Assembly: GCA_016841725.1 (NCBI GenBank)
Contig: JAENYP010000008.1
Coordinates: forward strand, 1 to 64,000
Reading direction: 5' to 3'
From: Thermincola carboxydiphila
GTDB taxonomy: Bacteria; Bacillota; Thermincolia; Thermincolales; UBA2595
Length of the DNA: 64,000 bases
In this document: positions 1 to 64,000 of the stretch, piece by piece
Numbering within the stretch: position 1 is the first letter of the stretch
Layout: each line of letters opens with the position of its first letter
Translations under genes and position numbers: made by a program
The notes under the pieces: model-generated
What the model saw: only the letters and a program-made list of their open reading frames with translations
What the model was told of the DNA's origin: nothing
Database searches by the model: none

Positions 1-54
1 ATCAACCCGCACTCGGGACTTGCACCCGTTAGACTGCGCCCATGCTGGGCGCAC
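1..54 (-). mobile_element. 5' end of a group II intron (partial, runs off the window)
   Basis: Read on the minus strand from position 54, the sequence starts GTGCGCCC and forms a perfect 7-bp stem (TGCGCCC/GGGCGCA, 53-47 and 41-35). It continues as CTAACGGGTGCAAGTCCCG. From memory this is the standard start of bacterial group II introns, closest to class C (IIC) introns such as that of Oceanobacillus. The junction lies 7 bases beyond the hairpin at 62-94, and class C introns are known to insert just after terminator stem-loops. The catalytic core and any reverse transcriptase would lie left of the window, so completeness is unknown. Confidence 0.72.
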
Positions 55-61
55 ATATAAA

Positions 62-94
62 AGGCCACCTGTGGCAATTATCCCCAGGCGGCCT
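62..94 (-). terminator. Rho-independent terminator at the intron insertion site
   Basis: Ten-base arms (AGGCCGCCTG and CAGGTGGCCT on the minus strand, one mismatch) enclose a 13-base loop and are followed by TTTTATAT. It lies just downstream of the RsiV-like pseudogene and was probably that gene's terminator. The intron start follows the T-rich tail directly. Confidence 0.65.
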
Positions 95-115
95 ATATTA
101 TGGAATACTTTTGAC

Positions 116-494
116 CTATTTTATATACTCATCGCTAACCAAAATATTAGATATAATTTCTGTTGGAATGATAAATTCCTGTACCCCCATATATCCAGGT
201 GCAACCTCATACTCGTCAAATGAAATTACAAATTTCCCTTCTTTGTTAATGTAGAAATTTTGGTTTATATCTGCATTGAATCGATCCTCGTTTACAGTAT
301 ATTCTCTAAAAGTCAGCACCCTTACAATCAATCCTACCTATGACCGGCACTTTTGTTAGTGCTGCTGCAAAGACTGGGCTGCTATTGACCCCTGCTGTAA
401 GCAAGACAACGAAAATAGCTGCTGAAGCTACTGCTACACCAGTTTTTTTAATAAAATCCATTCCTTGTGGAAAAATATTATGTAGAACATCCAC
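116..494 (-). pseudogene. Decayed RsiV-like anti-sigma factor (DUF3298 C-terminus)
   Basis: Two fragments in different frames read as one protein. The first (494-306) has a membrane segment followed by PVFAAALTKVPVIGRI. The second (from 331) continues VRVLTFREYTV and ends with an RsiV/DUF3298-type tail (KFVISFDEYEVAPGYMGVQE). A GATT duplication near 325-332 breaks the frame: dropping one copy restores GRIVRVLTF. The protein is also too short, about 120 codons against roughly 250-300 for RsiV relatives. Most of the DUF4163/DUF3298 ectodomain and the sigma-binding N-terminus are missing, so an internal deletion accompanies the frameshift. No cognate ECF sigma gene is visible. Family assignment rests on remembered motifs. 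Confidence 0.7.
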
Positions 495-503
495 CTGAAG
501 CCT

Positions 504-818
504 TCAGAAATCACGTAAGCGCTTGGCTATATCGCTGGCACTGTACAAAACGTTTGTAACGATTACCCGCTTTTCTCTGATATGGAAGAATACAAAAAAA
601 TTATCCACAGGCATTTGCCTGAGTCCCAGCATACGTTCTTCTGTATCCATTAACTTCGCACGTTCCGGGAACTTATTAAGAGTTTCGATTGCATCAGCTA
701 TTCTGTTATACTGTCCAATGGCCGCTTCAGGTGCATGTAGCTGCTCTGCGATATAATTATAAATCTCCTCCATATCGGAAAGTGCCTTATCCGTAATCTG
801 AACTTTATACTGCTTCAT
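504..818 (-). CDS. RelE/ParE-family toxin
   Basis: A 104-residue protein with the small RelE/ParE fold pattern: an N-terminal strand (QYKVQITDKA), two helices (ALSDMEEIYNYIAEQL and the AIGQYNRIADAIETL region), then strands with RQMPVDNFFVFFHI and VTNVLYSASDIAKRL. Family members are either ribosome-dependent mRNA nucleases or gyrase poisons, and sequence alone does not separate these here. The start codon overlaps the antitoxin stop (ATGA), so the two genes are translationally coupled. It appears intact, although both neighbouring loci are decayed. Confidence 0.85.
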   Translation of the reverse strand: MKQYKVQITDKALSDMEEIYNYIAEQLHAPEAAIGQYNRIADAIETLNKFPERAKLMDTEERMLGLRQMPVDNFFVFFHIREKRVIVTNVLYSASDIAKRLRDF

Positions 819-1120
819 GCATGTGTCTTCCTAAATCTCTTAAAGGCAGCAGATGCATCCTGTACATTACCTTTTTCGATATCATTGTATCCTTCCTTTA
901 ACTTCGCATGAATTTCGTCCGTTGTCATCAAATCGGCGTTTACGGAAACCGGTGCTTTCGGCAGCGTTACAGCAAAAGGTATTCCGCCGGTCATGGAAAT
1001 TTGCTTCAGATAAATATCTATCGCTGTGGACATAGGTATGCCGAGTTGTGAAAGGACTTCCTCAGCCTTTCTTTTTACTTCAGGATTAACTCTTAAATTT
1101 AAGGTCGTAGTTTTTTCCAT
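815..1120 (-). CDS. RelB/DinJ-family antitoxin
   Basis: The N-terminus (TTTLNLRVNPEVKRKAEEVL) is a ribbon-helix-helix DNA-binding region. It is followed by the RelB/DinJ signature (LGIPMSTAIDIYLKQI and GGIPFAV). The C-terminal half is the presumed toxin-wrapping segment. The ATG at 1120 is preferred because an AAGGAGA site sits about 8 bases upstream; the ATG at 1129 would touch that site. That gives 101 residues. As in known modules, the antitoxin is expected to repress its own promoter, and a fitting palindrome lies immediately upstream. Confidence 0.87.
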   Translation of the reverse strand: MEKTTTLNLRVNPEVKRKAEEVLSQLGIPMSTAIDIYLKQISMTGGIPFAVTLPKAPVSVNADLMTTDEIHAKLKEGYNDIEKGNVQDASAAFKRFRKTHA

Positions 1121-1143
1121 GCTAATCATCTCCTTCTGATAAT

Positions 1144-1172
1144 ATTGTAACGCTTTTGTCGTTACGTTTCAA
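1144..1172 (-). promoter_or_regulatory. Toxin-antitoxin promoter with embedded operator
   Basis: On the minus strand TTGAAA (1172-1167) and TACAAT (1149-1144) are separated by exactly 17 bases, a good sigma-A promoter. The palindrome GTAACG-N7-CGTTAC (1147-1165) fills the spacer and overlaps the -10, so a protein bound there would block polymerase. This is where an autoregulating RHH antitoxin is expected to bind. Binding itself is inferred. Confidence 0.72.
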
Positions 1173-1187
1173 TAAGAACTTTGACTA

Positions 1188-1280
1188 TTAAAGCTTTTCT
1201 ACACGCGCCATGTGCGCTCGCCACTCTTTTTTGCCTTCGATGATATCTTTTATTCTCATTTTGATATCTTGTACTCTCAT
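1188..1280 (-). pseudogene. Truncated second DUF1048 gene (30 codons left)
   Basis: A good ribosome site (AGGAGG, 5 bases before ATG 1280) starts an ORF whose residues 8-23 (MRIKDIIEGKKEWRAH) match the N-terminus of DUF1048 proteins as I know them. It stops at TAA after only 30 codons, whereas the family is about 105-115 residues. The first codons carry a near-perfect tandem duplication of about 21 bp (ATGAGA...GATATC twice). DUF1048 genes are often found in pairs, so this is the remnant of the second member. Confidence 0.6.
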
Positions 1281-1289
1281 TTTATCCTC

Positions 1290-1637
1290 CTATTTACCTA
1301 ATTTTTTAGCGATATTATTGTTGAGTTGCTCGCGCCACTTGTCGTGAAAAGACTTTGCCCCTTCTTCGCCGACCAGCGCTGAACAGAAGCCTTTGATATC
1401 GTCACCCAAAACCTCTTGGACACTCTGACCATCCGCTGCCGTTTCTTCGAGCAGACCAAGCACACCGTCTAGAATTGGCATGAGGTTGCGACCGGTAAAA
1501 TCTGAGTACGTCCAAAGGTTGGCATTAATTTTTTTCCATGCCGCTTGATAATCAGCCGGCAGCTTTTTAGCTCGCGATTCAAAAGTTTTCAATTTTTTAG
1601 TCATGTCGCTGCCTGTGGTTTTTTCCCAAAAATTCAT
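1290..1637 (-). CDS. DUF1048 family protein
   Basis: 115 residues, mostly helical and hydrophilic, with the family pattern MNFWEKTTGSDMTKKLKTFE, LPADYQAAWKKI and FTGRNLMPILDGVLGLLEE. Function is unknown. Relatives commonly sit beside a PadR-type repressor, but no PadR gene is present here. The start is supported by AAGGAG about 9 bases upstream. The truncated second copy begins 9 bases after its stop, so the two were one operon. Confidence 0.8.
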   Translation of the reverse strand: MNFWEKTTGSDMTKKLKTFESRAKKLPADYQAAWKKINANLWTYSDFTGRNLMPILDGVLGLLEETAADGQSVQEVLGDDIKGFCSALVGEEGAKSFHDKWREQLNNNIAKKLGK

Positions 1638-1739
1638 TATTATTTCTCCTTTAGCTCGTTAATTTTTGAAGAAGATGAAGGAATGAAATGGCTAACCTAC
1701 GAAGCTTGTAGAAGAGTTTATATCTTTTTCATGACAAAG

Positions 1740-1772
1740 AAAAGGCTATTGGAGATTCTCCAGCAGCCTTTT
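1740..1772 (-). terminator. Terminator after ppdK
   Basis: A strong hairpin, with AAAAGGCT and TGGAGA arms pairing to TCTCCA and AGCCTTTT around a short loop. It is A-rich on one flank and T-rich on the other, so it can work in both directions. It ends the ccpN-ppsR-ppdK transcript and separates the housekeeping region from the accessory zone on the left. Confidence 0.8.
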
Positions 1773-1834
1773 CTTGTGCTTGCACATTTCTTGTTTAGCT
1801 TTAGTAAAGAGCTTCAACTCTATGGGTCCAACTC

Positions 1835-4495
1835 TTATTTCGTACTTACAGAACTCTCTCCGCCGGCGGCAGCCTGGGCGGCAGCCAGCCTGGCAATTGG
1901 CACACGGTATGGGGAGCAGCTCACATAATCCATGCCAATCCTGTGGCAGAAACCTATTGAACTGGGCTCACCGCCGTGTTCACCGCAGATACCGACCTTG
2001 AGTGCCGGATTGGCCTGGCGGCCCAGGTCTGTTCCCATTTTAACCAGCTTGCCGACACCTGCCTGGTCCAGGACCACGAATGGGTTGTCTGTCAGGATCT
2101 TCTTATTGACATAATCAGAAAGGAACTTGCCTTCAGCATCGTCACGGCTGAATCCAAGGGTTGTCTGGGTAAGGTCATTGGTGCCAAAGGAGAAGAAATC
2201 AGCCTGTGTGGCAATTTCATCTGCAGTAACAGCAGCCCTTGGCAGCTCTATCATAGTGCCGATATGAATATCAAAGGTAATCCCCTGTTCCTCCTGGACT
2301 GCTTTGGCAATTTCCACAGCCTGCTCCCTGAGCATTTTAAGTTCATTCACATGAATAACGAGGGGAATCATAACCTCCGGTTTTGCATCCACACCCTCTT
2401 TGATCAGCTGTACTGTAGCCTGGTAAATAGCTTTAACCTGCATTGCATAAATTTCGGGGAAGGTTACCCCGAGACGGCAGCCGCGGTGGCCCAGCATTGG
2501 GTTAAATTCATGAAGCTGTCTCACCTTGCGGAGAAGTTCCTCTTTCTCAGCAAGAAGGTTTTTATCGCCGCCTGTACATTTGAGCTCAGTAATCTCCACA
2601 ACCAGTTCTTCAATATTAGGCAGGAACTCATGGAGAGGCGGATCCAGCAGCCGGATGTATACCGGGAACCCTTCCATAGCCTTAAGGATACCGTAGAAAT
2701 CTCCCCGCTGTACCGGCAGAAGTTTTTCCAGGGCGGCTTCCCTGTCCTCAAGTGTTTCGGCAAGAATCATCTCCTGAACAACAGGCAGTCTATCCTGAGC
2801 CATAAACATATGCTCAGTGCGGCACAGCCCTATTCCTTCAGCGCCAAACTCACGGGCTTTGGCGGCATCTTCAGGAGTATCGGCATTGGCCCTGACAGCC
2901 ATGGTCCTGATATCATCAGCCCAACTCAGCAGTTCCTGGAACTCAGAAGAAAGTTCAGGGTCAATCATCGGAACATTGCCCATAATCACCTGCCCGGTAG
3001 CCCCGTCAATAGAAACAGTATCCCCTTCCCGGATTACGATGCCATTAACATTAAATAATTTTTCCGCGTAGTTTATCTTAATGGCTTCACAACCGCAGAC
3101 ACACGGTTTGCCCATCCCGCGGGCAACGACGGCTGCATGGCTGGTCATGCCCCCCCGGCTGGTGAGGATGCCCTGGGCAGCCACAATGCCATGAATATCA
3201 TCAGGTGTGGTCTCAGTCCGGACGAGGACTACTTTTCCTCCGGCCTGACCCAGCTTTTCAGCCTCATCAGCATCAAAAACTACTGTTCCGCTGGCAGCCC
3301 CGGGTGATGCCGGCAGGCCCTTGGCAATTACTTCGAATTTAGCAGCAGGGTCAATCCTCCTGTGCAGAAGCTGGTCGAGAGCGCCCGGTTCAACCCGGAG
3401 GACCGCTTCATTCTTGTCAATCAGGCCTTCAGCGGCCATTTCAACTGCAATTCTGATGGCAGCATTGGCTGTCCTCTTACCATGGCGGGTCTGTAATATG
3501 TAAAGTTTACCTTTCTCAATAGTAAATTCTATATCCTGCATATTCTGGTAATGCTGTTCAAGGGTTTTGCAGATATCCGCAAACTGCTGGTAAATCACCG
3601 GCATTTCTTCCTGGAGTTTGCTGATTGGCTGGGGTGTCCTGATACCGGCGACCACATCCTCGCCCTGAGCATTGATAAGGTATTCACCATACAGCGCTTT
3701 TTCTCCGGTCGAAGGGTTACGTGTAAAGGCAACCCCTGTACCGCAGTCCTCACCCATATTTCCGAATACCATTGACTGGATATTAACCGCAGTCCCCAGG
3801 TCGTCGGGAATCTGGTTGAGCCTGCGATATACTATCGCTCTTTGGTTATTCCAGGAACCAAACACTGCCTGAACGGCCAGCAGAAGCTGCTGCATGGGGT
3901 CTTCCGGGAAGTCATTTCCGGTTTCACGTTTGGCCACTTTCTTGTATGCGGCAACAACCTCCCTAAGGTCATCGGCATTGAGTTCAGTGTCGAAATGAAC
4001 CCCCCGCTTTTCCTTTTGGGCATCCAAAACGCTTTCAAACTTGTGGTGTTCCAAGCCAAGAACAACACCACTGAACATCTGAATAAAACGGCGGTAACAG
4101 TCAAGAACAAACCTTTCATTATTTGTCGCTTTGATCATGGCCGCACATGTCTGATCATTAAGTCCCAGGTTAAGGATTGTATCCATCATCCCGGGCATGG
4201 AAAACTTTGCCCCTGACCGTATTGAAAGAAGCAGCGGATTGGCGGCATCCCCAAAGTTTTTGCCAATTTTAGCCTCAAGACCAACCATTTTCTCTTTTAT
4301 TTCTGCTTCAAGTCCTTCGGGCATCTGCCCCCCCTGGGCATAGTAGTCATTACAGGCCTCAGTGGTTACCGTAATTCCTGTCGGCACGGGAAGACCGATA
4401 TTGGTCATTTCCGCCAAGTTAGCTCCCTTGCCTCCCAGCAGCCCTTTCATATCTGCTTTACCCTCGTCAAAAGAATACACATACTTCTTTCCCAT
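1835..4495 (-). CDS. ppdK: Pyruvate, phosphate dikinase
   Basis: Interconverts pyruvate + ATP + Pi and PEP + AMP + PPi in the cytoplasm. The 886 residues match the usual length of about 875-890. The ATP-grasp domain begins with GKGANLAEMTNIGLPVP near residue 23. The swivelling phospho-histidine domain carries GGMTSHAAVVARGMGKPC with His453. The C-terminal PEP-binding TIM barrel ends with GICGEHGGEPSSIGF, Cys837 being the catalytic acid by family knowledge. It is last in the ccpN-ppsR-ppdK operon. With its own regulators beside it, the enzyme probably sets PEP supply for gluconeogenesis, or for PPi-linked glycolysis when run in reverse. Confidence 0.97.
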   Translation of the reverse strand: MGKKYVYSFDEGKADMKGLLGGKGANLAEMTNIGLPVPTGITVTTEACNDYYAQGGQMPEGLEAEIKEKMVGLEAKIGKNFGDAANPLLLSIRSGAKFSMPGMMDTILNLGLNDQTCAAMIKATNNERFVLDCYRRFIQMFSGVVLGLEHHKFESVLDAQKEKRGVHFDTELNADDLREVVAAYKKVAKRETGNDFPEDPMQQLLLAVQAVFGSWNNQRAIVYRRLNQIPDDLGTAVNIQSMVFGNMGEDCGTGVAFTRNPSTGEKALYGEYLINAQGEDVVAGIRTPQPISKLQEEMPVIYQQFADICKTLEQHYQNMQDIEFTIEKGKLYILQTRHGKRTANAAIRIAVEMAAEGLIDKNEAVLRVEPGALDQLLHRRIDPAAKFEVIAKGLPASPGAASGTVVFDADEAEKLGQAGGKVVLVRTETTPDDIHGIVAAQGILTSRGGMTSHAAVVARGMGKPCVCGCEAIKINYAEKLFNVNGIVIREGDTVSIDGATGQVIMGNVPMIDPELSSEFQELLSWADDIRTMAVRANADTPEDAAKAREFGAEGIGLCRTEHMFMAQDRLPVVQEMILAETLEDREAALEKLLPVQRGDFYGILKAMEGFPVYIRLLDPPLHEFLPNIEELVVEITELKCTGGDKNLLAEKEELLRKVRQLHEFNPMLGHRGCRLGVTFPEIYAMQVKAIYQATVQLIKEGVDAKPEVMIPLVIHVNELKMLREQAVEIAKAVQEEQGITFDIHIGTMIELPRAAVTADEIATQADFFSFGTNDLTQTTLGFSRDDAEGKFLSDYVNKKILTDNPFVVLDQAGVGKLVKMGTDLGRQANPALKVGICGEHGGEPSSIGFCHRIGMDYVSCSPYRVPIARLAAAQAAAGGESSVSTK

Positions 4496-4538
4496 TGTCC
4501 TATCCCCCTCATTACATTAAAAAATATTTAATTTTAAA

Positions 4539-5363
4539 TTAGCTCTGGTGTCTGATAATTTCCAGAACCTTGCTGGCTGTCTCCTCAACGGCTTTGTTAG
4601 ATACATCTATTATTGGGCAGCCTGTTTTTCGCATAATTCCATCAGCATAATCCAACTCAATAAGAATTCGTTCCAGGCTGGCATAATCAGCTCCTGATTT
4701 AAGGCCAAGAGTCTTTAAACGTTCCTGCCTGATCTCATTTAAAAGTTCAGGCTTAATAGTAAGTCCGATAATTTTTTTCTTGGGCAGACTAAAAATTTCT
4801 TCAGGAGGTAATACTTCCGGGACCAGGGGAACGTTAGCCGCTTTGATGCTTTTGTGGGCCAGGTACATACAGAGCGGAGTCTTGGAAGTTCGCGAAACCC
4901 CTATAATGACCACATCTGACCTCATTATGCCCCTCGGGTCCTTCCCATCATCATACTTTACGGCGAACTCAATAGCTTCTACCTTCTTGAAATAGTTTTG
5001 GTCCAGTTTGTGCAAGAGCCCGGCTTTCATTTTGGGAGCCCGCCCTGATATCCTTGTCAGGGCATCCATCATGGGGCCAAGTATATCTACAATGGGCACC
5101 CCTTTTTGCTCCGCCTCTCTGACCAGGGTCTCTCTCAATTCCGGAAGCACAATAGTATAGGCAATAATTCCCGGAACATCCTTAGCTTCATTAACAATCT
5201 CGATAATATGTTCCGGGGTATTAACATAGGCGCTCAGCCTCATGTCCACAAAACCGGCATTAAACTGACTGACGGCGGCTCGGGCAACAAAATCTGCAGT
5301 CTCACCTACTGAATCAGATACAACAAAGACTACCGATTGTTGTTCCTGTTTTGTTGTGATCAG
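4539..5363 (-). CDS. ppsR: PPDK regulatory protein (bifunctional kinase/phosphorylase)
   Basis: DUF299 family. It inactivates PPDK by ADP-dependent threonine phosphorylation and reactivates it by Pi-dependent dephosphorylation. The P-loop-like motif GVSRTSKTPLCMYLAHKS is clear at about residues 150-170. The first ATG in frame (5249) would cut off the conserved N-terminus. Upstream codons in the same frame read SVVFVVSDSVGETADFVARA, typical of the family. With GGAGG upstream, the best start is CTG at 5363 (5-base spacing), giving 274 residues, the normal length. No ATG, GTG or TTG lies in a better place. It is sandwiched between ccpN and its target ppdK. Confidence 0.9.
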   Translation of the reverse strand: MITTKQEQQSVVFVVSDSVGETADFVARAAVSQFNAGFVDMRLSAYVNTPEHIIEIVNEAKDVPGIIAYTIVLPELRETLVREAEQKGVPIVDILGPMMDALTRISGRAPKMKAGLLHKLDQNYFKKVEAIEFAVKYDDGKDPRGIMRSDVVIIGVSRTSKTPLCMYLAHKSIKAANVPLVPEVLPPEEIFSLPKKKIIGLTIKPELLNEIRQERLKTLGLKSGADYASLERILIELDYADGIMRKTGCPIIDVSNKAVEETASKVLEIIRHQS

Positions 5364-5429
5364 TATCTCCTCCTTTTTCTGCTTATTTTCAGTTTGCTCT
5401 CCCGCATTCTGTCATATCTCTGTATCTTG

Positions 5430-6068
5430 TCATTTCCCATGTCCCAGTTCCACAAAAAAACGCGTAATTGTCGTTTTAGTGACCCGGCCAATAACTTCAA
5501 GCTCTTCACTCCCATTCCCGGTTAGCAAAACCCTGACTACAGGAAGGGAATCCACCTCCCTGCCTGTAAGCTTCTCAGCTGCAACCAGAATAGGTTCTTC
5601 CGGAGTTGTTGTTATCAGATTGGGCATCCTCGTCATAACTACACTTATAGGCATTTTATGTATATCTGCACCACCCATTGTCGCTTTCAGCAGGTCCTTC
5701 CGGGAAATGATCCCATCAAGAACCCCCTTTTCCCTGACCACAAACAGGGTTCCCACATCTTCCAGAAACATAGTAACAACAGCATCATAAACAGTTGCAT
5801 CTGCCTTAATAACTACGGGTACTGATTTTACATCTCCGACAGTTATTTTCTGAATTGCTTCAGCAATAAAATTATTGGGAGTCTTTCCGGCATAATAGTA
5901 CCCTACCCGAGGCCGTGCCTCCAAAATACCGGCCATGGTCAGTATCGCAAGATCAGGACGCAGTGTAGACCTTATCAGAGACAGTTTTGCGGCAATCTTG
6001 CTTCCGGTAATCGGGCCTTCGTTCTTGACTATCTTGACAATCTGTTCCTGCCGTTTGGTAAGTTCCAC
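5430..6068 (-). CDS. ccpN: CcpN-type transcriptional regulator (HTH plus CBS pair)
   Basis: 212 residues. An N-terminal winged-helix segment (TKRQEQIVKIVKNEGPITGS, about 4-60) is followed by two CBS domains: KITVGDVKSVPVVIKADATV near 74 and SVVMTRMPNLITTTPEEPIL near 140. In Bacillus subtilis CcpN represses gluconeogenic genes and is encoded beside the PDRP gene yqfL; CBS domains sense adenine nucleotides. Here it heads an operon with both PDRP and PPDK, so it probably controls PEP synthesis. A match to the CcpN operator lies about 30 bases upstream and suggests autoregulation. Confidence 0.87.
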   Translation of the reverse strand: MELTKRQEQIVKIVKNEGPITGSKIAAKLSLIRSTLRPDLAILTMAGILEARPRVGYYYAGKTPNNFIAEAIQKITVGDVKSVPVVIKADATVYDAVVTMFLEDVGTLFVVREKGVLDGIISRKDLLKATMGGADIHKMPISVVMTRMPNLITTTPEEPILVAAEKLTGREVDSLPVVRVLLTGNGSEELEVIGRVTKTTITRFFVELGHGK

Positions 6069-6096
6069 ACATGCTCACCGTCTTTCCCTGATCAAT

Positions 6097-6107
6097 TGTG
6101 TTATACT
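6097..6107. promoter_or_regulatory. Putative CcpN operator
   Basis: TGTGTTATACT agrees at every position with the CcpN consensus TRTGHYATAYW as I remember it from B. subtilis. It lies 29-39 bases before the ccpN start. On the minus strand it reads AGTATAACACA, so it overlaps a possible -10 (TATAAC). I did not search systematically for a second site. Confidence 0.5.
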
Positions 6108-6249
6108 AATCATCAAAATACTCTTATTAATATACTATATTTATCCTTAATGTCCTCCTTTATGTCGCAAAAACCCTCTAAATTAATCTTCATTTTTCAT
6201 TAACCAAGAGTTAATCTATGAATTAACACCTGAAAATATTACATTTAAA

Positions 6250-8331
6250 TCAGGCAACTATTTTGGTCAGGTCTGCAACTGCCCCGGTTAACCCGGCAAT
6301 ATTCCTCAGCAGCGCCAGGCGGTTACTCTTGATCTTCTCATCATCTACCATAACCATTACACCTTCAAAGAAATTGTCAATATGCTGCTGCAGCAGGGCA
6401 AATCGCTGCAGAAACTGCCGGTACTGCCTTTCTTCAAGGTAGATTTTCATTTCATCCTTTGCTTTTACAAACTCGCTGTAAAGCTCCTTTTCCACGTCTT
6501 CCGTAAACAGCCCTGGATCAATGTCATCAGTTTCCGCATTTTTAGCCAGATTGGATACCCTTGTATAAGCTGTCAGCAGCTTTCCGAAAATTTCCTGGCT
6601 GCGCAGGTTAGTCAATGCCTCAGCCCTGAGGAGGGTATCTGTCAGCCTGTCATAGCCCACACTGAGCACAGCATCAATAACATCATAAGTAAACCCTTTG
6701 TCAGCAAATATATTTTTGAGGCGCTGCCTAAAGAACTCCCTTACCTCCACCGCAGTTTCCCCGGCTGAAAGCTGGGCCTTGATACTGTCTCCATAACACA
6801 GGTACGCCTTTTCTATTAGATTATTAAGTGAAAAATCAAGTTTCCCTTCAATGGCAATATGGCATATTCCCAGGGCCTGCCTTCTTAAGGCATAAGGATC
6901 CTGGGAGCCTGTAGGCTGGATACCTGCAGCAAAACATCCGACAATGGTATCAATCTTGTCGGCAATACTGATAATGGACCCTGCTGTTGTCTCAGGAAGA
7001 ATATCCCCTGAAAACCGCGGCAGATAGTGTTCAAATACTGCCTGGGCCACTGATTCTTTTTCACCGTTGCTGACAGCATATTCCCTGCCCATAACTCCCT
7101 GCAGTTCGGGAAATTCGTAAACCATGTTTGTCACCAGGTCAGCCTTACAAAGGTAAGCGCCCTGTTCAATGTCCTCCAGGAGGTTTTCTTCGTTTAGCCC
7201 CATTTCAGATGCAAGATACCTGCCAAGCGCTCCGATACGCTCAACTTTCTCAAAAACCGTGCCCAGACTTTCCTGAAAGACTATTTTGTTAAGTTTAGCG
7301 ACATTATCGCGCAAAGGCGTTTTCAGGTCCTCCTCGTAAAAGAACTCAGCATCAGCCAGCCGCGCCTTGAGAACCTTTTCATTACCTTCTTTTACAGTGT
7401 CAAGGAAGGAATCGGTCCCGTTCCTTAGGGTAACAAACTTGTTCATTAGTATGCCTTTGGAGTCTACCACCGGAAAATAGCGCTGGTGCTCCCGCATGGG
7501 AGTTATCAGCACCTCTTTGGGCAGCCGCAGGTAGTCCCGGTTAAATGTCCCACATAATGCGGTAGGGTATTCCAGCAGATGGGTAACCTCATCCAGCAGT
7601 TCATCATCTGGCAGTACTTCTCCGCCTTCACGTTCAGCAGCCTTGACCACCTGGTTCCAGATTTTTTCCCTCCGTTCCACCTGGTCTGCAATGACAAAGG
7701 CATCCTTCAGCCTATCCAGATAGTCAGGAGCCTGGTAAAGCTCAATTGGTCCCTGGGAAAGAAACCTGTGTCCAAAGGTTAGCCGTCCTGATGCCAGACC
7801 TTCAATTTCAAAAGGAATTACTGTATTGCCGAAAAGGGCCAGCAGCCACCTTATAGGACGGGCAAAACGCATTTCCTGATAACCCCAGCGCATGGGTTTG
7901 GGAAAAGACAACCCATTTATCAATTCAAGGCAAAATCCCGGCAGAATACCGGCAGTTTCCTGCCCGGCCTGCCTTTTTTCAGCAAAGATATATTCTCCGT
8001 TGGGAGTTTCCTGGACTATAAGGTCAGATACATTCACGCCCTGGCCTTTGGCAAAACCCTCTGCAGCCTTGGTGGGGCTCCCGCTTTCATCAAAAGCAGC
8101 CTTTTGGGAAGGCCCCTTGACCATATCTACAGAATCATCCTGCTCCTCAGCCAGTCCGGTAATATAAACTGCCAGACGCCTTGGTGTGCCATAGGCAGCA
8201 ATCTCATCACAAGCCAGCCGGTTTTCCTTTACCCACCTGCCGGCAATCTCCTTTAACTGGCTGATGGCTGAAGGCATAAAACGGGCCGGGATTTCCTCGG
8301 TCCCAATCTCCAGAACAAAGTCCTTAGCCAT
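6250..8331 (-). CDS. glyS: Glycyl-tRNA synthetase beta subunit
   Basis: 693 residues from ATG 8331 ([20 protein letters not shown]). That start has GGGAGG 8 bases upstream; the longer GTG start at 8340 would leave no room for a ribosome site. The beta subunit of the alpha2beta2 enzyme binds tRNA-Gly. It has a B3/B4-like N-terminus, an HD-type domain (around [18 protein letters not shown], mid-protein), and a C-terminal DALR anticodon-binding region. It overlaps glyQ by 8 bases, so both subunits are made together under the glycine T-box. No clear terminator follows it. Confidence 0.97.
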
Positions 8332-9211
8332 TGACCACACCTCCCTTTTTCAGCAGGGGATATCCCATCCGCTCACGCTGTTCAACATATGCCTGGGCAC
8401 AATGCCTGGCCATATTCCGCACCCGCGCAATATATCCCTGTCTTTCAGTAACACTTATAGCTCCCCTGGCATCGAGCAGGTTAAAGGTATGGGAACACTT
8501 CAGAACATAGTCATAGGCCGGGAGCACATAACCCTTTTCAATTATCCTCATTGCTTCTCTTTCGAACATGTTAAACATCTCAAACAACATCTCGGTGTCA
8601 GCTATTTCAAAGTTATAGTGGGAGTGTTCCACTTCTCCCCGGTGATGCACATCACCATAGGTAATATCTCCAACCCATGTAATGTTAAAAACACTGTCAA
8701 CTTTCTGAATGAACATTGCCAACCTTTCCAGTCCATAAGTGATTTCGGCACAGACCGGCTTGCAGTCGATTCCGCCGCACTGCTGGAAGTAGGTAAACTG
8801 GGTTATTTCCATACCATCCAGCCAGACTTCCCAGCCGAGCCCCCAGGCCCCCAGAGTTGGTGATTCCCAGTTATCCTCAACAAATCTGATATCATGCTGA
8901 TCAGGATCAATTCCAATTGCCTTCAGACTTTCAAGATATAGCTCGATGACATCATCAGGGTTTGGTTTGAGAATGACCTGGAACTGGTAGTAATGCTGCA
9001 GTCTGTTGGGGTTTTCGCCGTACCTTCCGTCTGTTGGCCGGCGGGATGGCTCAACATAGGCAACATTCCATGGTTCGGGTCCCAAAGCCCGCAGGAAAGT
9101 TGCCGGATTCATTGTTCCGGCGCCCTTTTCAATGTCATAAGGCTGCTGAATTATACAGCCCCGGTCTGCCCAGAATTTGGTCAAGGTTAATATAATCTCC
9201 TGAAAATTCAT
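8324..9211 (-). CDS. glyQ: Glycyl-tRNA synthetase alpha subunit
   Basis: Catalytic class II subunit, 295 residues from ATG 9211 ([19 protein letters not shown]). GGGAGG upstream supports this start over an in-frame upstream ORF extension. Landmarks are [20 protein letters not shown] near residue 22, [15 protein letters not shown] near 50 and [20 protein letters not shown] near 150-170. The gene lies downstream of a glycine T-box, so transcription should rise when tRNA-Gly is uncharged. A family-1 repeat sits between the T-box terminator and this ribosome site. Confidence 0.97.
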
Positions 9212-9317
9212 TCTTCTGTACCTCCCTTTTAAAAAATGACCTTGAGTCTCTCGAAAAAAAATTTCCTTTATGGTCAAGTCATTGCGTCCTGGGACTTTTT
9301 GTTTTTTCCATCATTGT

Positions 9318-9439
9318 AGGCTCCGGAAATGACCGTTGCATATGGTGAGTTGTTGTACAAGATTTTCCTTGCAGTGCTGCCGTTATGAGTCTTGCTGCAC
9401 ATCACACTATATTATATTTTCGGTCATTTCCGGGAGCCT
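9318..9439. repeat. Family-1 hairpin repeat, copy A
   Basis: 122 bp bounded by inverted ends AGGCTCCGGAAATGACCG and CGGTCATTTCCGGGAGCCT. The inside shares with copies B (44652-44961) and C (46135-46202) the tract TATGGTGAG...TTGTAC; it shares with B also GATTTTCCTTGCA and TATGAGTCTTGCTG. It lies in the transcribed glyQS leader, after the T-box terminator and before the ribosome site. No ORF is present. See findings. Confidence 0.75.
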
Positions 9440-9445
9440 GCAAAG

Positions 9446-9725
9446 TTCAAAAAACCTCTCATCCCCGGCCTACGAGCCAGGGACGAGAGGTTATCTCCCG
9501 CGGTTCCACCCTGATTGGCCGGGTTTAACTCCGGCCCGCTTGAAAACAGGCAGGCTTTACTAACGGCGCTGTACCTTCAGGGCATACCCCCCGGTACTGA
9601 TAACCGCTTTCCTCCTACAGCTCCGGAGTGCCTTATCCTGCCCCTGCTGCCGGTTTGCACCTGCCACCGGCTCTCTAAAAAACCGGGAATCAGTCTGTGT
9701 CTCCTTCATAGCCTGTCTTATCAAG
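9446..9725 (-). promoter_or_regulatory. T-box riboswitch, glycine specifier
   Basis: The minus strand carries the T-box sequence AGGGTGGAACCGCGGGA (9511-9495). It is followed by terminator arms AACCTCTCGTCCC and GGGGATGAGAGGTT and a T run (9492-9446). Upstream, stem I has AGAGAGCC and the distal GGTGCAAACCGG region. The 3' side of stem I reads AAGGCACTCCGGAG, which places the specifier GGC (Gly) at 9632-9630. This agrees with the downstream glyQS genes. Confidence 0.92.
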
Positions 9726-9739
9726 TTATTAATACAAAT

Positions 9740-9768
9740 ACTTTACCAAAATTGTTTTCAAAAGTCAA
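9740..9768 (-). promoter_or_regulatory. Sigma-A promoter for the glyQS leader
   Basis: TTGACT (9768-9763), a 17-base spacer and TAAAGT (9745-9740) on the minus strand. The -10 lies about 15 bases before the first recognisable T-box sequence. Confidence 0.6.
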
Positions 9769-9772
9769 TCAT

Positions 9773-10201
9773 TCACTGTCTGGGTCTGTTAATCGGGATT
9801 ATCTTGGTATTCCCATCGGGTTTCTCCACTTCCAGGATTACTTTGCCGGCAACTGCCGCCACTGTGCCTATGCCTGCCACAACAGCCAGCTGGGTACTGG
9901 CCAGAACTGCCAGGACACCTATAGCCCCTGCAGTAGCCGGAAACTCTGCAATAGTCTTATCTTTCCGCTTAAGCCTGATCCGCGTACGGTTGCCCCGGTT
10001 TATGTATGATTTGAGCTCACCGACTATCTCCTCACCCTTTTCCAGCCACCTGCTGCTGCAATCCCGTGCGGTCCGTTCCTCAGCCAGAACGATAGCCTCA
10101 ACCAGGTCACCCCCGGCTTCTTCCAGGCATTCTTTAGCCTCACGATAGGAAATCCCCATACGTTCCCTGATTATATCAAGCTTCTCAAGTTCGTCACTCA
10201 T
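9773..10201 (-). CDS. DUF4342 / UBA-like domain protein
   Basis: 142 residues from ATG 10201, which has AGGAGGGG just upstream; the longer ORF start is unlikely. The N-terminus (EKLDIIRERMGISYREAKECL, EAGGDLVEAIVLAEE) is a UBA-like three-helix fold of the kind that begins DUF4342 proteins. Then comes a basic strand-rich part (NRTRIRLKRKDKTIAEFPAT) and a hydrophobic, Ala/Val/Gly-rich stretch (GVLAVLASTQLAVVAGIGTV), possibly membrane-associated. Function is unknown. It lies 50 bases after recO in the same direction. Confidence 0.75.
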   Translation of the reverse strand: MSDELEKLDIIRERMGISYREAKECLEEAGGDLVEAIVLAEERTARDCSSRWLEKGEEIVGELKSYINRGNRTRIRLKRKDKTIAEFPATAGAIGVLAVLASTQLAVVAGIGTVAAVAGKVILEVEKPDGNTKIIPINRPRQ

Positions 10202-10253
10202 GTTACCCCTCCTTTTGAAGTGCGCCTGCAACTGTTCACTAGTATTCCCCGAA

Positions 10254-11012
10254 TTACCCTTTATTTTGCACTGATGCCAGAGATTGAATGAAGTCTGCTG
10301 ACCTGATTCTCTTTTCAATTCTCTGACCAATATATTGCTGCATTATTTCACCAATTTCCCGTTTCATCTTTGCAGTCAGCCTGAGCACTCCCAGCCTTTT
10401 CAAATCCCATCTTGACAGCTGTTTCAGCATATTCAGTGTTCCCAGGGTGCAGACTGCGGCCTCCGGGTCAGCCGGAGAACAGGTTCCACACAACCCGCCC
10501 CCCATTCTGGAACTGAAAGCCACCTGCGAACCCGTTAGCGGGCTTCCGCAGTAAACACAGTCATCCAAGTGAGGCATATATCCCAGTAATCTCATAATCC
10601 TTACCTCAAAAACCCGGGTTACCAGTTCCGGGTCTTCAACAGTCAGCAAATGCAGGCACACCAGAGCAAGATAAAACAAATCTTCCTGGCTTTCCCCGGA
10701 AACGGCAAAACCATCCAGGACCTCTGCCAGATAAGCAGCATAAGCCATCCTGTCCAGGTCACCCCTGATGCCGGCAAAGGACTCCTTGCCTTCACACTGG
10801 GTAATTGTCTCCAGGTTACGCCCCCGATATAAGACAAAGTCAGCATGAGTAAATAGCTGAATCAGCCCCCGTTTACGACTTTTGGGCTTGCGGCAGCCTT
10901 TGGCAATAGCCTGCACCTTTCCATATCCACTTGTAAGAATGGTAACGATCCGGTCCGCCTCACCATAATCACGCACCCTGATTATAATTCCTTCTGTTTG
11001 ATAATCTTTCAT
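10254..11012 (-). CDS. recO: DNA repair protein RecO
   Basis: Recombination mediator that works with RecF and RecR to load RecA. 252 residues from ATG 11012 (MKDYQTEGIIIRVRDYGEAD). The longer reading frame covers yqzL and is rejected. An N-terminal OB fold is followed by a helical domain with a four-cysteine zinc site (CVYCG and CGTC, around residues 150-180). It starts 1 base after the yqzL stop (TAGGATG), so it is translationally coupled. The order yqzL-recO near era is the standard Firmicutes arrangement. Confidence 0.93.
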   Translation of the reverse strand: MKDYQTEGIIIRVRDYGEADRIVTILTSGYGKVQAIAKGCRKPKSRKRGLIQLFTHADFVLYRGRNLETITQCEGKESFAGIRGDLDRMAYAAYLAEVLDGFAVSGESQEDLFYLALVCLHLLTVEDPELVTRVFEVRIMRLLGYMPHLDDCVYCGSPLTGSQVAFSSRMGGGLCGTCSPADPEAAVCTLGTLNMLKQLSRWDLKRLGVLRLTAKMKREIGEIMQQYIGQRIEKRIRSADFIQSLASVQNKG

Positions 11013-11013
11013 C

Positions 11014-11169
11014 CTAATCCACACCGGTATTATCCAGATAGTCAAATCCTCTTTTCGGCAGCATCTCTTCTCCGGCTGATTCCGCGATGCCAAAATCTTT
11101 ATACAGCAAATAGGCTCCAATGTGTCCGGTAGTCCTAAATATTTCCCAAAGCGCTTCACTGGTTCTCAT
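11014..11169 (-). CDS. yqzL: YqzL family protein
   Basis: 51 codons, start ATG 11169 with GGGAT upstream. The sequence MRTSEALWEIFRTTGHIGAY and LLYKDFG matches the YqzL family, short proteins of unknown function nearly always found between era and recO. The position here (just before recO, with era and cdd farther upstream) supports the call. The C-terminal half (AESAGEEMLPKRGFDYLD) is longer than I recall for B. subtilis. Confidence 0.8.
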   Translation of the reverse strand: MRTSEALWEIFRTTGHIGAYLLYKDFGIAESAGEEMLPKRGFDYLDNTGVD

Positions 11170-11261
11170 TTCAGCTCATCCCTTCTTATTAGGATTGCAA
11201 CATTTTGTCCGGATCAGCATTATTTATCATCTCCGTAAGAGAAAAGGCGTATACTGGGGGG

Positions 11262-11957
11262 TTATTGCCATTCCATTTCCTTCATGATAAGCACCCCGGA
11301 GCTGGTGCCAACCCTGGCAGCTCCCGCCTTGATTATGTCCACGGCCTGTTCTGCAGACCGAATTCCGCCGGCAGCCTTTATGCCAACTGCCGGGCTGACG
11401 CTTCTTCTCATCAGGGCAACATCTTCAGGCAAAGCCCCGCCTGAAGCAAAGCCTGTTGATGTCTTTACAAAATTTGCTCCTGCCGCTTCTGCAATTCTGC
11501 AGGCCGTAACCTTTTCATCATTATCAAGGAGGCAGGTCTCAATTATCACTTTTACAATCCCCTGGGGATTTATTCCTCTGACTGCCCGGACAACTTCAGA
11601 TATATCGCTGCCGACAGCCTCATACCGCTTTTCCTTCAACATCCCTATCCCAATTACCATATCTATTTCATGGGCTCCTTCATTAGCAGCAGCAGCCGCT
11701 TCCCGTGCTTTCATCCCGGTTGTGCAAGCCCCCAGTGGAAAACCTGCCACAGCACATACCTTAACCCCGGTTCCAACCAGCAGTTTGACTGCAGCGCCAA
11801 CAAAAATGGGATTTACACAGACAGCTGCAAAACCATAATGAGCCGCTTCCTCACATAACTTGCGGATATCGGCGGTTGTCGCGTCAGGCCTCAGGATTGT
11901 GTGGTCAATATACTTGGCCATATCACCGGGGCTTATAGAAAAGTCTTCTGCAGCCAT
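11262..11957 (-). CDS. deoC: Deoxyribose-phosphate aldolase
   Basis: Splits 2-deoxyribose-5-phosphate to glyceraldehyde-3-phosphate and acetaldehyde in deoxynucleoside salvage. 231 residues from ATG 11957, with AAGGAGG upstream. TIM-barrel landmarks are YIDHTILRPDATTADI near residue 14, CAVAGFPLGA, the Schiff-base strand FVKTSTGF and GIKAAGGIR. It lies near cdd, another deoxynucleoside salvage gene. It follows a terminator, so it is probably transcribed separately from era. Confidence 0.95.
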   Translation of the reverse strand: MAAEDFSISPGDMAKYIDHTILRPDATTADIRKLCEEAAHYGFAAVCVNPIFVGAAVKLLVGTGVKVCAVAGFPLGACTTGMKAREAAAAANEGAHEIDMVIGIGMLKEKRYEAVGSDISEVVRAVRGINPQGIVKVIIETCLLDNDEKVTACRIAEAAGANFVKTSTGFASGGALPEDVALMRRSVSPAVGIKAAGGIRSAEQAVDIIKAGAARVGTSSGVLIMKEMEWQ

Positions 11958-12092
11958 TTGTTCCTCCTTACTATAATATCTTTTCTTTCCTAGCATAGCA
12001 TTTATTATGGCATCCTGCAATATTGGCAGAAATGTACACCTTGCGTTTTGCACATTTTTGTGTATAATTGTAATTAATCTGAGAGTATAATG

Positions 12093-12129
12093 AAAAAAGC
12101 AGCTTGCTTTTTAGGGCAGGCTGCTTTTT
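12093..12129 (-). terminator. Bidirectional terminator between era and deoC
   Basis: AAAAAGCAGC...GCTGCTTTTT arms around a loop that itself pairs partly (GGGCAGG/TAGC). A T run follows in both directions. It lies 22 bases beyond the repeat that carries the era stop. Confidence 0.75.
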
Positions 12130-12151
12130 AACATTTGTTTGTTAAAGGTAA

Positions 12152-12262
12152 GGGGCCAAATGATTCCTCAGTGAAACGATTAAAACGTCTGCCGGTCCGC
12201 AATCCGCGAAGCGGGAGCGGATACCGGCAGAGTTTTTGTTTCACGAGGAATTATTTGGCCCC
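12152..12262. repeat. Family-2 hairpin repeat, copy E1
   Basis: A 111-bp imperfect palindrome: GGGGCCAAATGATTCCTC and GAGGAATTATTTGGCCCC at the ends, GTGAAAC/GTTTCAC inside, GTCTGCCGGT/ACCGGCAGA deeper and a CCGCGAAGCGG tip. The tip half is clearly related to copy E3 (54876-54994). The right arm contains the last codons and stop of era. Confidence 0.75.
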
Positions 12263-13159
12263 ATCATAGCCCAGGTTCCTGAGGATGCTGTCTTTATTTC
12301 TCCAGTCTTTCTTGACCTTTACCCACAGGTCCAGATAAACCTTTGAGCCAAGAAGATTCTCTATGTCTTCACGGGCCATCCCCCCGACCTTTTTCAGCAT
12401 TGTGCCATTCTTGCCGACAACTATTCCCTTTTGCGATTCTTTTTCCGTAAAAATAACTGCCCTTACATAAATCAGATCATTATCTCGCGGTACAATTTCC
12501 TCAATTTCAACAGCAACCGAATGCGGAATCTCTTCCCTGGTAAGGTGGAGCACCTTTTCCCGAATTATCTCCCGGATTATGGCCTGTTCCGGCTGGTCTG
12601 TCACCATACCATCCGGATAATACATCGGCCCTTCGGGAAGCAATCCTGATACCAGTTTGATGAGAGTATCCACATTGTCCCCTTCAAGGGCGGAAACCGG
12701 GACTACCTCACGGAATTCCATGATGCCGCGGTACTTATCTATCAGTGGTAAAAGTTCATCTCCTTTCACCAGGTCAGTCTTATTTATTACCAATATTACC
12801 GGTGTTTTTGTCTGGCCGAGAACATCTTTGATATAAAGGTCACCAGGCCCAATCTCTTTTTCTGAGGCTTCAATCAGGAATAAAATAACATCAACTTCCT
12901 TCAGAGCATTCCGGGCCACTTTTACCATATATTCACCCAGTTTATGTTTTGGTTTATGGATACCCGGGGTATCAATAAATACCAGCTGGGCCTCATCAGT
13001 TGTCAGGATTGCGGTAATCTTATTTCTGGTTGTCTGGGGTTTGTCTGACATGATAGCCAGTTTCCGGCCAACCATGCGGTTCATCAGGGTGGATTTCCCT
13101 ACATTGGGCCTGCCCACCAAAGCTATGAACCCGGATCTGAATCCCACTGTGGTATTCAT
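12251..13159 (-). CDS. era: GTPase Era
   Basis: Essential GTPase that binds 16S rRNA during 30S assembly. 302 residues. G1 GRPNVGKST is at 16-24, then [14 protein letters not shown] (G3), NKTD (G4) and SALEG (G5). The C-terminal KH domain includes [15 protein letters not shown]. The start overlaps the cdd stop (ATGA). The final residues GAK and the stop codon are provided by a hairpin repeat, so the natural C-terminus may have been replaced. The domain core is complete. Confidence 0.96.
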
Positions 13160-13590
13160 TCTACTGTCTCCTTTCCAAAAATTCCGGCATGAAAACTCCC
13201 CGGAAGTAATTCTGCCACGGTATTGATAACATAGTCCCCGCGCATATTGAACTGGATAACCGGCAGGTTGCCAAACTCAGCCATTACCTGCCGGCAGCCG
13301 CCACAGGGAGTGCAAAACTCCTCAGTATCGGCAAATATGGCTATAGCCTTAAAATCCTTTTGCCCCTGGGAAACCGCCTTAAACAGAGCTGTCCTTTCGG
13401 CACAATTGGTGAGTCCATAAGAGACATTTTCCACATTACACCCTGTATAGACTGTCCCGTCACTACCCAGCAGGGCTGCACCCACTTTAAACTGTGAATA
13501 CGGGGCATAGGCATTTTCCCGTACTGCCCTCGCTTCAGCCAACAACATTCTGATTTCATCCTTGGATATTTCGGTAACCACTTCATCCAC
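13156..13590 (-). CDS. cdd: Cytidine deaminase
   Basis: Hydrolytic deamination of cytidine and deoxycytidine. 144 residues. Zinc ligands and catalytic Glu are seen in [10 protein letters not shown] (Cys63, Glu65) and TPCGGCRQ (Cys96, Cys99). The substrate loop is [13 protein letters not shown] at 30-42. This is the short homotetrameric Gram-positive form. It is coupled to era by a 4-base overlap, a common clostridial arrangement. Confidence 0.96.
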
Positions 13591-13651
13591 CTTCTCTCAA
13601 TCCTGAACAATCAATGCTCACGCTCAACTATCAGGGCTGAACACTTAATGC

Positions 13652-14728
13652 TTAATACTCAATTTTAAGGGTTGCGGGCACAACCTCAATCCAGGTCTGT
13701 CCCGGATTCAGTTTCCATTCCGCGCCGTTTTCATCATAAAAAAATGTCTGGGAGCGCATCCCTTTTTTGGACCACTTTCCGGTATATACCTGGCCGCCGG
13801 TCAACAGGAGCGCCCTTCCGCTTCCCACCATTTCTATGTCCCTGCGGCCTTCGTTGTCTATTATTCTTGTTTTTGCATACTGGATTATGATATTCGCTCC
13901 GGTAAGCTGTTTACCGGTAACCGCATCCTTGTGAACCTTTCCCCCATTAGTCCTGAAATACAAGCCGGTTCCGATATCATAATCCCACCGGACAACACTG
14001 TAGCTTTTAAGGTAATTAATTATCACTTTATCTGCTGTAATCCCGTTGGGATTCTCCTCATCCTCACCCAAAAAACTTAATTTGGGGAGTACCACGGTTT
14101 TTTCATAACCTCTTTTATGCCCCACCTTTCTCAGTTTTTCCGTATCGGTATAAAGATTATGTGGAGCCTGGCGTTCTTTTATCCTCCAGTATGCCTGGCG
14201 GCCAACCCCGAATTCATCCAGGGATGCCACTCCCTGAACACGGACCATCTTTTTGGCTTCCTCACTGCCGCCGCAGTAGGCGTAAATTGCATTATACTCA
14301 AACATGCGCTCTATGTAATACGGTCTGGCGCTGCGGACAGGCCCCAATTCGCCTGTGTCGCCATGCAGATAGACTGCCAAAAACCTCGTGAGCGCACCTT
14401 CGGCTAAAATCTCATAGATTATGTCTGCCTTGTCAAGTCCTGACTGCGGTCTGGCAGCAGGGGCATTTTCAATCATGACCGCCAGAGGCCGCCTGTCGGT
14501 AGTACCCTCAGGAACCATGTCACCTGAAAGTGGACAGCGGACCGTTCTGGGCAGTGGTTCGGGAACCTTAAGCTTACTCTCTCTCTTTTTATAACCGGCC
14601 CCGGAACTGTTAACAGCATCCTTGCCATCGTCATCTCCGAGCCCAGGTCCGGAGCATCCTGAAAATATTAGCAGACAGATACCAAAAATCAGCAGAATTA
14701 ATCCTGTTTGCTTTTTTATCCAAGACAT
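13652..14728 (-). CDS. DUF3048 (YerB-like) lipoprotein
   Basis: 358 residues. Residues 1-24 are a signal peptide ending in the lipobox FSGC, so Cys is probably lipidated and the protein anchored outside the membrane. The DUF3048 N-terminal domain reads RPLAVMIENAPAARPQSGL, then AEGALTRFLAVYLHG and GPVRSARPYYIE. The C-terminal domain has NGAEWKLNPGQTWIEVVP. Function is unknown. In many Firmicutes dgkA occupies this place between ybeY and cdd; here the lipoprotein does. Confidence 0.88.
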   Translation of the reverse strand: MSWIKKQTGLILLIFGICLLIFSGCSGPGLGDDDGKDAVNSSGAGYKKRESKLKVPEPLPRTVRCPLSGDMVPEGTTDRRPLAVMIENAPAARPQSGLDKADIIYEILAEGALTRFLAVYLHGDTGELGPVRSARPYYIERMFEYNAIYAYCGGSEEAKKMVRVQGVASLDEFGVGRQAYWRIKERQAPHNLYTDTEKLRKVGHKRGYEKTVVLPKLSFLGEDEENPNGITADKVIINYLKSYSVVRWDYDIGTGLYFRTNGGKVHKDAVTGKQLTGANIIIQYAKTRIIDNEGRRDIEMVGSGRALLLTGGQVYTGKWSKKGMRSQTFFYDENGAEWKLNPGQTWIEVVPATLKIEY

Positions 14729-14802
14729 AAACCTAATGCTAAAACACCCCCAGGAAAGCTTAACAGGGTGGCTTATTCATAATCCACCCTTCTTTGCCAA
14801 TA

Positions 14803-15270
14803 TTATCGTGTGATATTCAGCAGGGCAAGAACCTCTTCCTCACGTTCCCGCATAATCCTGCGCCTGTCTTCATTATCGTGGTCATAGCCCAAAAGGTGAA
14901 ACATGCCATGGGTCGCCAGAAAGGCTATCTCCCTTAACAGGTCGTGTCCGTACTCTTCAGCCTGACGCTGTGCCATTTCCATTGAAATCACAATATCCCC
15001 CAGGATATTCTCAGACTCCCCGTTAATCACAGGCTCCTCTTCACCGGCCTCCTCCATAGGGAAAGAGAGTACATCGGTGGCATCAGCCTTATGGCGAAAT
15101 TTATGATTAAGTTCTTTAATATACATATTATCAACAAAAGCGATGGTAACTTCAGGGTCGTCATCTCTGCCCTCTACTTTAAGTGAAGTCGCCGCAACCA
15201 TGTCCATGGCGTCAAGTAGCTTGTTGGTCACCGGCACTTTTTCCTGAAGATTGTTTACGTATACTGGCAT
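14803..15270 (-). CDS. ybeY: Endoribonuclease YbeY
   Basis: Metal-dependent RNase for 16S rRNA 3' maturation and ribosome quality control. 155 residues from ATG 15270 (MPVYVNNLQEK), chosen over a TTG 21 bases upstream. The zinc motif THGMFHLLGYDHDNEDRRRI supplies three His in the C-terminal third. NHKFRHKADATDVLSFPMEE is the other family signature. The first 59 bases overlap the end of pgpH. Confidence 0.95.
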   Translation of the reverse strand: MPVYVNNLQEKVPVTNKLLDAMDMVAATSLKVEGRDDDPEVTIAFVDNMYIKELNHKFRHKADATDVLSFPMEEAGEEEPVINGESENILGDIVISMEMAQRQAEEYGHDLLREIAFLATHGMFHLLGYDHDNEDRRRIMREREEEVLALLNITR

Positions 15271-17419
15271 CTCTGGCTTTTCTCCTTTCAATTTCTTTAA
15301 TTACTGTTTCCGGGTATTCTACTCTGTTATGAAAAATTCCCGACAATACCCTTACAAAAGCCCCTGCAATAATATCCAGATCCTTAAAGGTCAGGTCACA
15401 TTCATCTAGCTGCCCGTCAAGCAGCTTTTCTTTAATAACCCTCCGGACCAGTCCTTCAATCCTCCCCGGAGTCGGTTTCTGCAGAGCCCTTACCGCAGCT
15501 TCCACAGAGTCGGCCATCATAACAAGTGCGGCCTCCTTGGTCTGTGGTTTGGGTCCCTCATACCGGAAATCTTCCTCATTCACTGTTTTTTCATTTTTAT
15601 CGTTTTCCAGGGCACGGTGGAAGAAAAAGCTTACCAGACTTGTACCGTGGTGTTGTTCAATGATGTCAATGATCATTCTGGGTAATTTAAATTCAGCGGC
15701 AATCTCAGCGCCATCTTTTGTGTGTGAAGTAATAATCAGGGTACTAAGGTTAGGGGTTAGCTTATCATGCGGGTTTTCACTGGATAACTGGTTCTCAATG
15801 AAGAAATACGGGCGGCGCAGTTTTCCAATATCGTGATAATAAGAACCCACCCTGACCAGCAGTGAATCACCACCCACGGCATCAGCCGCTGCTTCTGCCA
15901 GGTTACCGACAAGAATACTGTGGTGATATGTACCGGGCGCTTCCATAAGCAATTGTTTTAACAGGGGCTGTCCCGGATTCGCGAGTTCCAGCAGTTTAAC
16001 CGATGAGGTAATCCCAAAGGCGCTTTCCAGGTATGGCAGGACACCGATAGTCAGTACTGCGGAAAAAATTCCGTTTAAAAGGCCAAACAGCACTCCAATG
16101 GCCAGGGATGTCGAATCCACACCCCTGGTTACCAATTCCACAGATATAATTGCCAGGATATTTGCAGAGCTGACATAAACCAGCCCTGCTTTAGCCATAT
16201 CAGAACGCTGGCTCAGTCTGGAGACACTGTAAACGGCAACCAGCCCGGAAATCATCCCCACAAGGGCAAAACGCAGTTCATTGCCGGTGATTACCCCAAC
16301 CATCCCACTGAGCACGGCTGTTGCCAGCAGAGCCAGCCTGGTATCCAGGAGAATGGCCAGCAGCATGCTGGCTGCGGCAACCGGTATCATATATCCGAGC
16401 ATATCCGCCCATCCGGAACTAATCTGGATTGCCATCACGGTTTTTGCTAACAGCAGTTCACAGATAACGATAAGGGCAATAAGGAGCAAAAAGCCTTCGT
16501 TAAGGTAGATGTTACTGTGATTCTGGTATAGGTATACCATCACAACTGCCATGGCGATGGCAACCATCATGGCAATCCCCAGTACAGCGCTGACCGGCAC
16601 AGGCGCTTTCAACAACCCCAGGGCTTCGAGCTTCTGAATATGCTCTGCTGTTACAATATCACCCTGGCCGACAATCTTTTCGTTGTTTTGGACAACAACC
16701 CTTACCGGAGCAACCGCTTCCATAGCTGCTTCCTTTTTCCGCTGGGTTTCTTCGGCATTATAAATAAAATTCGGCCTCAGGGTATAGTCTATCAGTGCAC
16801 CCATAAAGGTCCTGGCATCTTCGGGAAGATTGACGGCAGCCACATCCTGTTCCAGGATGGATGACTTTATCTGGCCAATATTTTCTTCAGGAATCCCCTT
16901 GTTATAGGCAGCTGTGACAATCTCCCGGGTTTTTATATCAAGGCCCTGGACCGTCGGGCTTTCATACTTGGCAAGGCTTGAATATACACCCTCAGGCAGA
17001 ATGAAGGGAATGTCTTTTTTTAGCTGGCCCACCTTGTCCTCAAGTGTCATTTCCTGATTCCCGCTGACGGCCTTAACTTTATTCATGATATTATTAATAT
17101 CGGCAATTGTTTCATCAAGAGCGCCCGGGTCCTCCTCATGCACCTTGCCAACACTCTCAGCGGCTCTCCGCTTTGCTTCAGAGGTTTTGATTTTGTCCTC
17201 GAACTCTATGGTCCTGTTAGCAAAAATCGGATTCTTCTGGGCAAAGGGTTGTCCAACATTAACATCGATTCTTTCCGGCATAAAATTCATCGAAAGAATA
17301 GCTGTGACAACAGTGAAAAAACCGGTTCCAATTAACAGACGCTTAGTTGTTGTATTTTTTAAGGCCGGCACCACCTTTTTCCATAAAAAAGATGCCAGAT
17401 CCCTGATAACGAGTGCCAT
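15212..17419 (-). CDS. pgpH: PgpH-like 7TM-HD c-di-AMP phosphodiesterase
   Basis: 735 residues: one N-terminal membrane segment, a large extracellular 7TMR-HDED domain (about 45-270), seven membrane helices (about 280-480) and a cytoplasmic HD domain. Catalytic residues are seen in TYHHSILVGNLAEAAA, YYHDIGKLRRP (His529-Asp530) and IIEQHHGTSLVSFF. Related PgpH proteins hydrolyse c-di-AMP. The gene lies between phoH and ybeY, the normal Firmicutes order. The C-terminal tail after IERRKARD is charged and overlaps ybeY. Confidence 0.93.
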   Translation of the reverse strand: MALVIRDLASFLWKKVVPALKNTTTKRLLIGTGFFTVVTAILSMNFMPERIDVNVGQPFAQKNPIFANRTIEFEDKIKTSEAKRRAAESVGKVHEEDPGALDETIADINNIMNKVKAVSGNQEMTLEDKVGQLKKDIPFILPEGVYSSLAKYESPTVQGLDIKTREIVTAAYNKGIPEENIGQIKSSILEQDVAAVNLPEDARTFMGALIDYTLRPNFIYNAEETQRKKEAAMEAVAPVRVVVQNNEKIVGQGDIVTAEHIQKLEALGLLKAPVPVSAVLGIAMMVAIAMAVVMVYLYQNHSNIYLNEGFLLLIALIVICELLLAKTVMAIQISSGWADMLGYMIPVAAASMLLAILLDTRLALLATAVLSGMVGVITGNELRFALVGMISGLVAVYSVSRLSQRSDMAKAGLVYVSSANILAIISVELVTRGVDSTSLAIGVLFGLLNGIFSAVLTIGVLPYLESAFGITSSVKLLELANPGQPLLKQLLMEAPGTYHHSILVGNLAEAAADAVGGDSLLVRVGSYYHDIGKLRRPYFFIENQLSSENPHDKLTPNLSTLIITSHTKDGAEIAAEFKLPRMIIDIIEQHHGTSLVSFFFHRALENDKNEKTVNEEDFRYEGPKPQTKEAALVMMADSVEAAVRALQKPTPGRIEGLVRRVIKEKLLDGQLDECDLTFKDLDIIAGAFVRVLSGIFHNRVEYPETVIKEIERRKARDASIRKQSSGKSAGDQQAT

Positions 17420-17435
17420 TCATGTCACTCCCAAT

Positions 17436-18431
17436 TTAACTCAAAGATTTGTTTGACTTCTCAGTCTCCTTTTCCTGTTCAGCCTTCTCGTAGGCAGCAA
17501 TAATCTTCTGTACCAACTGATGTCTCATGACATCTGCCCCGCTCAGCTGCTGAAAAGAAATCCCCTGAATCCCGCCAAGGGTTTTCCGGGCTTCCAAAAG
17601 TCCGGAATACTGGCCTCTGGGAAGGTCAACCTGGGTAACATCACCTGTGATAACCGCCTTGGACCCGAATCCAATACGGGTCAAAAACATCTTCATCTGT
17701 TCAGGTGTGGTATTCTGGGCCTCGTCCAGAATTATAAAAGCATCATCAAGGGTGCGTCCCCTCATATATGCCAGAGGGGCAATTTCAATTATGTTTTTCT
17801 CCAGCAGTTTCTGGGTCTTATCAGTACCCAGGATATCATAGAGACTGTCATATAATGGTCTCAGGTATGGATTCACTTTTTCCTGCAGATCCCCCGGCAG
17901 AAACCCCAGCTTTTCCCCTGCCTCTACCGCGGGCCTGGCAATTATCAGCCGGTTAATCGCCTTTTCTTTCAGGGCCTTTGCAGCCATAGCGACTGCCAGG
18001 TAAGTCTTCCCTGTTCCAGCAGGTCCAATCCCAAAAACTATATCATTTTCGGCAATAGCATCCACATATCTCTTTTGCCCGTGAGTCTTCGGTTTTACCA
18101 GTTTCCCCCGGAAAGTCACCGCAATGACATCTGTGGCCAGGTCACCGATTTTCTCACCATGACCATCCTTTACCAGCTTTATACTGTATTGGACTTCCCT
18201 GAGGGTTATTTGGTTCCCCAAAGCACTCAGTTCTATCAACTGGTTTAAAACCCCCGTACTCTGCTCAACCCGCTCCATCTCACCGGAAACAACGAGATGG
18301 TCATCCCTGACCACTATCTGCACACCCAGATCGTTTTCGATAAAATGCAGGTTTTCGTCATGATTGCCAAAGACATTGACCGCATCTTCGAGTTTCTGCA
18401 GCGGAATTTTCTTTTCAGATTTAACAATCAA
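17436..18431 (-). CDS. phoH: PhoH-like ATPase
   Basis: 331 residues. An N-terminal KH-like region precedes the ATPase. Walker A is GPAGTGKT at 136-143 and Walker B FIILDEAQN at 232-240, followed by MFLTRIGFGSKAVITGDVTQ. The role is uncertain; links to RNA metabolism and to YbeY are suggested for the family. The only well-placed start is TTG 18431, 11 bases after GGGAGG. It is 33 bases from yqfD and 16 bases from pgpH, so it belongs to one operon. Confidence 0.93.
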   Translation of the reverse strand: MIVKSEKKIPLQKLEDAVNVFGNHDENLHFIENDLGVQIVVRDDHLVVSGEMERVEQSTGVLNQLIELSALGNQITLREVQYSIKLVKDGHGEKIGDLATDVIAVTFRGKLVKPKTHGQKRYVDAIAENDIVFGIGPAGTGKTYLAVAMAAKALKEKAINRLIIARPAVEAGEKLGFLPGDLQEKVNPYLRPLYDSLYDILGTDKTQKLLEKNIIEIAPLAYMRGRTLDDAFIILDEAQNTTPEQMKMFLTRIGFGSKAVITGDVTQVDLPRGQYSGLLEARKTLGGIQGISFQQLSGADVMRHQLVQKIIAAYEKAEQEKETEKSNKSLS

Positions 18432-18464
18432 GAATTATGAGACCTCCCGGTATTGTAGTATGAT

Positions 18465-19721
18465 TTAATTCAACTGCTGCTGCTCTTCTTTCAGGGGTTC
18501 TGTACAGCCTATATCCTCAATGGTCTCCAGAACCTGTTTAACCCTGACCACATTGCTTCCGCGGGCCGGAATCTCTTCAGAAATTTCTTTCAATATTCTG
18601 GCATCAGAAGGCAGTTTAGCTTTTGCGTTGGCAAGCGCCCTTTCCCGGGCAGTTTTCTTGGCCTGAGTTATGCCTATTATATCACGGTAACTTTCAACTT
18701 CATAATAATTCATTGTAATTAATTCGACAGGAATGCTAAGATTCCTCCAAGCAGGAATTCTTTTAACATCTGTGTCGGTAACATAGGCTTGAAACGGTAT
18801 TAACCTGGGACCTTTAATCAAAAAATCCTTGTTCAAAGCCCTTATGCTGAGTACCTGTACTTTTTTGCCGGTTCTGCGGGTCCCGGCATTAACAAGCAGA
18901 CACTCTCCATAGCCTTCATACCAAACCTTTGCCCGCACAATCCCCCTGGCCCTTACCAGTTCAACCGGCACAGGAGGCTGGTCCTCCTCATTATCCGGTT
19001 CACTGTCATTCTCTGTTTCCGGCTCAGGTTCAGGTATAATAACCCCGGTAATCAGAATATCACCTTTCTTTACCATAGTCCCTTCACTGACTGCCGGTTT
19101 TCCCCTGAGAACGAGGATCTCCTGGATAAGACCGTCTTTCCGGGCCACAACATTTGCCGGCGAATTATCTGCAGGAGGTACGATAACCTTTTCGGCAATC
19201 TCTATCACCGCCTTGGTACCGGTAACCGTAATGCCAACCCAGGAAACCTCCGGCATTTCATTTCTCAGGTACTTTTCAACTCCATCCTTGTCAAGTCCAG
19301 ACTTCAGTGTTCCCATAGACAGACCGGCTTCTTCCGCCGTCTTCAGCAACCTCTCACGGGGAATGATGTTATTGCCTTTAACCTCCACAAACCAGATAAA
19401 TGACGACAGCAGATAAATCACCAGGGCTGACAGAACGGCTCCGGCCAGAAGCACTTTTCTCTTCTTCATTCCGGCGATACGAAAAGGAACCCCACCCCTG
19501 CCGACTATCTTGAAACGGCAGCCGGTCCGGCGTCCGATGTGCCGTAAAGCCCAGATACCGTTTAATCTGAGCTTAACCCTGGCTTTTCCGGGATCAATCC
19601 ATTTTACGTCCCAAAGATATAATCCCCGGCTTACCGCCATATTTATTAATTTTTCAAGATTTTTACCTTCAACCACTAAGGATACGTATCCCGTAATAAA
19701 CGACCACAATCGCGCCAGCAC
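18465..19721 (-). CDS. yqfD: Sporulation protein YqfD
   Basis: 418 residues, related to SpoIV stage sporulation proteins. An N-terminal cytoplasmic part (about 1-88) is followed by one membrane helix (VLLAGAVLSALVIYLLSSFI, about 90-110), then an extracytoplasmic part. That part starts with a POTRA-like stretch (FVEVKGNNIIPRERLLKTAE). An acidic, Pro-rich insert lies at about 230-252 (PEPEPETENDSEPDNEEDQP). In B. subtilis yqfC-yqfD are mother-cell (sigma-E) genes needed for efficient sporulation. Confidence 0.9.
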   Translation of the reverse strand: MLARLWSFITGYVSLVVEGKNLEKLINMAVSRGLYLWDVKWIDPGKARVKLRLNGIWALRHIGRRTGCRFKIVGRGGVPFRIAGMKKRKVLLAGAVLSALVIYLLSSFIWFVEVKGNNIIPRERLLKTAEEAGLSMGTLKSGLDKDGVEKYLRNEMPEVSWVGITVTGTKAVIEIAEKVIVPPADNSPANVVARKDGLIQEILVLRGKPAVSEGTMVKKGDILITGVIIPEPEPETENDSEPDNEEDQPPVPVELVRARGIVRAKVWYEGYGECLLVNAGTRRTGKKVQVLSIRALNKDFLIKGPRLIPFQAYVTDTDVKRIPAWRNLSIPVELITMNYYEVESYRDIIGITQAKKTARERALANAKAKLPSDARILKEISEEIPARGSNVVRVKQVLETIEDIGCTEPLKEEQQQLN

Positions 19722-19735
19722 TCTTATGATGCCTC

Positions 19736-20020
19736 CTAGTCCGTAAATATCACGGATTTAATTCGCCCTTCAACCATTATCTCATCAGGCAGAATGTTTT
19801 TCAGTGTCAGGTCCGTCCCTGTAATAGCCAGGTCCCCAACGGTTGTACTGACCTTTACCGTCTCAGGGGTATAAACCATGATCCCCCGGTGATTTTCAAT
19901 CAGAACCTGAACATCTCCCACCAAAATCACTTTGGGCAGGTCCAGCATCAAGTCCCGGGGAATATCAAAGGTATTGGCTACCTGTTGTTGAATTTGTTTT
20001 TTCCGGTCACGCCAGGACAT
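19736..20020 (-). CDS. yqfC: Sporulation protein YqfC
   Basis: 94 residues of the YabP/YqfC family: VANTFDIPRDLMLDLPKVIL, then VQVLIENHRGIMVYTPETVK and ITGTDLTLKNILPDEIMVEG. Small beta-rich sporulation protein, first in the yqfC-yqfD-phoH-pgpH-ybeY run. The presence of yqfC and yqfD supports a spore former. I found no confident sigma-E promoter upstream. Confidence 0.9.
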   Translation of the reverse strand: MSWRDRKKQIQQQVANTFDIPRDLMLDLPKVILVGDVQVLIENHRGIMVYTPETVKVSTTVGDLAITGTDLTLKNILPDEIMVEGRIKSVIFTD

Positions 20021-20108
20021 CTAACCCCCCCTTGTCTCTTAAATAAATGTATGCCGCCCCTGGGACAAAAATTACCTGAAAAGACTCTGTTATTTTAGAA
20101 AAGAAGAA

Positions 20109-20140
20109 CCTCAAGAGAGTGTGCATAAACTCCCTTGAGG
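20109..20140 (-). terminator. Terminator after the RHH gene
   Basis: CCTCAAGGGAG and CTCTCTTGAGG arms (one mismatch) on the minus strand, followed by TTCTTCTTTTCT. It separates the RHH gene from the yqfC operon. Confidence 0.75.
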
Positions 20141-20166
20141 CCGATTGAACTACAACCAAAAATGCC

Positions 20167-20781
20167 CTACATTCGTTCTATTGCGGTATTTATCAATTTA
20201 TTTATTGAAATTTTAGTCCCCAGCCGGTCAGTTAATTCATCTTGCAGCTCCATTAATTGTTTAAATTCAGTAGAGAAAATCTGAATTTTTCGGGTGGTCT
20301 CAACTGATACCTCTTTATTTACCGTTATCTTCTCTACCTCCTTAAACAACTTACTTATAGCCGTTCTTATAACATTATTTCTTGACCCGGTTTTACCGGC
20401 CAGGCTATCCACTTTGTCAATAAGATTCTGGCTTGTCTCCAGAATAATTTCATGCAGTTCACCCTTGTTTTCCGGTGCCCGGCCCCTTAAGTCTTCGTTA
20501 TACCGCCTATAAGCCTCTCTAATTAGCTCTGAGCGTTGATCACACCCTGCTATATCATCCAGCTGCCGGATAAGCTCAGATTTAATATTAACAGCTATTG
20601 AAATAACTCTTTCGGCTTCAACTTTCTTTACCGAATATTTTACCGAATAATCGTTACTCGATAACAGTTCTTCAATTAAAAAATTCAGGCCTGCTGTCCT
20701 GCTTAAACTGGCATGAGTGCAATCTCTGTCCAACTCTCTTAATGTTTGCTCATCAATATAAATATTTATCTGTTCGTTCAA
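20167..20781 (-). CDS. Protein with four tandem ribbon-helix-helix motifs
   Basis: 204 residues from TTG 20781, which has AAGGGAG 8 bases upstream (ATG 20805 has no ribosome site). Four units each show a beta strand, helix, turn and helix: INIYIDEQTLRELDRD...SRTAGLNFLIEELL; ISIAVNIKSELIRQLDDIAG...RSELIREAYRRY; HEIILETSQNLIDKVDSLAG...SRNNVIRTAISKLF; KIQIFSTEFKQLMELQDELT...SINKLINTAIERM. RHH proteins bind DNA as two-motif dimers, so one chain could form two binding units. Targets are unknown. It has its own terminator, and no toxin partner is adjacent. Confidence 0.7.
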   Translation of the reverse strand: MNEQINIYIDEQTLRELDRDCTHASLSRTAGLNFLIEELLSSNDYSVKYSVKKVEAERVISIAVNIKSELIRQLDDIAGCDQRSELIREAYRRYNEDLRGRAPENKGELHEIILETSQNLIDKVDSLAGKTGSRNNVIRTAISKLFKEVEKITVNKEVSVETTRKIQIFSTEFKQLMELQDELTDRLGTKISINKLINTAIERM

Positions 20782-20837
20782 TACCACAACTCCCTTAAAA
20801 ATCAACTTATTACATTAAACATAAGTTTCGTTTTCTG

Positions 20838-20909
20838 TCAGGTGTTTCTGGGGGACGCCAGAATGATTCCCCCCCCGGCGACGGGAATTCCCGCTCCCCC
20901 TCCGCCTGA
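20838..20909. other. GC-rich imperfect hairpin
   Basis: TCAGG at 20838 pairs with CCTGA at 20909, GGGGGA with TCCCCC inside, and a perfect 12-bp palindrome CGGGAATTCCCG lies at 20882-20893. It does not match either repeat family. It lies upstream of the RHH gene, beyond the alr terminator. Confidence 0.4.
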
Positions 20910-20927
20910 AATAAAGCAAAAACATAG

Positions 20928-20959
20928 AAAAATGAGCAGTATATTCGCTGCTCATTTTT
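20928..20959 (-). terminator. Terminator after alr
   Basis: Perfect arms AAAAATGAGCAG and CTGCTCATTTTT with an 8-base loop. It is usable in both directions and lies 14 bases past the alr stop. Confidence 0.82.
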
Positions 20960-20973
20960 ATTATATGATGTTT

Positions 20974-22179
20974 TTAGTGTGTTTTGGGTTGAGGCGTCCC
21001 GGTAACGGCAGCCTCCCTGACCCCGGCTAAAATCTCACTTGCAGGCATGCCGCCTGCATCCGTCTCCGCCGCCGCTGCGCCCATATATACCCGTTCAATA
21101 AGAGCCCCGGCAAACAGCGGACTAAGACTGACATCAACAATATCACCGGGTTTTACCGGCAGCCCGCCGATATCTACTACAGTGAGCTGCAAACTCGTCT
21201 TTCCAATAACCTTAAGGGGTCTCCCCTCAAAGAATACCAAATTATCCGGGCGAAAAAAAGATTTTATCAGGTGGTACTGTTCCCGGAGGTAATCAGCAAA
21301 CCTGAAGGCATCATTTTTTTTCTGAACCCCGAACCCATCTGTATACCCAATGGGCAGCACGGCAACCCTGGTAGTCTGTTTGGTCCTGTAAGTGTTGCTG
21401 TATCCGACATAACTCCCCTTTGGCAGACTGCGCACCTGAAGCACCTTTACCCGGCAGCGGTATACTCTCTTCAGCGGTACTGCCGGATTAACGGTACTGT
21501 TACCCAGGAAGGCAGAACCAATGCTAACCATATCCATGTGAGTAGCCGGAAATTTCAGGGCCGCCAGGGAATTAGCGCTGTATTTCAAAGGAATAGCCAG
21601 CCCTTGTTTCTCAAGCTCGGCCACCACATTGAGGAATTTCTCCCTCTGTACGGCTGTATAGTCCATGTCCTTTTCAAAGGCATTGCTGTAATGGGTAAAC
21701 ACACCCTTATACACCAGCCCATCCAGTTCCTTAAGCCTCTTTACAGATGACAGTAATTCTTCCGGAGAAAAGCCCATCCTCCCCATACCGGAATCAATCT
21801 TTAGATGGACATCCACAGACCTGTCCGCTTTCAGGGCATATTCATTGAGGATTGCGGCAGCTTCCAGGGAATAAACGGCAGGAATAAGGCGGTATTCCCA
21901 CAACTGCTCAAGCTGGGCAGAATCATTATACAGGGGAGCAAAAACCAGGATTGGTGACTTCATGCCGCCCTGTCTCAGCTCAGCGCCCTCAGCAACTGTA
22001 GTTACGGCAAAAAATCCTATCCCCAGCTGTTCCAGAAATCCCCCCACTGTCAGGGCTCCCAGTCCATAAGCGTTCTGTTTTATAACCGCCATGATGGGTA
22101 CATCAAAGTAGCTTTGCAGGGACTGAACATTATCCTTTAACCTGTCGAGGTCTATCTCCATCCATTTCTCCAAGTTCAT
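20974..22179 (-). CDS. Alanine racemase-like PLP enzyme (atypical)
   Basis: 401 residues in fold-III alanine racemase layout: a TIM barrel with the PLP lysine in AVIKQNAYGLG (Lys34) and a C-terminal beta domain with the catalytic tyrosine region YVGYSNTYRTKQTTRV and LPIGYTDGF. Two usual features differ. AxKANAYGHG is here KQNAYGLG, and the conserved DMVRxG, whose Arg contacts the PLP ring nitrogen, is DMVSIG with Ser219. It lies 3 bases after a FemX-like gene, so it probably supplies a D-amino acid or epimer for cell-wall work. The true substrate cannot be read from sequence, and a main housekeeping Alr may be elsewhere. Confidence 0.78.
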   Translation of the reverse strand: MNLEKWMEIDLDRLKDNVQSLQSYFDVPIMAVIKQNAYGLGALTVGGFLEQLGIGFFAVTTVAEGAELRQGGMKSPILVFAPLYNDSAQLEQLWEYRLIPAVYSLEAAAILNEYALKADRSVDVHLKIDSGMGRMGFSPEELLSSVKRLKELDGLVYKGVFTHYSNAFEKDMDYTAVQREKFLNVVAELEKQGLAIPLKYSANSLAALKFPATHMDMVSIGSAFLGNSTVNPAVPLKRVYRCRVKVLQVRSLPKGSYVGYSNTYRTKQTTRVAVLPIGYTDGFGVQKKNDAFRFADYLREQYHLIKSFFRPDNLVFFEGRPLKVIGKTSLQLTVVDIGGLPVKPGDIVDVSLSPLFAGALIERVYMGAAAAETDAGGMPASEILAGVREAAVTGTPQPKTH

Positions 22180-22182
22180 CCC

Positions 22183-23241
22183 CTACTTCCGCAATTTCTT
22201 TTTAGCCATAATCACTTTCGAACGCAGTTTCTTAGCTAACGGAATCCCGACATCCCATAGTTTGTACATCAGCGGGTCAAATACGAGGTCAAATTCTCCG
22301 GCAAACTCAGTAAATTTACCGTTAAAACCTTTTTTAAACCTGAAAAGCCCGTAAAGGGGGTTGGAAGGATCCATGTCTCCGGAAATTCCCCGGAAATCAT
22401 AAATGTCACACCCTTCTTCCCTGGCCCATTTAATCATATCCCACTGCATCAGGTAGTTTGGCATCAGATTCCTCTGTTCATTACTGCTGGCACCGTACAG
22501 GTACCAGCATTTATCTCCGAAGGCAAGAGAAATGGCCCCTGAAAGCACCTTGTCCTCGTACTCGGCAATGTAAAGCCTCATATAGCCGGGGGGAACCAGT
22601 TCGTCGTACATTTTCTGAAAATATGCCAGGCTCCTGACCACAAAATTATCCCGCAGACCCGTAACTTCCATGATACTGTGAAATGCCTTCAGGTCATCCC
22701 TGGTGCCGACACGCACCTTGACCCCTTTTCTTTCTGCCAGGCGGATGTTATACCTGGTTTTGTGGTGTAAACCCGCCATCACTTCGTCAAGATCGGAGGT
22801 AATGTCCAGGCGGGAAACAAAACGGGGCTGGATGCCCTCAAAATTAAGGGTCAGAGGCTTTCTTTTATACCCCAGGCCAAAGAGATTATCCACCTTATCT
22901 TTTTCCGCAGCCTCAATATCAGGATCAACCTTCAACATAATGGCATTATACTGCCGGGACATTTCTTTCATCTTGTCTGTAAAAAATCCGAGGACTTCCC
23001 TGTCAGTGTAATCCAGTACCGGTCCCCGGGGACAGTACATAAAATTCTTCCCGATAACCGGGAGCCTTCTGATAAGGATACTTCCGGCCCCTTTGACAAC
23101 ACCCTTGTCCCTGATAACAAAATAAATGTTTTTCCAGTCGGCTTTTACTCTGGCCCACTCCAGTGCCTGCAGAAAATTGCCCCCATGAGTCCTGATGTAC
23201 TCAGTATATTCCGCAGAATCTCCATTTAGTACAAATTCCAT
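22183..23241 (-). CDS. FemX/FemAB-like peptidoglycan bridge aminoacyltransferase
   Basis: 352 residues from ATG 23241, after GGGGGAG. Two GNAT-like halves: FLQALEWARVKADWKNIYFV and NFMYCPRGPVLDYTD in the first, KTRYNIRLAERKGVKVRVGT and WYLYGASSNEQRNLMPNYLM in the second. YDFRGISGDMDPSNPLYGLF and RFKKGFNGKFTEFAGEFDL close the fold, as in the FemABX family. These enzymes add amino acids from aminoacyl-tRNA to the peptidoglycan side chain. Coupling to a racemase-like gene (3-base gap) suggests a dedicated pair for side-chain modification. Confidence 0.88.
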   Translation of the reverse strand: MEFVLNGDSAEYTEYIRTHGGNFLQALEWARVKADWKNIYFVIRDKGVVKGAGSILIRRLPVIGKNFMYCPRGPVLDYTDREVLGFFTDKMKEMSRQYNAIMLKVDPDIEAAEKDKVDNLFGLGYKRKPLTLNFEGIQPRFVSRLDITSDLDEVMAGLHHKTRYNIRLAERKGVKVRVGTRDDLKAFHSIMEVTGLRDNFVVRSLAYFQKMYDELVPPGYMRLYIAEYEDKVLSGAISLAFGDKCWYLYGASSNEQRNLMPNYLMQWDMIKWAREEGCDIYDFRGISGDMDPSNPLYGLFRFKKGFNGKFTEFAGEFDLVFDPLMYKLWDVGIPLAKKLRSKVIMAKKKLRK

Positions 23242-23316
23242 ATTCTCCCCCTGCCCTGTCAAAAAAGTATGCCCCCGCAAATATTGCGTTAGGGCCAATA
23301 GTTTGCAAAACGGGTA

Positions 23317-24984
23317 TTAATCCAGTAATTTTCTTACCTGTTCTTCCCTCAGTTTACCATCCAGTATCATTCGGAATTCTGTAGCTGAAACAAAGCCAAA
23401 CTTATATCTATCATAATATTCTTTAATAAAATTTTCAAACTCATTTTTTCCCAATATCACATACAGCTGTTCAAACAGCTTCCGCCCATTCCGGTAATGG
23501 ACATTGCGGTAGTCCTGCCATGAGCCAAACGAGTCCAGGCTTCTGTAAAGCCCCCCGGCTTCGCCTGTATAGCCGGGGACCCGGCCGCTCTGTGCATAAG
23601 AGGTAAAAAATTCCACCAGGCCCTCATCAATATATGGGGCATTATACTGGTCACTGCCCACAATATTATAAAACCATTGGTGGGCCACTTCGTGAAACAC
23701 TGTATTTGACAGGTTCCCCCTGGAGGTGCCTTTTGATATCAGTATCATCGTGGAATACTCCATGCCATTTAAAAACATGTCATTTTCCACAATATTTAAC
23801 TGCTGCCACGGATATTGTCCCACATTTTCATTAAAAAATGCCAGGGCTTTCCGGGCAGCAGCCAGAACCTCCTCCGGCCGACTGTCAGATGAATAATAGT
23901 AATAGTTGACTTCTGTTTCTCCCTCTTTGGCCACGGCCTCCCGGTATCCCCTGTTTAAAAATACCGGCAAATCACGCACCCGTTCCAGAACACCTGTGTA
24001 TATTTTCCTGCCTGCTTTTTGTTGAACATTATTGGTATTACTTAATACAAGGTTAAAATCCTCAGGAACCGAAAACCGGAATTCATAGGTTGCTGACATA
24101 TTAACAAAGGGGTCACCAATTTCTGTCGGCCTGTTTTCCCGGTTATCAGCGCTCAACACCGGTAGCCAGTTACCCAGCCAGATTCCCTCTTTAGTGCCTC
24201 CTACCCGATCAGCAATATTGGGGATTTTCACCCTGAATTTAATCATCAGGGCATGTTCTCCGCGCAAAAAACCGCCGCTTCCGGGCGCCACCCTGAGGGT
24301 CTCGCCCTTAACTTCGAAATAAACTGTTTCCCCGTTATAGGTAACATCCTCAATTTCGATATAGCCTGTGTCCTGACCGTTGCGCATGGCATAGCGCCTA
24401 ACCTCCGAGGAATCCAGGCTGCTGTCTTGGTAGCGGTTCATGTACAGGTTGAATTTCACTTCCTCCACCGGTTCCCGGCACATGAAAATAACTTCTTCCT
24501 CTCCCTCCACCAGTTGGGAAGCAGGGTCAAAATCGGCTTCAATATGATAAAAAGGCATATTCAGTTCTTCAACATCTGATGCTGCTGCATAAACCGGCTG
24601 AGCAGTTTCAGCCGGAACATTTGCTCTCTGAGCAAAACCCGCAGTCACAAAAAGCGCCAGCGCCAGCACAGCAACCACCCCGAAAGCGGGCTTGAGCCTT
24701 CTTTTTCCCCCGCCCGGTTCGCGGGAAGCCTCCTTCTGATCCTGCCCTGAAGGCAGGCAGCTTTGCGCCTGAGCTTTTCTCATCCGGGCAGCGTTATTGG
24801 CATAAACAGCTACAGACCTGTGGTCCGGACCATAAGTCTCTCCGGCAATTTTGCATGCCTTTTCTGCTGCCCGGGCAGCCTCCGGATAAAGCCCCTGGCG
24901 GTAACAGACACTAATAGTCTCATCAAGCCTTGAAAGCAGCAGCATATTTGCTTTTTTCTTCCATGGATCAACAGTCCTGCTCAC
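23317..24984 (-). CDS. Membrane-anchored M1-type metallopeptidase with N-terminal TPR-like segment
   Basis: 555 residues, start GTG 24984 with AGGATGTG upstream. Residues about 15-70 (ETISVCYRQGLYPEAARAAE, CKIAGETYGPDHRSVAVYA) look like kinesin-light-chain-type TPRs. A single membrane helix follows (GVVAVLALALFVTAGF, about 101-117), then an extracytoplasmic gluzincin domain. The zinc site is HEVAHQW at 431-437, with the third ligand Glu454 in YIDEGLVEF (HExxH-18-E). NGMEYSTMI replaces the usual GAMEN loop. Substrate is unknown. It lies downstream of the NlpC/P60 gene. Confidence 0.85.
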   Translation of the reverse strand: MSRTVDPWKKKANMLLLSRLDETISVCYRQGLYPEAARAAEKACKIAGETYGPDHRSVAVYANNAARMRKAQAQSCLPSGQDQKEASREPGGGKRRLKPAFGVVAVLALALFVTAGFAQRANVPAETAQPVYAAASDVEELNMPFYHIEADFDPASQLVEGEEEVIFMCREPVEEVKFNLYMNRYQDSSLDSSEVRRYAMRNGQDTGYIEIEDVTYNGETVYFEVKGETLRVAPGSGGFLRGEHALMIKFRVKIPNIADRVGGTKEGIWLGNWLPVLSADNRENRPTEIGDPFVNMSATYEFRFSVPEDFNLVLSNTNNVQQKAGRKIYTGVLERVRDLPVFLNRGYREAVAKEGETEVNYYYYSSDSRPEEVLAAARKALAFFNENVGQYPWQQLNIVENDMFLNGMEYSTMILISKGTSRGNLSNTVFHEVAHQWFYNIVGSDQYNAPYIDEGLVEFFTSYAQSGRVPGYTGEAGGLYRSLDSFGSWQDYRNVHYRNGRKLFEQLYVILGKNEFENFIKEYYDRYKFGFVSATEFRMILDGKLREEQVRKLLD

Positions 24985-25238
24985 AGAAATTCACATCCTG
25001 AATATGGCAGTTAAAACACCTTAACTAAATCATTCGATGAAACAGTTGTAAATTCCTGCTAATTTGACAAATTGCTCTATAAAGCGACATCCTGCTGCCG
25101 CTGCACAACGAAAGCGATGCCCAATATTTCCCGGACACCGCTGTGTGTTCACCTGGCTTTTCCTTTACCGTACCTTTCGCTTTTACAGCGCCCTGATCTA
25201 TTACATCACTCCTAGTGCTCAGAGCGCCTTTTGGTCTT
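24985..25238. other. Unexplained gap between the NlpC/P60 and M1 genes
   Basis: 254 bases. An 83-codon frame exists here but has no ribosome site or family likeness. The minus strand contains two similar purine-rich tracts (CTGTAAAAGACCAAAAGG and GCTGTAAAAGCGAAAGG, about 60 bases apart). No promoter, riboswitch or terminator was recognised with confidence. Confidence 0.4.
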
Positions 25239-26099
25239 TTACAGTACCCTGCGCGCACCCAGATACTTGGGGACATAATAGGAATTGGAAAGACTGGTAA
25301 CAGTTATCCCCTTTGTATAAGAAGCATGAATAAAACTGTTGTTCCCCACATAGATACCCACATGGCTGACACTTTTACCATTGGTGTTAAAATAAACAAT
25401 GTCACCAATTTGGAGTTCAGCCTTGGATACAGCTTTACCCACTGTTGCCTGACCGGAACTGGTCCTGGGAAGGCTGATACCGGCCCCCAGCCTGAAAACA
25501 TAGCTGGTAAAACCTGAACAGTCAAACCCCTTCGGTGTTGAACCACCGCGGACATATGGCGTACCTTTCAGTGAATTGGCAATAGTAATCACTTTGTCGA
25601 TTTTAGTCTCTCCCGAACCGCTCCTTGATGCAGGATCTTTTGCCTCCTGCCCGGCATCAGGGGCCGGTGCCGGCTGCGGATTGCTCTTGGCCGTATCCGG
25701 AGCGGGCTGAGGTGCCGGCTCTGCCTTTACTGCAGGTTTCAATACCGGCTTAGCTGCAGGTTTGGGTACAGGCTGCTTTTCCGCTTCGGGTTGGCCCTGT
25801 ACTGCTGTCTCAGCTTGCGTTTTCTCAGCAGAAGCCTGTCCTTCCACCGCTGTATTCATGGCAATATTAGTAACCGAAGCGGGGGTTTCCGTTTGTTCCT
25901 CCCACTCATCCCGGCTGTAATCATTGAAAAGTACCGGTTCATCCTTAACGGCAGCAGGGACAGCCATTACAATATGGGCTCTCTCGGTTTCCAGTCCAGG
26001 GCTGTTAACAGCAGAACTCTCCTGTGCATGGCTTGACATCAGCCAGGCAGCAGTTATAATGGTTACCACGGCAAATGCCGATGCAATCCTCTGTCTCAA
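25239..26099 (-). CDS. NlpC/P60 (C40) cell-wall hydrolase
   Basis: 286 residues from TTG 26099, 8 bases after AAAGGAGG; the ATG at 26132 lacks a ribosome site. It has a signal peptide (residues 1-25, ending near SSHAQE), then a long Pro/Ala/Lys/Glu-rich linker (about 75-165) resembling wall-spanning linkers. The C-terminal catalytic domain has Cys in GFDCSGFTSYVFRLG, His in SHVGIYVG and a third polar residue in FIHASY. It probably cleaves peptidoglycan stem peptides during growth or sporulation. Confidence 0.92.
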   Translation of the reverse strand: MRQRIASAFAVVTIITAAWLMSSHAQESSAVNSPGLETERAHIVMAVPAAVKDEPVLFNDYSRDEWEEQTETPASVTNIAMNTAVEGQASAEKTQAETAVQGQPEAEKQPVPKPAAKPVLKPAVKAEPAPQPAPDTAKSNPQPAPAPDAGQEAKDPASRSGSGETKIDKVITIANSLKGTPYVRGGSTPKGFDCSGFTSYVFRLGAGISLPRTSSGQATVGKAVSKAELQIGDIVYFNTNGKSVSHVGIYVGNNSFIHASYTKGITVTSLSNSYYVPKYLGARRVL

Positions 26100-26254
26100 T
26101 AGCCGTTCCTCCTTTTTGGAGCATGTTGCCATATCTGTCTATTTCGACATTACTGCTAAAAACCCTTTGTATAACTCCCAAAATAATCATTTTTTTGCAT
26201 TCTTACTGCTATTTTACATAATAAGACCGGAAAGTGTGCGCGATGACCACAACA

Positions 26255-26300
26255 AAAAGGGAGTGAACCCCAAAGCCTTTTGCTTCTGGGTTACTCCCTT
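26255..26300 (-). terminator. Terminator after yqeY
   Basis: Arms AAGGGAGTAACCC and GGGTTCACTCCCTT on the minus strand, with a 16-base loop and then TTTTTGTTG. It lies 5 bases past the yqeY stop. Confidence 0.8.
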
Positions 26301-26305
26301 GAGCT

Positions 26306-26755
26306 TTAACCAATCAATTCCTTTACTATCAGGTTAACCAGTTTGCCGTCAGCCTTTCCTTTTACCACCGGCATAAGTTTGCCCATAACCTTACCCATAT
26401 CCCTGGGCCCTGACGGCTTGACCTCATCTATCACTTCCCTGACCAGTCTGCGGATTTCCTCCTCAGACATCTGTTCCGGAAGGTAATTCATTAAAATATT
26501 TATTTCATCCCTGAGCCCGTCAGCAATGTCCTGACGACCGGCCCTTTCATATTCTTCCAGGGCATCTTTCCGCTTCTTAACTTCCCTTGACAGGACTTCA
26601 ATTACCTCATCTTCGGAAAGCTCTGCTTTTTTGTCAATCTCAGCATTCTTCAGGGAGGAAAGTACCATGCGGATAACGGACAGGCGTTTCTTGCCGCTTT
26701 CCCTTGCTTTCATGGCGGCTTTCATGTCTTCAGTCAGCGTCTGTTTAAGAGACAT
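26306..26755 (-). CDS. yqeY: GatB/YqeY domain protein
   Basis: 149 residues: SLKQTLTEDMKAAMKARESG, RLSVIRMVLSSLKNAEIDK, then LPEQMSEEEIRRLVREVIDE and a final DMGKVMGKLMPVVKGKADGK. This is the tRNA-binding tail domain shared with GatB. Free-standing YqeY is of uncertain function. It follows rpsU by 16 bases, a conserved pairing in Firmicutes. Confidence 0.93.
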   Translation of the reverse strand: MSLKQTLTEDMKAAMKARESGKKRLSVIRMVLSSLKNAEIDKKAELSEDEVIEVLSREVKKRKDALEEYERAGRQDIADGLRDEINILMNYLPEQMSEEEIRRLVREVIDEVKPSGPRDMGKVMGKLMPVVKGKADGKLVNLIVKELIG

Positions 26756-26771
26756 AGGAACCTCCTTTTAG

Positions 26772-26948
26772 TTACCAGAACCTTCTCTTCCTAGCTGCTT
26801 CAGACTTCTTCTTCCGCTTTACACTTGGCTTCTCATAGTGTTCACGTCTTCTTACTTCGGATAAAACTCCGGCTTTTTGGCAGGACCTCTTAAAACGCCG
26901 TAAAGCACTGTCCAATGTTTCATTTTTTCCAACTTTTATTTCCGCCAT
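26772..26948 (-). CDS. rpsU: 30S ribosomal protein S21
   Basis: 58 residues from ATG 26948 ([20 protein letters not shown]), with GGAGGG upstream. The highly basic tail ([19 protein letters not shown]) is typical. It heads an operon with yqeY behind a strong promoter at 27050-27079. Confidence 0.95.
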
Positions 26949-27049
26949 CTTTTTCCCTCCCTCCGCTACTGACAATGATGCGGGATTCGGTCTGCAATAA
27001 TTTCTATGACCATTGCCATATCGTTAGGGCATAAAATTACACATTCTTA

Positions 27050-27079
27050 ATTATACTATATGCCTCAATAAGGTGTCAA
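27050..27079 (-). promoter_or_regulatory. Strong sigma-A promoter for rpsU-yqeY
   Basis: Consensus hexamers TTGACA (27079-27074) and TATAAT (27055-27050) with an 18-base spacer, about 100 bases before the rpsU start. It follows the HIT gene stop. Confidence 0.75.
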
Positions 27080-27115
27080 CTACGCACGACAACTTAAGCA
27101 GCTGACCACCCTCAA

Positions 27116-27457
27116 TTATGCAAAGTTCTTCAGTTCCTCGCCGCCAATGAGGTGGTAATGCATATGGAATACTATCTGTCCGCCTTCCTCATTACAGTTT
27201 GTCACAATCCGAAAGCCTTTTTCGGCAATTCCCGCTTCCCTGGCCAGCTTGTTGGCAACCAGGTGGATATGACCAATTAAATCAACATTCTCTTCATTGA
27301 TGTCAAGAACATTTACCAGGTGTTCCTTGGGTATGATGAGCACATGTACCGGAGCCAGAGGACTTATATCCCTAAAAGCCAAAATTCTTTCATCTTCATA
27401 AACAACCTCACTGGGAATTTCCTTTTTTACAATTTTACAGAAAATACACTCCTGCAT
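27116..27457 (-). CDS. HIT family (HINT-type) hydrolase
   Basis: 113 residues. CIFCKIVKKEIPSEVVYED opens the fold, IIPKEHLVNV follows, and the histidine triad is HMHYHLIGG (His98, His100, His102). Family members hydrolyse nucleoside phosphoramidates or AMP-lysine. The N-terminal CxxC (Cys4, Cys7) marks the zinc-type subgroup, although the usual later His ligands were not checked. Confidence 0.94.
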   Translation of the reverse strand: MQECIFCKIVKKEIPSEVVYEDERILAFRDISPLAPVHVLIIPKEHLVNVLDINEENVDLIGHIHLVANKLAREAGIAEKGFRIVTNCNEEGGQIVFHMHYHLIGGEELKNFA

Positions 27458-27551
27458 TTATTCAGCACCTCCTTTTAACGATTCCTTTTTTAGCCATATT
27501 TTTGAAACAAATTTATTCGCCATCTATGATGAAATTCCTGCCTGACAGGCA

Positions 27552-28862
27552 TTAAATCCGCATTCTGGCCAGCAGGCTGGTGCCTTTCAGCTTCACTGCC
27601 CTGACATCAACAAGTTTGCCCCTGATATCGTCACTGCTCTTGAACATTACCCTGATATAAGTATCAGTAAGGCCTTCCCACAAATCATTATCCCTGTCGG
27701 CCATTTCTTCAGCCAGAACCTCCAGGTTGCTGCCAATAAACCTTGCGGCAAACCTTTTCTGATTTTCCCGGTCGAGGGCAATCAGTCTCCTGCTCCTCAG
27801 GTCTTTGGCCTCTGCTGCAACCTGCCCGGGAAATCCGGCTGCAGGTGTGCCCTTTCTGGGGGAGTATTTAAAAACATGAGTTCTGCTGAATCCAACATCT
27901 TTAATGAACTCATAGGTATTTTCAAAGTGCTCGTCTGTTTCTCCCGGAAAACCGGTAATCACATCAGTAGTTACCGCCAGGTCCGGAATCTGGCCCCTGA
28001 TTGCCCCAACCAGACGCGAAAATTCAAATGTGGTATACTTCCTGTTCATCATTTTGAGGATATCGTCATCACCGCTTTGCAGCGGAATATGCAGATGCCG
28101 GCATACTGTCCTGATCTGGGTAACCGCATCTATCAGGCGGGGGGTGATGTCAAGAGGTTCGACAGAACCGAGCCTGAGCCTTTTAATTCCCGGAGTCAGG
28201 GCAATCCGGACGACAAGGTCAGCCAGATCTGTCTGTTCTGCCAGCCCGGCCCCGTAAGCCCCAATATGGATACCTGTCAATACTATTTCTCCAAAACCCT
28301 GTGAGATAAGCTTCCTGACTTCAGCAAGCACATTTTCGGGAGCCCGGCTCCTCAGAGGCCCCCTGGCATAAGGAATGATGCAGTAAGTACAGAAATTGCT
28401 GCATCCCTCCTGAATCTTGACAAAGGCCCTGGTCCTGTTCTCATAATCGAGAATGGGCAGGTCCTCAAACTCCCGGTAGGTCATCACATCACTTACCGTG
28501 TTAACGGGTTCAGGGGACTTTTCAGCCTCTTCCACAAGTTCCACAATCCGTGATTTATCCCTTGTACCGATGACCAGATCAACACCCGGAATATCCAGAA
28601 CTTCCCCCGGGGAAGTCTGGGCATAGCACCCCGTAACACCAATGACAGCATCTGGGTTTTTCCTGACGGCACGCCTGATTACCTGTCTTGATTTGCGGTC
28701 ACCCATATGAGTCACCGTACAGGTATTGATAATATAAATATCTGCAATTTCGTCAAAATCCACTGTTTCATAACCCCGACTGCGGAAAGCGCTGGCCATG
28801 GCTTCAGTCTCATACTGGTTTGTCTTACATCCCAGGGTAAAGAATGCGGCTTTTTTAGCCAT
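27552..28862 (-). CDS. mtaB: tRNA t6A37 methylthiotransferase MtaB
   Basis: Radical-SAM enzyme making ms2t6A at position 37 of ANN-decoding tRNAs. 436 residues from ATG 28862 (MAKKAAFFTLGCKTNQYETE) with GGGAGG upstream. The N-terminal UPF0004 domain carries Cys12, INTCTVTH and GVTGCYAQT. The radical-SAM cluster motif is CSNFCTYC. The C-terminus is a TRAM domain. It overlaps rsmE by 8 bases. The order prmA-rsmE-mtaB after dnaJ is widely conserved. Confidence 0.95.
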   Translation of the reverse strand: MAKKAAFFTLGCKTNQYETEAMASAFRSRGYETVDFDEIADIYIINTCTVTHMGDRKSRQVIRRAVRKNPDAVIGVTGCYAQTSPGEVLDIPGVDLVIGTRDKSRIVELVEEAEKSPEPVNTVSDVMTYREFEDLPILDYENRTRAFVKIQEGCSNFCTYCIIPYARGPLRSRAPENVLAEVRKLISQGFGEIVLTGIHIGAYGAGLAEQTDLADLVVRIALTPGIKRLRLGSVEPLDITPRLIDAVTQIRTVCRHLHIPLQSGDDDILKMMNRKYTTFEFSRLVGAIRGQIPDLAVTTDVITGFPGETDEHFENTYEFIKDVGFSRTHVFKYSPRKGTPAAGFPGQVAAEAKDLRSRRLIALDRENQKRFAARFIGSNLEVLAEEMADRDNDLWEGLTDTYIRVMFKSSDDIRGKLVDVRAVKLKGTSLLARMRI

Positions 28863-29613
28863 TTGACACGCCTCCCAGATCCCCAAGTTCATATAAAATA
28901 ATGGCTGCAGCCACTATCCCGGCAGTTTCCGTCCGCATTATGCGGGGTCCCAAAGAGACCGGCAGAACCCCGGCAGTCCGGGACAGCCTGGCCTCCTCCG
29001 GAGTAAATCCACCCTCAGGGCCAATAAACACTGCTGCCTTTTTCCCGGTTATCTTATTACCTCTCAGGACGTCTTTTATACCCACCGATTTTTCCTCTTC
29101 CCAGGGCATTATTCCTAAAACATCGGGAGTGATTTCCGCGACAGCATCTGCGAAGGCGAGAGGTTCCCCAACCATTGGAACAACCATGCGGCGTGATTGT
29201 TTAGCCGCTTCCTCAGCAACCCTCTGCCAACGGGCATGCCTTCCGGCGGCTTTCCTTTCATCAAGTCTTACAATTGTCCGCTCACAGATTACGGGAACAA
29301 TCCGGCTCACACCTAATTCTGTGCTTTTCTGAATAACCAGGTCCAGCTTATCCCCTTTGGGAAGCCCCTGGTACAAAACAACCTCCAGAGGCGGTTCTGT
29401 GGCAGCTGCTCTTTCTGCAATTATATCACAGATTACCTCTTTGCCGGAAATTTCCCTGATCTCAGCATCAAACTCCCTGCCGCCGGCATCAGCTATCTCT
29501 ATCTTGTCCCCCGGGCCCAGGCGCAGGACCCTGCTGATATGCCTCAAATCAGGGCCTTTGATAGCAGTGGTTTTTTGACCTGCCAAAACTTCGGAAACAA
29601 AGAAACGCGCCAT
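28855..29613 (-). CDS. rsmE: 16S rRNA (m3U1498) methyltransferase RsmE
   Basis: 252 residues from ATG 29613 (MARFFVSEVLAGQKTTAIKG), two bases after the prmA stop. An N-terminal PUA-like domain precedes a SPOUT trefoil-knot domain with FIGPEGGFTPEEA and LGPRIMRTETAGIVA, the SAM-binding motifs. The longer upstream reading frame lies inside prmA and is not used. Confidence 0.95.
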   Translation of the reverse strand: MARFFVSEVLAGQKTTAIKGPDLRHISRVLRLGPGDKIEIADAGGREFDAEIREISGKEVICDIIAERAAATEPPLEVVLYQGLPKGDKLDLVIQKSTELGVSRIVPVICERTIVRLDERKAAGRHARWQRVAEEAAKQSRRMVVPMVGEPLAFADAVAEITPDVLGIMPWEEEKSVGIKDVLRGNKITGKKAAVFIGPEGGFTPEEARLSRTAGVLPVSLGPRIMRTETAGIVAAAIILYELGDLGGVSNG

Positions 29614-29614
29614 C

Positions 29615-30553
29615 TTAGTCCTCCCTGGCAGCCAGGAATGACACCCAGTCACCCTCCCGGCCAACCTCTTTGATAACAAAGCCAGCCCCCCGGGCAGCCT
29701 CAAAAACCTCTTCAGAACGCGTGCCGATTATCCCGGAAGCCACAAAAATCCCGCCCTTTCTCAGAAACCGGACCGCATCGGGACACATACGTATAATCAC
29801 ATCGGCCACAATGTTGGCTGTCAGGATGTCTGCCTGGCCGCTGACCCCATTCAGAAGATTTCCTTCCATTACTTTTATTTTATCGTCCAAACCATTTAGA
29901 GTCACGTTTTCGGCAGCCACAGTTACCGCAACCGGGTCATAATCCACTGCCTGGACCGCTCCCGCACTCAAGAGTCCGGCAGCAATGGAAAGAATACCTG
30001 AACCTGTCCCGATATCAAAAACCGTTTCCCCACCCTGGATAATGTCTTCCAAAAATCTGATACACATAATTGTGGTCGGATGGGTCCCGGTCCCAAAAGC
30101 CATCCCCGGGTCAAGGGCAATCACAAGCTCACCCGGCTTCTGATGATAATCTTCCCAGGTTGGTTTAATTACAATCCTCCTGCCAATTTTCACAGGCTTA
30201 TAATATACCTTCCATGAATTAGCCCAGTCTTCCTCCTGTACCTGAGAAAATCCCATTCCCCTGATGGCACCCGGAAAAAAATCACTGTCAAGCTCACTTA
30301 GCCGTTCACGAAGCAGGCTCACTCTCTCCTCAAGCCTGCTGTCAACAGGCAGATAAGCATTTACCAGGACATAGTCCCGATTTATCATATCCTGTGGAAA
30401 CTCGTAGGCATCCCAAACTTTTTCGACTATCTGCCGCTTAACCAGATAAGGGTCCTCTATCGACACTCCCCCGGCACCACAGTCAATAAGAATTGCGGAA
30501 ACAGCTTCCACAGCCTCAGGCTCCGTTTCTATAGCAATTTCCCGCCAGTTCAT
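29615..30553 (-). CDS. prmA: Ribosomal protein L11 methyltransferase
   Basis: 312 residues. The N-terminal substrate-binding domain begins MNWREIAIETEPEAVEAVSA. The SAM-binding motif I is VFDIGTGSGILSIAAGLL, after DPGMAFGTGTHPTTIMC. NIVADVIIRM is the catalytic N-x-x-A-D loop equivalent. The gene lies 6 bases before rsmE and follows the dnaJ operon. Confidence 0.95.
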   Translation of the reverse strand: MNWREIAIETEPEAVEAVSAILIDCGAGGVSIEDPYLVKRQIVEKVWDAYEFPQDMINRDYVLVNAYLPVDSRLEERVSLLRERLSELDSDFFPGAIRGMGFSQVQEEDWANSWKVYYKPVKIGRRIVIKPTWEDYHQKPGELVIALDPGMAFGTGTHPTTIMCIRFLEDIIQGGETVFDIGTGSGILSIAAGLLSAGAVQAVDYDPVAVTVAAENVTLNGLDDKIKVMEGNLLNGVSGQADILTANIVADVIIRMCPDAVRFLRKGGIFVASGIIGTRSEEVFEAARGAGFVIKEVGREGDWVSFLAARED

Positions 30554-30559
30554 GAATTA

Positions 30560-31483
30560 TCACATCCCTGCTTTTTTAAACAAGCGCGGCTGCAGCCGGT
30601 ACATCCATCTCATCCCTGAAAGGGAATAAATCAGGAGAGCCACCCATATAAGGCCAAAGCTGATAGCTTCGACAGATGTAAATGGTTCTCTGAATATGAA
30701 GACTCCCAGAAACAGGGTTATGGTTGGGGCCAGGTACTGGGTCAAACCGACCGTAGACAGGGGGACAATCTGAGCTCCTTTGGCAAACCACAATAAGGGA
30801 AGGCCTGTCACTATTCCCGAGAAAACAAGCAATGCCGCCAAACTAAGGGAATATCCCAAATTCCCCGTGCCGGCTGCCTGTTTAAATACTATGTAGCCGA
30901 GCGCAGCCGGAGCGATGACCACTGTTTCCAGGGTAAGCCCCATAAGGGACTCTATACCGGCAAGTTTTTTGACTAATCCGTAAATCCCAAAGGTAAGTGT
31001 CAGTATCAGGGCAATCCACGGTATCCTGCCATAGGTAGCGGTGATAACTGCCACACCGGCTGCAGCCAGTAAAATGGAACACACCTGCCAGAAATTAAGT
31101 TTTTCCTTCAGCACTACGACACCCAGAAATACACTGAAAAGGGGGTTTATATAGTACCCCAGGCTGGCCTCCACGACATGGCCGGCATTTACCGCCCAAA
31201 TATAGGTAAACCAGTTCGCGCTGATAAGCCCGGCACATAACAGGGCATAAACCCGGTTCGACCTTATTGAGAGCATGCTTATAAATTCATTGCGGCGTCC
31301 GTAAATAAACAGAGCCGCAGCCGCAAAAATAAAGGACCAGAAAATCCTGTGGGCCAGTATTTCACCTGCCGGAACCTGTTTTAAGGCCTTCCAGTATAAT
31401 GGCAGAATCCCCCATGCGGTAAATGCCGCAACTGTGTATGCTATCCCCCGGATATGGATTTTCCGCTGGTCCTTCTCTTCCAA
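30560..31483 (-). CDS. rarD: EamA-family permease, RarD type
   Basis: About 307 residues. The likely start is TTG 31483, after GGGAGGGG; TTG 31489 is also possible. Ten hydrophobic segments form two EamA repeats. RarD-specific stretches are GIAYTVAAFTAWGILPLYWK, EILAHRIFWSF and NWFTYIWAVNAGHVVEASLG. Substrate is unproven. It is unusual in this position, between dnaJ and prmA, which are often adjacent. Confidence 0.87.
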   Translation of the reverse strand: MEEKDQRKIHIRGIAYTVAAFTAWGILPLYWKALKQVPAGEILAHRIFWSFIFAAAALFIYGRRNEFISMLSIRSNRVYALLCAGLISANWFTYIWAVNAGHVVEASLGYYINPLFSVFLGVVVLKEKLNFWQVCSILLAAAGVAVITATYGRIPWIALILTLTFGIYGLVKKLAGIESLMGLTLETVVIAPAALGYIVFKQAAGTGNLGYSLSLAALLVFSGIVTGLPLLWFAKGAQIVPLSTVGLTQYLAPTITLFLGVFIFREPFTSVEAISFGLIWVALLIYSLSGMRWMYRLQPRLFKKAGM

Positions 31484-31515
31484 AAACAAAGCCCCTCCCT
31501 GCCAACAATAATACA

Positions 31516-31556
31516 GCATTGGCCTGAACCCGCTGCAAACGGGGTCAGGCCAATGC
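31516..31556 (-). terminator. Strong hairpin after dnaJ
   Basis: GCATTGGCCTGA and TCAGGCCAATGC arms with a further CCCCG/CGGGT pairing. There is no clean T run afterwards (TGTATTATTG), so it may act as a partial terminator or a processing stem between dnaJ and rarD. Confidence 0.6.
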
Positions 31557-31563
31557 CTTCCGG

Positions 31564-32688
31564 TTATCCCATGAACGCATCCTTTACCTTGTCAAAAAAC
31601 CCCCGTTCAACTCCTGCAGGGTTCTCCCCGGAAGCCTCGGCAAACTTTTGCAAAAGCTCTCTCTGCTCCTCGGTCAGTTTGGTGGGTGTCACTACAATGA
31701 CCTTAACATGCTGGTCACCGCGGCCATAACCATGCAGGTCAGTGATACCCTTGCCTTTCAGGCGGAAGGATGTGCCCGACTGAGTCCCTTCCGGAATCTT
31801 TAACATGACTTTGCCGTCAAGGGTAGGCACTTCAAGCTCGTCACCAAGGGCTGCCTGTGGGAAGGAAACCTTCACCTCACTAAGCACATCATTGCCATCT
31901 CGCCTAAAGGTCCGATGTGATTTTACCTGAAGATAGATATATAGGTCGCCTCTGGGGCCGCCGCGATCCCCGGGTTCACCCTCACCGGCAACCCGGAGCC
32001 TGGAACCGGTATCCACCCCGCCGGGAATCCTGACATGAATCTTGGCTGTTTTCCTGACCGTTCCCTTCCCGCCACACTTGGTGCAGGGCTTTTCAATAAT
32101 AACACCTTCACCTTGACAGGTTTCACATACCCTTGACTGGACAAAACGCCCAAAGGGTGTTGTCTGAGCAAATTGGACCTGCCCGGTCCCGTTACACTTG
32201 GTACACTTTTTGGGAGAACTCCCTGGCGCTGCTCCTGTCCCCTCACACTTATCACAGAATTCCGTCTTGGGTATGCTGATATCTTTCTCGACACCAAAAG
32301 CCGCCTCTTCAAAGGTGATTTCCATGTTGTACCTGAGGTCGGCGCCTTTGGCCGGTCCCCTGCGCCGTTGGCCGCCGGTCCCCCCGAAAAACATGTCAAA
32401 AATATCGCCAAAACCGCCAAAGTCCTGGAAACCACCGCCAAAACCGGCTTCACCGGCCCCGTTTCCGAAAGCCGCATGGCCGAACTGGTCATACTGGGCC
32501 TTTTTCTGGGGGTCGGAAAGTACTTCATAAGCCTCACTTACCTCTTTGAATTTGGCCTCTGCCTCCTGATCACCCGGATTTACATCAGGGTGGTACTGGC
32601 GGGCCAATTTTCGAAAGGCCTTTTTTAAATCCGCCTCTGAAGCGTCTTTATCCACTCCGAGGACTTCGTAATAATCTTTCTTACTCAT
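31564..32688 (-). CDS. dnaJ: Chaperone protein DnaJ
   Basis: 374 residues. The J domain has YHPDVNPGD with the HPD motif near residue 33. A Gly/Phe-rich linker follows (about 75-115). Four zinc-finger repeats are present: [35 protein letters not shown]. The C-terminal substrate domains follow. It stimulates DnaK ATPase. It is last in hrcA-cpn-grpE-dnaK-dnaJ. Confidence 0.97.
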
Positions 32689-32742
32689 TTATATTACACC
32701 TTCTTACCCCAGATTTACCGGAAAATAATTCCCGGAAGGGAA

Positions 32743-34590
32743 TTACTTGCTGTCATCATTTACTTCCTTGAACTCAGCATCAACCACATTATCATCTGCC
32801 TGGGTTCCAGCCCCGCCCGGATTACCCGCTCCCGGACCTCCCTGGCCCTCTGCCTGTGCGGTTTGCTGGTACATGGCAGTGGTAAGCTCATAAAGCGGCT
32901 TGGTAAGCTCCTCTGATTTATTCTTAATAAGCTCGATATCACTACCCTTAAGGGCTTCCTTAAGCGCATCAGCTGCCTGGTTGACCTTATCCACCAATCC
33001 TTTATCTGCCTTATCACCAAAATCCTTTACAGTTTTCTCAGCCTGATAAACCAGTGAGTCAGCCTGGTTCCTGGTGTCTACTTCCTCTTTTTTCTTGGCA
33101 TCCTCTGCGGCATGGGCTTCAGCTTCCTTGACCATTTTTTCAATATCCTGATCATTTAAACCGCCTGAGGAAGTTATAGTTATCTTTTGTTCGTTTCCAG
33201 AGGCCATATCCTTTGCGGAAACGTGAACAATTCCATTGGCATCGATATCAAATTTAACCTCAATCTGAGGAATACCCCTTGGCGCCGGAGGAATTCCGGA
33301 CAGTTGGAATCTGCCCAGTGTCTTGTTATATGCAGCCATCTCCCGTTCGCCCTGCAGGACATGGATCTCCACCGAAGTCTGGTTATCGGCGGCAGTTGAA
33401 AACATCTGACTCTTGGAAGTCGGTATCGTGGTGTTCCGGTTAATCAGCTTGGTAAACACCCCGCCAAGAGTCTCAATTCCCAGTGACAGGGGAGTAACAT
33501 CCAGCAGCAGGACATCCTTCACTTCTCCTGCCAGAACGCCACCCTGGATGGCAGCACCGAGAGCCACTACTTCATCAGGGTTAACACCCTTGTGGGATTC
33601 CTGTGCGGTTACCTTTTTAATAGCAGCCTGAACCGCCGGTACCCTTGTTGAGCCCCCCACCAAAATAATCTTATCAAGCTTGTCGGCGCTAAGCCCGGCA
33701 TCAGACAGGGCCTGCCTGGTGGGTTCCATTGTTTTTTCGATCAGATCTTCAATCAACTCTTCAAATTTAGCCCTGGTCAGTGTCAGGTCAAGATGTTTGG
33801 GGCCTGACTGATCAGCAGTAATAAAGGGCAGGTTAACATTGGTGCTGGTAACACCGGAAAGTTCGATTTTGGCTTTCTCGGCAGCCTCCTTGAGGCGCTG
33901 CAGGGCCATCTTGTCATTGGCCAGGTCAATACCGTTTTCTTTCTTAAACTCACTGACCATCCATGCCATTATCCTGTCATCAAAGTCATCTCCACCAAGA
34001 CGGTTATTGCCACTGGTAGCTTTAACCTCAAAGACGCCTTCACCAAGTTCAAGTATTGACACATCAAAGGTTCCCCCGCCCAGGTCATAAACCAGGATGG
34101 TCTGGTCTTCACCCTTTTCCAGGCCGTATGCCAAAGCTGCTGCAGTAGGCTCATTAATTATCCTGAGGACTTCAAGGCCTGCTATTTTACCGGCATCTTT
34201 GGTAGCCTGACGCTGGCTGTCGGAAAAATAGGCCGGGACCGTAATTACGGCCTGTTCTACTTTTTCTCCAAGGTAAGCTTCAGCATCTGCCTTCAGTTTC
34301 TGCAGAATCATTGCTGACACTTCCTGAGGGGAGTACTCTTTTCCATTTAGGTTTACTTTGTAATCTGAGCCCATATGTCTCTTTATTGACATCACGGTAC
34401 CGTCGGGGTTGGTTACGGCCTGTCGTTTGGCCACCTGGCCGACCAGGCGCTCCCCGGTCTTGGAGAAGGCCACAACCGAAGGGGTGGTCCTTGAACCCTC
34501 TGCATTGGGGATTACTGTGGCTTCCCCGCCTTCCATAACCGCCATGCAGGAATATGTAGTACCCAAGTCAATTCCAATTACTTTACTCAT
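32743..34590 (-). CDS. dnaK: Hsp70 chaperone DnaK
   Basis: 615 residues. The ATPase domain starts [19 protein letters not shown] and includes [12 protein letters not shown] and [13 protein letters not shown]. The linker is [19 protein letters not shown]. The C-terminal tail is Gly-rich and ends [14 protein letters not shown], the acidic tail typical of bacterial DnaK. Confidence 0.98.
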
Positions 34591-34668
34591 ATAATTCTAC
34601 CTCCTAATATCAATATTATCTTTTTTAATCTAACCGCTTAACCTGTAATACATGGCCATTTAATTCAC

Positions 34669-35256
34669 TTAATTTTGGGCCACTTTTACCATCGCCGGCC
34701 TGATTACCCTGTCTGCCAGCAGATAACCCTTCTGAAACTCCTCCATGACTACATTATCGTCATATTGGTCACTCTGTTCCTGCATAACAGCCTCATGCAG
34801 GTTGGGGTCAAACTGACTGCCAACAGCCTCCATCGGCTTGACACCTTCTTTTTCCAGAACATCCCGTAGCTGCCTGTAAATCAGTTCAATGCCATTCCGG
34901 AATCCCTGCAGGTCTTCTCCCTCTGCCTTAAGAGCCCGTTCAAAATTATCCAAAACCGGCAGCAGGCCCGTAGCCAGCCTTTGCGAACAATATTTTGCTG
35001 TTTCCTGGCGTTCCTGTGCAGTCCTTCTCCTGAAATTATCAAAATCCGCCTGTACTCTCTGCAGCAGCTGCAGGTATTCTTCAGCTTTTGCTTTCAGATC
35101 GTTATCCTCCGCAGTTTCCTCCGGCCTTTCCTGTTCTGCATCGGTATCCTGTTGGCCTTCGCCGCCCTTTATACAATCTTCAGTTATATACTCTTCAGTG
35201 TTCCCCTGATCTTTATGATTTTTGTTTTCAAAGGTCACCTTTTTCCCCCCATTCAT
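34669..35256 (-). CDS. grpE: Nucleotide exchange factor GrpE
   Basis: 195 residues if it starts at ATG 35256, which overlaps the chaperonin stop (TAATG). A GTG at 35238, 6 bases after GGGGGG, would give 189 and is equally plausible. An acidic N-terminal region (about 15-50) precedes a long coiled coil (KAEEYLQLLQRVQADFDNFR). The C-terminal beta domain has GVKPMEAVGSQFDPNLHEAV and LLADRVIRPAMVKVAQN. Confidence 0.95.
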   Translation of the reverse strand: MNGGKKVTFENKNHKDQGNTEEYITEDCIKGGEGQQDTDAEQERPEETAEDNDLKAKAEEYLQLLQRVQADFDNFRRRTAQERQETAKYCSQRLATGLLPVLDNFERALKAEGEDLQGFRNGIELIYRQLRDVLEKEGVKPMEAVGSQFDPNLHEAVMQEQSDQYDDNVVMEEFQKGYLLADRVIRPAMVKVAQN

Positions 35257-36839
35257 TAGCGTAATTCGTCGTTATCAATTAAATCCTTACCAAACTGTCC
35301 GCCGGAGTCTTCTCTTTTCTTAATTATTGTGTCTATGCGGAGGATGGCTTCGGCAATCTCTCCGGCTGCTTTCAAGGCATGGACCTTCACCAGGGCCGGA
35401 TCCGCTACCCCAAGGGCAAACATATCTGCTACATCTCCGGTGTCACAGTCAATAGCCAGGCTTTCCCTGCCTTCCCTCAACTGGGCGGCAACCACATCAC
35501 CGATTTTTTCGAGGGGGTTAAAGCCTGCATTGGCAACTATCTGAAAAAAGGGTCTCTGCAATGCATCAACAACACAGTCAATACCGTAAACCGCCATCCC
35601 ACGGACATTTTCCCTGACTTTCTCCACCTCACGCGCCAGGGCGAGTTCAATGGAACCCCCACCGGGTACAACGCCTCCCTTAACAGAAGCCTGTACGGAA
35701 GCGGCAGCATCCTTAGCAATCCTTGCTCTCTCACCAACCACCTCTTCAGTGGCAGCTCCCACCAGAATAGTCGCCATTGGCTTCCCGCCGCCGCCAAGAA
35801 TCCTTATGTGTTCAAGCTTTTCATTCTCAAATACCCTCTCAGCCGTACCCAGGTATTTTACCAGATCTGCCGCCTCCTTGCGCAGACCTGTTCGCTTAAT
35901 CGGCCTGGCTCCGGTATGCTCAGCCGCCTTCCGGAGTTCTTTGCCGGATACCCGCTGAACTGCCATAATTTCGGCATCAGTAAGCACCTCTTCGGCAAAA
36001 CTGTCAATGCCACGATCGACCAGGACAACCTTTACACCCATCTCCACAATCTTATTCAGATTATTGCGGAACTCTTCCTGAAGCTCCTGATACCGGGCAA
36101 ACCCGGCCTCTGTTGCCAGGGCTTCATCCTCCATTTCCTCAGGTTCAAGAGCATCATCTATAATAAGTACTCTGGCTCCTGATACTTCACCGGGCATATG
36201 TTTGCTGATGCGTTCCTTATTAAGGATAACACCCATAAACACCTCATTATCGGCCCCTTCTTCAGAAAAAATTGCGTCAGAAAGCTTGAATGAAGGGTCC
36301 TTAAGTTTCTCCTCACCTGTCATCCCGGCAGCTGCAACCACCAGGTCGGCAATATCCTCATGGTCCCTGCCGGCAATCAGGGCAACCTGTTTTAGCACCG
36401 GGTCATCGAGCCCCTTGATAGAAACAGCTCGTTCCCACATCAGTTCCAGGGCTTTTTTTATCCCTGTGCGGATACCTTCAATTACCCTGGTTACCGGTAC
36501 CCCTTTGGATACCTGTTCAACGCCTTCTCCCACCAATGCGCCGGCCATTACAGTTGCTGAAGTGGTCCCATCACCAATTTCCGCCTGTTGGGCCCTTGCT
36601 ATATTAATCAGCATCTTGGCTGCCGGGTGATTGGCCTCCATTGTGGTGAGGATGGTTACCCCGTCATTGGTGATCACCACTTCACCAAACCTATCGACAA
36701 GCATTGTATCCAGCCCCTTGGGACCAAGGGTGCCTTCCACGGCTGAGGCGATAGCCCTGATAGCATTTGAATTAGTGATCAGAGCCGAGAGTCTTTCATC
36801 CACATCTGCTCCTTTTGCTGCCTGCTGCTTCAAACTCAT
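35256..36839 (-). CDS. Group III (archaeal-like TCP-1/thermosome-type) chaperonin
   Basis: 527 residues from ATG 36839, 7 bases after AGGAGG. It is of the TCP-1/thermosome class and not GroEL. Signatures are TLGPKGLDTMLVD (37-49), VVITNDGVTIL (55-64) and QAEIGDGTTSATVMAGAL (86-103). The apical domain carries a long helical insert (ATEAGFARYQELQEEFRNNL) that acts as a built-in lid, so no GroES is needed. This type was described from Carboxydothermus hydrogenoformans, also within the hsp70 operon. It probably folds proteins with DnaK under heat control by HrcA. It lacks a GGM-rich tail. Whether GroEL also exists cannot be seen here. Confidence 0.93.
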   Translation of the reverse strand: MSLKQQAAKGADVDERLSALITNSNAIRAIASAVEGTLGPKGLDTMLVDRFGEVVITNDGVTILTTMEANHPAAKMLINIARAQQAEIGDGTTSATVMAGALVGEGVEQVSKGVPVTRVIEGIRTGIKKALELMWERAVSIKGLDDPVLKQVALIAGRDHEDIADLVVAAAGMTGEEKLKDPSFKLSDAIFSEEGADNEVFMGVILNKERISKHMPGEVSGARVLIIDDALEPEEMEDEALATEAGFARYQELQEEFRNNLNKIVEMGVKVVLVDRGIDSFAEEVLTDAEIMAVQRVSGKELRKAAEHTGARPIKRTGLRKEAADLVKYLGTAERVFENEKLEHIRILGGGGKPMATILVGAATEEVVGERARIAKDAAASVQASVKGGVVPGGGSIELALAREVEKVRENVRGMAVYGIDCVVDALQRPFFQIVANAGFNPLEKIGDVVAAQLREGRESLAIDCDTGDVADMFALGVADPALVKVHALKAAGEIAEAILRIDTIIKKREDSGGQFGKDLIDNDELR

Positions 36840-36875
36840 TGGCAAACCTCCTATATCAGTATCCGTAAAAAAGTA

Positions 36876-37916
36876 TCAATGCCCGTAAAAGTCCTTCATT
36901 ATTTTTGACAGATGACTGGTCATAAATTCAACAATACAGACCGCTTTTTCGTAATCCATCCGGGTAGGCCCGATAATTCCGACAGAACCTATTGTCCTGC
37001 CGTCTATCTGATAGGTTGCAGTGATAGTACTGCAGTCCTGCAGGCCGTCAACCCTGTTTTCAGCGCCTATGGTTACCGATATGCCTGTTTCGGCATGACT
37101 GCCGTCATTTAAGATTTCCTTCAATACCTTATCCTGTTCCAGCAGGGACAAGAGTGTTCTCACCCTGGTTAAATCGCGGAATTCGGGCTGGTTAAGAATG
37201 TTCAGGGTACCGGCCAGGTATACTTTTTCCTCATGATTAAGGTCCAGAGTCTCTTGAATCATATCCATGGCAGCATCAAAAATATGCTTGTGTTTGGAAA
37301 GCTCATCATAGATCTCTTTAATGAGGGTCAGCTTAATCTGGTCAAGACTAACGCCCTGGAGTTTGGCATTCATTATCTGGCTTATTTTCTGAAGATCTAC
37401 TTCATTAACAGACTGGGGCAATTCCAGTATTTTATTCTGCACCAGTCCACTGTCTGTGACCACCAGCACCAAAGCCTTATTGCTGTCCAGGGGCACCAGC
37501 TGAACATATCTCAGATTACTTGTGGTATACTGGGGTCCCATTACTATAGAAGTGTAATTGGTAATCCCGGAGAGAATGCTGTTGGTCTGCCTGAGGACTG
37601 TGCCCATATCCTTAACCTTGGCCTTATACCCGCCGAGGATAATACCTTCTTCCTGCTCAGAGATTTTCTTTTTGCCCATCAGGCAGTCCACGTAGTAACG
37701 ATACCCCTTATCTGAAGGCACCCTTCCCGCCGAGGTGTGCGGCTGCTCAATATAACCCAGTTCTTCCAGATCAGCCATTTCATTTCTTATGGTTGCCGGA
37801 CTCACTCCAAGTTCATACTTCTTGGCAATTGTCCTGGAACCTACCGGTTCAGCGGTACTGATATAATCCCTGATGATAGCCTGGAGCACCTTTTTTTTTC
37901 GTTCATCCAAGGTCAT
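36876..37916 (-). CDS. hrcA: Heat-inducible repressor HrcA
   Basis: 346 residues. The N-terminal winged helix contains LDERKKKVLQAIIRDYISTA and GVSPATIRNEMADLEELGYI. The GAF-like domain follows, and the C-terminus reads GSVGIIGPTRMDYEKAVCIV. It binds CIRCE operators, and a perfect CIRCE lies just upstream. So it represses its own operon, including the chaperonin and DnaK. Confidence 0.96.
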   Translation of the reverse strand: MTLDERKKKVLQAIIRDYISTAEPVGSRTIAKKYELGVSPATIRNEMADLEELGYIEQPHTSAGRVPSDKGYRYYVDCLMGKKKISEQEEGIILGGYKAKVKDMGTVLRQTNSILSGITNYTSIVMGPQYTTSNLRYVQLVPLDSNKALVLVVTDSGLVQNKILELPQSVNEVDLQKISQIMNAKLQGVSLDQIKLTLIKEIYDELSKHKHIFDAAMDMIQETLDLNHEEKVYLAGTLNILNQPEFRDLTRVRTLLSLLEQDKVLKEILNDGSHAETGISVTIGAENRVDGLQDCSTITATYQIDGRTIGSVGIIGPTRMDYEKAVCIVEFMTSHLSKIMKDFYGH

Positions 37917-37934
37917 CTTAACACCCTCTTTTTG

Positions 37935-37961
37935 TTAGCACTCTATTAGGTCGAGTGCTAA
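37935..37961. promoter_or_regulatory. CIRCE operator
   Basis: TTAGCACTC-N9-GAGTGCTAA, a perfect match to the HrcA-binding element, 19-45 bases before the hrcA start and just downstream of the promoter. Confidence 0.96.
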
Positions 37962-37975
37962 ATACCTATAAATAA

Positions 37976-38004
37976 AAAATACCATTGATAAAATTTTTTG
38001 TCAA
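37976..38004 (-). promoter_or_regulatory. Sigma-A promoter of the hrcA operon
   Basis: TTGACA (38004-37999), 17-base spacer, TATTTT (37981-37976). The start point would fall next to the CIRCE element. Confidence 0.68.
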
Positions 38005-38018
38005 GAAGCGGAATAGTC

Positions 38019-39155
38019 CTAGATAAACTCAACAAACACTTCATTTGCCAGTGGAAGGCCCTTTTCCGTTAGTCTGATGCCATTTGCGTTAATTTTTATC
38101 AAACCCAGACCGGTCAATTTTTCAAGCTGAGGTCCGAAAATATCGGCAACCGAACACCCGAAACGCCGGGTAAAGGCCCGGGTATCCAGTCCGTCCAACA
38201 GTCTCAGCCCAAGAAAAATCGTTTCCGAGATCTCGTCTTCCAGGGATAATGGATTTTTTTCCGCAACCGCCGGCTCATTTTTCTCCAGTTTTTTAATATA
38301 TGATGCCACACATTTCACATTACTAAACCTATGCCTGTTAAGCAATGAATGGGCAGCAGGGCCCAATCCCAGATACTCTTCATTCAGCCAGTAAATAAGG
38401 TTATGGCGTGCTTCCATCCCCGGGAGGGCAAAATTGGATATCTCATAATGCTTAAAACTCCTGGCAGCAAGGACACTGATAACATACTGATACATTTCCA
38501 GCTCCGCCTCATCATCACAAGGAACCACAGTTCCTGAAGCAACAGCTTTATAAAGGGGAGTCTCAGGCTCAATTTTGAGACCATAGGCGGAAATATGTGC
38601 CGGGGACAGGTCCAGCACCCTTTCCAGGGTCTCCTGCCATTCCTGCCCCGTCTGCCCGGGAATCCCGTAAATAAGGTCACAGCTGATATTGTCAATCCCT
38701 TCACACCTGCAGGCCTTTACTGCTTCATTAACCTCAGCAAAGGAATGGGTTCTGCCGAGAAATGAAAGAAGTTTCGCCTGAAAGGCCTGGACCCCTAAAC
38801 TTATCCGGTTAACCCCTGCTCTTCTCATCAGAGCAAATTTTTCCCGGGTGACCGTGCCTGGGTTGCATTCAACGGTGATTTCCGCATCGTCCCTGATTTG
38901 GAAATACCTGTGGCAGTTTTCCAGTATCAGGGCCAGGTGTTGTCCACTCAATAGAGAGGGGGTCCCCCCTCCCAGGAAAACGGTCCTGACTTCCCTTTGG
39001 TCAGCGGGCATTTTCCCGGCATACAGCTTCATTTCCCTTTCAAGGGCATAAACATAAGACGCAGCCAAACCTGCGTCATAGGGATATGATATAAAATCAC
39101 AGTAATTGCATTTTTTCAGGCAAAAGGGGACATGGATATATATCCCAATAGACAT
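38019..39155 (-). CDS. hemW: Heme chaperone HemW (radical SAM)
   Basis: 378 residues from ATG 39155 (MSIGIYIHVPFCLKKCNYCD). The cluster motif is CLKKCNYCDF (CxxxCxxC). The SAM-binding GGGTPSLL follows, and the C-terminal HemN domain is complete. The CNYCDF form with an extra Cys in place of CxxxCxxCxC marks HemW and not coproporphyrinogen dehydrogenase. The order lepA-hemW-hrcA is standard in Firmicutes. Confidence 0.93.
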   Translation of the reverse strand: MSIGIYIHVPFCLKKCNYCDFISYPYDAGLAASYVYALEREMKLYAGKMPADQREVRTVFLGGGTPSLLSGQHLALILENCHRYFQIRDDAEITVECNPGTVTREKFALMRRAGVNRISLGVQAFQAKLLSFLGRTHSFAEVNEAVKACRCEGIDNISCDLIYGIPGQTGQEWQETLERVLDLSPAHISAYGLKIEPETPLYKAVASGTVVPCDDEAELEMYQYVISVLAARSFKHYEISNFALPGMEARHNLIYWLNEEYLGLGPAAHSLLNRHRFSNVKCVASYIKKLEKNEPAVAEKNPLSLEDEISETIFLGLRLLDGLDTRAFTRRFGCSVADIFGPQLEKLTGLGLIKINANGIRLTEKGLPLANEVFVEFI

Positions 39156-39184
39156 ATGAATCACCCGTATTTGGCGTTCGATCG

Positions 39185-40987
39185 CTAATCCATTTTAAGC
39201 ACTGCCATAAATGCTTCCTGGGGTATCTCGACATTGCCCACCTGTTTCATGCGTTTTTTACCCTCTTTTTGCTTTTCCAGGAGTTTACGTTTCCGTGAAA
39301 TATCCCCGCCATAACACTTGGCCAGCACATTTTTTCTCAGAGCCTTGACAGTTTCACGGGCAATAACCTTAGTTCCTATGGTAGCCTGGATAGGTATTTC
39401 AAACATGTGCCTGGGAATAATGTCCTTAAGTTTCTCTGCCAGATTTCGTCCCCGGGCGTAAGCCTTATCACTGTGAACTATACACGACAAGGCATCGACA
39501 ACCTCGCCCGATACCAGGATATCCAGTTTTGCCAGCTTGGACTGCCGGTATCCGGAAAACTCATAATCCAGTGACCCGTAACCCTTGGTCCGCGACTTTA
39601 ATAGGTCGAACAGGTCATAAATTATTTCTATCAGCGGCATTTCATATGTCAGCATAACCCTGGTCTCACTCATGTATTCCATGTTTATGAAAATAGCGCG
39701 CTTTTCCTGGGCCAGGTCCATAACCGCCCCCACATATTCATTGGGAACCATAATGGTAGCTTTAACAAAAGGTTCTTCCATGATTTCGATATTTTGCGCC
39801 GGAGGCAAATTTGTCGGGTTATCAATTTCGATAACCTCACCATTTGTTTTGGTGATCCGGAAAATAACACTGGGCGCAGTTGTAATCAGATCAAGTCCGT
39901 ATTCCCTCTCAAGGCGTTCCTGGATGATCTCCATATGCAGCAGTCCCAGAAAACCCAGCCTGAACCCAAACCCCAGGGCTACCGAGTTTTCCGCTTCAAA
40001 CATCAGGGAAGCGTCGTTCAGCCTGAGCTTTTCCAGGGCATCCCTGAGGTCATCATAATCAGCCCCATCAACAGGGTACAGCCCACAGAATACCATGGGA
40101 GTAATTTTCCGGTAACCGGGCAGTGGCTTATCAGTAGGTCTGTCAGCTCCGGTAACAGTATCGCCAACCTGTACATCCTTGACATTTTTAATACTGGCGG
40201 CGATAAACCCTACATCGCCCGCCCCCAGTTCATCGACTGTGGTCAGAAATGGTCTGAAAATACCCACCTCATTGACTTCAAACGCCTTGCCGCCGGCCAT
40301 GAACCTTATTTTCATTCCCGGTTTCACCAGCCCGTCAATAACCCTGACATACGCAATAACCCCTTTATAAGAGTCATAATGGGAGTCAAATACCAGCGCT
40401 TTCAGAGGGGCGTTTTCAACCCCCACCGGTGGAGGCACTTTCTGCACTATCTGTTCCAGTATCTCCTTAATCCCGGTACCGTCCTTCGCAGAAGCAAGCA
40501 CAGCTTCACTGGTATCCAGGCCGATAATGTCTTCAATTTCACTTTTCACCCTGTCGGGTTCAGCGCTGGGCAAATCAATCTTATTAATTACCGGAATAAT
40601 CTCCAGGTTATGTTCCAGGGCCAGGTATACATTGGCCAGGGTCTGAGCCTCAATTCCCTGAGCTGCATCAACAACCAGAATAGCGCCTTCACAGGCAGCC
40701 AGACTGCGGGAAACCTCATAGGTAAAATCGACATGTCCCGGTGTATCAATTAAATTCAGGGTGTACGTCTCTCCGTCATCAGCCTTATAAAACAGCCTCA
40801 CGGCCTGAGCCTTAATGGTAATCCCGCGTTCCCGCTCCAGGTCCATGGTATCAAGGATCTGGTCTGCCATCTCCCTCTGGGTAAGGGCTCCGGTAGCCTC
40901 AAGGAGCCGGTCTGCCAAAGTGGATTTGCCATGGTCGATATGGGCAATTATGCAAAAGTTTCTGGTTTTATTATGTTTGTCCACCAA
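39185..40987 (-). CDS. lepA: Elongation factor 4 (LepA)
   Basis: Ribosome-associated back-translocating or biogenesis GTPase, 600 residues. The start is TTG 40987 or GTG 40984. G1 [19 protein letters not shown] is near residues 15-33, then DTPGHVDF and NKIDLPSA. The C-terminal LepA domain ends [20 protein letters not shown]. It is 29 bases from hemW. Confidence 0.97.
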
Positions 40988-41038
40988 TATTTCTCTCCCT
41001 TGTAAAAGGCCAAAAGAAGGCCTCCTGCTCTTTAAACC

Positions 41039-41092
41039 TTTTTGAACTATCTATGCTTTTTTGAACTATCTATGCTTTTTTGAACTTTCTGC
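41039..41092. repeat. Tandem 18-19 bp repeat at the 3' end of murJ
   Basis: TTTTTGAACTATCTATGC occurs twice in a row and is followed by a third, diverged unit (TTTTTTGAACTTTCTGCGC) that encodes the last codons of murJ. The repeat copies the end of the gene, including its stop, into the downstream gap. Confidence 0.7.
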
Positions 41093-42626
41093 GCAGCAGA
41101 TTAATAATCACCTGTGTTTCCTCCAGGCGGCACATAAGAACTGCCACCACATATACAACCAGTCCGGCAGCAATGGAGACACCAACCTGAATCAGCTGGT
41201 TGGAGGTATCCTGCAGGTCCAGGAACGTTCCCAGGTAATAAGCTACCATATAAGCAGCCACACCCATAACTGCTGATGATCCCAGGATAAGAAAGAATGA
41301 CCTGGTAGTTTTTCTCAGGTCAATGGGCCCTATTTTCCGGCGCAAAAAATACAATAGAAGTACCATGTTATATATCCCCGTCAGGGAAAAAGCCAGCGCC
41401 AGTCCCTTTTCAGCCATGTACGGGCGCAGCAATAGATTAAGCGCTATATTTATTACTATTGTGGATATTGCTATTAAAACAGGTCTCAAGGTATCCTGAA
41501 GTGCATAGAAGGCCCTGGTGATAATCCAGATAGCAGCCTGGGCGAAAAGCCCCACACAATAAAAAATCAGGGCATATGCCGTTATTTTTGTGGCCCCATG
41601 GGTAAATTCCCCACGCTCAAACAGCATCCTGATAATAGGTTCACTGAGGACTGCCAGCCCCACTGATGCCGGTATGATTACCAGGAAAATCGAGCGAAGT
41701 CCCATGGAAAGGGTGTTTTTGAAATCAGTCATTTCCTTTCGCGCCGCCTGGGAGGTCATGGTAGGAAACACCGCCACCGCAATTGACCCTGCAAATACCC
41801 CCAGGGGCAGCCACATCAACCGGTTGGCCAATCTCAGGGCTGTTATGCTGCCCTCATTAATGGTTGAGGCTATGGTCTGGTTTACGATCAGATTGATCCT
41901 GTTGGCTGCCATCCCCAGCATGGCAGGGAGCATCAGGATAAGCATTTTCCGGACCCCCGGGTGACGGAGGTTCAGAATAAATTTATATCTTAACCCCTTT
42001 TTGTATAATACAGGCAGCTGGATTACCAGATTGGCAATGTGACCGACTACCACTCCAACGGCAAAAGCCATAATACCCCACTGTTTCGCAAAAACAAGGC
42101 CAAACACGATAATAAAAAAATTATATGCTACAGAACCGATTGCAGGGGCCGCAAAATGCTTATATGAATTTAGAATACCCATTATAAGACCGTTAAGGGC
42201 TAGAATAACGAAAGCAGGAAACATTACTCTGGTCAGCTTGACAGCCAGGTCCAGGGTTTCCCCGGAGAAATTGTAGGCCACAAGCTTGGTCAGTGGAACA
42301 GTAAAAACCATGCCAAATATAATACAGGCAGCCATTAAAAGAACAGTCAGGTTTATCATTGTACTGGCCATTTCCCAGGCCTCTTCTTCTCTGTCGGTAG
42401 CCAGGTAGCTGGAAAAAACAGGAATAAAAGCCGCACTCAGAATTCCGCCTACCAGAAGGTCATAAAACAGGTCAGGGATAGTGAAGGCAGCCAAAAATGC
42501 ATCTGTCTCCCAACTGGCACCAAAAGATGAAGCCAGGACAGCCTCCCTAACATAACCAAGCACCCGGGAAAGCATCATGGCAACCATCAGTATGCCTGCT
42601 GCCTGGGCTACTTTTTTGCCTGTGGA
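41070..42626 (-). CDS. murJ: Lipid II flippase MurJ
   Basis: 518 residues from ATG 42626 (MSTGKKVAQAAGILMVAMML), with AAGGAGA about 12 bases upstream. Fourteen hydrophobic segments are expected. MATE-like family stretches are LSRVLGYVREAVLASSFGAS, TDAFLAAFTIPDLFYDLLVG, FIPVFSSYLA and LPLGVFAGSIAVAVFPTMT. It moves lipid II across the membrane for peptidoglycan synthesis. Confidence 0.95.
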   Translation of the reverse strand, partial: STGKKVAQAAGILMVAMMLSRVLGYVREAVLASSFGASWETDAFLAAFTIPDLFYDLLVGGILSAAFIPVFSSYLATDREEEAWEMASTMINLTVLLMAACIIFGMVFTVPLTKLVAYNFSGETLDLAVKLTRVMFPAFVILALNGLIMGILNSYKHFAAPAIGSVAYNFFIIVFGLVFAKQWGIMAFAVGVVVGHIANLVIQLPVLYKKGLRYKFILNLRHPGVRKMLILMLPAMLGMAANRINLIVNQTIASTINEGSITALRLANRLMWLPLGVFAGSIAVAVFPTMTSQAARKEMTDFKNTLSMGLRSIFLVIIPASVGLAVLSEPIIRMLFERGEFTHGATKITAYALIFYCVGLFAQAAIWIITRAFYALQDTLRPVLIAISTIVINIALNLLLRPYMAEKGLALAFSLTGIYNMVLLLYFLRRKIGPIDLRKTTRSFFLILGSSAVMGVAAYMVAYYLGTFLDLQDTSNQLIQVGVSIAAGLVVYVVAVLMCRLEETQVIINLLRRKFKKA

Positions 42627-42710
42627 CATTATGTACTGTTCTCCTTTCCCCAACCCATTCAATTACCTTTAATTAATATACCACTTTTGGGTTATCTGGA
42701 AAAGGAGAAT

Positions 42711-42989
42711 TTAATGAACAAGGTCATTTTTTTTGCGTTCAACCCTTTCCAGAAGTAATTCTCCCGTTTCTGTTATCTGACTGCAGAACAGCATAAAGGT
42801 CTCCTTCTTTTCCCGGTACATCTCACTGATCCCGGGAGCCAGCGGTTGTCCCGTCATCCTGCCGCAGGCAGCAAGGGACCTGTTTACCCCTGCCCCGATG
42901 GTCAGGACAAGAAATATAAGAGCCAGCATTATAAGTGTTCTGTCTCTCAAACCAAATTCCACCCCTGTTCGTAAATTTCCCTTAAACAA
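42711..42989 (-). CDS. Small membrane protein of unknown function
   Basis: 92 residues with one membrane helix near the N-terminus (LIMLALIFLVLTIGAGV, about 19-35), then a short extracytoplasmic, charged tail (PGISEMYREKKETF, ETGELLLERVERKK). I do not recognise it. It lies upstream of murJ in the same direction. The start is uncertain because no strong ribosome site was seen. Confidence 0.5.
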   Translation of the reverse strand: MFKGNLRTGVEFGLRDRTLIMLALIFLVLTIGAGVNRSLAACGRMTGQPLAPGISEMYREKKETFMLFCSQITETGELLLERVERKKNDLVH

Positions 42990-43032
42990 TTATAATATGT
43001 TTCATTTACGCAAAACTTATTCGTAAAACAAT

Positions 43033-43066
43033 TGAAAGGCTGCTGAACTGTGTCAGCAGCCTTTCA
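43033..43066 (-). terminator. Terminator after the Cys-repeat protein
   Basis: Perfect arms TGAAAGGCTGCTGA and TCAGCAGCCTTTCA with a 6-base loop, followed by ATTGTTTT on the minus strand. Confidence 0.8.
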
Positions 43067-43081
43067 AAATGCACGGCGCTA

Positions 43082-43315
43082 TTAGGTAAGGCAGGAACCA
43101 TCCTTGAGCCGGTCTTTGACGCGCAGCTGGGTGGCAGCCAACTGGCAGGAGCCGTCCCTGGCCTGGTCTTTGGCACGCAGCTGAGAGGCAGACAACTGGC
43201 AGGTCTCATCCCGAAGCCGGTCACAATCCCCCTTAAGGCCCCCAAGGCATGCCCAGGAAAACGTCATACTCAAAACAAATACTGACACCAGAAGTGAAGA
43301 TATAAGCTTTTTCAA
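43082..43315 (-). CDS. Small exported protein with 18-residue Cys repeats
   Basis: 77 residues from TTG 43315, 9 bases after AAGGAGG. Residues 1-24 form a signal peptide (SSLLVSVFVLSMTFSWA). The mature part has a repeating unit starting with Cys: CDRLRDET, CQLSASQLRAKDQARDGS, CQLAATQLRVKDRLKDGS, CLT. The repeat is visible in the DNA as a 54-bp tandem. Cys spacing of 18 suggests a helical stack or intermolecular disulfides. No family is recognised. It has its own terminator. Confidence 0.65.
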   Translation of the reverse strand: MKKLISSLLVSVFVLSMTFSWACLGGLKGDCDRLRDETCQLSASQLRAKDQARDGSCQLAATQLRVKDRLKDGSCLT

Positions 43316-43427
43316 AACTATGTACCTCCTTCTTATATTGTCAGCTGACTGATTATTAATACGCACTAATTTCCGTAGTTTAATACCGTTGTTCTAAAAA
43401 ATAATTAATGTTTTTACATAATTGCCA

Positions 43428-44594
43428 TTAGTTTACTTCATTGCTTATTTTATTCTCCGGACTAGCCATATCATTAAGTACGGCTACCACAACATTGGCA
43501 AACAGGCGGCCTGATGCAATCGCTTCATCAGTGGCATTCTTGGCGCTGCCTATTTCCACAAGCAGCGCTCTCGGGCTGTACTGCTGGTGGTATCTGCCCT
43601 CTTTGGTGGTAATTCCTCTGGAGAGTCCGGGATACATGTTATCCATTTTGGCGGCAATTTTCCGGGCAAAATCGAGGTTTTCCCGCCACCCGGGATGATC
43701 AGCCCTGGCATCAGTACCAACAATTATAAGTATCCTGGCCACCTGTTGGCCGTGAATGGTAACCAGGCTTTGCTCCCGCGTAACGGCTCCGTCGCGGTGA
43801 ATATCGAAGAGCATCTCAAGGTCAGGATTGCCTTCTAATAACTGTTTGACCGTTTTTTCGGACTCCGCATATGATTTGTTAAATGATGTGTCATGAAGCT
43901 TATCAGAATATACCACAGGTATCCCGTATTCTTCCTCAATCACCTTCTTTATCTCTCTGGTCACCAGAGCTATCCCGCCGGCTTTGCCCTTCAGGTGAGC
44001 CAGCCCGTCAGTAAGCTCAAAGGTTTCACTGGTATGAGTATTATACAGGGCTATCAAGGGGGTATCGGACTGTACCCGGTTTTCTACCGGCAGCACAACA
44101 CCGGCAGCGCCGTCAGTCTCCGGCGCACTACCTCCGGGAAGCTGCCCATCTGCCGGATCTTCCAAAATTTCATCCGGCCCGGTTTCATCATAGGTATCAG
44201 CAGTTGCCGGGGTAACTTCCATCATCGGGATTTCTGACTTCAGGTAGGTCAGGGGGTCATCCAGCCTGACACCGGAAAGGGTATTTAGACTGATCCGTAA
44301 CAGGCTTTTCCCGCGCTGTGCCGCAGCCGGCTCTCCCGCATTAACTGCCAAAGCGGGCAGTCCAGCTCTAAGAAGAGTTTGCAGGGTTTCATCGGTTACA
44401 TTTTGTGAAAGACCCTGGACCAGGTCTCTGCCTTTTTCATAATAATACTTGGAACTGAGCGCTGTAATATAAGGCTCTTCAGCTGTGGGAAACTGCCCGG
44501 CAATAACGGCAGTAAAAATAAGCAAAATAATTGAAAAAAATAACCCGAGATTTCTGACCAGAGGCACAATGCTGGCTGCTCTTACCTGTCTCAT
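43428..44594 (-). CDS. spoIIP: Stage II sporulation protein P
   Basis: Peptidoglycan amidase/endopeptidase of the SpoIID-SpoIIP-SpoIIM engulfment machine. 388 residues from ATG 44594, after AAGGAG. One N-terminal membrane helix (LGLFFSIILLIFTAVIAGQF) precedes a low-complexity stretch and the amidase domain: LIALYNTHTSETF (His-rich), then MLFDIHRDGA and ALLVEIGSAKNATDEAI. Expression is expected from sigma-E in the mother cell. In many Firmicutes gpr lies beside it; no gpr is seen here. Confidence 0.94.
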   Translation of the reverse strand: MRQVRAASIVPLVRNLGLFFSIILLIFTAVIAGQFPTAEEPYITALSSKYYYEKGRDLVQGLSQNVTDETLQTLLRAGLPALAVNAGEPAAAQRGKSLLRISLNTLSGVRLDDPLTYLKSEIPMMEVTPATADTYDETGPDEILEDPADGQLPGGSAPETDGAAGVVLPVENRVQSDTPLIALYNTHTSETFELTDGLAHLKGKAGGIALVTREIKKVIEEEYGIPVVYSDKLHDTSFNKSYAESEKTVKQLLEGNPDLEMLFDIHRDGAVTREQSLVTIHGQQVARILIIVGTDARADHPGWRENLDFARKIAAKMDNMYPGLSRGITTKEGRYHQQYSPRALLVEIGSAKNATDEAIASGRLFANVVVAVLNDMASPENKISNEVN

Positions 44595-44617
44595 TTTAAC
44601 CACTCCTTGTCTACCCA

Positions 44618-44647
44618 ATTATATTCGGCAGTCAAGGCATTTATGAC
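44618..44647 (-). promoter_or_regulatory. Possible sigma-E promoter for spoIIP
   Basis: GTCATAAA (44647-44640) and GAATATAAT (44626-44618) with a 13-base spacer resemble the sigma-E pattern and lie 24 bases before the start. Repeat copy B begins only 5 bases farther upstream. No genetic support is available. Confidence 0.33.
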
Positions 44648-44651
44648 CTTT

Positions 44652-44961
44652 TGGCTCCCGGAAATGACCGGGAATGGAATATGGTTAGGCATTGTACCGA
44701 TTTTCCGCACTGCCGCCTATGAGTCTAAGCTGCCATCTCCGTCAACAAGGCAGCGTCCCCGAACTTGATGGCTCATTGAGTTTTCTCGTAAGAAGGCCAC
44801 CTCTCGTTTTGGCAGGCCAAAACTTCCCGGCGGCCTTCGCCATCTTCGAACATCCGGGGACTCCCTGCCTTGTTGCCGATGATTTCAGCAAGACTCATGA
44901 CGGCGTCAGTGCAAGGAAAATCTAATACCTAACCCAAATTCCACGGTCATTTCCGGAGCCA
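44652..44961. repeat. Family-1 hairpin repeat, copy B (310-bp palindrome)
   Basis: The ends are TGGCTCCCGGAAATGACCG and CGGTCATTTCCGGAGCCA. Each arm contains the copy-A tracts: GATTTTCC-GCACTG and TATGAGTCTAAGCTG on the left; GATTTTCCTTGCACTG and CATGAGTCTTGCTG on the right in inverted orientation. Inner arms CAACAAGGCAG/CTGCCTTGTTG and a tip TTTTGGCAGGCCAAAA complete one long hairpin. No protein is supported. It fills the 5' gap of spoIIP. Confidence 0.78.
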
Positions 44962-45048
44962 ACACCTGAGGAAAAACAAATAGGTCATCTTTTTTTCCTG
45001 GCCCTTTACCTCCGTAATTAAATGAGGCGTTGCTTTTTTAGGCATAGA

Positions 45049-45175
45049 TTTAGGCAGGGGCAGATGTGTTCCGGAAGAACGAGTCTGACGTCCGTTTGTC
45101 GGTTCCCGCTGTGCGGGAACCGGTAACAGACTGAGTCGTAGCCGTTCTGGAGGAATATATCTGCCCCTGCCTAAA
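45049..45175. repeat. Family-2 hairpin repeat, copy E2
   Basis: 127 bp, ends TTTAGGCAGGGGCAGAT and ATCTGCCCCTGCCTAAA (perfect 17-bp inverted repeat). The left arm continues GTGTTCCGGAAG...GAGTCTGACGTCCG; the tip is CGGTTCCCGC-TGT-GCGGGAACCG. It is closely related to copy E3. It sits between copy B and the terminator of the holin-family gene. Confidence 0.8.
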
Positions 45176-45185
45176 AATAGGTAAA

Positions 45186-45217
45186 AAAAGAGGCCCCATA
45201 TAATTATGGGACACTCT
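45186..45217 (-). terminator. Terminator after the holin-family gene
   Basis: CCCATAATTATATGGGGCC hairpin followed by TCTTTTTTTAC on the minus strand. Copy E2 starts 10 bases farther downstream. Confidence 0.68.
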
Positions 45218-45239
45218 TCTTCTCCCTGACACAAAATAA

Positions 45240-45587
45240 TTACCTGATCATTGTAGGTACGAAAGCATCGATTATTCCGATGACAAATGCGGCCAATAGA
45301 GCCCCGATTACCGATACATCCAGGTAAGCAGGGATGATAAACTTGGCCAGGTAAATTACCACGGCTGCTGTTGCAAATCCAACCAAACCGCGGTTTTGAG
45401 GTGACACCTTGTCACCCAACAGCTTTTCAACAACATATCCAAGAATTGCAATAATAGCAGCAGCAATAAGGGCTCCGGTAAAGCCTGCAATCTCAATTCC
45501 CGGAAGGATATAAGACACAAGCAGCAGCACCAGGGCAGAAACAATGAACCTTACAATGAAGCCTATCCATTCACGCATCTTTTTCAC
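45240..45587 (-). CDS. Phage holin family (DUF360, holin_4_2-like) membrane protein
   Basis: 115 residues with four hydrophobic helices: IGFIVRFIVSALVLLLVSYI, then FTGALIAAAIIAILGYVVEK, LVGFATAAVVIYLAKFIIPA and SVIGALLAAFVIGIIDAFV. It matches the small YvlD/holin_4_2-type family, which is chromosomal and usually not prophage. No lysis partner is nearby. Function is unknown. The start ATG 45587 has AAGGAGGTG upstream. Confidence 0.82.
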   Translation of the reverse strand: MKKMREWIGFIVRFIVSALVLLLVSYILPGIEIAGFTGALIAAAIIAILGYVVEKLLGDKVSPQNRGLVGFATAAVVIYLAKFIIPAYLDVSVIGALLAAFVIGIIDAFVPTMIR

Positions 45588-45648
45588 CTCCTTTATAAAG
45601 CCTAAATCTAGGTTTGACCAAAAATAACAGGCCTATACATTTATGTGC

Positions 45649-45677
45649 TTGCATTTTTTAAATGGCCATGGTAAAAT
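45649..45677 (+). promoter_or_regulatory. Sigma-A promoter for rpsT
   Basis: TTGCAT (45649-45654), 17-base spacer, TAAAAT (45672-45677). A second possible promoter (TTGTCA, 17 bases, TTTAAT) follows about 30 bases downstream. Confidence 0.55.
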
Positions 45678-45746
45678 GTAGATTGTCACTTGAAAAAGTT
45701 ACACTTTAATATATAGGTTTTTTATGTTTGAGGAGGTGAAAAGCCA

Positions 45747-46004
45747 GTGGCAAACATTAAATCAGCTGTCAAAAGAATTGAACTTATCAGGAAAAATACC
45801 ATACGCAACACCGCAATCAAAACAGGTGTGAAAACCCGTTTACGTAAATTTGTTGAAGCTGAGAGCAAAGACGAAGCCGCTAATGCTTTTAAGCAGGCAG
45901 TAACTGCTCTGGATAAGGCAGTTGCCAAAGGTGTTTTACATAAAAACACTGCTGCCCGCAAGAAATCCAGACTGGCTAAAAGGTTAAACAATATGGCTCA
46001 ATAA
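45747..46004 (+). CDS. rpsT: 30S ribosomal protein S20
   Basis: 85 residues starting at GTG 45747 with GAGGAGGTG upstream. Sequence ANIKSAVKRIELIRKNTIRN and HKNTAARKKSRLAKRLNNMA is typical: basic, three-helix bundle binding 16S rRNA. It is divergent from the holin-family gene and convergent with holA, the standard rpsT-holA arrangement. It is the only housekeeping gene on the plus strand here. Confidence 0.96.
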   Translation: MANIKSAVKRIELIRKNTIRNTAIKTGVKTRLRKFVEAESKDEAANAFKQAVTALDKAVAKGVLHKNTAARKKSRLAKRLNNMAQ

Positions 46005-46079
46005 ATTGGCTGAAGCTGATTAGATTGAAAAATGGGCATAAGCAATAAAAAGGCTCACCAAAAGTGAACCTTTTTAAAC

Positions 46080-46107
46080 AGGCTGTTGACAAAATCAACA
46101 GCCTTTT
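46080..46107 (+). terminator. Terminator after rpsT
   Basis: AGGCTGTTGA and TCAACAGCCT arms with a T5 tail. A weaker hairpin (AAAAAGG-CTCAC/GTGAACCTTTTT) lies just upstream at 46047-46075, so rpsT has two terminators in tandem. Confidence 0.82.
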
Positions 46108-46134
46108 TCAATCCTTTTAAAAATAAATTAAAGG

Positions 46135-46202
46135 TAGGCTCCAGAAATGACTGTGGCATATGGTGAGGTGTTGTACCATTACCATTCATTTCTGGAAGCC
46201 TA
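46135..46202. repeat. Family-1 hairpin repeat, copy C (short)
   Basis: 68 bp with ends TAGGCTCCAGAAATGA and TCATTTCTGGAAGCCTA. The core (46156-46176) matches the copy-A core with one mismatch. Its right end abuts the holA stop codon. Confidence 0.72.
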
Positions 46203-47261
46203 CTACTTTTGTTCCTCACACAGAGCAATAATCAATAATTCCAGGGCCAGTACCGCTTCCTGTTTTCCGCCCTTGATGTCAGCATCAGTCTCAAGGATTT
46301 TTTCCAGAGAAGACTTAAGTTCCCCGGAAGTAAAATTCCCCGCCTGGCCGATACACTTCTGGGCTACAAATGGATGAACCTGCATCAACCCTGCCGTTTC
46401 CCTTGCCGAAACACCGGTTTCCAGGAGGCTTTTAGCCTGAAGCAGCAGCCTGCATTGGCGGGCTACCATATAGAGAATTCTGATAACCGGTTCACCCAGA
46501 AAGACCATCTCCCGGGCCAGCCTGATGGCTTTACTGTAATTGCGGTCTCCCACAGCATCAACCAGCTCAAAAATGCTCAGCTCAGCTGTCTTGCTGACCA
46601 TCATTTCCACATCGGCAGCAGTAATAGCGCTGCTCTCCGAATAACAAGCCAGCTTTTCAAGCTCAGTTCTAAGCTGGTGCAGATTATTGCCGGCAGCGGT
46701 GACAAGTCCCGCTGCTGCCGCGGGTTCAATTGTTTTCCCCAGTTTCCTGGCGGTCCGATTTATCCATTCAGTCAGGTCGCGCCCCTTTAGTGGAGCAAAC
46801 TGGACAACCTGCCCGTTTTTCTCAATCCTTTTGTATATTTTTCGTTTCCTGTCTACCGAATCCGTGCAGAAAATCAGGCATGTCGAGTCAACCGGGTTTT
46901 CCAGGTAACCGATGAGGATATCCTCGGACATATCAGGCTTATCTCCAGCTGCCTCATCCTTTTCCCCTTTGTCACCTTTTTTCTGATTTTTCCGTTTTGC
47001 TTTAAAGAACTCAGCATTTTTAACAATGACCAGCCTTTTATCAGCTAGAAAAGGCAGGGTCGTGGCCATGTTAATGATTGGCTCCAGAGCTGTATCCCGG
47101 CCGTCAATAATGTCCATATTAAAGTCACGGCATTCATCCGGGAGCAGGGACTTAAACTTTTCCAGGTACTGGTCTCTCAGGTAGGTTTCATCTCCGTAAA
47201 ACAGGTACACCGGAGAAATAACCTGTCTTTTAAGACTGTTTTCCAATGCCTTAATATCCAA
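46203..47261 (-). CDS. holA: DNA polymerase III delta subunit
   Basis: 352 residues. The start is TTG 47261, overlapping the comEC stop. N-terminal domain: PVYLFYGDETYLRDQYLEKF, then RLVIVKNAEFF. An unusually Lys/Glu-rich insert (KRKNQKKGDKGEKDEAAGDK, about 94-113) interrupts the AAA+ module. The C-terminal collar domain includes ELSIFELVDAVGDRNYSKAI. It is the clamp-loader subunit. It follows comEC, as is common. Confidence 0.93.
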   Translation of the reverse strand: MDIKALENSLKRQVISPVYLFYGDETYLRDQYLEKFKSLLPDECRDFNMDIIDGRDTALEPIINMATTLPFLADKRLVIVKNAEFFKAKRKNQKKGDKGEKDEAAGDKPDMSEDILIGYLENPVDSTCLIFCTDSVDRKRKIYKRIEKNGQVVQFAPLKGRDLTEWINRTARKLGKTIEPAAAAGLVTAAGNNLHQLRTELEKLACYSESSAITAADVEMMVSKTAELSIFELVDAVGDRNYSKAIRLAREMVFLGEPVIRILYMVARQCRLLLQAKSLLETGVSARETAGLMQVHPFVAQKCIGQAGNFTSGELKSSLEKILETDADIKGGKQEAVLALELLIIALCEEQK

Positions 47262-49674
47262 TTAAATTCATCCCTTTTGTAGTAGTGACTTTGTAACCAT
47301 ATCCGTCCGACCTGACAGTAACAGCGCCATCCCGGTCTGTCCGGAGAACCCTTATCTTCATCTGCTCCAGGCCCTCCAAAACCCTCGGTGAAGGATGCCC
47401 GAAAAGATTTTGACCAACACTTATCACTGCAGCCTCAGGGTCGGCTGCCCTGAAAAAATCTTCTGTCCATGCGTTACTGCTGCCATGGTGGGGTATTTTG
47501 ACAATATCTGCCCTGCAGTCCTGACCGCTTTCACTAATCGCCTCCAGGGGAACAGTTTCAGCATCACCGGTAAACATTACCCGGAAATCCCGGTATCCCA
47601 GCCGGATTACGAGTGAATCGTCATTGGCATTCACAGCCGTCCTGCCATTGGGACTTAATACCTCAAGGATTATGTCTTCGCCAAAATATATGTTTTCTCC
47701 TCCACCGACCTCCCTTATTTGAATATTCCTCTCCAATAATTTTTGTTTCAGCTCGATGCCTTCCGGATACTGGGCAAACTGCGGAGCCACCACTACGGTC
47801 TTGATTTTGATTTTCCCAAGTAAAGCTGATGCTCCCTGGATATGGTCCAAATGAGGATGGGTGAGCACCAAAACATCTATTTCCCCGACTCCCTTTCTAT
47901 TGAGAAAAGGTACCAATCTTCGTTCCCCGACATCAAACCCTGTGCTGCTCTCCGGAACTCCTCCCGTATCTATGAGGATATTCCGGCCTCCAGGGCTTTG
48001 TACTAAGGCAGCATCACCCTGACCGACATCAATAAACGTTATTTCCACACTATCCGATCCGCTGTACGCCATCCCGCCCCACAGCAAAACCACCAACATA
48101 GCCAGGACTGCCAGGACCAGTGCCGAACGGTTAAGATACCACAGCCGCTTTGCCCTGATGCGGAGTCCACAGTTTCTGCAAAATTCCATAAAGAGGCCCA
48201 GGGTTAGGTAATAGCAGGCAATCTTTATAATGCCCGGGGGCCTGACATCTATTACCGCATAGGGTAACCTTGCCAACACTCCGGCTGCCATGAGACTGAC
48301 ATCCAGAACTGCAGCAGCGGAAATACATAAAATTTCCGCCGGGGGATTCCAAACGAGCCCCAGAACAGCTGCGATACCGCCCAGAAGCATTACAATGCTT
48401 ATTAGTGGTACTACTATTAGGTTAGCCGGAAGAAAAAAAAGGGGAAAATAATTAAAATAATGCGCAGTGACCGGAAATACTGCAATTTGGGCTGCAAAGG
48501 CAACTGATGAGGCCTGACCCACGGGAGGCAAAATCGTGTTGAGTCTCTTAAATAATGGCACCAGGCAGAGTATGCCCCATGTAGCCAAAAACGATAATTG
48601 AAAACCCGGCTCAAATAAGGCCAAAGGATTTATCATCAAAATCACCAGCCCTGCCAGGCTCATAGAGCTTGGCCAGTCATACTCCTTGCGGACATATCTC
48701 ACCAAGAGCAATACCCAAGCCATAATCAGCGCGCGGGTCACCGCGGGACCCGCGCCTGCCGTCAAGGCATATAACCCGGCAGCAGTTGCTGCCAAAGCAT
48801 CACACACCGGTTTCCTTAACCCCAGGGTATTCCCCGCAAGGATAATAAAACCTGCCACCAGGCCGACATGGTATCCCGAAACCGAAAGTATATGGGCAAC
48901 ACCTGCTAAAGCCATGTCTTCCTTTATCTCCGGATCAATCCTCCCGGTAGAGCCGAATAGTATTCCTTCCATCAGAGCTGCCTGCTGCTCAGGCATATTT
49001 TTATTTATCACTGAGACTAATTTTTCTTTCAGTCCAATACTAAACTTCACCAGAGGATTTACCGGGCCTGTCCCAATTTTGCTCATTCCTGCTCCGTTCC
49101 TTGATTTAAGTACCAGACGAATCCCTCTTTCCTCCAGGTACTTCCTATAATTAAATTCCCCGGGATTTCCGGGAACTTCGGTTTTTTGAAGCAAACCCGC
49201 AGCCTGCAGCCTGTCTCCATAACGAAATTCCGGCCCCGGCCCCTTTACGGATACAAGCACGTGCCCTCTGGGACGGAAGTCAGTCACTGCCCGGGTATCG
49301 TCATTCTCTATAGAGTAATTAATCATTTCGATATTCACAACATAGTCTGTTCTGTCAATTCGCCTGTCCGGCTCAGTAACTACAGTACCGGTGAAGACTG
49401 TGTATTTTCCGGCCAGGAAATCGATATTACCACACAAAACATAAAATTCCAGCCGGCACATTAAAATTCCGCACAATAGCACTGCTGCAAAAAACCATAA
49501 CTTTATGTTAGCATTTGCAGCAATGCCAGCCTTTGCGGTAAATCCTTTAACTGCCGCCACAACTGCTGCGGTAAGAACATCACATAACAGTACGTATGCA
49601 GGGAGATGGAGAAGATATTCGATAATTATTCCTGATGCAAAAAAAATCAGTATCAGTACCAGGGGTCTGGACAT
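47251..49674 (-). CDS. comEC: ComEC/Rec2 DNA uptake channel
   Basis: 807 residues. The N-terminal membrane helices and OB-like DUF4131 region (about 1-200) are followed by the competence domain with many helices (AHILSVSGYHVGLVAGFIIL, about 260). The C-terminal metallo-beta-lactamase-like nuclease domain starts ITFIDVGQGDAALVQSPGGR and has THPHLDHIQGA and VKIPHHGSSNAW. It transports single-stranded DNA during transformation. It is complete. Confidence 0.95.
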   Translation of the reverse strand: MSRPLVLILIFFASGIIIEYLLHLPAYVLLCDVLTAAVVAAVKGFTAKAGIAANANIKLWFFAAVLLCGILMCRLEFYVLCGNIDFLAGKYTVFTGTVVTEPDRRIDRTDYVVNIEMINYSIENDDTRAVTDFRPRGHVLVSVKGPGPEFRYGDRLQAAGLLQKTEVPGNPGEFNYRKYLEERGIRLVLKSRNGAGMSKIGTGPVNPLVKFSIGLKEKLVSVINKNMPEQQAALMEGILFGSTGRIDPEIKEDMALAGVAHILSVSGYHVGLVAGFIILAGNTLGLRKPVCDALAATAAGLYALTAGAGPAVTRALIMAWVLLLVRYVRKEYDWPSSMSLAGLVILMINPLALFEPGFQLSFLATWGILCLVPLFKRLNTILPPVGQASSVAFAAQIAVFPVTAHYFNYFPLFFLPANLIVVPLISIVMLLGGIAAVLGLVWNPPAEILCISAAAVLDVSLMAAGVLARLPYAVIDVRPPGIIKIACYYLTLGLFMEFCRNCGLRIRAKRLWYLNRSALVLAVLAMLVVLLWGGMAYSGSDSVEITFIDVGQGDAALVQSPGGRNILIDTGGVPESSTGFDVGERRLVPFLNRKGVGEIDVLVLTHPHLDHIQGASALLGKIKIKTVVVAPQFAQYPEGIELKQKLLERNIQIREVGGGENIYFGEDIILEVLSPNGRTAVNANDDSLVIRLGYRDFRVMFTGDAETVPLEAISESGQDCRADIVKIPHHGSSNAWTEDFFRAADPEAAVISVGQNLFGHPSPRVLEGLEQMKIRVLRTDRDGAVTVRSDGYGYKVTTTKGMNLIGY

Positions 49675-49700
49675 ACTTACCTCCCGCAGATTATATATTA

Positions 49701-50369
49701 TCAGACAGTAATCTGGTCCTTGATATCACTGTACTTCTTCTCCCCAATACCCGAAACATTCATTATTTCCCGGATGTCCTTAAACCCTCCCTGCTGCTTA
49801 CGCCGGTCAATTATTTTCTGTGCTGTTGCCGGACCTATCCCGGGCAGTTTAACAAGTTCTGCGGTTCCGGCTGTATTGATATTTATTTTGCCGGTTTTTC
49901 TACCGCTTCCCGTCTGGGCAGCATTACTGCTCCCTCCGGACCCGCTCGAGGTTCCTGCTGCTGCGGCGGCCTCTCCCCTGCGGGGAACAATAACCTGCTG
50001 CTGATCCAGCATTACCTCAGCCAGGTTAATTCCGGCCAGGTCGGCATCCTTGGCCGGAACTGCCCTGGTTACCCCTTCCAATACCCTGGCATTTTCCGTA
50101 AAGGTATATACCCCCGGTTTCTCCACAGCTCCGGCAACATGTACGCTAATTAAAGTGTCCTCTTTACGGATGACACCTCCCTGATCATCAGCTCCATCTG
50201 CTTCTTTGGCTTGTACCATAATGCTTTCCCGGGTAGACTCCGCCTGGGCAATAACCGGCCTGAAGTTTTTTTGTTCCTTCATTTGCCCTGTCTTGAATCC
50301 AACTCCAAACACAATTGCACAAAGAAGAGCCAGTCCCATCATCAAATGTCTTCTTTCTATTGTCCACAT
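49701..50369 (-). CDS. comEA: ComEA DNA-binding competence protein
   Basis: 222 residues from ATG 50369. One N-terminal membrane helix (MMGLALLCAIVFGVGF) is followed by an SLBB domain (ISVHVAGAVEKPGVYTFTEN), a Gly/Ser linker and two helix-hairpin-helix motifs (AELVKLPGIGPATAQKIIDR, IMNVSGIGEKKYSDIKD). It binds incoming DNA at the cell surface and lies just upstream of comEC in the operon. Confidence 0.95.
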   Translation of the reverse strand: MWTIERRHLMMGLALLCAIVFGVGFKTGQMKEQKNFRPVIAQAESTRESIMVQAKEADGADDQGGVIRKEDTLISVHVAGAVEKPGVYTFTENARVLEGVTRAVPAKDADLAGINLAEVMLDQQQVIVPRRGEAAAAAGTSSGSGGSSNAAQTGSGRKTGKININTAGTAELVKLPGIGPATAQKIIDRRKQQGGFKDIREIMNVSGIGEKKYSDIKDQITV

Positions 50370-50642
50370 GCACCCCACCACAACTTTTCTGTCACTTTTT
50401 TACTGTTTTTATTATATATTACATCATTTGTTTTTTTTGTCATTTACTGTCGTCAAAAAAAATTTTTTTAGGGGTTTTTTGGAAGGAATATTCAGGAGCA
50501 ATATCCTGTCGCTTAACATAATATAAAGCAGAAACTTATTATGTCATAAAATGCTGATTGCTCTGGACTGCAGCAGCAACTTTGGTGGGTGACGAAATAT
50601 TTGGTTGAAAGTGATAAATTAAAAAAGGAGGTATAAATAATT

Positions 50643-50840
50643 ATGTATTACCATAATAATTATAATTATTATTACCCTTATAACATCCCCGCAAGAATTG
50701 ACGGCGGGTTTGGCGGGTTTGGCGGGTTTAAAAAATTCCCCTTTTTCCCGTTCTTCCCCTTCTTCCCGTTTTTCCCGTTCTTTCCGTTCTTCCCCGGGGG
50801 AGGGTTTGGCGGAGGATTTGGCGGAGGCTGGGGCTGGTAA
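50643..50840 (+). CDS. Phe/Pro/Gly low-complexity small protein
   Basis: 65 residues. AAAAGGAGG lies 11 bases before ATG 50643. It has three blocks: a Tyr/Asn/His-rich head (YYHNNYNYYYPYN), a Gly-Phe block (GGFGGFGGF), then seven Pro residues spaced three apart in an FPF repeat (about 32-51), and a Gly/Phe/Trp tail (GGGFGGGFGGGWGW). No membrane or signal segment is clear. Codon use in the repeat varies (ttc/ttt, ccc/ccg), which argues for selection on the protein. Role is unknown; aromatic-Gly repeats recall coat or adhesive proteins, and the organism sporulates. Confidence 0.6.
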   Translation: MYYHNNYNYYYPYNIPARIDGGFGGFGGFKKFPFFPFFPFFPFFPFFPFFPGGGFGGGFGGGWGW

Positions 50841-50919
50841 AAAAATCAGTTCCGGCAAGGTATAATTAAAGTGTTTCCTGGCTATACTGGTAATGTAAAC
50901 CAAAAGCGGAGGAAACATT

Positions 50920-51033
50920 ATGAATAAAGAAGTTCTACTTAAACAAATAGGTTCAGACCTGAAAATGTTTGAGGATTATCTTAAGTCAGTTAAACAGAAA
51001 AAATCCCCCACTAATAAGAAACAGGCAAAATAG
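50920..51033 (+). CDS. 37-residue hypothetical peptide
   Basis: ATG 50920 follows GGAGG by 5 bases, and the ORF ends at TAG 51031-51033, directly inside a terminator hairpin. The peptide (MNKEVLLKQIGSDLKMFEDY then LKSVKQKKSPTNKKQAK) is an amphipathic helix with a basic tail. It lies 79 bases after the FPF gene, in the same direction, and may share its transcript. No known family. Confidence 0.55.
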   Translation: MNKEVLLKQIGSDLKMFEDYLKSVKQKKSPTNKKQAK

Positions 51034-51056
51034 GGCGCAACAGTGCGCCCTATTTT
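51027..51056. terminator. Bidirectional terminator
   Basis: Symmetrical arms AAAATAGGGCGCA and TGCGCCCTATTTT with a 4-base loop. It serves the plus-strand small genes and the minus-strand reductase gene, which converge here. Confidence 0.8.
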
Positions 51057-51079
51057 GCCTTAGAAACACTCTTTGCGCC

Positions 51080-51970
51080 TTAGCGCCCTGCTGCAACCTG
51101 TCCCAAGACTTCCTGCTTAAGCCTGTCCAGCCCAACACGGTCAATCAGTTCACCTATGCGTTCATTGCGTTTCCCATTTTTCTTATACCATTTAACAATC
51201 TTATCAACCAACTCTATCACCTGATCCGGTTCAAGCTCTGCAGCGACTTTATCACCAAGTCTGGGGTTTAACCCTGCATTTCCCCCAGCCATTAAAACAT
51301 AGCCCTTGGGTGTACCCATAATTCCAATGTCCCTGACAGCAGGCTCTGAACACGAGTTCTGACAGCCGCTGACAGCAATCTTAAATTTGCTGGGCAGCTC
51401 CATGCCGTGGTATTTTTTATCCAGTTCCAGTCCCAAACCAACCGCATCCTGCTGGCCGCGTTTACAGAACGTAGTTGCGGGACAAATTTTTATGCTCCTG
51501 ACACAGAGCCCCACCGCATGACCGGGGTCCATCTGCAAGTCATCCCATGCTTTTTCCACATCACCGTGTTTTAATCCCACAATTGCTATTCTCTGAGCCG
51601 AGGTACATTTCAGCGCCGCCGCGTTGTACCTTTCAGCAACATCAGCTATTTTACGCAGGGTCTCTACATTAGTTATTCCTCCCGGCATATGAGGCACAAT
51701 AGCATATGTCTCTTTGTCCCTCTGCAAAACGGCGCCTTTAGGCTGCGCCAGAGCTTTGGCAGCAGTCGACATTTCTCCCTGTTCAACGGCATTAAGTTTC
51801 TGCAGGAGATCTGCTTCGGAAACCCCATGGGTCATGGCAGCTCCGGCAATTGTCTCCCCGGTGGCCGAAGGGCAGCCCAGGCACTGCATGCCCAAAGACC
51901 TGAAAACATCGGCCGTTTTCGGGTTTGCCTTTAGGACATCCCCCACAGTCATATCTCTGGTGATATTCAT
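51080..51970 (-). CDS. DUF1858 fused to a siroheme/4Fe-4S nitrite-sulfite reductase-like domain
   Basis: 296 residues, ATG 51970 with AAAGGAGG upstream. Residues 1-65 are a DUF1858 domain with CLGC (Cys30, Cys33). Then comes a half-size reductase domain with VGLCVRSIKICPATTFCKRG (Cys163, Cys169) and SGCQNSCSEPAVRDIGIMG (Cys203, Cys207). Those four Cys are placed to bind a 4Fe-4S cluster coupled to siroheme. A full assimilatory enzyme has two reductase halves; this has one, like small low-molecular-weight sulfite reductases. It lies beside a Cys-rich CGGC protein. Substrate is not readable. Confidence 0.82.
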   Translation of the reverse strand: MNITRDMTVGDVLKANPKTADVFRSLGMQCLGCPSATGETIAGAAMTHGVSEADLLQKLNAVEQGEMSTAAKALAQPKGAVLQRDKETYAIVPHMPGGITNVETLRKIADVAERYNAAALKCTSAQRIAIVGLKHGDVEKAWDDLQMDPGHAVGLCVRSIKICPATTFCKRGQQDAVGLGLELDKKYHGMELPSKFKIAVSGCQNSCSEPAVRDIGIMGTPKGYVLMAGGNAGLNPRLGDKVAAELEPDQVIELVDKIVKWYKKNGKRNERIGELIDRVGLDRLKQEVLGQVAAGR

Positions 51971-52075
51971 CTAATTTTCCTCCTTTACAACGAACCACGA
52001 TGCCCGCGGCTATGATACTATTGTTTACCGGCCTCAAAAATAATATGTAGCTCATCCTCTGGCTGGCAATATGCA

Positions 52076-52098
52076 GGGCGGCCTAATTTAGGCCGCCC
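52076..52098. terminator. Perfect GC-rich hairpin between the redox genes
   Basis: GGGCGGCCTAA and TTAGGCCGCCC arms around a single T. There is no T run on either side, so it may stabilise a 3' end or act as a weak terminator downstream of the CGGC gene. Confidence 0.55.
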
Positions 52099-52121
52099 CC
52101 ACTTTTGACTACCTTCTCTAA

Positions 52122-52640
52122 TTAATGGTGTGTACCTTCAACCACCTTAACCCCCTTGGCCTCAATGGCCTTCCTGATCTGGGTTTTAAAGGGACACCTG
52201 GGATAGTCATCATCATCCATACACATGCACGAACTTAGATGAACAATATCCAAACCGTGGTCCAGCAGCTTTTCAACCAGCCTTGCCACCCTCCTGCCGG
52301 AACATCCGCCACAAGTAAAGAAACCAATTATTTCGGTGTCAGGGCCGTATTCGCTGAAATTTAGTTTGCGGTGAGTGAAGGCTTTGAGACAGCCAACTCC
52401 GGGACATACTTCAGCAACAGTATGACACCTGACTACTGCTAATTTAGTAGTTCGGCTGCCCCCCTCCTTTTCCTTACCCACGAGAGAAAAATACTTCTCT
52501 TTGGTTTTCAGGACAATTTCGGGGGTTACGCTGTCAATTCCCTCTTCTTTAGCTGCCTTTTCCACCGCCTTTTTGGCCATGTGTCTGACAAACCGCGGCA
52601 CTTGTTCAAGCTCCGTCAATGCCTCTTTGCTCCATTCCAT
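52122..52640 (-). CDS. PCP_red domain fused to a CGGC domain
   Basis: 172 residues. Residues 1-52 (MEWSKEALTELEQVPRFVRH, EEGIDSVTPEIVLKTKEKY) match the PCP_red helical domain seen at the C-terminus of light-independent protochlorophyllide reductase and near other redox proteins. Residues 66-168 are a CGGC domain: RCHTVAEVCPGVGCL, FFTCGGCSGRR (CGGC at 110-113) and LSSCMCMDDDDYPRCPF. The many Cys suggest metal or cluster binding. Function is unknown. It lies upstream of the siroheme protein on the same strand. Confidence 0.78.
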   Translation of the reverse strand: MEWSKEALTELEQVPRFVRHMAKKAVEKAAKEEGIDSVTPEIVLKTKEKYFSLVGKEKEGGSRTTKLAVVRCHTVAEVCPGVGCLKAFTHRKLNFSEYGPDTEIIGFFTCGGCSGRRVARLVEKLLDHGLDIVHLSSCMCMDDDDYPRCPFKTQIRKAIEAKGVKVVEGTHH

Positions 52641-52683
52641 AATTCATCCCCCCAGCTTCATTAAATCATGCGTTACCCGCAAA

Positions 52684-53466
52684 TCATGCTTTTTCAGCTA
52701 TGATAACCAAATCCTGTGAGTCCTCTCGGTCATAGGGTTTAAAAAACATATCCCCATATACCCCAGAAGCTTTCAATCCTGCATTTCCAAGTCCTGTAAC
52801 AATATCTTGGTGCGTCCAGGGCTTAAGTTTTTCCGATTCTACCCGATAGGCCCATTTCCCTGCTTCATCCCGGCTCAAAATAAGAATGTTAAAGGTAACA
52901 AATTCCGGTCCAAGGTCATTCATGCGAAGGTAAAGGTACTCTTTACCTTCCCGCTGATACGAATTAAGCGGCATAAACCTTTCATTTGCCGAATATATCC
53001 GGGGATAGTTTCTTATCTGCAGAATATACTGCCCGTTATCCTCCAAGAGGCCATTAACTGCCCGGAATGCCGCTTCCAGATCCTCAGGGGTTTTCAGGTG
53101 TGGCAGTGAATTGCCCATACAGGTTATGAAATCAAACCTCCTGTGTGCATATACCCTATGGATTTCTGTCAGGCCTGCCACCTGAAATTCAATATCAGAC
53201 CCTATCTTCAGAGCATTCGCCCTGGCCCTGTCAATCATTTCGGAACTGGCATCAGAAGCTGCCACCTGAAGGCCCCAGGAGCTAAACATTACTGCATGCC
53301 GTCCCGTTGCACATGCTGTATCCAGGACCTTGCCCGGCATCTTCTCCATAAAAAGCCTTTTAAAAAAGGGGGCTTCCCGTGAAAGCCTTTTTTCCCAGTC
53401 AATCATCCGGTCATAGTCTGCCACGAAACCGGAAAAGAGGTTCCCGCTGGTATTGGTATTTATCAT
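52684..53466 (-). CDS. Class I SAM-dependent methyltransferase
   Basis: 260 residues. Motif I is VLDTACATGRHAVMFSSWG (about 46-64), motif II AASDASSEMIDRARANA, and FDFITCMGNSLPHL is the motif IV region. Substrate is unknown. The family is broad (Methyltransf_25/11-like). The gene has its own upstream gap and is 43 bases from the CGGC gene, so co-transcription is possible. Confidence 0.82.
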   Translation of the reverse strand: MINTNTSGNLFSGFVADYDRMIDWEKRLSREAPFFKRLFMEKMPGKVLDTACATGRHAVMFSSWGLQVAASDASSEMIDRARANALKIGSDIEFQVAGLTEIHRVYAHRRFDFITCMGNSLPHLKTPEDLEAAFRAVNGLLEDNGQYILQIRNYPRIYSANERFMPLNSYQREGKEYLYLRMNDLGPEFVTFNILILSRDEAGKWAYRVESEKLKPWTHQDIVTGLGNAGLKASGVYGDMFFKPYDREDSQDLVIIAEKA

Positions 53467-53545
53467 AACGATCCTCTCCCCTGCCTTTATTTACTATAGG
53501 TTTCCGCAGGGCATCCAACAATATTAATCCTTACTTAAATAATAA

Positions 53546-53586
53546 TACAAAAACCGGGTGTCCACTGCGAAGCAGGTTCCACCCGG
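53546..53586 (-). terminator. Terminator after the lipoprotein pseudogene
   Basis: CCGGGTG and CACCCGG arms with inner CCTGC/GCAG pairing, followed by TTTTTGTATTATTATT on the minus strand. Confidence 0.72.
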
Positions 53587-53645
53587 ATGTGATTTCCCTC
53601 ACAGATTAAGCTGTTTATACCCTACAACGATAAATTGCGCTAAGC

Positions 53646-53971
53646 TTACCGGCCTTTCACCCACGAAATCGCTGTCAGTCCTTTCAAAGGATTAAAAGCC
53701 CCTGACAGGTCATAAACAAAATTACCGTCCACTGCCTCCACAAGTTTGGGGGTACTGTCTCCCGGGAAGGCAATCCAACGGCCATCAGGGGAGCACACCG
53801 GCAGACCACCGGCAATTGTCCCGCTTTGGTCAAGTGCGGCGAGAGAACCTCAGTGGTGAATTTTTCAGTGTTATCTTCACTCTGGCTGCCGCACCCGCAT
53901 AGGAAAAGTAAAAGGGCAAACAGGCTGACCAGGCATACTATACCCCGTTTTTTGACCGTCTTTCGGAACAC
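53646..53971 (-). pseudogene. Frameshifted lipoprotein (beta-propeller-like fragment)
   Basis: It starts with a lipoprotein signal (GIVCLVSLFALLLFLCGCGS, Cys near 26-28). The original frame then degenerates, whereas a second frame from about 53845 reads TIAGGLPVCSPDGRWIAF then PGDSTPKLVEAVDGNFVYDL and ends at TAA 53646. SPDGRWIAF is a PD40/WD40-type repeat. The total length (326 bases) is not a multiple of three, consistent with a single indel near 53840-53850. It is shorter than a full propeller, so it is probably a remnant. Confidence 0.58.
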
Positions 53972-53990
53972 AATTATCCCCCGAAGGTAG

Positions 53991-54308
53991 TTATTCTGCC
54001 CCGTCAGTTTGCCTTGCTGTCTTCCGTTCAGTCAGACGGTCAGCCACTTCCTTCAGGCCATGGTTTAATCCCCTGATATATTCATGAAGCAGCACATATT
54101 TGAATTCCCCCGATTTTTCCCACCGTTCATGAGCCAGCAGCCCAAAAGCCACCACCTCGTTTCTGGCGCGTTCGATACTCCGTTCAGACCGGTAATCCAG
54201 GGCCAGACCCGCAGTCAGTCCCTTTTCATAAGCCTGGGCTTCATTGAGCCCCTCAAGTTCCATGATATCAAAACACATCTTATAATTCTTGTTCCGCACA
54301 ATAATCAC
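53991..54308 (-). CDS. Helical hypothetical protein
   Basis: About 105 residues, mostly helical: LNEAQAYEKGLTAGLALDYR, IERARNEVVAFGLLAHERWE, YVLLHEYIRGLNHGLKEVAD. No membrane segment or motif is seen and I do not recognise the family. The start could be GTG 54308 or GTG 54299; GTGGGG lies before both. It precedes the broken lipoprotein on the same strand. Confidence 0.5.
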   Translation of the reverse strand: MIIVRNKNYKMCFDIMELEGLNEAQAYEKGLTAGLALDYRSERSIERARNEVVAFGLLAHERWEKSGEFKYVLLHEYIRGLNHGLKEVADRLTERKTARQTDGAE

Positions 54309-54484
54309 CCCACAAAAATACTTGGCCAGCCATCAAATCGGTTTGTACCAAATTTCTCTATCTATTAGATTTTTCCTGCTAATTTTCTGAAATTTTCTGA
54401 AAAATACCCATATTTTATGATATAATTATTAAAACAGTTAGTCATAAGCCTCGTTCGCAGACACAGCAAACGTAAATTTCCGAG

Positions 54485-54814
54485 GTGGTGAAAAAGGTGA
54501 ATTTTTCTAATTCCCCTAACTGCTCGGCAGATACGTACTACTTTGTTTATGGGACACTTCTGAAAAATATCACCAGAACAGATTTCCTGAAAATTATTAA
54601 CCAGTTGGAAAATACCAATGAAAATGCAGAGTATAAAGTTAGTGTCATGGGACCCCGGCAGCAGTATCTGTGGGTAGGAGTACAATCCCGGGTCAGGGAC
54701 AACGCTTCCAGACGAGAAATGGGCATAAGAATACATGCACGCCTATTTGGCCATAATCTCACAAACAACTGGGTTGTTTTCCAGAAACCTCTGCTTTTTA
54801 AACATTTGAATTAA
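54485..54814 (+). CDS. Hypothetical protein
   Basis: 109 residues starting GTG 54485 or GTG 54488. A TATAAT at 54421-54426 with a weak -35 may serve as promoter. The sequence FVYGTLLKNITRTDFLKIIN and YKVSVMGPRQQYLWVGVQSR suggests a mixed alpha/beta fold without membrane or catalytic motif. No family is recognised. The gene stands alone on the plus strand between two minus-strand blocks. Confidence 0.5.
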   Translation: MVKKVNFSNSPNCSADTYYFVYGTLLKNITRTDFLKIINQLENTNENAEYKVSVMGPRQQYLWVGVQSRVRDNASRREMGIRIHARLFGHNLTNNWVVFQKPLLFKHLN

Positions 54815-54875
54815 ACTTTCGGTTATTTGAAGAATAACCGGAGTTGATTTTTTGAGCCTTTAAAATTGTTATTAA

Positions 54876-54994
54876 GATAGGGGTAGATGTGTTCTGGAAG
54901 GCGGAGTCTGTCGTCCGTCCGGCCAGCGACCCGCAAAGCGGGAGCTGATGCCGGCGGAGATGTTGCCCGCCGGAAGAATACATTTACCCCTATC
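54876..54994. repeat. Family-2 hairpin repeat, copy E3, nested in an outer hairpin
   Basis: 119 bp with ends GATAGGGGTAGATGT and ACATTTACCCCTATC (one mismatch). The left arm has GTGTTCTGGAAG and GAGTCTGTCGTCCG as in E2; the tip CCCGCAAAGCGGG and GATGCCGGCGGAGAT are as in E1. Outside it, AGCCTTTAAAATTGTT (54855-54870) and AACAATTTAAAGGCT (55004-55018) form another inverted repeat flanked by T runs. It looks like the leuS terminator, with the element in its loop. Confidence 0.75.
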
Positions 54995-55026
54995 TCATTC
55001 ATCAACAATTTAAAGGCTTAAAAACA

Positions 55027-57501
55027 TTACTTCACCACAATGTTTACCAGTTTCTTCGGTACTGCAATCACCTTAACCACCTGTTTACCTGATATCAGCT
55101 CCACAATTTTATCCTGTTCCAAAACAAATTTTTCCATTTCATCTTTATCTATATCAGCCGGCACCGTCATCCGGCTCTTAACCTTGCCATTAAGCTGGAC
55201 CACTATCTCAACTTCTGCCTGAACAAGGGCTGCAGGATCATACCCGGGCCAGGGCTGTTTATGGACACTGTCCGTATAACCCAGCTCATGCCAGAGTTCC
55301 TCAGCAAAGTGGGGCGCAAACGGCGCCAGCAGTATAACCAGGGTGTTTACTGCCTCTGCCTCAATGGAGCTGTTGCGTACCGGGTTCTTCTCCCTGTACT
55401 GGTACAGCCAGTTAACAAATTCCATTATGGTACTGATGGCAGTATTGAAATTAAACCTCTGGTTCACATCATCTGTAATTTTTTTAATAGTATAATGGGT
55501 CAGCCTTCTGGTCTCCTTGTCAGCTTCAGAAACTTCTTCTAATGCCGGAGACTCATTAAGCCTGTCAATATACGCATAAACCAGACGCCAGACCCTGTTG
55601 AGAAACCTGTAAGCGCCTTCAACTCCGGCATCACTCCACTCCAGATCACGCTCCGGAGGAGCAGCGAATAGAATAAACAACCGCGCCGTATCTGCCCCGT
55701 ACTTAGCCACGGTCTCCTCAGGGCTTACCGTATTCCCCTTTGATTTGGACATCTTGGCCCCATCTTTTAGAACCATACCCTGGGTCAGCAGGTTGGTAAA
55801 AGGCTCATCAAAGTCAACCAGCCCCTGGTCTTTGAGGACCTTGGTAAAAAACCTGGAATAAAGCAGGTGCAGGATAGCATGCTCAACCCCGCCGATATAC
55901 TGCTCAACAGGCATCCAGTAGGCAGCGTTGTCCTTGGTAAAGGCATTCCGGTCATCATGGGGGCTGCAGTACCTCAGGTAATACCATGATGAACAGATAA
56001 ACGTATCCATGGTATCTGTCTCCCGCCGGGCCGGACCGCCGCATTCAGGACACACTGTATTTACAAAGGAGTCACAATCGGTAAGTGGTGACTTCCCTGT
56101 AGGCTTAAATTCCACATCAGTGGGCAGGTGTACCGGAAGCTGTTCCTCAGGAACCGCAACCTCACCGCACTTGCTGCAGTATATAATGGGGATTGGAGCA
56201 CCCCAGTAACGCTGCCGCGAAATGAGCCAGTCCCTCAGCCTGAAATTGACCATTGACTTCCCGATGCCCTTTTCTTCCATATAGGCAGCCACATTTTTTA
56301 TCGCATCTTCATTGTTCTGCCCGTCAAAAGGCCCGGAATTGACCAGGACTCCTTCGGCATCATAAGCCTGGGTCAGCTGTACATATTTGTCGGGAACTCC
56401 CTCCGGCAGGATAACAACCCTTATCTGCAGACTATACTTGGTGGCAAAATCAAAATCCCTCTGGTCATGTGCCGGAACCCCCATAACAGCTCCGGTCCCG
56501 TAGTCCATCAATACATAATTGGCGATAAACAGCGGAATTTTTTCCCCATTCATGGGATTTATCACATGGGCCCCGGTAAAGAGTCCCTCTTTTTCAGCAT
56601 CTGTTGATGTCCTGTCAATCTCACTTAAATTTTGCATCCGGCGCACAAAATCCCTGACACTCGCTTCATAGGGAGTTCCTGTGGTCAGTTTTGCCACCAG
56701 CGGGTGCTCCGGAGCCAGCACCATGAAAGTAACCCCGTAAATAGTATCCGGTCTGGTGGTATATACTGTTATGATATCATCTGTACCGTCCACCCGGAAG
56801 TTCACTTCAGCTCCCTCGCTGCGTCCAATCCAGTTCTCCTGCATAATCTTGACTTTGTCAGGCCATCCGTTAAGCTTTTCAATATCGGCCAAAAGCCTGT
56901 CGGCATAGTCGGTAATCTTAAGGAACCACTGGGACAGGCCTTTTTTTTCCACACTGGTCCCACAGCGTTCACAGGCGCCGTTAACCACCTGTTCATTGGC
57001 CAGAACCGTAACACATCCCGGGCACCAGTTTACCGCAGCATGTTTCTTATAGGCCAGGCCATTTTTATAAAACTGCAGGAAAAGCCACTGGGTCCACCTG
57101 TAATAGTCGGGGGTGCAGGTGGTTACCTCCCGGTCCCAGTCATAGCTGAAACCAAGCCGTGACAACTGCTTTCTCATGTTCTCAATATTACTCCGGGTCC
57201 ATTGATAGGGATGAATGCCATGCTTAATTGCCGCATTTTCTGCCGGCAGTCCGAAGGCATCCCAGCCCATGGGATGGAGGACATTGTATCCCTGCATTGC
57301 TTTGACCCTGGCCACCACATCACCGATGGAATAATTCCTCACATGTCCCATGTGCAGGTTCCCTGAGGGATAAGGAAACATCTCCAGACAATAATACTTT
57401 TCCTTTGTGGTGTCATTGTCAACAACCTTATGCAAACCGGTTTCTTCCCATATTTTCTGCCATTTGGTTTCAATTGCCGAAAAATCATAGCGTTCTTTCA
57501 C
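55027..57501 (-). CDS. leuS: Leucyl-tRNA synthetase
   Basis: Class Ia synthetase, 824 residues. HMGH (the HIGH motif) is at 50-53 and KMSKS at 583-587. The CP1 editing domain is present (about 220-420, including [20 protein letters not shown]). A zinc-site CSKCGE is seen near 440. The C-terminal anticodon-binding domain is complete. It is 14 bases from the preceding acyl-CoA ligase, and both lie behind a leucine T-box. Confidence 0.98.
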
Positions 57502-57515
57502 TTTATCTCCTCCTG

Positions 57516-59228
57516 TTAAGCCGTTTCCACTGAAGCAGCATCCTGAAGGCCAAGGTTTTCAATGGCCATTTCCCTCAGCTTGTATTTCTGGATTTTCCCA
57601 CTTGCAGTCATGGGAAACTCCTTAATTATTTGCACATACCGGGGGATTTTATACCGGGCAATTTTACCCTGGCAGTAATCCTTTATTTCCTCCTCTGTCA
57701 TCTTTTCACCTTCCCGGAGGCGGATATATGCAATTACTTCCTCCCCATATTTGATATCCGGCACTCCCACCACCTGGACATCAAGAATCATGGGATGGGT
57801 ATAGAGGAACTCCTCAATCTCCCTGGGATATATATTCTCCCCGCCGCGAATTATCATATCCTTGACACGGCCTGTTATCTTACAGTAGCCCTGCTCATCC
57901 ATTGTGGCCAGGTCGCCGGTATGCAGCCATCCTTCATCATCAATAGCAGCATGGGTGGCTTCCGGCAGCTTGTAATAGCCTTTCATAACATTATAGCCCC
58001 GGGCACAGAGTTCGCCCTGGACACCCCTGGGGACTTCCCGGCCTGTCTCCGGGTCAACAATTTTCACTTCTACTCCCGGGATATTGCGCCCTACAGTGGT
58101 CACCCTCAGGTCAATAGGGTCATTGGTCCGGGTCATGGTAATGGCCGGAGCTGACTCTGTCTGGCCATATGTTATGGTAATTTCACTGGCGCCCATTGTT
58201 TCTACTACCTGCTTCATGGTTTCAATAGGGCAGGGGGAACCAGCCATAATCCCGGTTCTCAGTGCCGACAAATCGTATTTGGCAAAACCTTCCAGGTTCA
58301 GTTCCGCAATAAACATGGTCGGGACTCCATGAACCGCTGTACAGCGCTCTTTTTCTATGGCTTCCAGTACCTGTACCGGGTTGTAGGATACAATGGGAAC
58401 CATAGTGGCCGCCGCAACAACACAGGTCAGCGTGCCCAGCACACAACCGAAGCAGTGAAAAAAGGGCACCGGGATACAAAGCCTGTCCCTGTACGTAAAA
58501 TTCATACAGTTTGATACCGCGATAGCGTTATTAACGATGTTTTTATGTGTCAGCATAACTCCCTTGGGAAACCCGGTGGTCCCAGATGTATACTGCATAT
58601 TGATAACATCATCCGCCTGAAGGGATTTCTGCTTCGCATCGAGTTCCGCATCCGGAACTGATCCCCCCATTTCCATTAACTGTGACCAGGAGAACATTCC
58701 CGGTGGGCAGTTATCCCCAATATAGATAACATTTTTAAGCACAGGCAGTCTTTCCGAATTCAGTTTTCCGGGCTCTGATTCCGCAAGCTCAGGACATAAC
58801 TCATTAACCATCCCGGTATAACTGGAATCTTTCCACCCATCAATTAAAATAAGGGTAGTGGCATCAGATTGTTTCAGGATATATTCCAACTCAAAAGCTT
58901 TGTAATTGGTATTGACGGTAACCAAAACAGCGCCCATCTTCCCGGTGGCAAACTGGGCAACCACCCATTCCGGCACATTGGTGGCCCAAATGGCCACATG
59001 ATCACCCCTGTTAATACCCATTTTCATTAATCCCTTGGCCGCGGTGCGGCATACATCATTAAATTGGGTATAGTTATATCTCAATCCTCTGTCCACATAT
59101 ACTAGGGCATCATTATCCGGATGATTGCAGGCCTGGGTATCCAGCAGCTCTCCAAGGGTAATTTCCAGCACACCCTCCTGCCTGTTGACCTCCTGCGCTT
59201 CTTCTACTGTAGTTAACCTCCTGGTCAA
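57516..59228 (-). CDS. Acyl-CoA synthetase (AMP-forming)
   Basis: 570 residues of the ANL superfamily. The P-loop motif [18 protein letters not shown] is at 213-230, [13 protein letters not shown] follows, and the adenylate-binding [20 protein letters not shown] and the A10 lysine region ([17 protein letters not shown]) complete the set. It activates a fatty or related carboxylic acid; chain length cannot be set by eye. It is the first gene after the leucine T-box and precedes leuS by 14 bases, so its expression should follow leucine-tRNA charging. Confidence 0.9.
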
Positions 59229-59297
59229 ATTTATTCCTCCTTGAAATTAATTGATGAAGACTCTCCCAAACAACGTAAATTCCTTAATAATAAAAAA

Positions 59298-59566
59298 AAC
59301 CTATCATCCCTCCAAGAGGGACGAAAGGCTTGCTTCCGTGGTACCACCCAAATTGGCATCCGGCTGCCAAAGCCGGTTCTGCCCACTCATGATGCAGGAT
59401 AACGGACTGCCCGGCACAGACTACGGAATTTTAATTTCGCCTGCACATCTCAGGGACGAGTTCAAAGGCCTTCCCCGCTGCCTTGCACCTTCCGGCAGCT
59501 CTCTTAAGAGGCACCAGCCCTCTAATAGTTCCCATCATTGATTTACCAATATTTAAACATAATACG
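59298..59566 (-). promoter_or_regulatory. T-box riboswitch, leucine specifier
   Basis: T-box sequence TGGGTGGTACCACGGAAGCA (59350-59331), followed by terminator arms AAGCCTTTCGTCCCTC and GAGGGATGATAGGTT with a long T run. Stem I has AGAGAGCTGCC and GGTGCAAGGCAGC. The specifier loop reads TTTGAACTCGTCCC, placing CUC (Leu) at 59460-59458. This agrees with leuS as the second gene. Confidence 0.88.
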
Positions 59567-59572
59567 TATGTT

Positions 59573-59601
59573 ATTTTACTAAAAAGCTTTAAAAAAGTCA
59601 A
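59573..59601 (-). promoter_or_regulatory. Sigma-A promoter for the leucine T-box operon
   Basis: TTGACT (59601-59596), 17-base spacer, TAAAAT (59578-59573), about 10 bases before the leader. It has the same layout as the glyQS promoter. Confidence 0.62.
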
Positions 59602-59631
59602 CCGTATTTCGCCTGCTACGGATTTCGCCTG

Positions 59632-60708
59632 CTAACTTACTCCTGACACTTCCGAATACCGGTGAGTCTCCTCAGTTTCACCGGTCAGAACAGCTACCAG
59701 GGCCTTCAAAACTCTGGGGTCAAACTGTTTCCCGGATTCCTTCTGAAGGGCTTCCACCGCCTGCCACATAGATGTAGAGCTGCGGTACGGTCTGCTTGAA
59801 GTCAGGGCATCATAAGCATCAACAACCCCGACAATTCGTGCACCAATAGGTATCTTATCCCCCCTGAGCCCCGCCGGATAACCCGTTCCGTCAAACCGCT
59901 CATGATGATGCAATACAATAGGAATGACCGGTTCCAGGATTTTTATGGATGATAAGATACCTGCCCCTATTTCAGGATGTCTCTTTACCTGCCTGTACTC
60001 ATTTCTGCTGAGTGGCTCAGGTTTTCTGAGTATTTTCTCATCAATTCCGATTTTCCCAATATCATGCAAAATAGCCCCATACATTATTTGATCCACTTTG
60101 TTTTCGGAAAGACCCAGCTTCCGGGTCACTTTGACTGCATATCCGGTAACCCGCTCCGAATGTCCCTTGGTATACGCATCCTTGGCATCAATTGCCGCAG
60201 CCAGGGCTTTAATTGTACTGGTAAACATTTCGGTAATGTCTTCATTTGCAGTTTTAAGTTTTCCGGCCAGAAGTGCATAGCTGCCGGCCAGTTTTCTGTA
60301 CCTGACCTGTGCTTCCCGTTCATCAACAAGCACCCTGCTGATAAACAACATGCTCAGGAAATAAGCTGCCACAATAATGACACCCTCAGCCAATACCCCT
60401 GTGTAATGACCGGCAGTCCAATCCCTTAACAAATAGTCCAGGGAAGAATAGAGATGAATGCCAAATCCGGCAGCAGCAGCAACAATGCCGCTCCTAAACC
60501 CGAGGACAAGTGAACTGTAAATTACCGGAATACCCGAAATAAAAAAAACAAACTTTTGAACCTCTCTGGGCATGGTAAAAGAGAGCAGGCTTACCGCCAT
60601 TATGGCTGTCAAAATAATAAGTACGGAAAATCTGTTTCTTCTCATTCCTGTCAAAACAGAATAGTCTCGAATCCGGGACCGTCCCCTGGTTTTCTTGGTA
60701 CGTTTCAT
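59632..60708 (-). CDS. Membrane HD-GYP domain protein
   Basis: 358 residues. Residues about 20-130 hold four membrane helices (SVLIILTAIMAVSLLSFTM, EGVIIVAAYFLSMLFISRVL); a coiled linker follows. The HD-GYP domain has AYTKGHSERVTGYA, ILHDIGKIGID (HD), VLHHHERFDGTGYPAGL and VDAYDALTSSRPYR. The GYP triplet is intact, so c-di-GMP phosphodiesterase activity is likely. The sensor is membrane-embedded and its ligand unknown. Confidence 0.9.
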   Translation of the reverse strand: MKRTKKTRGRSRIRDYSVLTGMRRNRFSVLIILTAIMAVSLLSFTMPREVQKFVFFISGIPVIYSSLVLGFRSGIVAAAAGFGIHLYSSLDYLLRDWTAGHYTGVLAEGVIIVAAYFLSMLFISRVLVDEREAQVRYRKLAGSYALLAGKLKTANEDITEMFTSTIKALAAAIDAKDAYTKGHSERVTGYAVKVTRKLGLSENKVDQIMYGAILHDIGKIGIDEKILRKPEPLSRNEYRQVKRHPEIGAGILSSIKILEPVIPIVLHHHERFDGTGYPAGLRGDKIPIGARIVGVVDAYDALTSSRPYRSSTSMWQAVEALQKESGKQFDPRVLKALVAVLTGETEETHRYSEVSGVS

Positions 60709-60777
60709 ATTATAAACCTCGTCAAAAAATTATGTCGCCGATTGAAAATTTGCACAATTACATCAATTCATATTTCT

Positions 60778-60806
60778 ATACTAGTTAGTACTACTACTTT
60801 TGTCAA
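60778..60806 (-). promoter_or_regulatory. Promoter of the HD-GYP gene with a palindrome
   Basis: TTGACA (60806-60801), 17-base spacer, TAGTAT (60783-60778). TACTA-GT-TAGTA overlaps the -10 and could be an operator. Confidence 0.55.
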
Positions 60807-60877
60807 GCACCTATTTAAAATTCTTCCCGGAAGCAATTATTCCCTGTAACTCCGGAAAGCCAAAAGACAGCCCCCTT

Positions 60878-61648
60878 TCAGAGGCTGCCTCTCTCATCAT
60901 CCACTTTGCTGCAGGCAGTAAAATATATCCTTTCCGTTGTCTCCACAGGGGCCTCAAAAGAATTCTCTGCGTAAACCGCTGCAACTGAAAAACCCGCTTT
61001 ATTCAGGAGATTTCTTACCACTGCAACAGTATATCCCGTTTCCCGGTGCTGCTCAGTAAACCTCCGGTATCTCCCATCCTGCTCCCTGACAAAAAAAGTA
61101 AGGTCCATGGTGCAGGTATGTGTTTCCGGGTTATAGGAATTTTCCCATATGTAAGTGATATCGTCTTCCATGAAAGTAAAAGTATTATTTCCAAACACAT
61201 TGCTTAGCTTATAATGCGAATTTAAATCAAAAATAAGCCAGCCGCCGGGCTTGAGGCACTGTTTCACCCTGCGGAAAACCTCCCCAAGTTCCCGGTCTCC
61301 GGACATATAATTCAAGCTGTCAGTCATGGATATTACCAAGTCAAACCTTGATGAACCGATTTCCATCTTTCTTATGTCCTGCTGCAGCCATTCTATCGAG
61401 AGGCCTTTGGCCCGAGCCTTTTGTTCTGCAAGTGAGAGCATCTCCAGGGACATATCCAGGCCGGTTATCTGAAAGCCTGTTTCGGCAAGGGGGATAGTGA
61501 CATTACCGGTTCCACACCCAATGTCCAGGATGTACCCGGGATTTATTCCGTGTTTCCCGAATATTCTGCCCAGATAACTGACCCAGCCCTGATAAGGGAT
61601 ATCTTGCATCAGGCGGTCATAGATCAAAGCAAAATTCGTATATATCAT
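60878..61648 (-). CDS. Class I SAM-dependent methyltransferase
   Basis: 256 residues. It opens MIYTNFALIYDRLMQDIPYQ, typical of the YqeM-like group found near rsfS and yqeK. Motif I is YILDIGCGTGNVTIPLAETG (about 39-58), then TGLDMSLEMLSLAEQKA and FDLVISMTDSLNYM. Substrate is unknown. The YqeM assignment rests on position and the N-terminal pattern. It overlaps the next upstream gene by 4 bases. Confidence 0.83.
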   Translation of the reverse strand: MIYTNFALIYDRLMQDIPYQGWVSYLGRIFGKHGINPGYILDIGCGTGNVTIPLAETGFQITGLDMSLEMLSLAEQKARAKGLSIEWLQQDIRKMEIGSSRFDLVISMTDSLNYMSGDRELGEVFRRVKQCLKPGGWLIFDLNSHYKLSNVFGNNTFTFMEDDITYIWENSYNPETHTCTMDLTFFVREQDGRYRRFTEQHRETGYTVAVVRNLLNKAGFSVAAVYAENSFEAPVETTERIYFTACSKVDDERGSL

Positions 61649-62169
61649 GAAAGGTCCTCTCCCTTTAGAACAATCCAGCCTTCTTCTTCAACTACCAGGC
61701 CATCTTTCAGCAGTTTTCCAAGGGCTCTCTTAAAAGCTGATTTACTGATACCAAACTTGTCCCTGATGACTTCAGGGGGAGAATTATCGGTAAAGGGCAT
61801 GGCGCCCTTCCTTTTCCTAAGAACCTCCAGAAGTATTTCCGCATCCGTTACCCGTGAATATTCTTTCAAGGGACGAAGAGACAGGTTCACCCTTCCGTCC
61901 GCTCTTACATAAGTAACCCTTCCTTCAACAGCCATATCTTTTTTAAGGGGATGGGGCTGTTCATGTTCATGGATAAAACCTATATACCCCTCATCAGTAA
62001 GCACAAAAGCTCCGGTCTCAATAATATTATATACCTTTCCCCTGAGGGTATCACCTCTCCTGACATTCTCTGCCGGCCTGGAATTGCGAAACACTTCTTT
62101 CAATTCAAGTCTTTCCCGAGTCCCCAGCTTCTTTCTTCCGTCCAATATTTTCAATCCTTTCAACTTCAA
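61645..62169 (-). CDS. CvfB-like S1 plus winged-helix protein (short form)
   Basis: 174 residues. The S1 RNA-binding domain is at about 38-100 (RRGDTLRGKVYNIIETGAFV, YIGFIHEHEQPHPL). A C-terminal winged helix follows (ILLEVLRKRKGAMPFTD, KFGISKSAFKRALGKLLKDG). CvfB/YitL proteins of about 290 residues carry additional S1 domains before this part. The short form keeps only the last third. RNA binding is likely. Confidence 0.72.
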   Translation of the reverse strand: MKLKGLKILDGRKKLGTRERLELKEVFRNSRPAENVRRGDTLRGKVYNIIETGAFVLTDEGYIGFIHEHEQPHPLKKDMAVEGRVTYVRADGRVNLSLRPLKEYSRVTDAEILLEVLRKRKGAMPFTDNSPPEVIRDKFGISKSAFKRALGKLLKDGLVVEEEGWIVLKGEDLS

Positions 62170-62195
62170 TTTAACACTCTACTAAAAAAAGGCGG

Positions 62196-62540
62196 TTAAA
62201 GATCAACCACCCTGGCGTCTCCCCATAAGCGCTCCAGATTATAAAACTCCCGGTCGCTTTCCTGAAAAATGTGAACAACCACTGTACCGAAATCAATCAG
62301 CACCCAATGAGCATCCCTAAACCCTTCCATCCTCAGTTTGGTAATACCGTGTTCTTCAAGCTTCTGCTCCGTATTCTCAGCTATTGCTTTAACCTGTGTT
62401 GATGAAAGGCCGGTACAAATAATAAAATAATTAGAGACAACAGAAATTTCCTCAATATCAAGTATTACCACATCTTTCGCCTTTTTGTCTTTTACCGCAT
62501 CAGCAGCAAGCAAGGCAATCTGTTTTGGTGATAGGGTCAA
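62196..62540 (-). CDS. rsfS: Ribosome silencing factor RsfS
   Basis: 114 residues from TTG 62540. The family pattern is KKAKDVVILDIEEISVVSNY, FIICTGLSSTQVKAIAENTE and WVLIDFGTVVVHIFQESDRE. It binds L14 and blocks subunit joining in starvation. It lies just after yqeK, the usual nadD-yqeK-rsfS order with an RRM gene inserted. Confidence 0.95.
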   Translation of the reverse strand: MTLSPKQIALLAADAVKDKKAKDVVILDIEEISVVSNYFIICTGLSSTQVKAIAENTEQKLEEHGITKLRMEGFRDAHWVLIDFGTVVVHIFQESDREFYNLERLWGDARVVDL

Positions 62541-62593
62541 ATCGGCTTCCCCCCCGGTTAAAATTTCTGTTTATTTACTTATATATTCGTGTC

Positions 62594-63193
62594 CTAATCT
62601 CTTTGTTCCTTCAAGGTAACCCCTGATTCCTTAATTTTCCTGACGAGGACGTTCCGCGCTTCAATACTGGCGGGATGTATGGTCAGACCCCTTTCAATGA
62701 CATAATTAATGGTTGAATCGAGCCCGCCCAGCACCGCCAGATCCAGGTTTTTAAATGCCAATTCCCGCAGCTCGGCAATACCCGGAAAATCCCTGCCTGG
62801 CTCAATCATATCAGCGAGGAACAAAATTTCATCAGGTATTGTCATGTTTTTCCGCCCTGTCGTATGATACCTGACCGGATCCAGGATTTCACCATCAGTG
62901 ATGTTAAAACGCTCGGCAGCAATTTCTGCACCAACCCTGCCGTGCAGGAGAGCCGGTACCGCTCTTTCGGTCTCATCGGGTTCTATGTTGTATCTACGGC
63001 AGTTTTCCAGAAGGAGCGAGTCATCAAAGTCCCTGGCAATATCATGAAGCAGTGCTGCAATTTCCGCTTTAGCGCTATCCACTCCATAAAGACCCGCAAG
63101 TTTTACTGCAGTTTGGGCCACACCCAGTGTATGCCTGTAGCGCAAGTCGGATAATGAACTACTTATATAGTTCTCAATCTCCTTTTTCAACAT
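62594..63193 (-). CDS. yqeK: HD-domain phosphohydrolase YqeK
   Basis: 199 residues from ATG 63193 (MLKKEIENYISSSLSDLRYR), after GGGGGAG. The HD site is RHTLGVAQTAVKLAGLYG, LLHDIARDF (His-Asp) and VPALLHGRVGAEIAAE. YqeK members are diadenosine tetraphosphate hydrolases. It lies between the RRM gene and rsfS. Confidence 0.93.
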   Translation of the reverse strand: MLKKEIENYISSSLSDLRYRHTLGVAQTAVKLAGLYGVDSAKAEIAALLHDIARDFDDSLLLENCRRYNIEPDETERAVPALLHGRVGAEIAAERFNITDGEILDPVRYHTTGRKNMTIPDEILFLADMIEPGRDFPGIAELRELAFKNLDLAVLGGLDSTINYVIERGLTIHPASIEARNVLVRKIKESGVTLKEQRD

Positions 63194-63265
63194 TCTTTCT
63201 CCCCCAAAACAGTAAAATATAAAAAACAAACCTCCCTGCACTTTACAGAGGAGGCTTCCGGTCAT

Positions 63266-63520
63266 TTATTCATTGGCTCTGGGCTTTGCCTCATTTACAG
63301 TAAGGGCTCTGCCCTGGAAATCAGCGCCGTTCAGTCTCTCAATCATTTTATCGGCATCCTCGTCAGTTACCTCCACAAAGCCAAAGCCTCTGGACCGACC
63401 CGTTTCACGGTCTGTGATAATTCGGCTGCCAACTACTTCTCCGTGCTCCTTGAAAAACTCCTCCAAATCCTCAGGCTTGGTTGCCCATGGCAGATTGCCG
63501 ACATAAAGTGTGCGGACCAC
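63266..63520 (-). CDS. RRM-type RNA-binding protein
   Basis: 84 residues if it starts at GTG 63520, which gives the usual start M-V-R-T-L-Y-V; a start at 63529 or 63532 is possible but would crowd the AGAGAGG site. RNP2 is LYVGNL and RNP1 RGFGFVEV, with a full RRM fold ending GRALTVNEAKPR. It is a stand-alone RRM like those of cyanobacteria and some clostridia. RNA targets are unknown. It separates nadD from yqeK. Confidence 0.92.
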   Translation of the reverse strand: MVRTLYVGNLPWATKPEDLEEFFKEHGEVVGSRIITDRETGRSRGFGFVEVTDEDADKMIERLNGADFQGRALTVNEAKPRANE

Positions 63521-63569
63521 CTTGACCATCACCTCTCTTTCTTAATAAGAAACTGCCTGAATGTAATGA

Positions 63570-63597
63570 CACCCAAGGTTCCGAGAAACCCAGGGTG
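63570..63597 (-). terminator. Hairpin in the leader of the RRM gene
   Basis: CACCCTGGGTTT and AACCTTGGGTG arms (two mismatches) about 50 bases before the RRM start. It could end the nadD transcript or be an autoregulatory leader structure. There is no long T run. Confidence 0.45.
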
Positions 63598-63738
63598 CCG
63601 TTGGAAAACAGACAGCTGTCTGGAATGAATTCTGGAAACGGGAACCTACTTGCCTGAAACTATTTTATTAGGTCGAATCTAGTAAATATTATGTTCAATT
63701 GAGTCCTTTCTATTCAGCATTGGCTTTGGGAATAATTA

Positions 63739-64000
63739 TCACTCTGCTTCATTGCAGCTCCCTATTTGTTTATTTGACAGCCCTTCTCCCTCAGGAAGAT
63801 AAAGCCTGTATTCTTTAATGTATTCCTCCACTTTTTCCGGGACAAGATATTTAATAGGTGCACCACACAGGACTCGCTGGCGAATATCAGTTGAAGAAAT
63901 AAGGATACCGCCGGTTTGGTGGAAATGAATCCTGTCTCGCTCTGTTTTTGTTAACCTGCTTAAGACCTGGTCTATCTCCTTAAAGGAATACCCCGGCCTT
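63739..64000 (-). CDS. nadD: Nicotinate-nucleotide adenylyltransferase (C-terminal part)
   Basis: Partial: the last 86 codons are present and the gene continues past the right edge. The motif ISSTDIRQRVLCGAPIKYLV is the NadD ISSTxIR signature, followed by PEKVEEYIKEYRLY. It makes NaAD from nicotinate mononucleotide in NAD synthesis. The stop TGA is at 63741-63739. Position upstream of yqeK and rsfS is standard. Confidence 0.9.
   Translation of the reverse strand, partial: RPGYSFKEIDQVLSRLTKTERDRIHFHQTGGILISSTDIRQRVLCGAPIKYLVPEKVEEYIKEYRLYLPEGEGLSNKQIGSCNEAE

Follow-up and report, generated by a model that had tools for sequence, protein, structure and literature searches.

Does a short reading frame built of evenly spaced prolines and phenylalanine pairs in Thermincola carboxydiphila encode a protein, and if so, what might such a protein be for? 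The frame (Table 1) lies in the window, i.e. the whole 64,000-nucleotide stretch of DNA analysed here. It reads exactly as an earlier note on this DNA had described it, with seven prolines at every third residue (residues 33–51), six Phe-Phe pairs between them, Gly/Phe flanks and a Tyr/Asn head. Periods of three or four run through all segments, with GGF blocks giving way to the FFP ladder and then to GGGF repeats. Aromatic residues account for 42% of the 65 amino acids (18 Phe, 7 Tyr, 2 Trp), and 16 residues are Gly. The last 34 residues contain neither Lys nor Arg and the protein would therefore largely be missed by trypsin-based proteomics. The strong ribosome site and the varied codons claimed in the same note were likewise found: AAGGAGGT is present, and codon usage is mixed for both Phe (TTC 10, TTT 8) and Pro (CCC 4, CCG 4, CCT 1). 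Because of this mixture the gene is not a simple DNA microsatellite.

Table 1. Coordinates of the FPF gene, its segments and associated features. Positions refer to the window unless a locus is given.
Feature	Position	Strand	Remarks
FPF-repeat protein gene, 65-aa ORF MYYHNNYNYYYPYNIPARIDGGFGGFGGFKKFPFFPFFPFFPFFPFFPFFPGGGFGGGFGGGWGW	50643–50840	+	ATG to TAA, stop included; from sequence, with orthologues in two same-genus genomes
Ribosome-binding site AAGGAGGT	50625–50632	+	10 nt 5' of ATG
Tyr/Asn head MYYHNNYNYYYPYN	residues 1–14
IPARID linker	after Tyr/Asn head, before Gly-Phe block
Gly-Phe block GGFGGFGGF	residues 21–29		followed by KK
FPF/FFP period-3 block FPFFPFFPFFPFFPFFPFFP	50736–50795	+	codons 32–51
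Gly-Phe-Trp tail GGGFGGGFGGGWGW	residues 52–65
Conserved upstream block CGCTTAACATAATATAAAG...TATTATGT	50510–50545	+	probable promoter/operator region
37-aa Lys-rich ORF MNKEVLLKQIGSDLKMFEDYLKSVKQKKSPTNKKQAK	50920–51033	+	genus-conserved neighbour
Sulfite/nitrite-reductase-like protein	51080–51970	-	N-terminal hybrid-cluster-associated redox disulfide domain (TIGR03980)
GYPGYGG-repeat gene	L016:8154–8529 (G001:C43)		between upstream block and FPF gene; assembly gap of N inside
Desulfosporosinus-type operons	L042:1925–2399; L093:3994–4405; L142:1492–1886		tiny genes, then FPF gene

Orthologues were found at the same locus in all three Thermincola genomes examined. Those in G002 and G001 are syntenic and share 87% and 90% identity, respectively, with the window protein, which places both in a genus orthologue group defined by the same locus and at least 85% protein identity. 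At this locus, comEA lies divergently upstream, and a 36/37-aa ORF and the sulfite/nitrite-reductase-like gene lie downstream. Of the 20 codons in the FPF block, 11 differ between the three species through at least 12 base changes, none of which alters an amino acid. With some 20–26% of random changes in this block being synonymous, the probability of such a pattern under neutrality is about 1e-7 or less. For the whole gene, dN/dS is about 0.05–0.1, in line with purifying selection. The number of repeat units is constant across the three species, which argues against upkeep of the repeat by slippage. The PARIDGG linker and the lysine preceding the ladder, which are not low-complexity, are also conserved, and GGAGGTATAAATA at the ribosome site is identical in all three.

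A non-protein origin of this stretch, as an expandable repeat, an antisense artefact of another ORF or an RNA element, has to be weighed here. A 99-aa antisense ORF does overlap the FPF gene, and FPF-like strings outside Bacillota are mostly non-coding. However, the antisense ORF showed no comparable conservation among the three species; the plus frame, in which changes are exclusively synonymous and ribosome site and start are conserved, is the only one with the same start/stop layout in all three. An RNA element was rejected, as Rfam gave no match at a meaningful score. A non-protein origin is thus very improbable, and the comparative evidence indicates that 50643–50840 (+) is a real protein-coding gene. 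The earlier proposal of a real protein is borne out in this way by synteny within the genus and by synonymous-only change; a disrupted frame in close relatives, which had been named as an argument against it, was not encountered, the frame being intact in both other Thermincola genomes.

The protein matched nothing in Pfam, NCBIfam, PHROGs or the PDB sequences, in agreement with the earlier statement that no described family was known. Members of the same family and order were searched with profiles and with the protein, and no homologue outside the genus came up. Matches with E values of 0.01–1 elsewhere in the phylum were rejected as chance hits inside larger or non-coding frames. A phage origin was likewise discarded, since neither PHROGs nor 50,697 phage records contained a match. 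A back-translated peptide search of 84,980 genomes gave no confirmed relative, probably because the low-complexity query defeats the confirmation step; the orthologue L027, contained in the same collection, was missed by this search and found by pattern. This is an undescribed tiny protein kept in three Thermincola species.

Scanning the 84,980 genomes with the pattern FPFFPFFPF gave at least 80 readable loci. We counted an ORF as an FPF mini-gene if it had a ribosome site, no more than 150 aa and at least three FPF units. Among the matches listed, 9 of 13 Bacillota loci but 0 of 67 other loci carried the pattern in such an ORF (Fisher P 3e-9), a contrast to be read with the knowledge that two genera supply two loci each and that strong ribosome sites are commoner in Bacillota than in many other phyla. 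The nine, among the matches listed, belong to Thermincola, Bacillus sp. OV166 (two), Desulfosporosinus (two), Gottfriedia, Melghirimyces, Shimazuella and a Haloplasmataceae MAG. The proposed search for FPF-repeat small ORFs in related spore formers was thus positive in several Bacillota. Within the phylum of Thermincola itself, 6 of 398 genomes contain the motif, in all six cases in the sense frame of a small gene with a ribosome site. These are the three Thermincola and the genomes G007 (same family as Thermincola; 116 aa, head NCNYNYHY), G011 (75 aa, head HYHYYYNRPPYGY) and G385 (31 aa). A shorter pattern of two FPF units added only non-coding or antisense frames.

The window protein falls within the class of Bacillota FPF-tail small proteins proposed on this basis. 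Its members are each encoded by a small gene with a ribosome site and combine three or more FPF units with a head rich in Tyr/Asn/His, Gly or Arg; they differ in heads, tails, repeat number and gene neighbourhood, and show no significant alignment beyond the repeat. Profile and protein searches of relatives detected no common ancestry outside it. Because the proteins do not align there, convergence is likelier than common descent, and most FPF-tail proteins in other genera are probably convergent, not orthologous, to judge by their sequences. Since they share only the repeat, function may not carry over between genera. Among the matches listed, a 94-aa protein of the Haloplasmataceae MAG (L024:7094–7378) comes closest to the window protein in architecture: GFGGFGFGRPG repeats precede eight evenly spaced prolines of the FPF form.

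The neighbourhoods of some of these genes point to sporulation. In Bacillus sp. OV166, each of the two FPF genes lies directly 3' of two YjcZ-family genes (TIGR01732; the model matched for one copy, and the other reads almost identically), and a divergent gerPA/gerPF-family gene (PF10676) is near the FPF gene. The B. subtilis sigma-K regulon, as listed in PMC517825, includes both yjcZ and gerPA. One or two tiny genes for Gly-rich membrane proteins also precede the FPF gene in Desulfosporosinus metallidurans (L042), Desulfosporosinus sp. FKB (L093) and G385 (L142); their products (GIIAIAILILIALGVIF / GIAIVVVIILLLIAMGIVF) have a Gly start, a hydrophobic tail and a YjcZ-like look. In L093, the first operon gene appears frameshifted. 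Thermincola offers what a spore-coat protein calls for, a spore-forming host with SpoIVA and sigma-K: T. ferriacetica has been described as spore-forming (PMC4582578), SpoIVA is encoded in all three genomes, and sigma-K scores above the family cut-off in all three. We consider it rather probable that the FPF protein is a late mother-cell structural protein of the spore-coat type which self-assembles via aromatic/Pro/Gly stacking. Against this, the tiny genes of L042 and L093 score below the YjcZ models, no YjcZ protein above the TIGR01732 cut-off was found in Thermincola, and the Thermincola gene is situated between comEA and the sulfite/nitrite-reductase-like gene, not among sporulation genes.

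The upstream regions give a mixed picture. A sigma-K-type -10 element, CATANNNTA, occurs within 150 nt upstream of 5 of 11 FPF operons and of 3 of 49 control genes from the same loci (P 0.004; P 0.012 when the window gene, where the motif was first noticed, is left out). The only conserved upstream block of the Thermincola gene contains a conserved sigma-K -10-like CATAATATA (50517–50525). This lies 126 nt from the ATG and lacks a good -35, whereas the distance in three other FPF operons is 36–48 nt, which again speaks against a coat protein. The block also holds a sigma-A-like pair, TTAACA-18-TATTAT, and an 8-bp perfect inverted repeat, ACATAATA/TATTATGT (50516–50523 / 50537–50544), between the divergent comEA and the FPF gene; this repeat is kept in G002 and partly lost in G001. 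The block can accordingly be read as a sigma-A-like promoter, as the divergent comEA promoter or as an inverted-repeat operator. No other copy with fewer than two mismatches was found in its own genome. G001 has an added GYPGYGG-repeat gene directly before the FPF gene, with the same block in front of it; the block therefore probably drives the FPF gene group. The GYPGYGG repeat pattern is absent from the window genome.

The sigma-A-type pair, together with Thermincola neighbours that are housekeeping or competence genes, would suit a vegetative cell-surface, biofilm or matrix peptide, or some other self-assembling cytoplasmic or envelope material unrelated to spores. As the genus is electroactive (PMC4582578), an aromatic-rich material touching extracellular electron transfer in these metal reducers is conceivable. 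We regard such functions as unlikely: no signal peptide was seen in the sequence, no tie to cytochromes was found, the architecture recurs in spore formers not known as metal reducers, and FPF genes elsewhere adjoin YjcZ/gerP genes.

If the protein does belong to the spore coat, we infer for timing and location that a small, unfolded and extremely aromatic product would be laid down in the coat or outer spore layer late in sporulation; without a signal peptide, it would be synthesised by the mother cell and reach the spore surface from the cytoplasm, as other small coat proteins do. A polyproline-II chain completes a turn every three residues, and the ladder, with its period of three, fits such a chain with aromatic faces; the Gly-Phe flanks and the Tyr head fit sticker regions. 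An extended, polyproline-II-like conformation would place the prolines on one edge and the phenylalanines on the other two. For assembly, these latter edges would act as sticky aromatic rails, packing side by side or condensing, and the Gly-Phe ends and the Tyr-rich head would serve as flexible stickers, the head tyrosines possibly being available for oxidative cross-linking.

AlphaFold2, run with the three-sequence alignment, predicted no confident fold (pLDDT 51), which is compatible either with a disordered polymer or with an uninformative alignment. The missing fold, like the conserved linker and pre-ladder lysine described above, would also agree with a real protein in a regulatory or stress role, i.e. 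a partner-binding proline/aromatic-rich peptide or a condensate scaffold that is no structural spore component. This seems quite improbable to us, since the repeat dominates the conserved part at constant unit number and, beyond Thermincola, no consistently linked partner gene is seen.

CotT of Bacillus subtilis is a small Pro/Tyr/Gly-rich spore coat protein, rich in Tyr, Arg and Pro. By analogy, proteins of this type resemble the FPF protein in being small, of low complexity and proline/aromatic-rich with a glycine-aromatic tail; CotT is not known to have a strict FFP ladder. In polyglycine-II and polyproline-II repeat proteins, Gly or Pro recurs at set positions with a period of three residues. 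The ladder may be likened to them in its periodicity, with the bulky Phe-Phe replacing small residues. YjcZ-family proteins (TIGR01732 / PF09680) are a further likeness as tiny spore-former proteins with a Gly/aromatic start, two of which directly precede FPF genes in OV166. However, they end in a transmembrane helix, whereas the FPF protein has none and the window protein matched neither family model. The FPF protein and CotT-type proteins are both lineage-restricted, as is usual for coat proteins, of which further ones still to be identified are expected in other Firmicutes (PMC3533761). Our search of the open-access literature on CotT or FPF-like coat proteins yielded nothing useful.

A broader reading of the recurrence, which we put forward tentatively and with some doubt, is that several spore-former lineages may each have invented the FPF ladder independently as a self-assembly module for the endospore surface: a minimal aromatic rod of the polyproline type, (FFP)n, mounted on unrelated Gly/Tyr/Arg-rich heads and expressed with YjcZ/GerP-type sporulation genes. 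If so, it would add a new class to the genetically encoded aromatic biopolymers. Outside Bacillus, the catalogue of spore coats is poor, and homology searches miss the small low-complexity proteins in them; a strictly periodic, selected FFP ladder recurring in spore formers would provide a simple searchable signature for coat candidates. As a very short sequence of natural origin, the ladder would also lend itself to tests of aromatic/proline self-assembly.

Downstream of the FPF gene, the 37-aa Lys-rich ORF had no match in Pfam, NCBIfam or PHROGs and is preceded by a strongly conserved stretch of its own, AGGTATAATTAAAGTGTTTCCTGGCTATACTGGTAATGTAAACC...GGAGG. All three species share the exact DNA sequence of its last 11 codons, and at its end the ORF reaches into a 17-bp terminator stem common to the convergent reductase gene.
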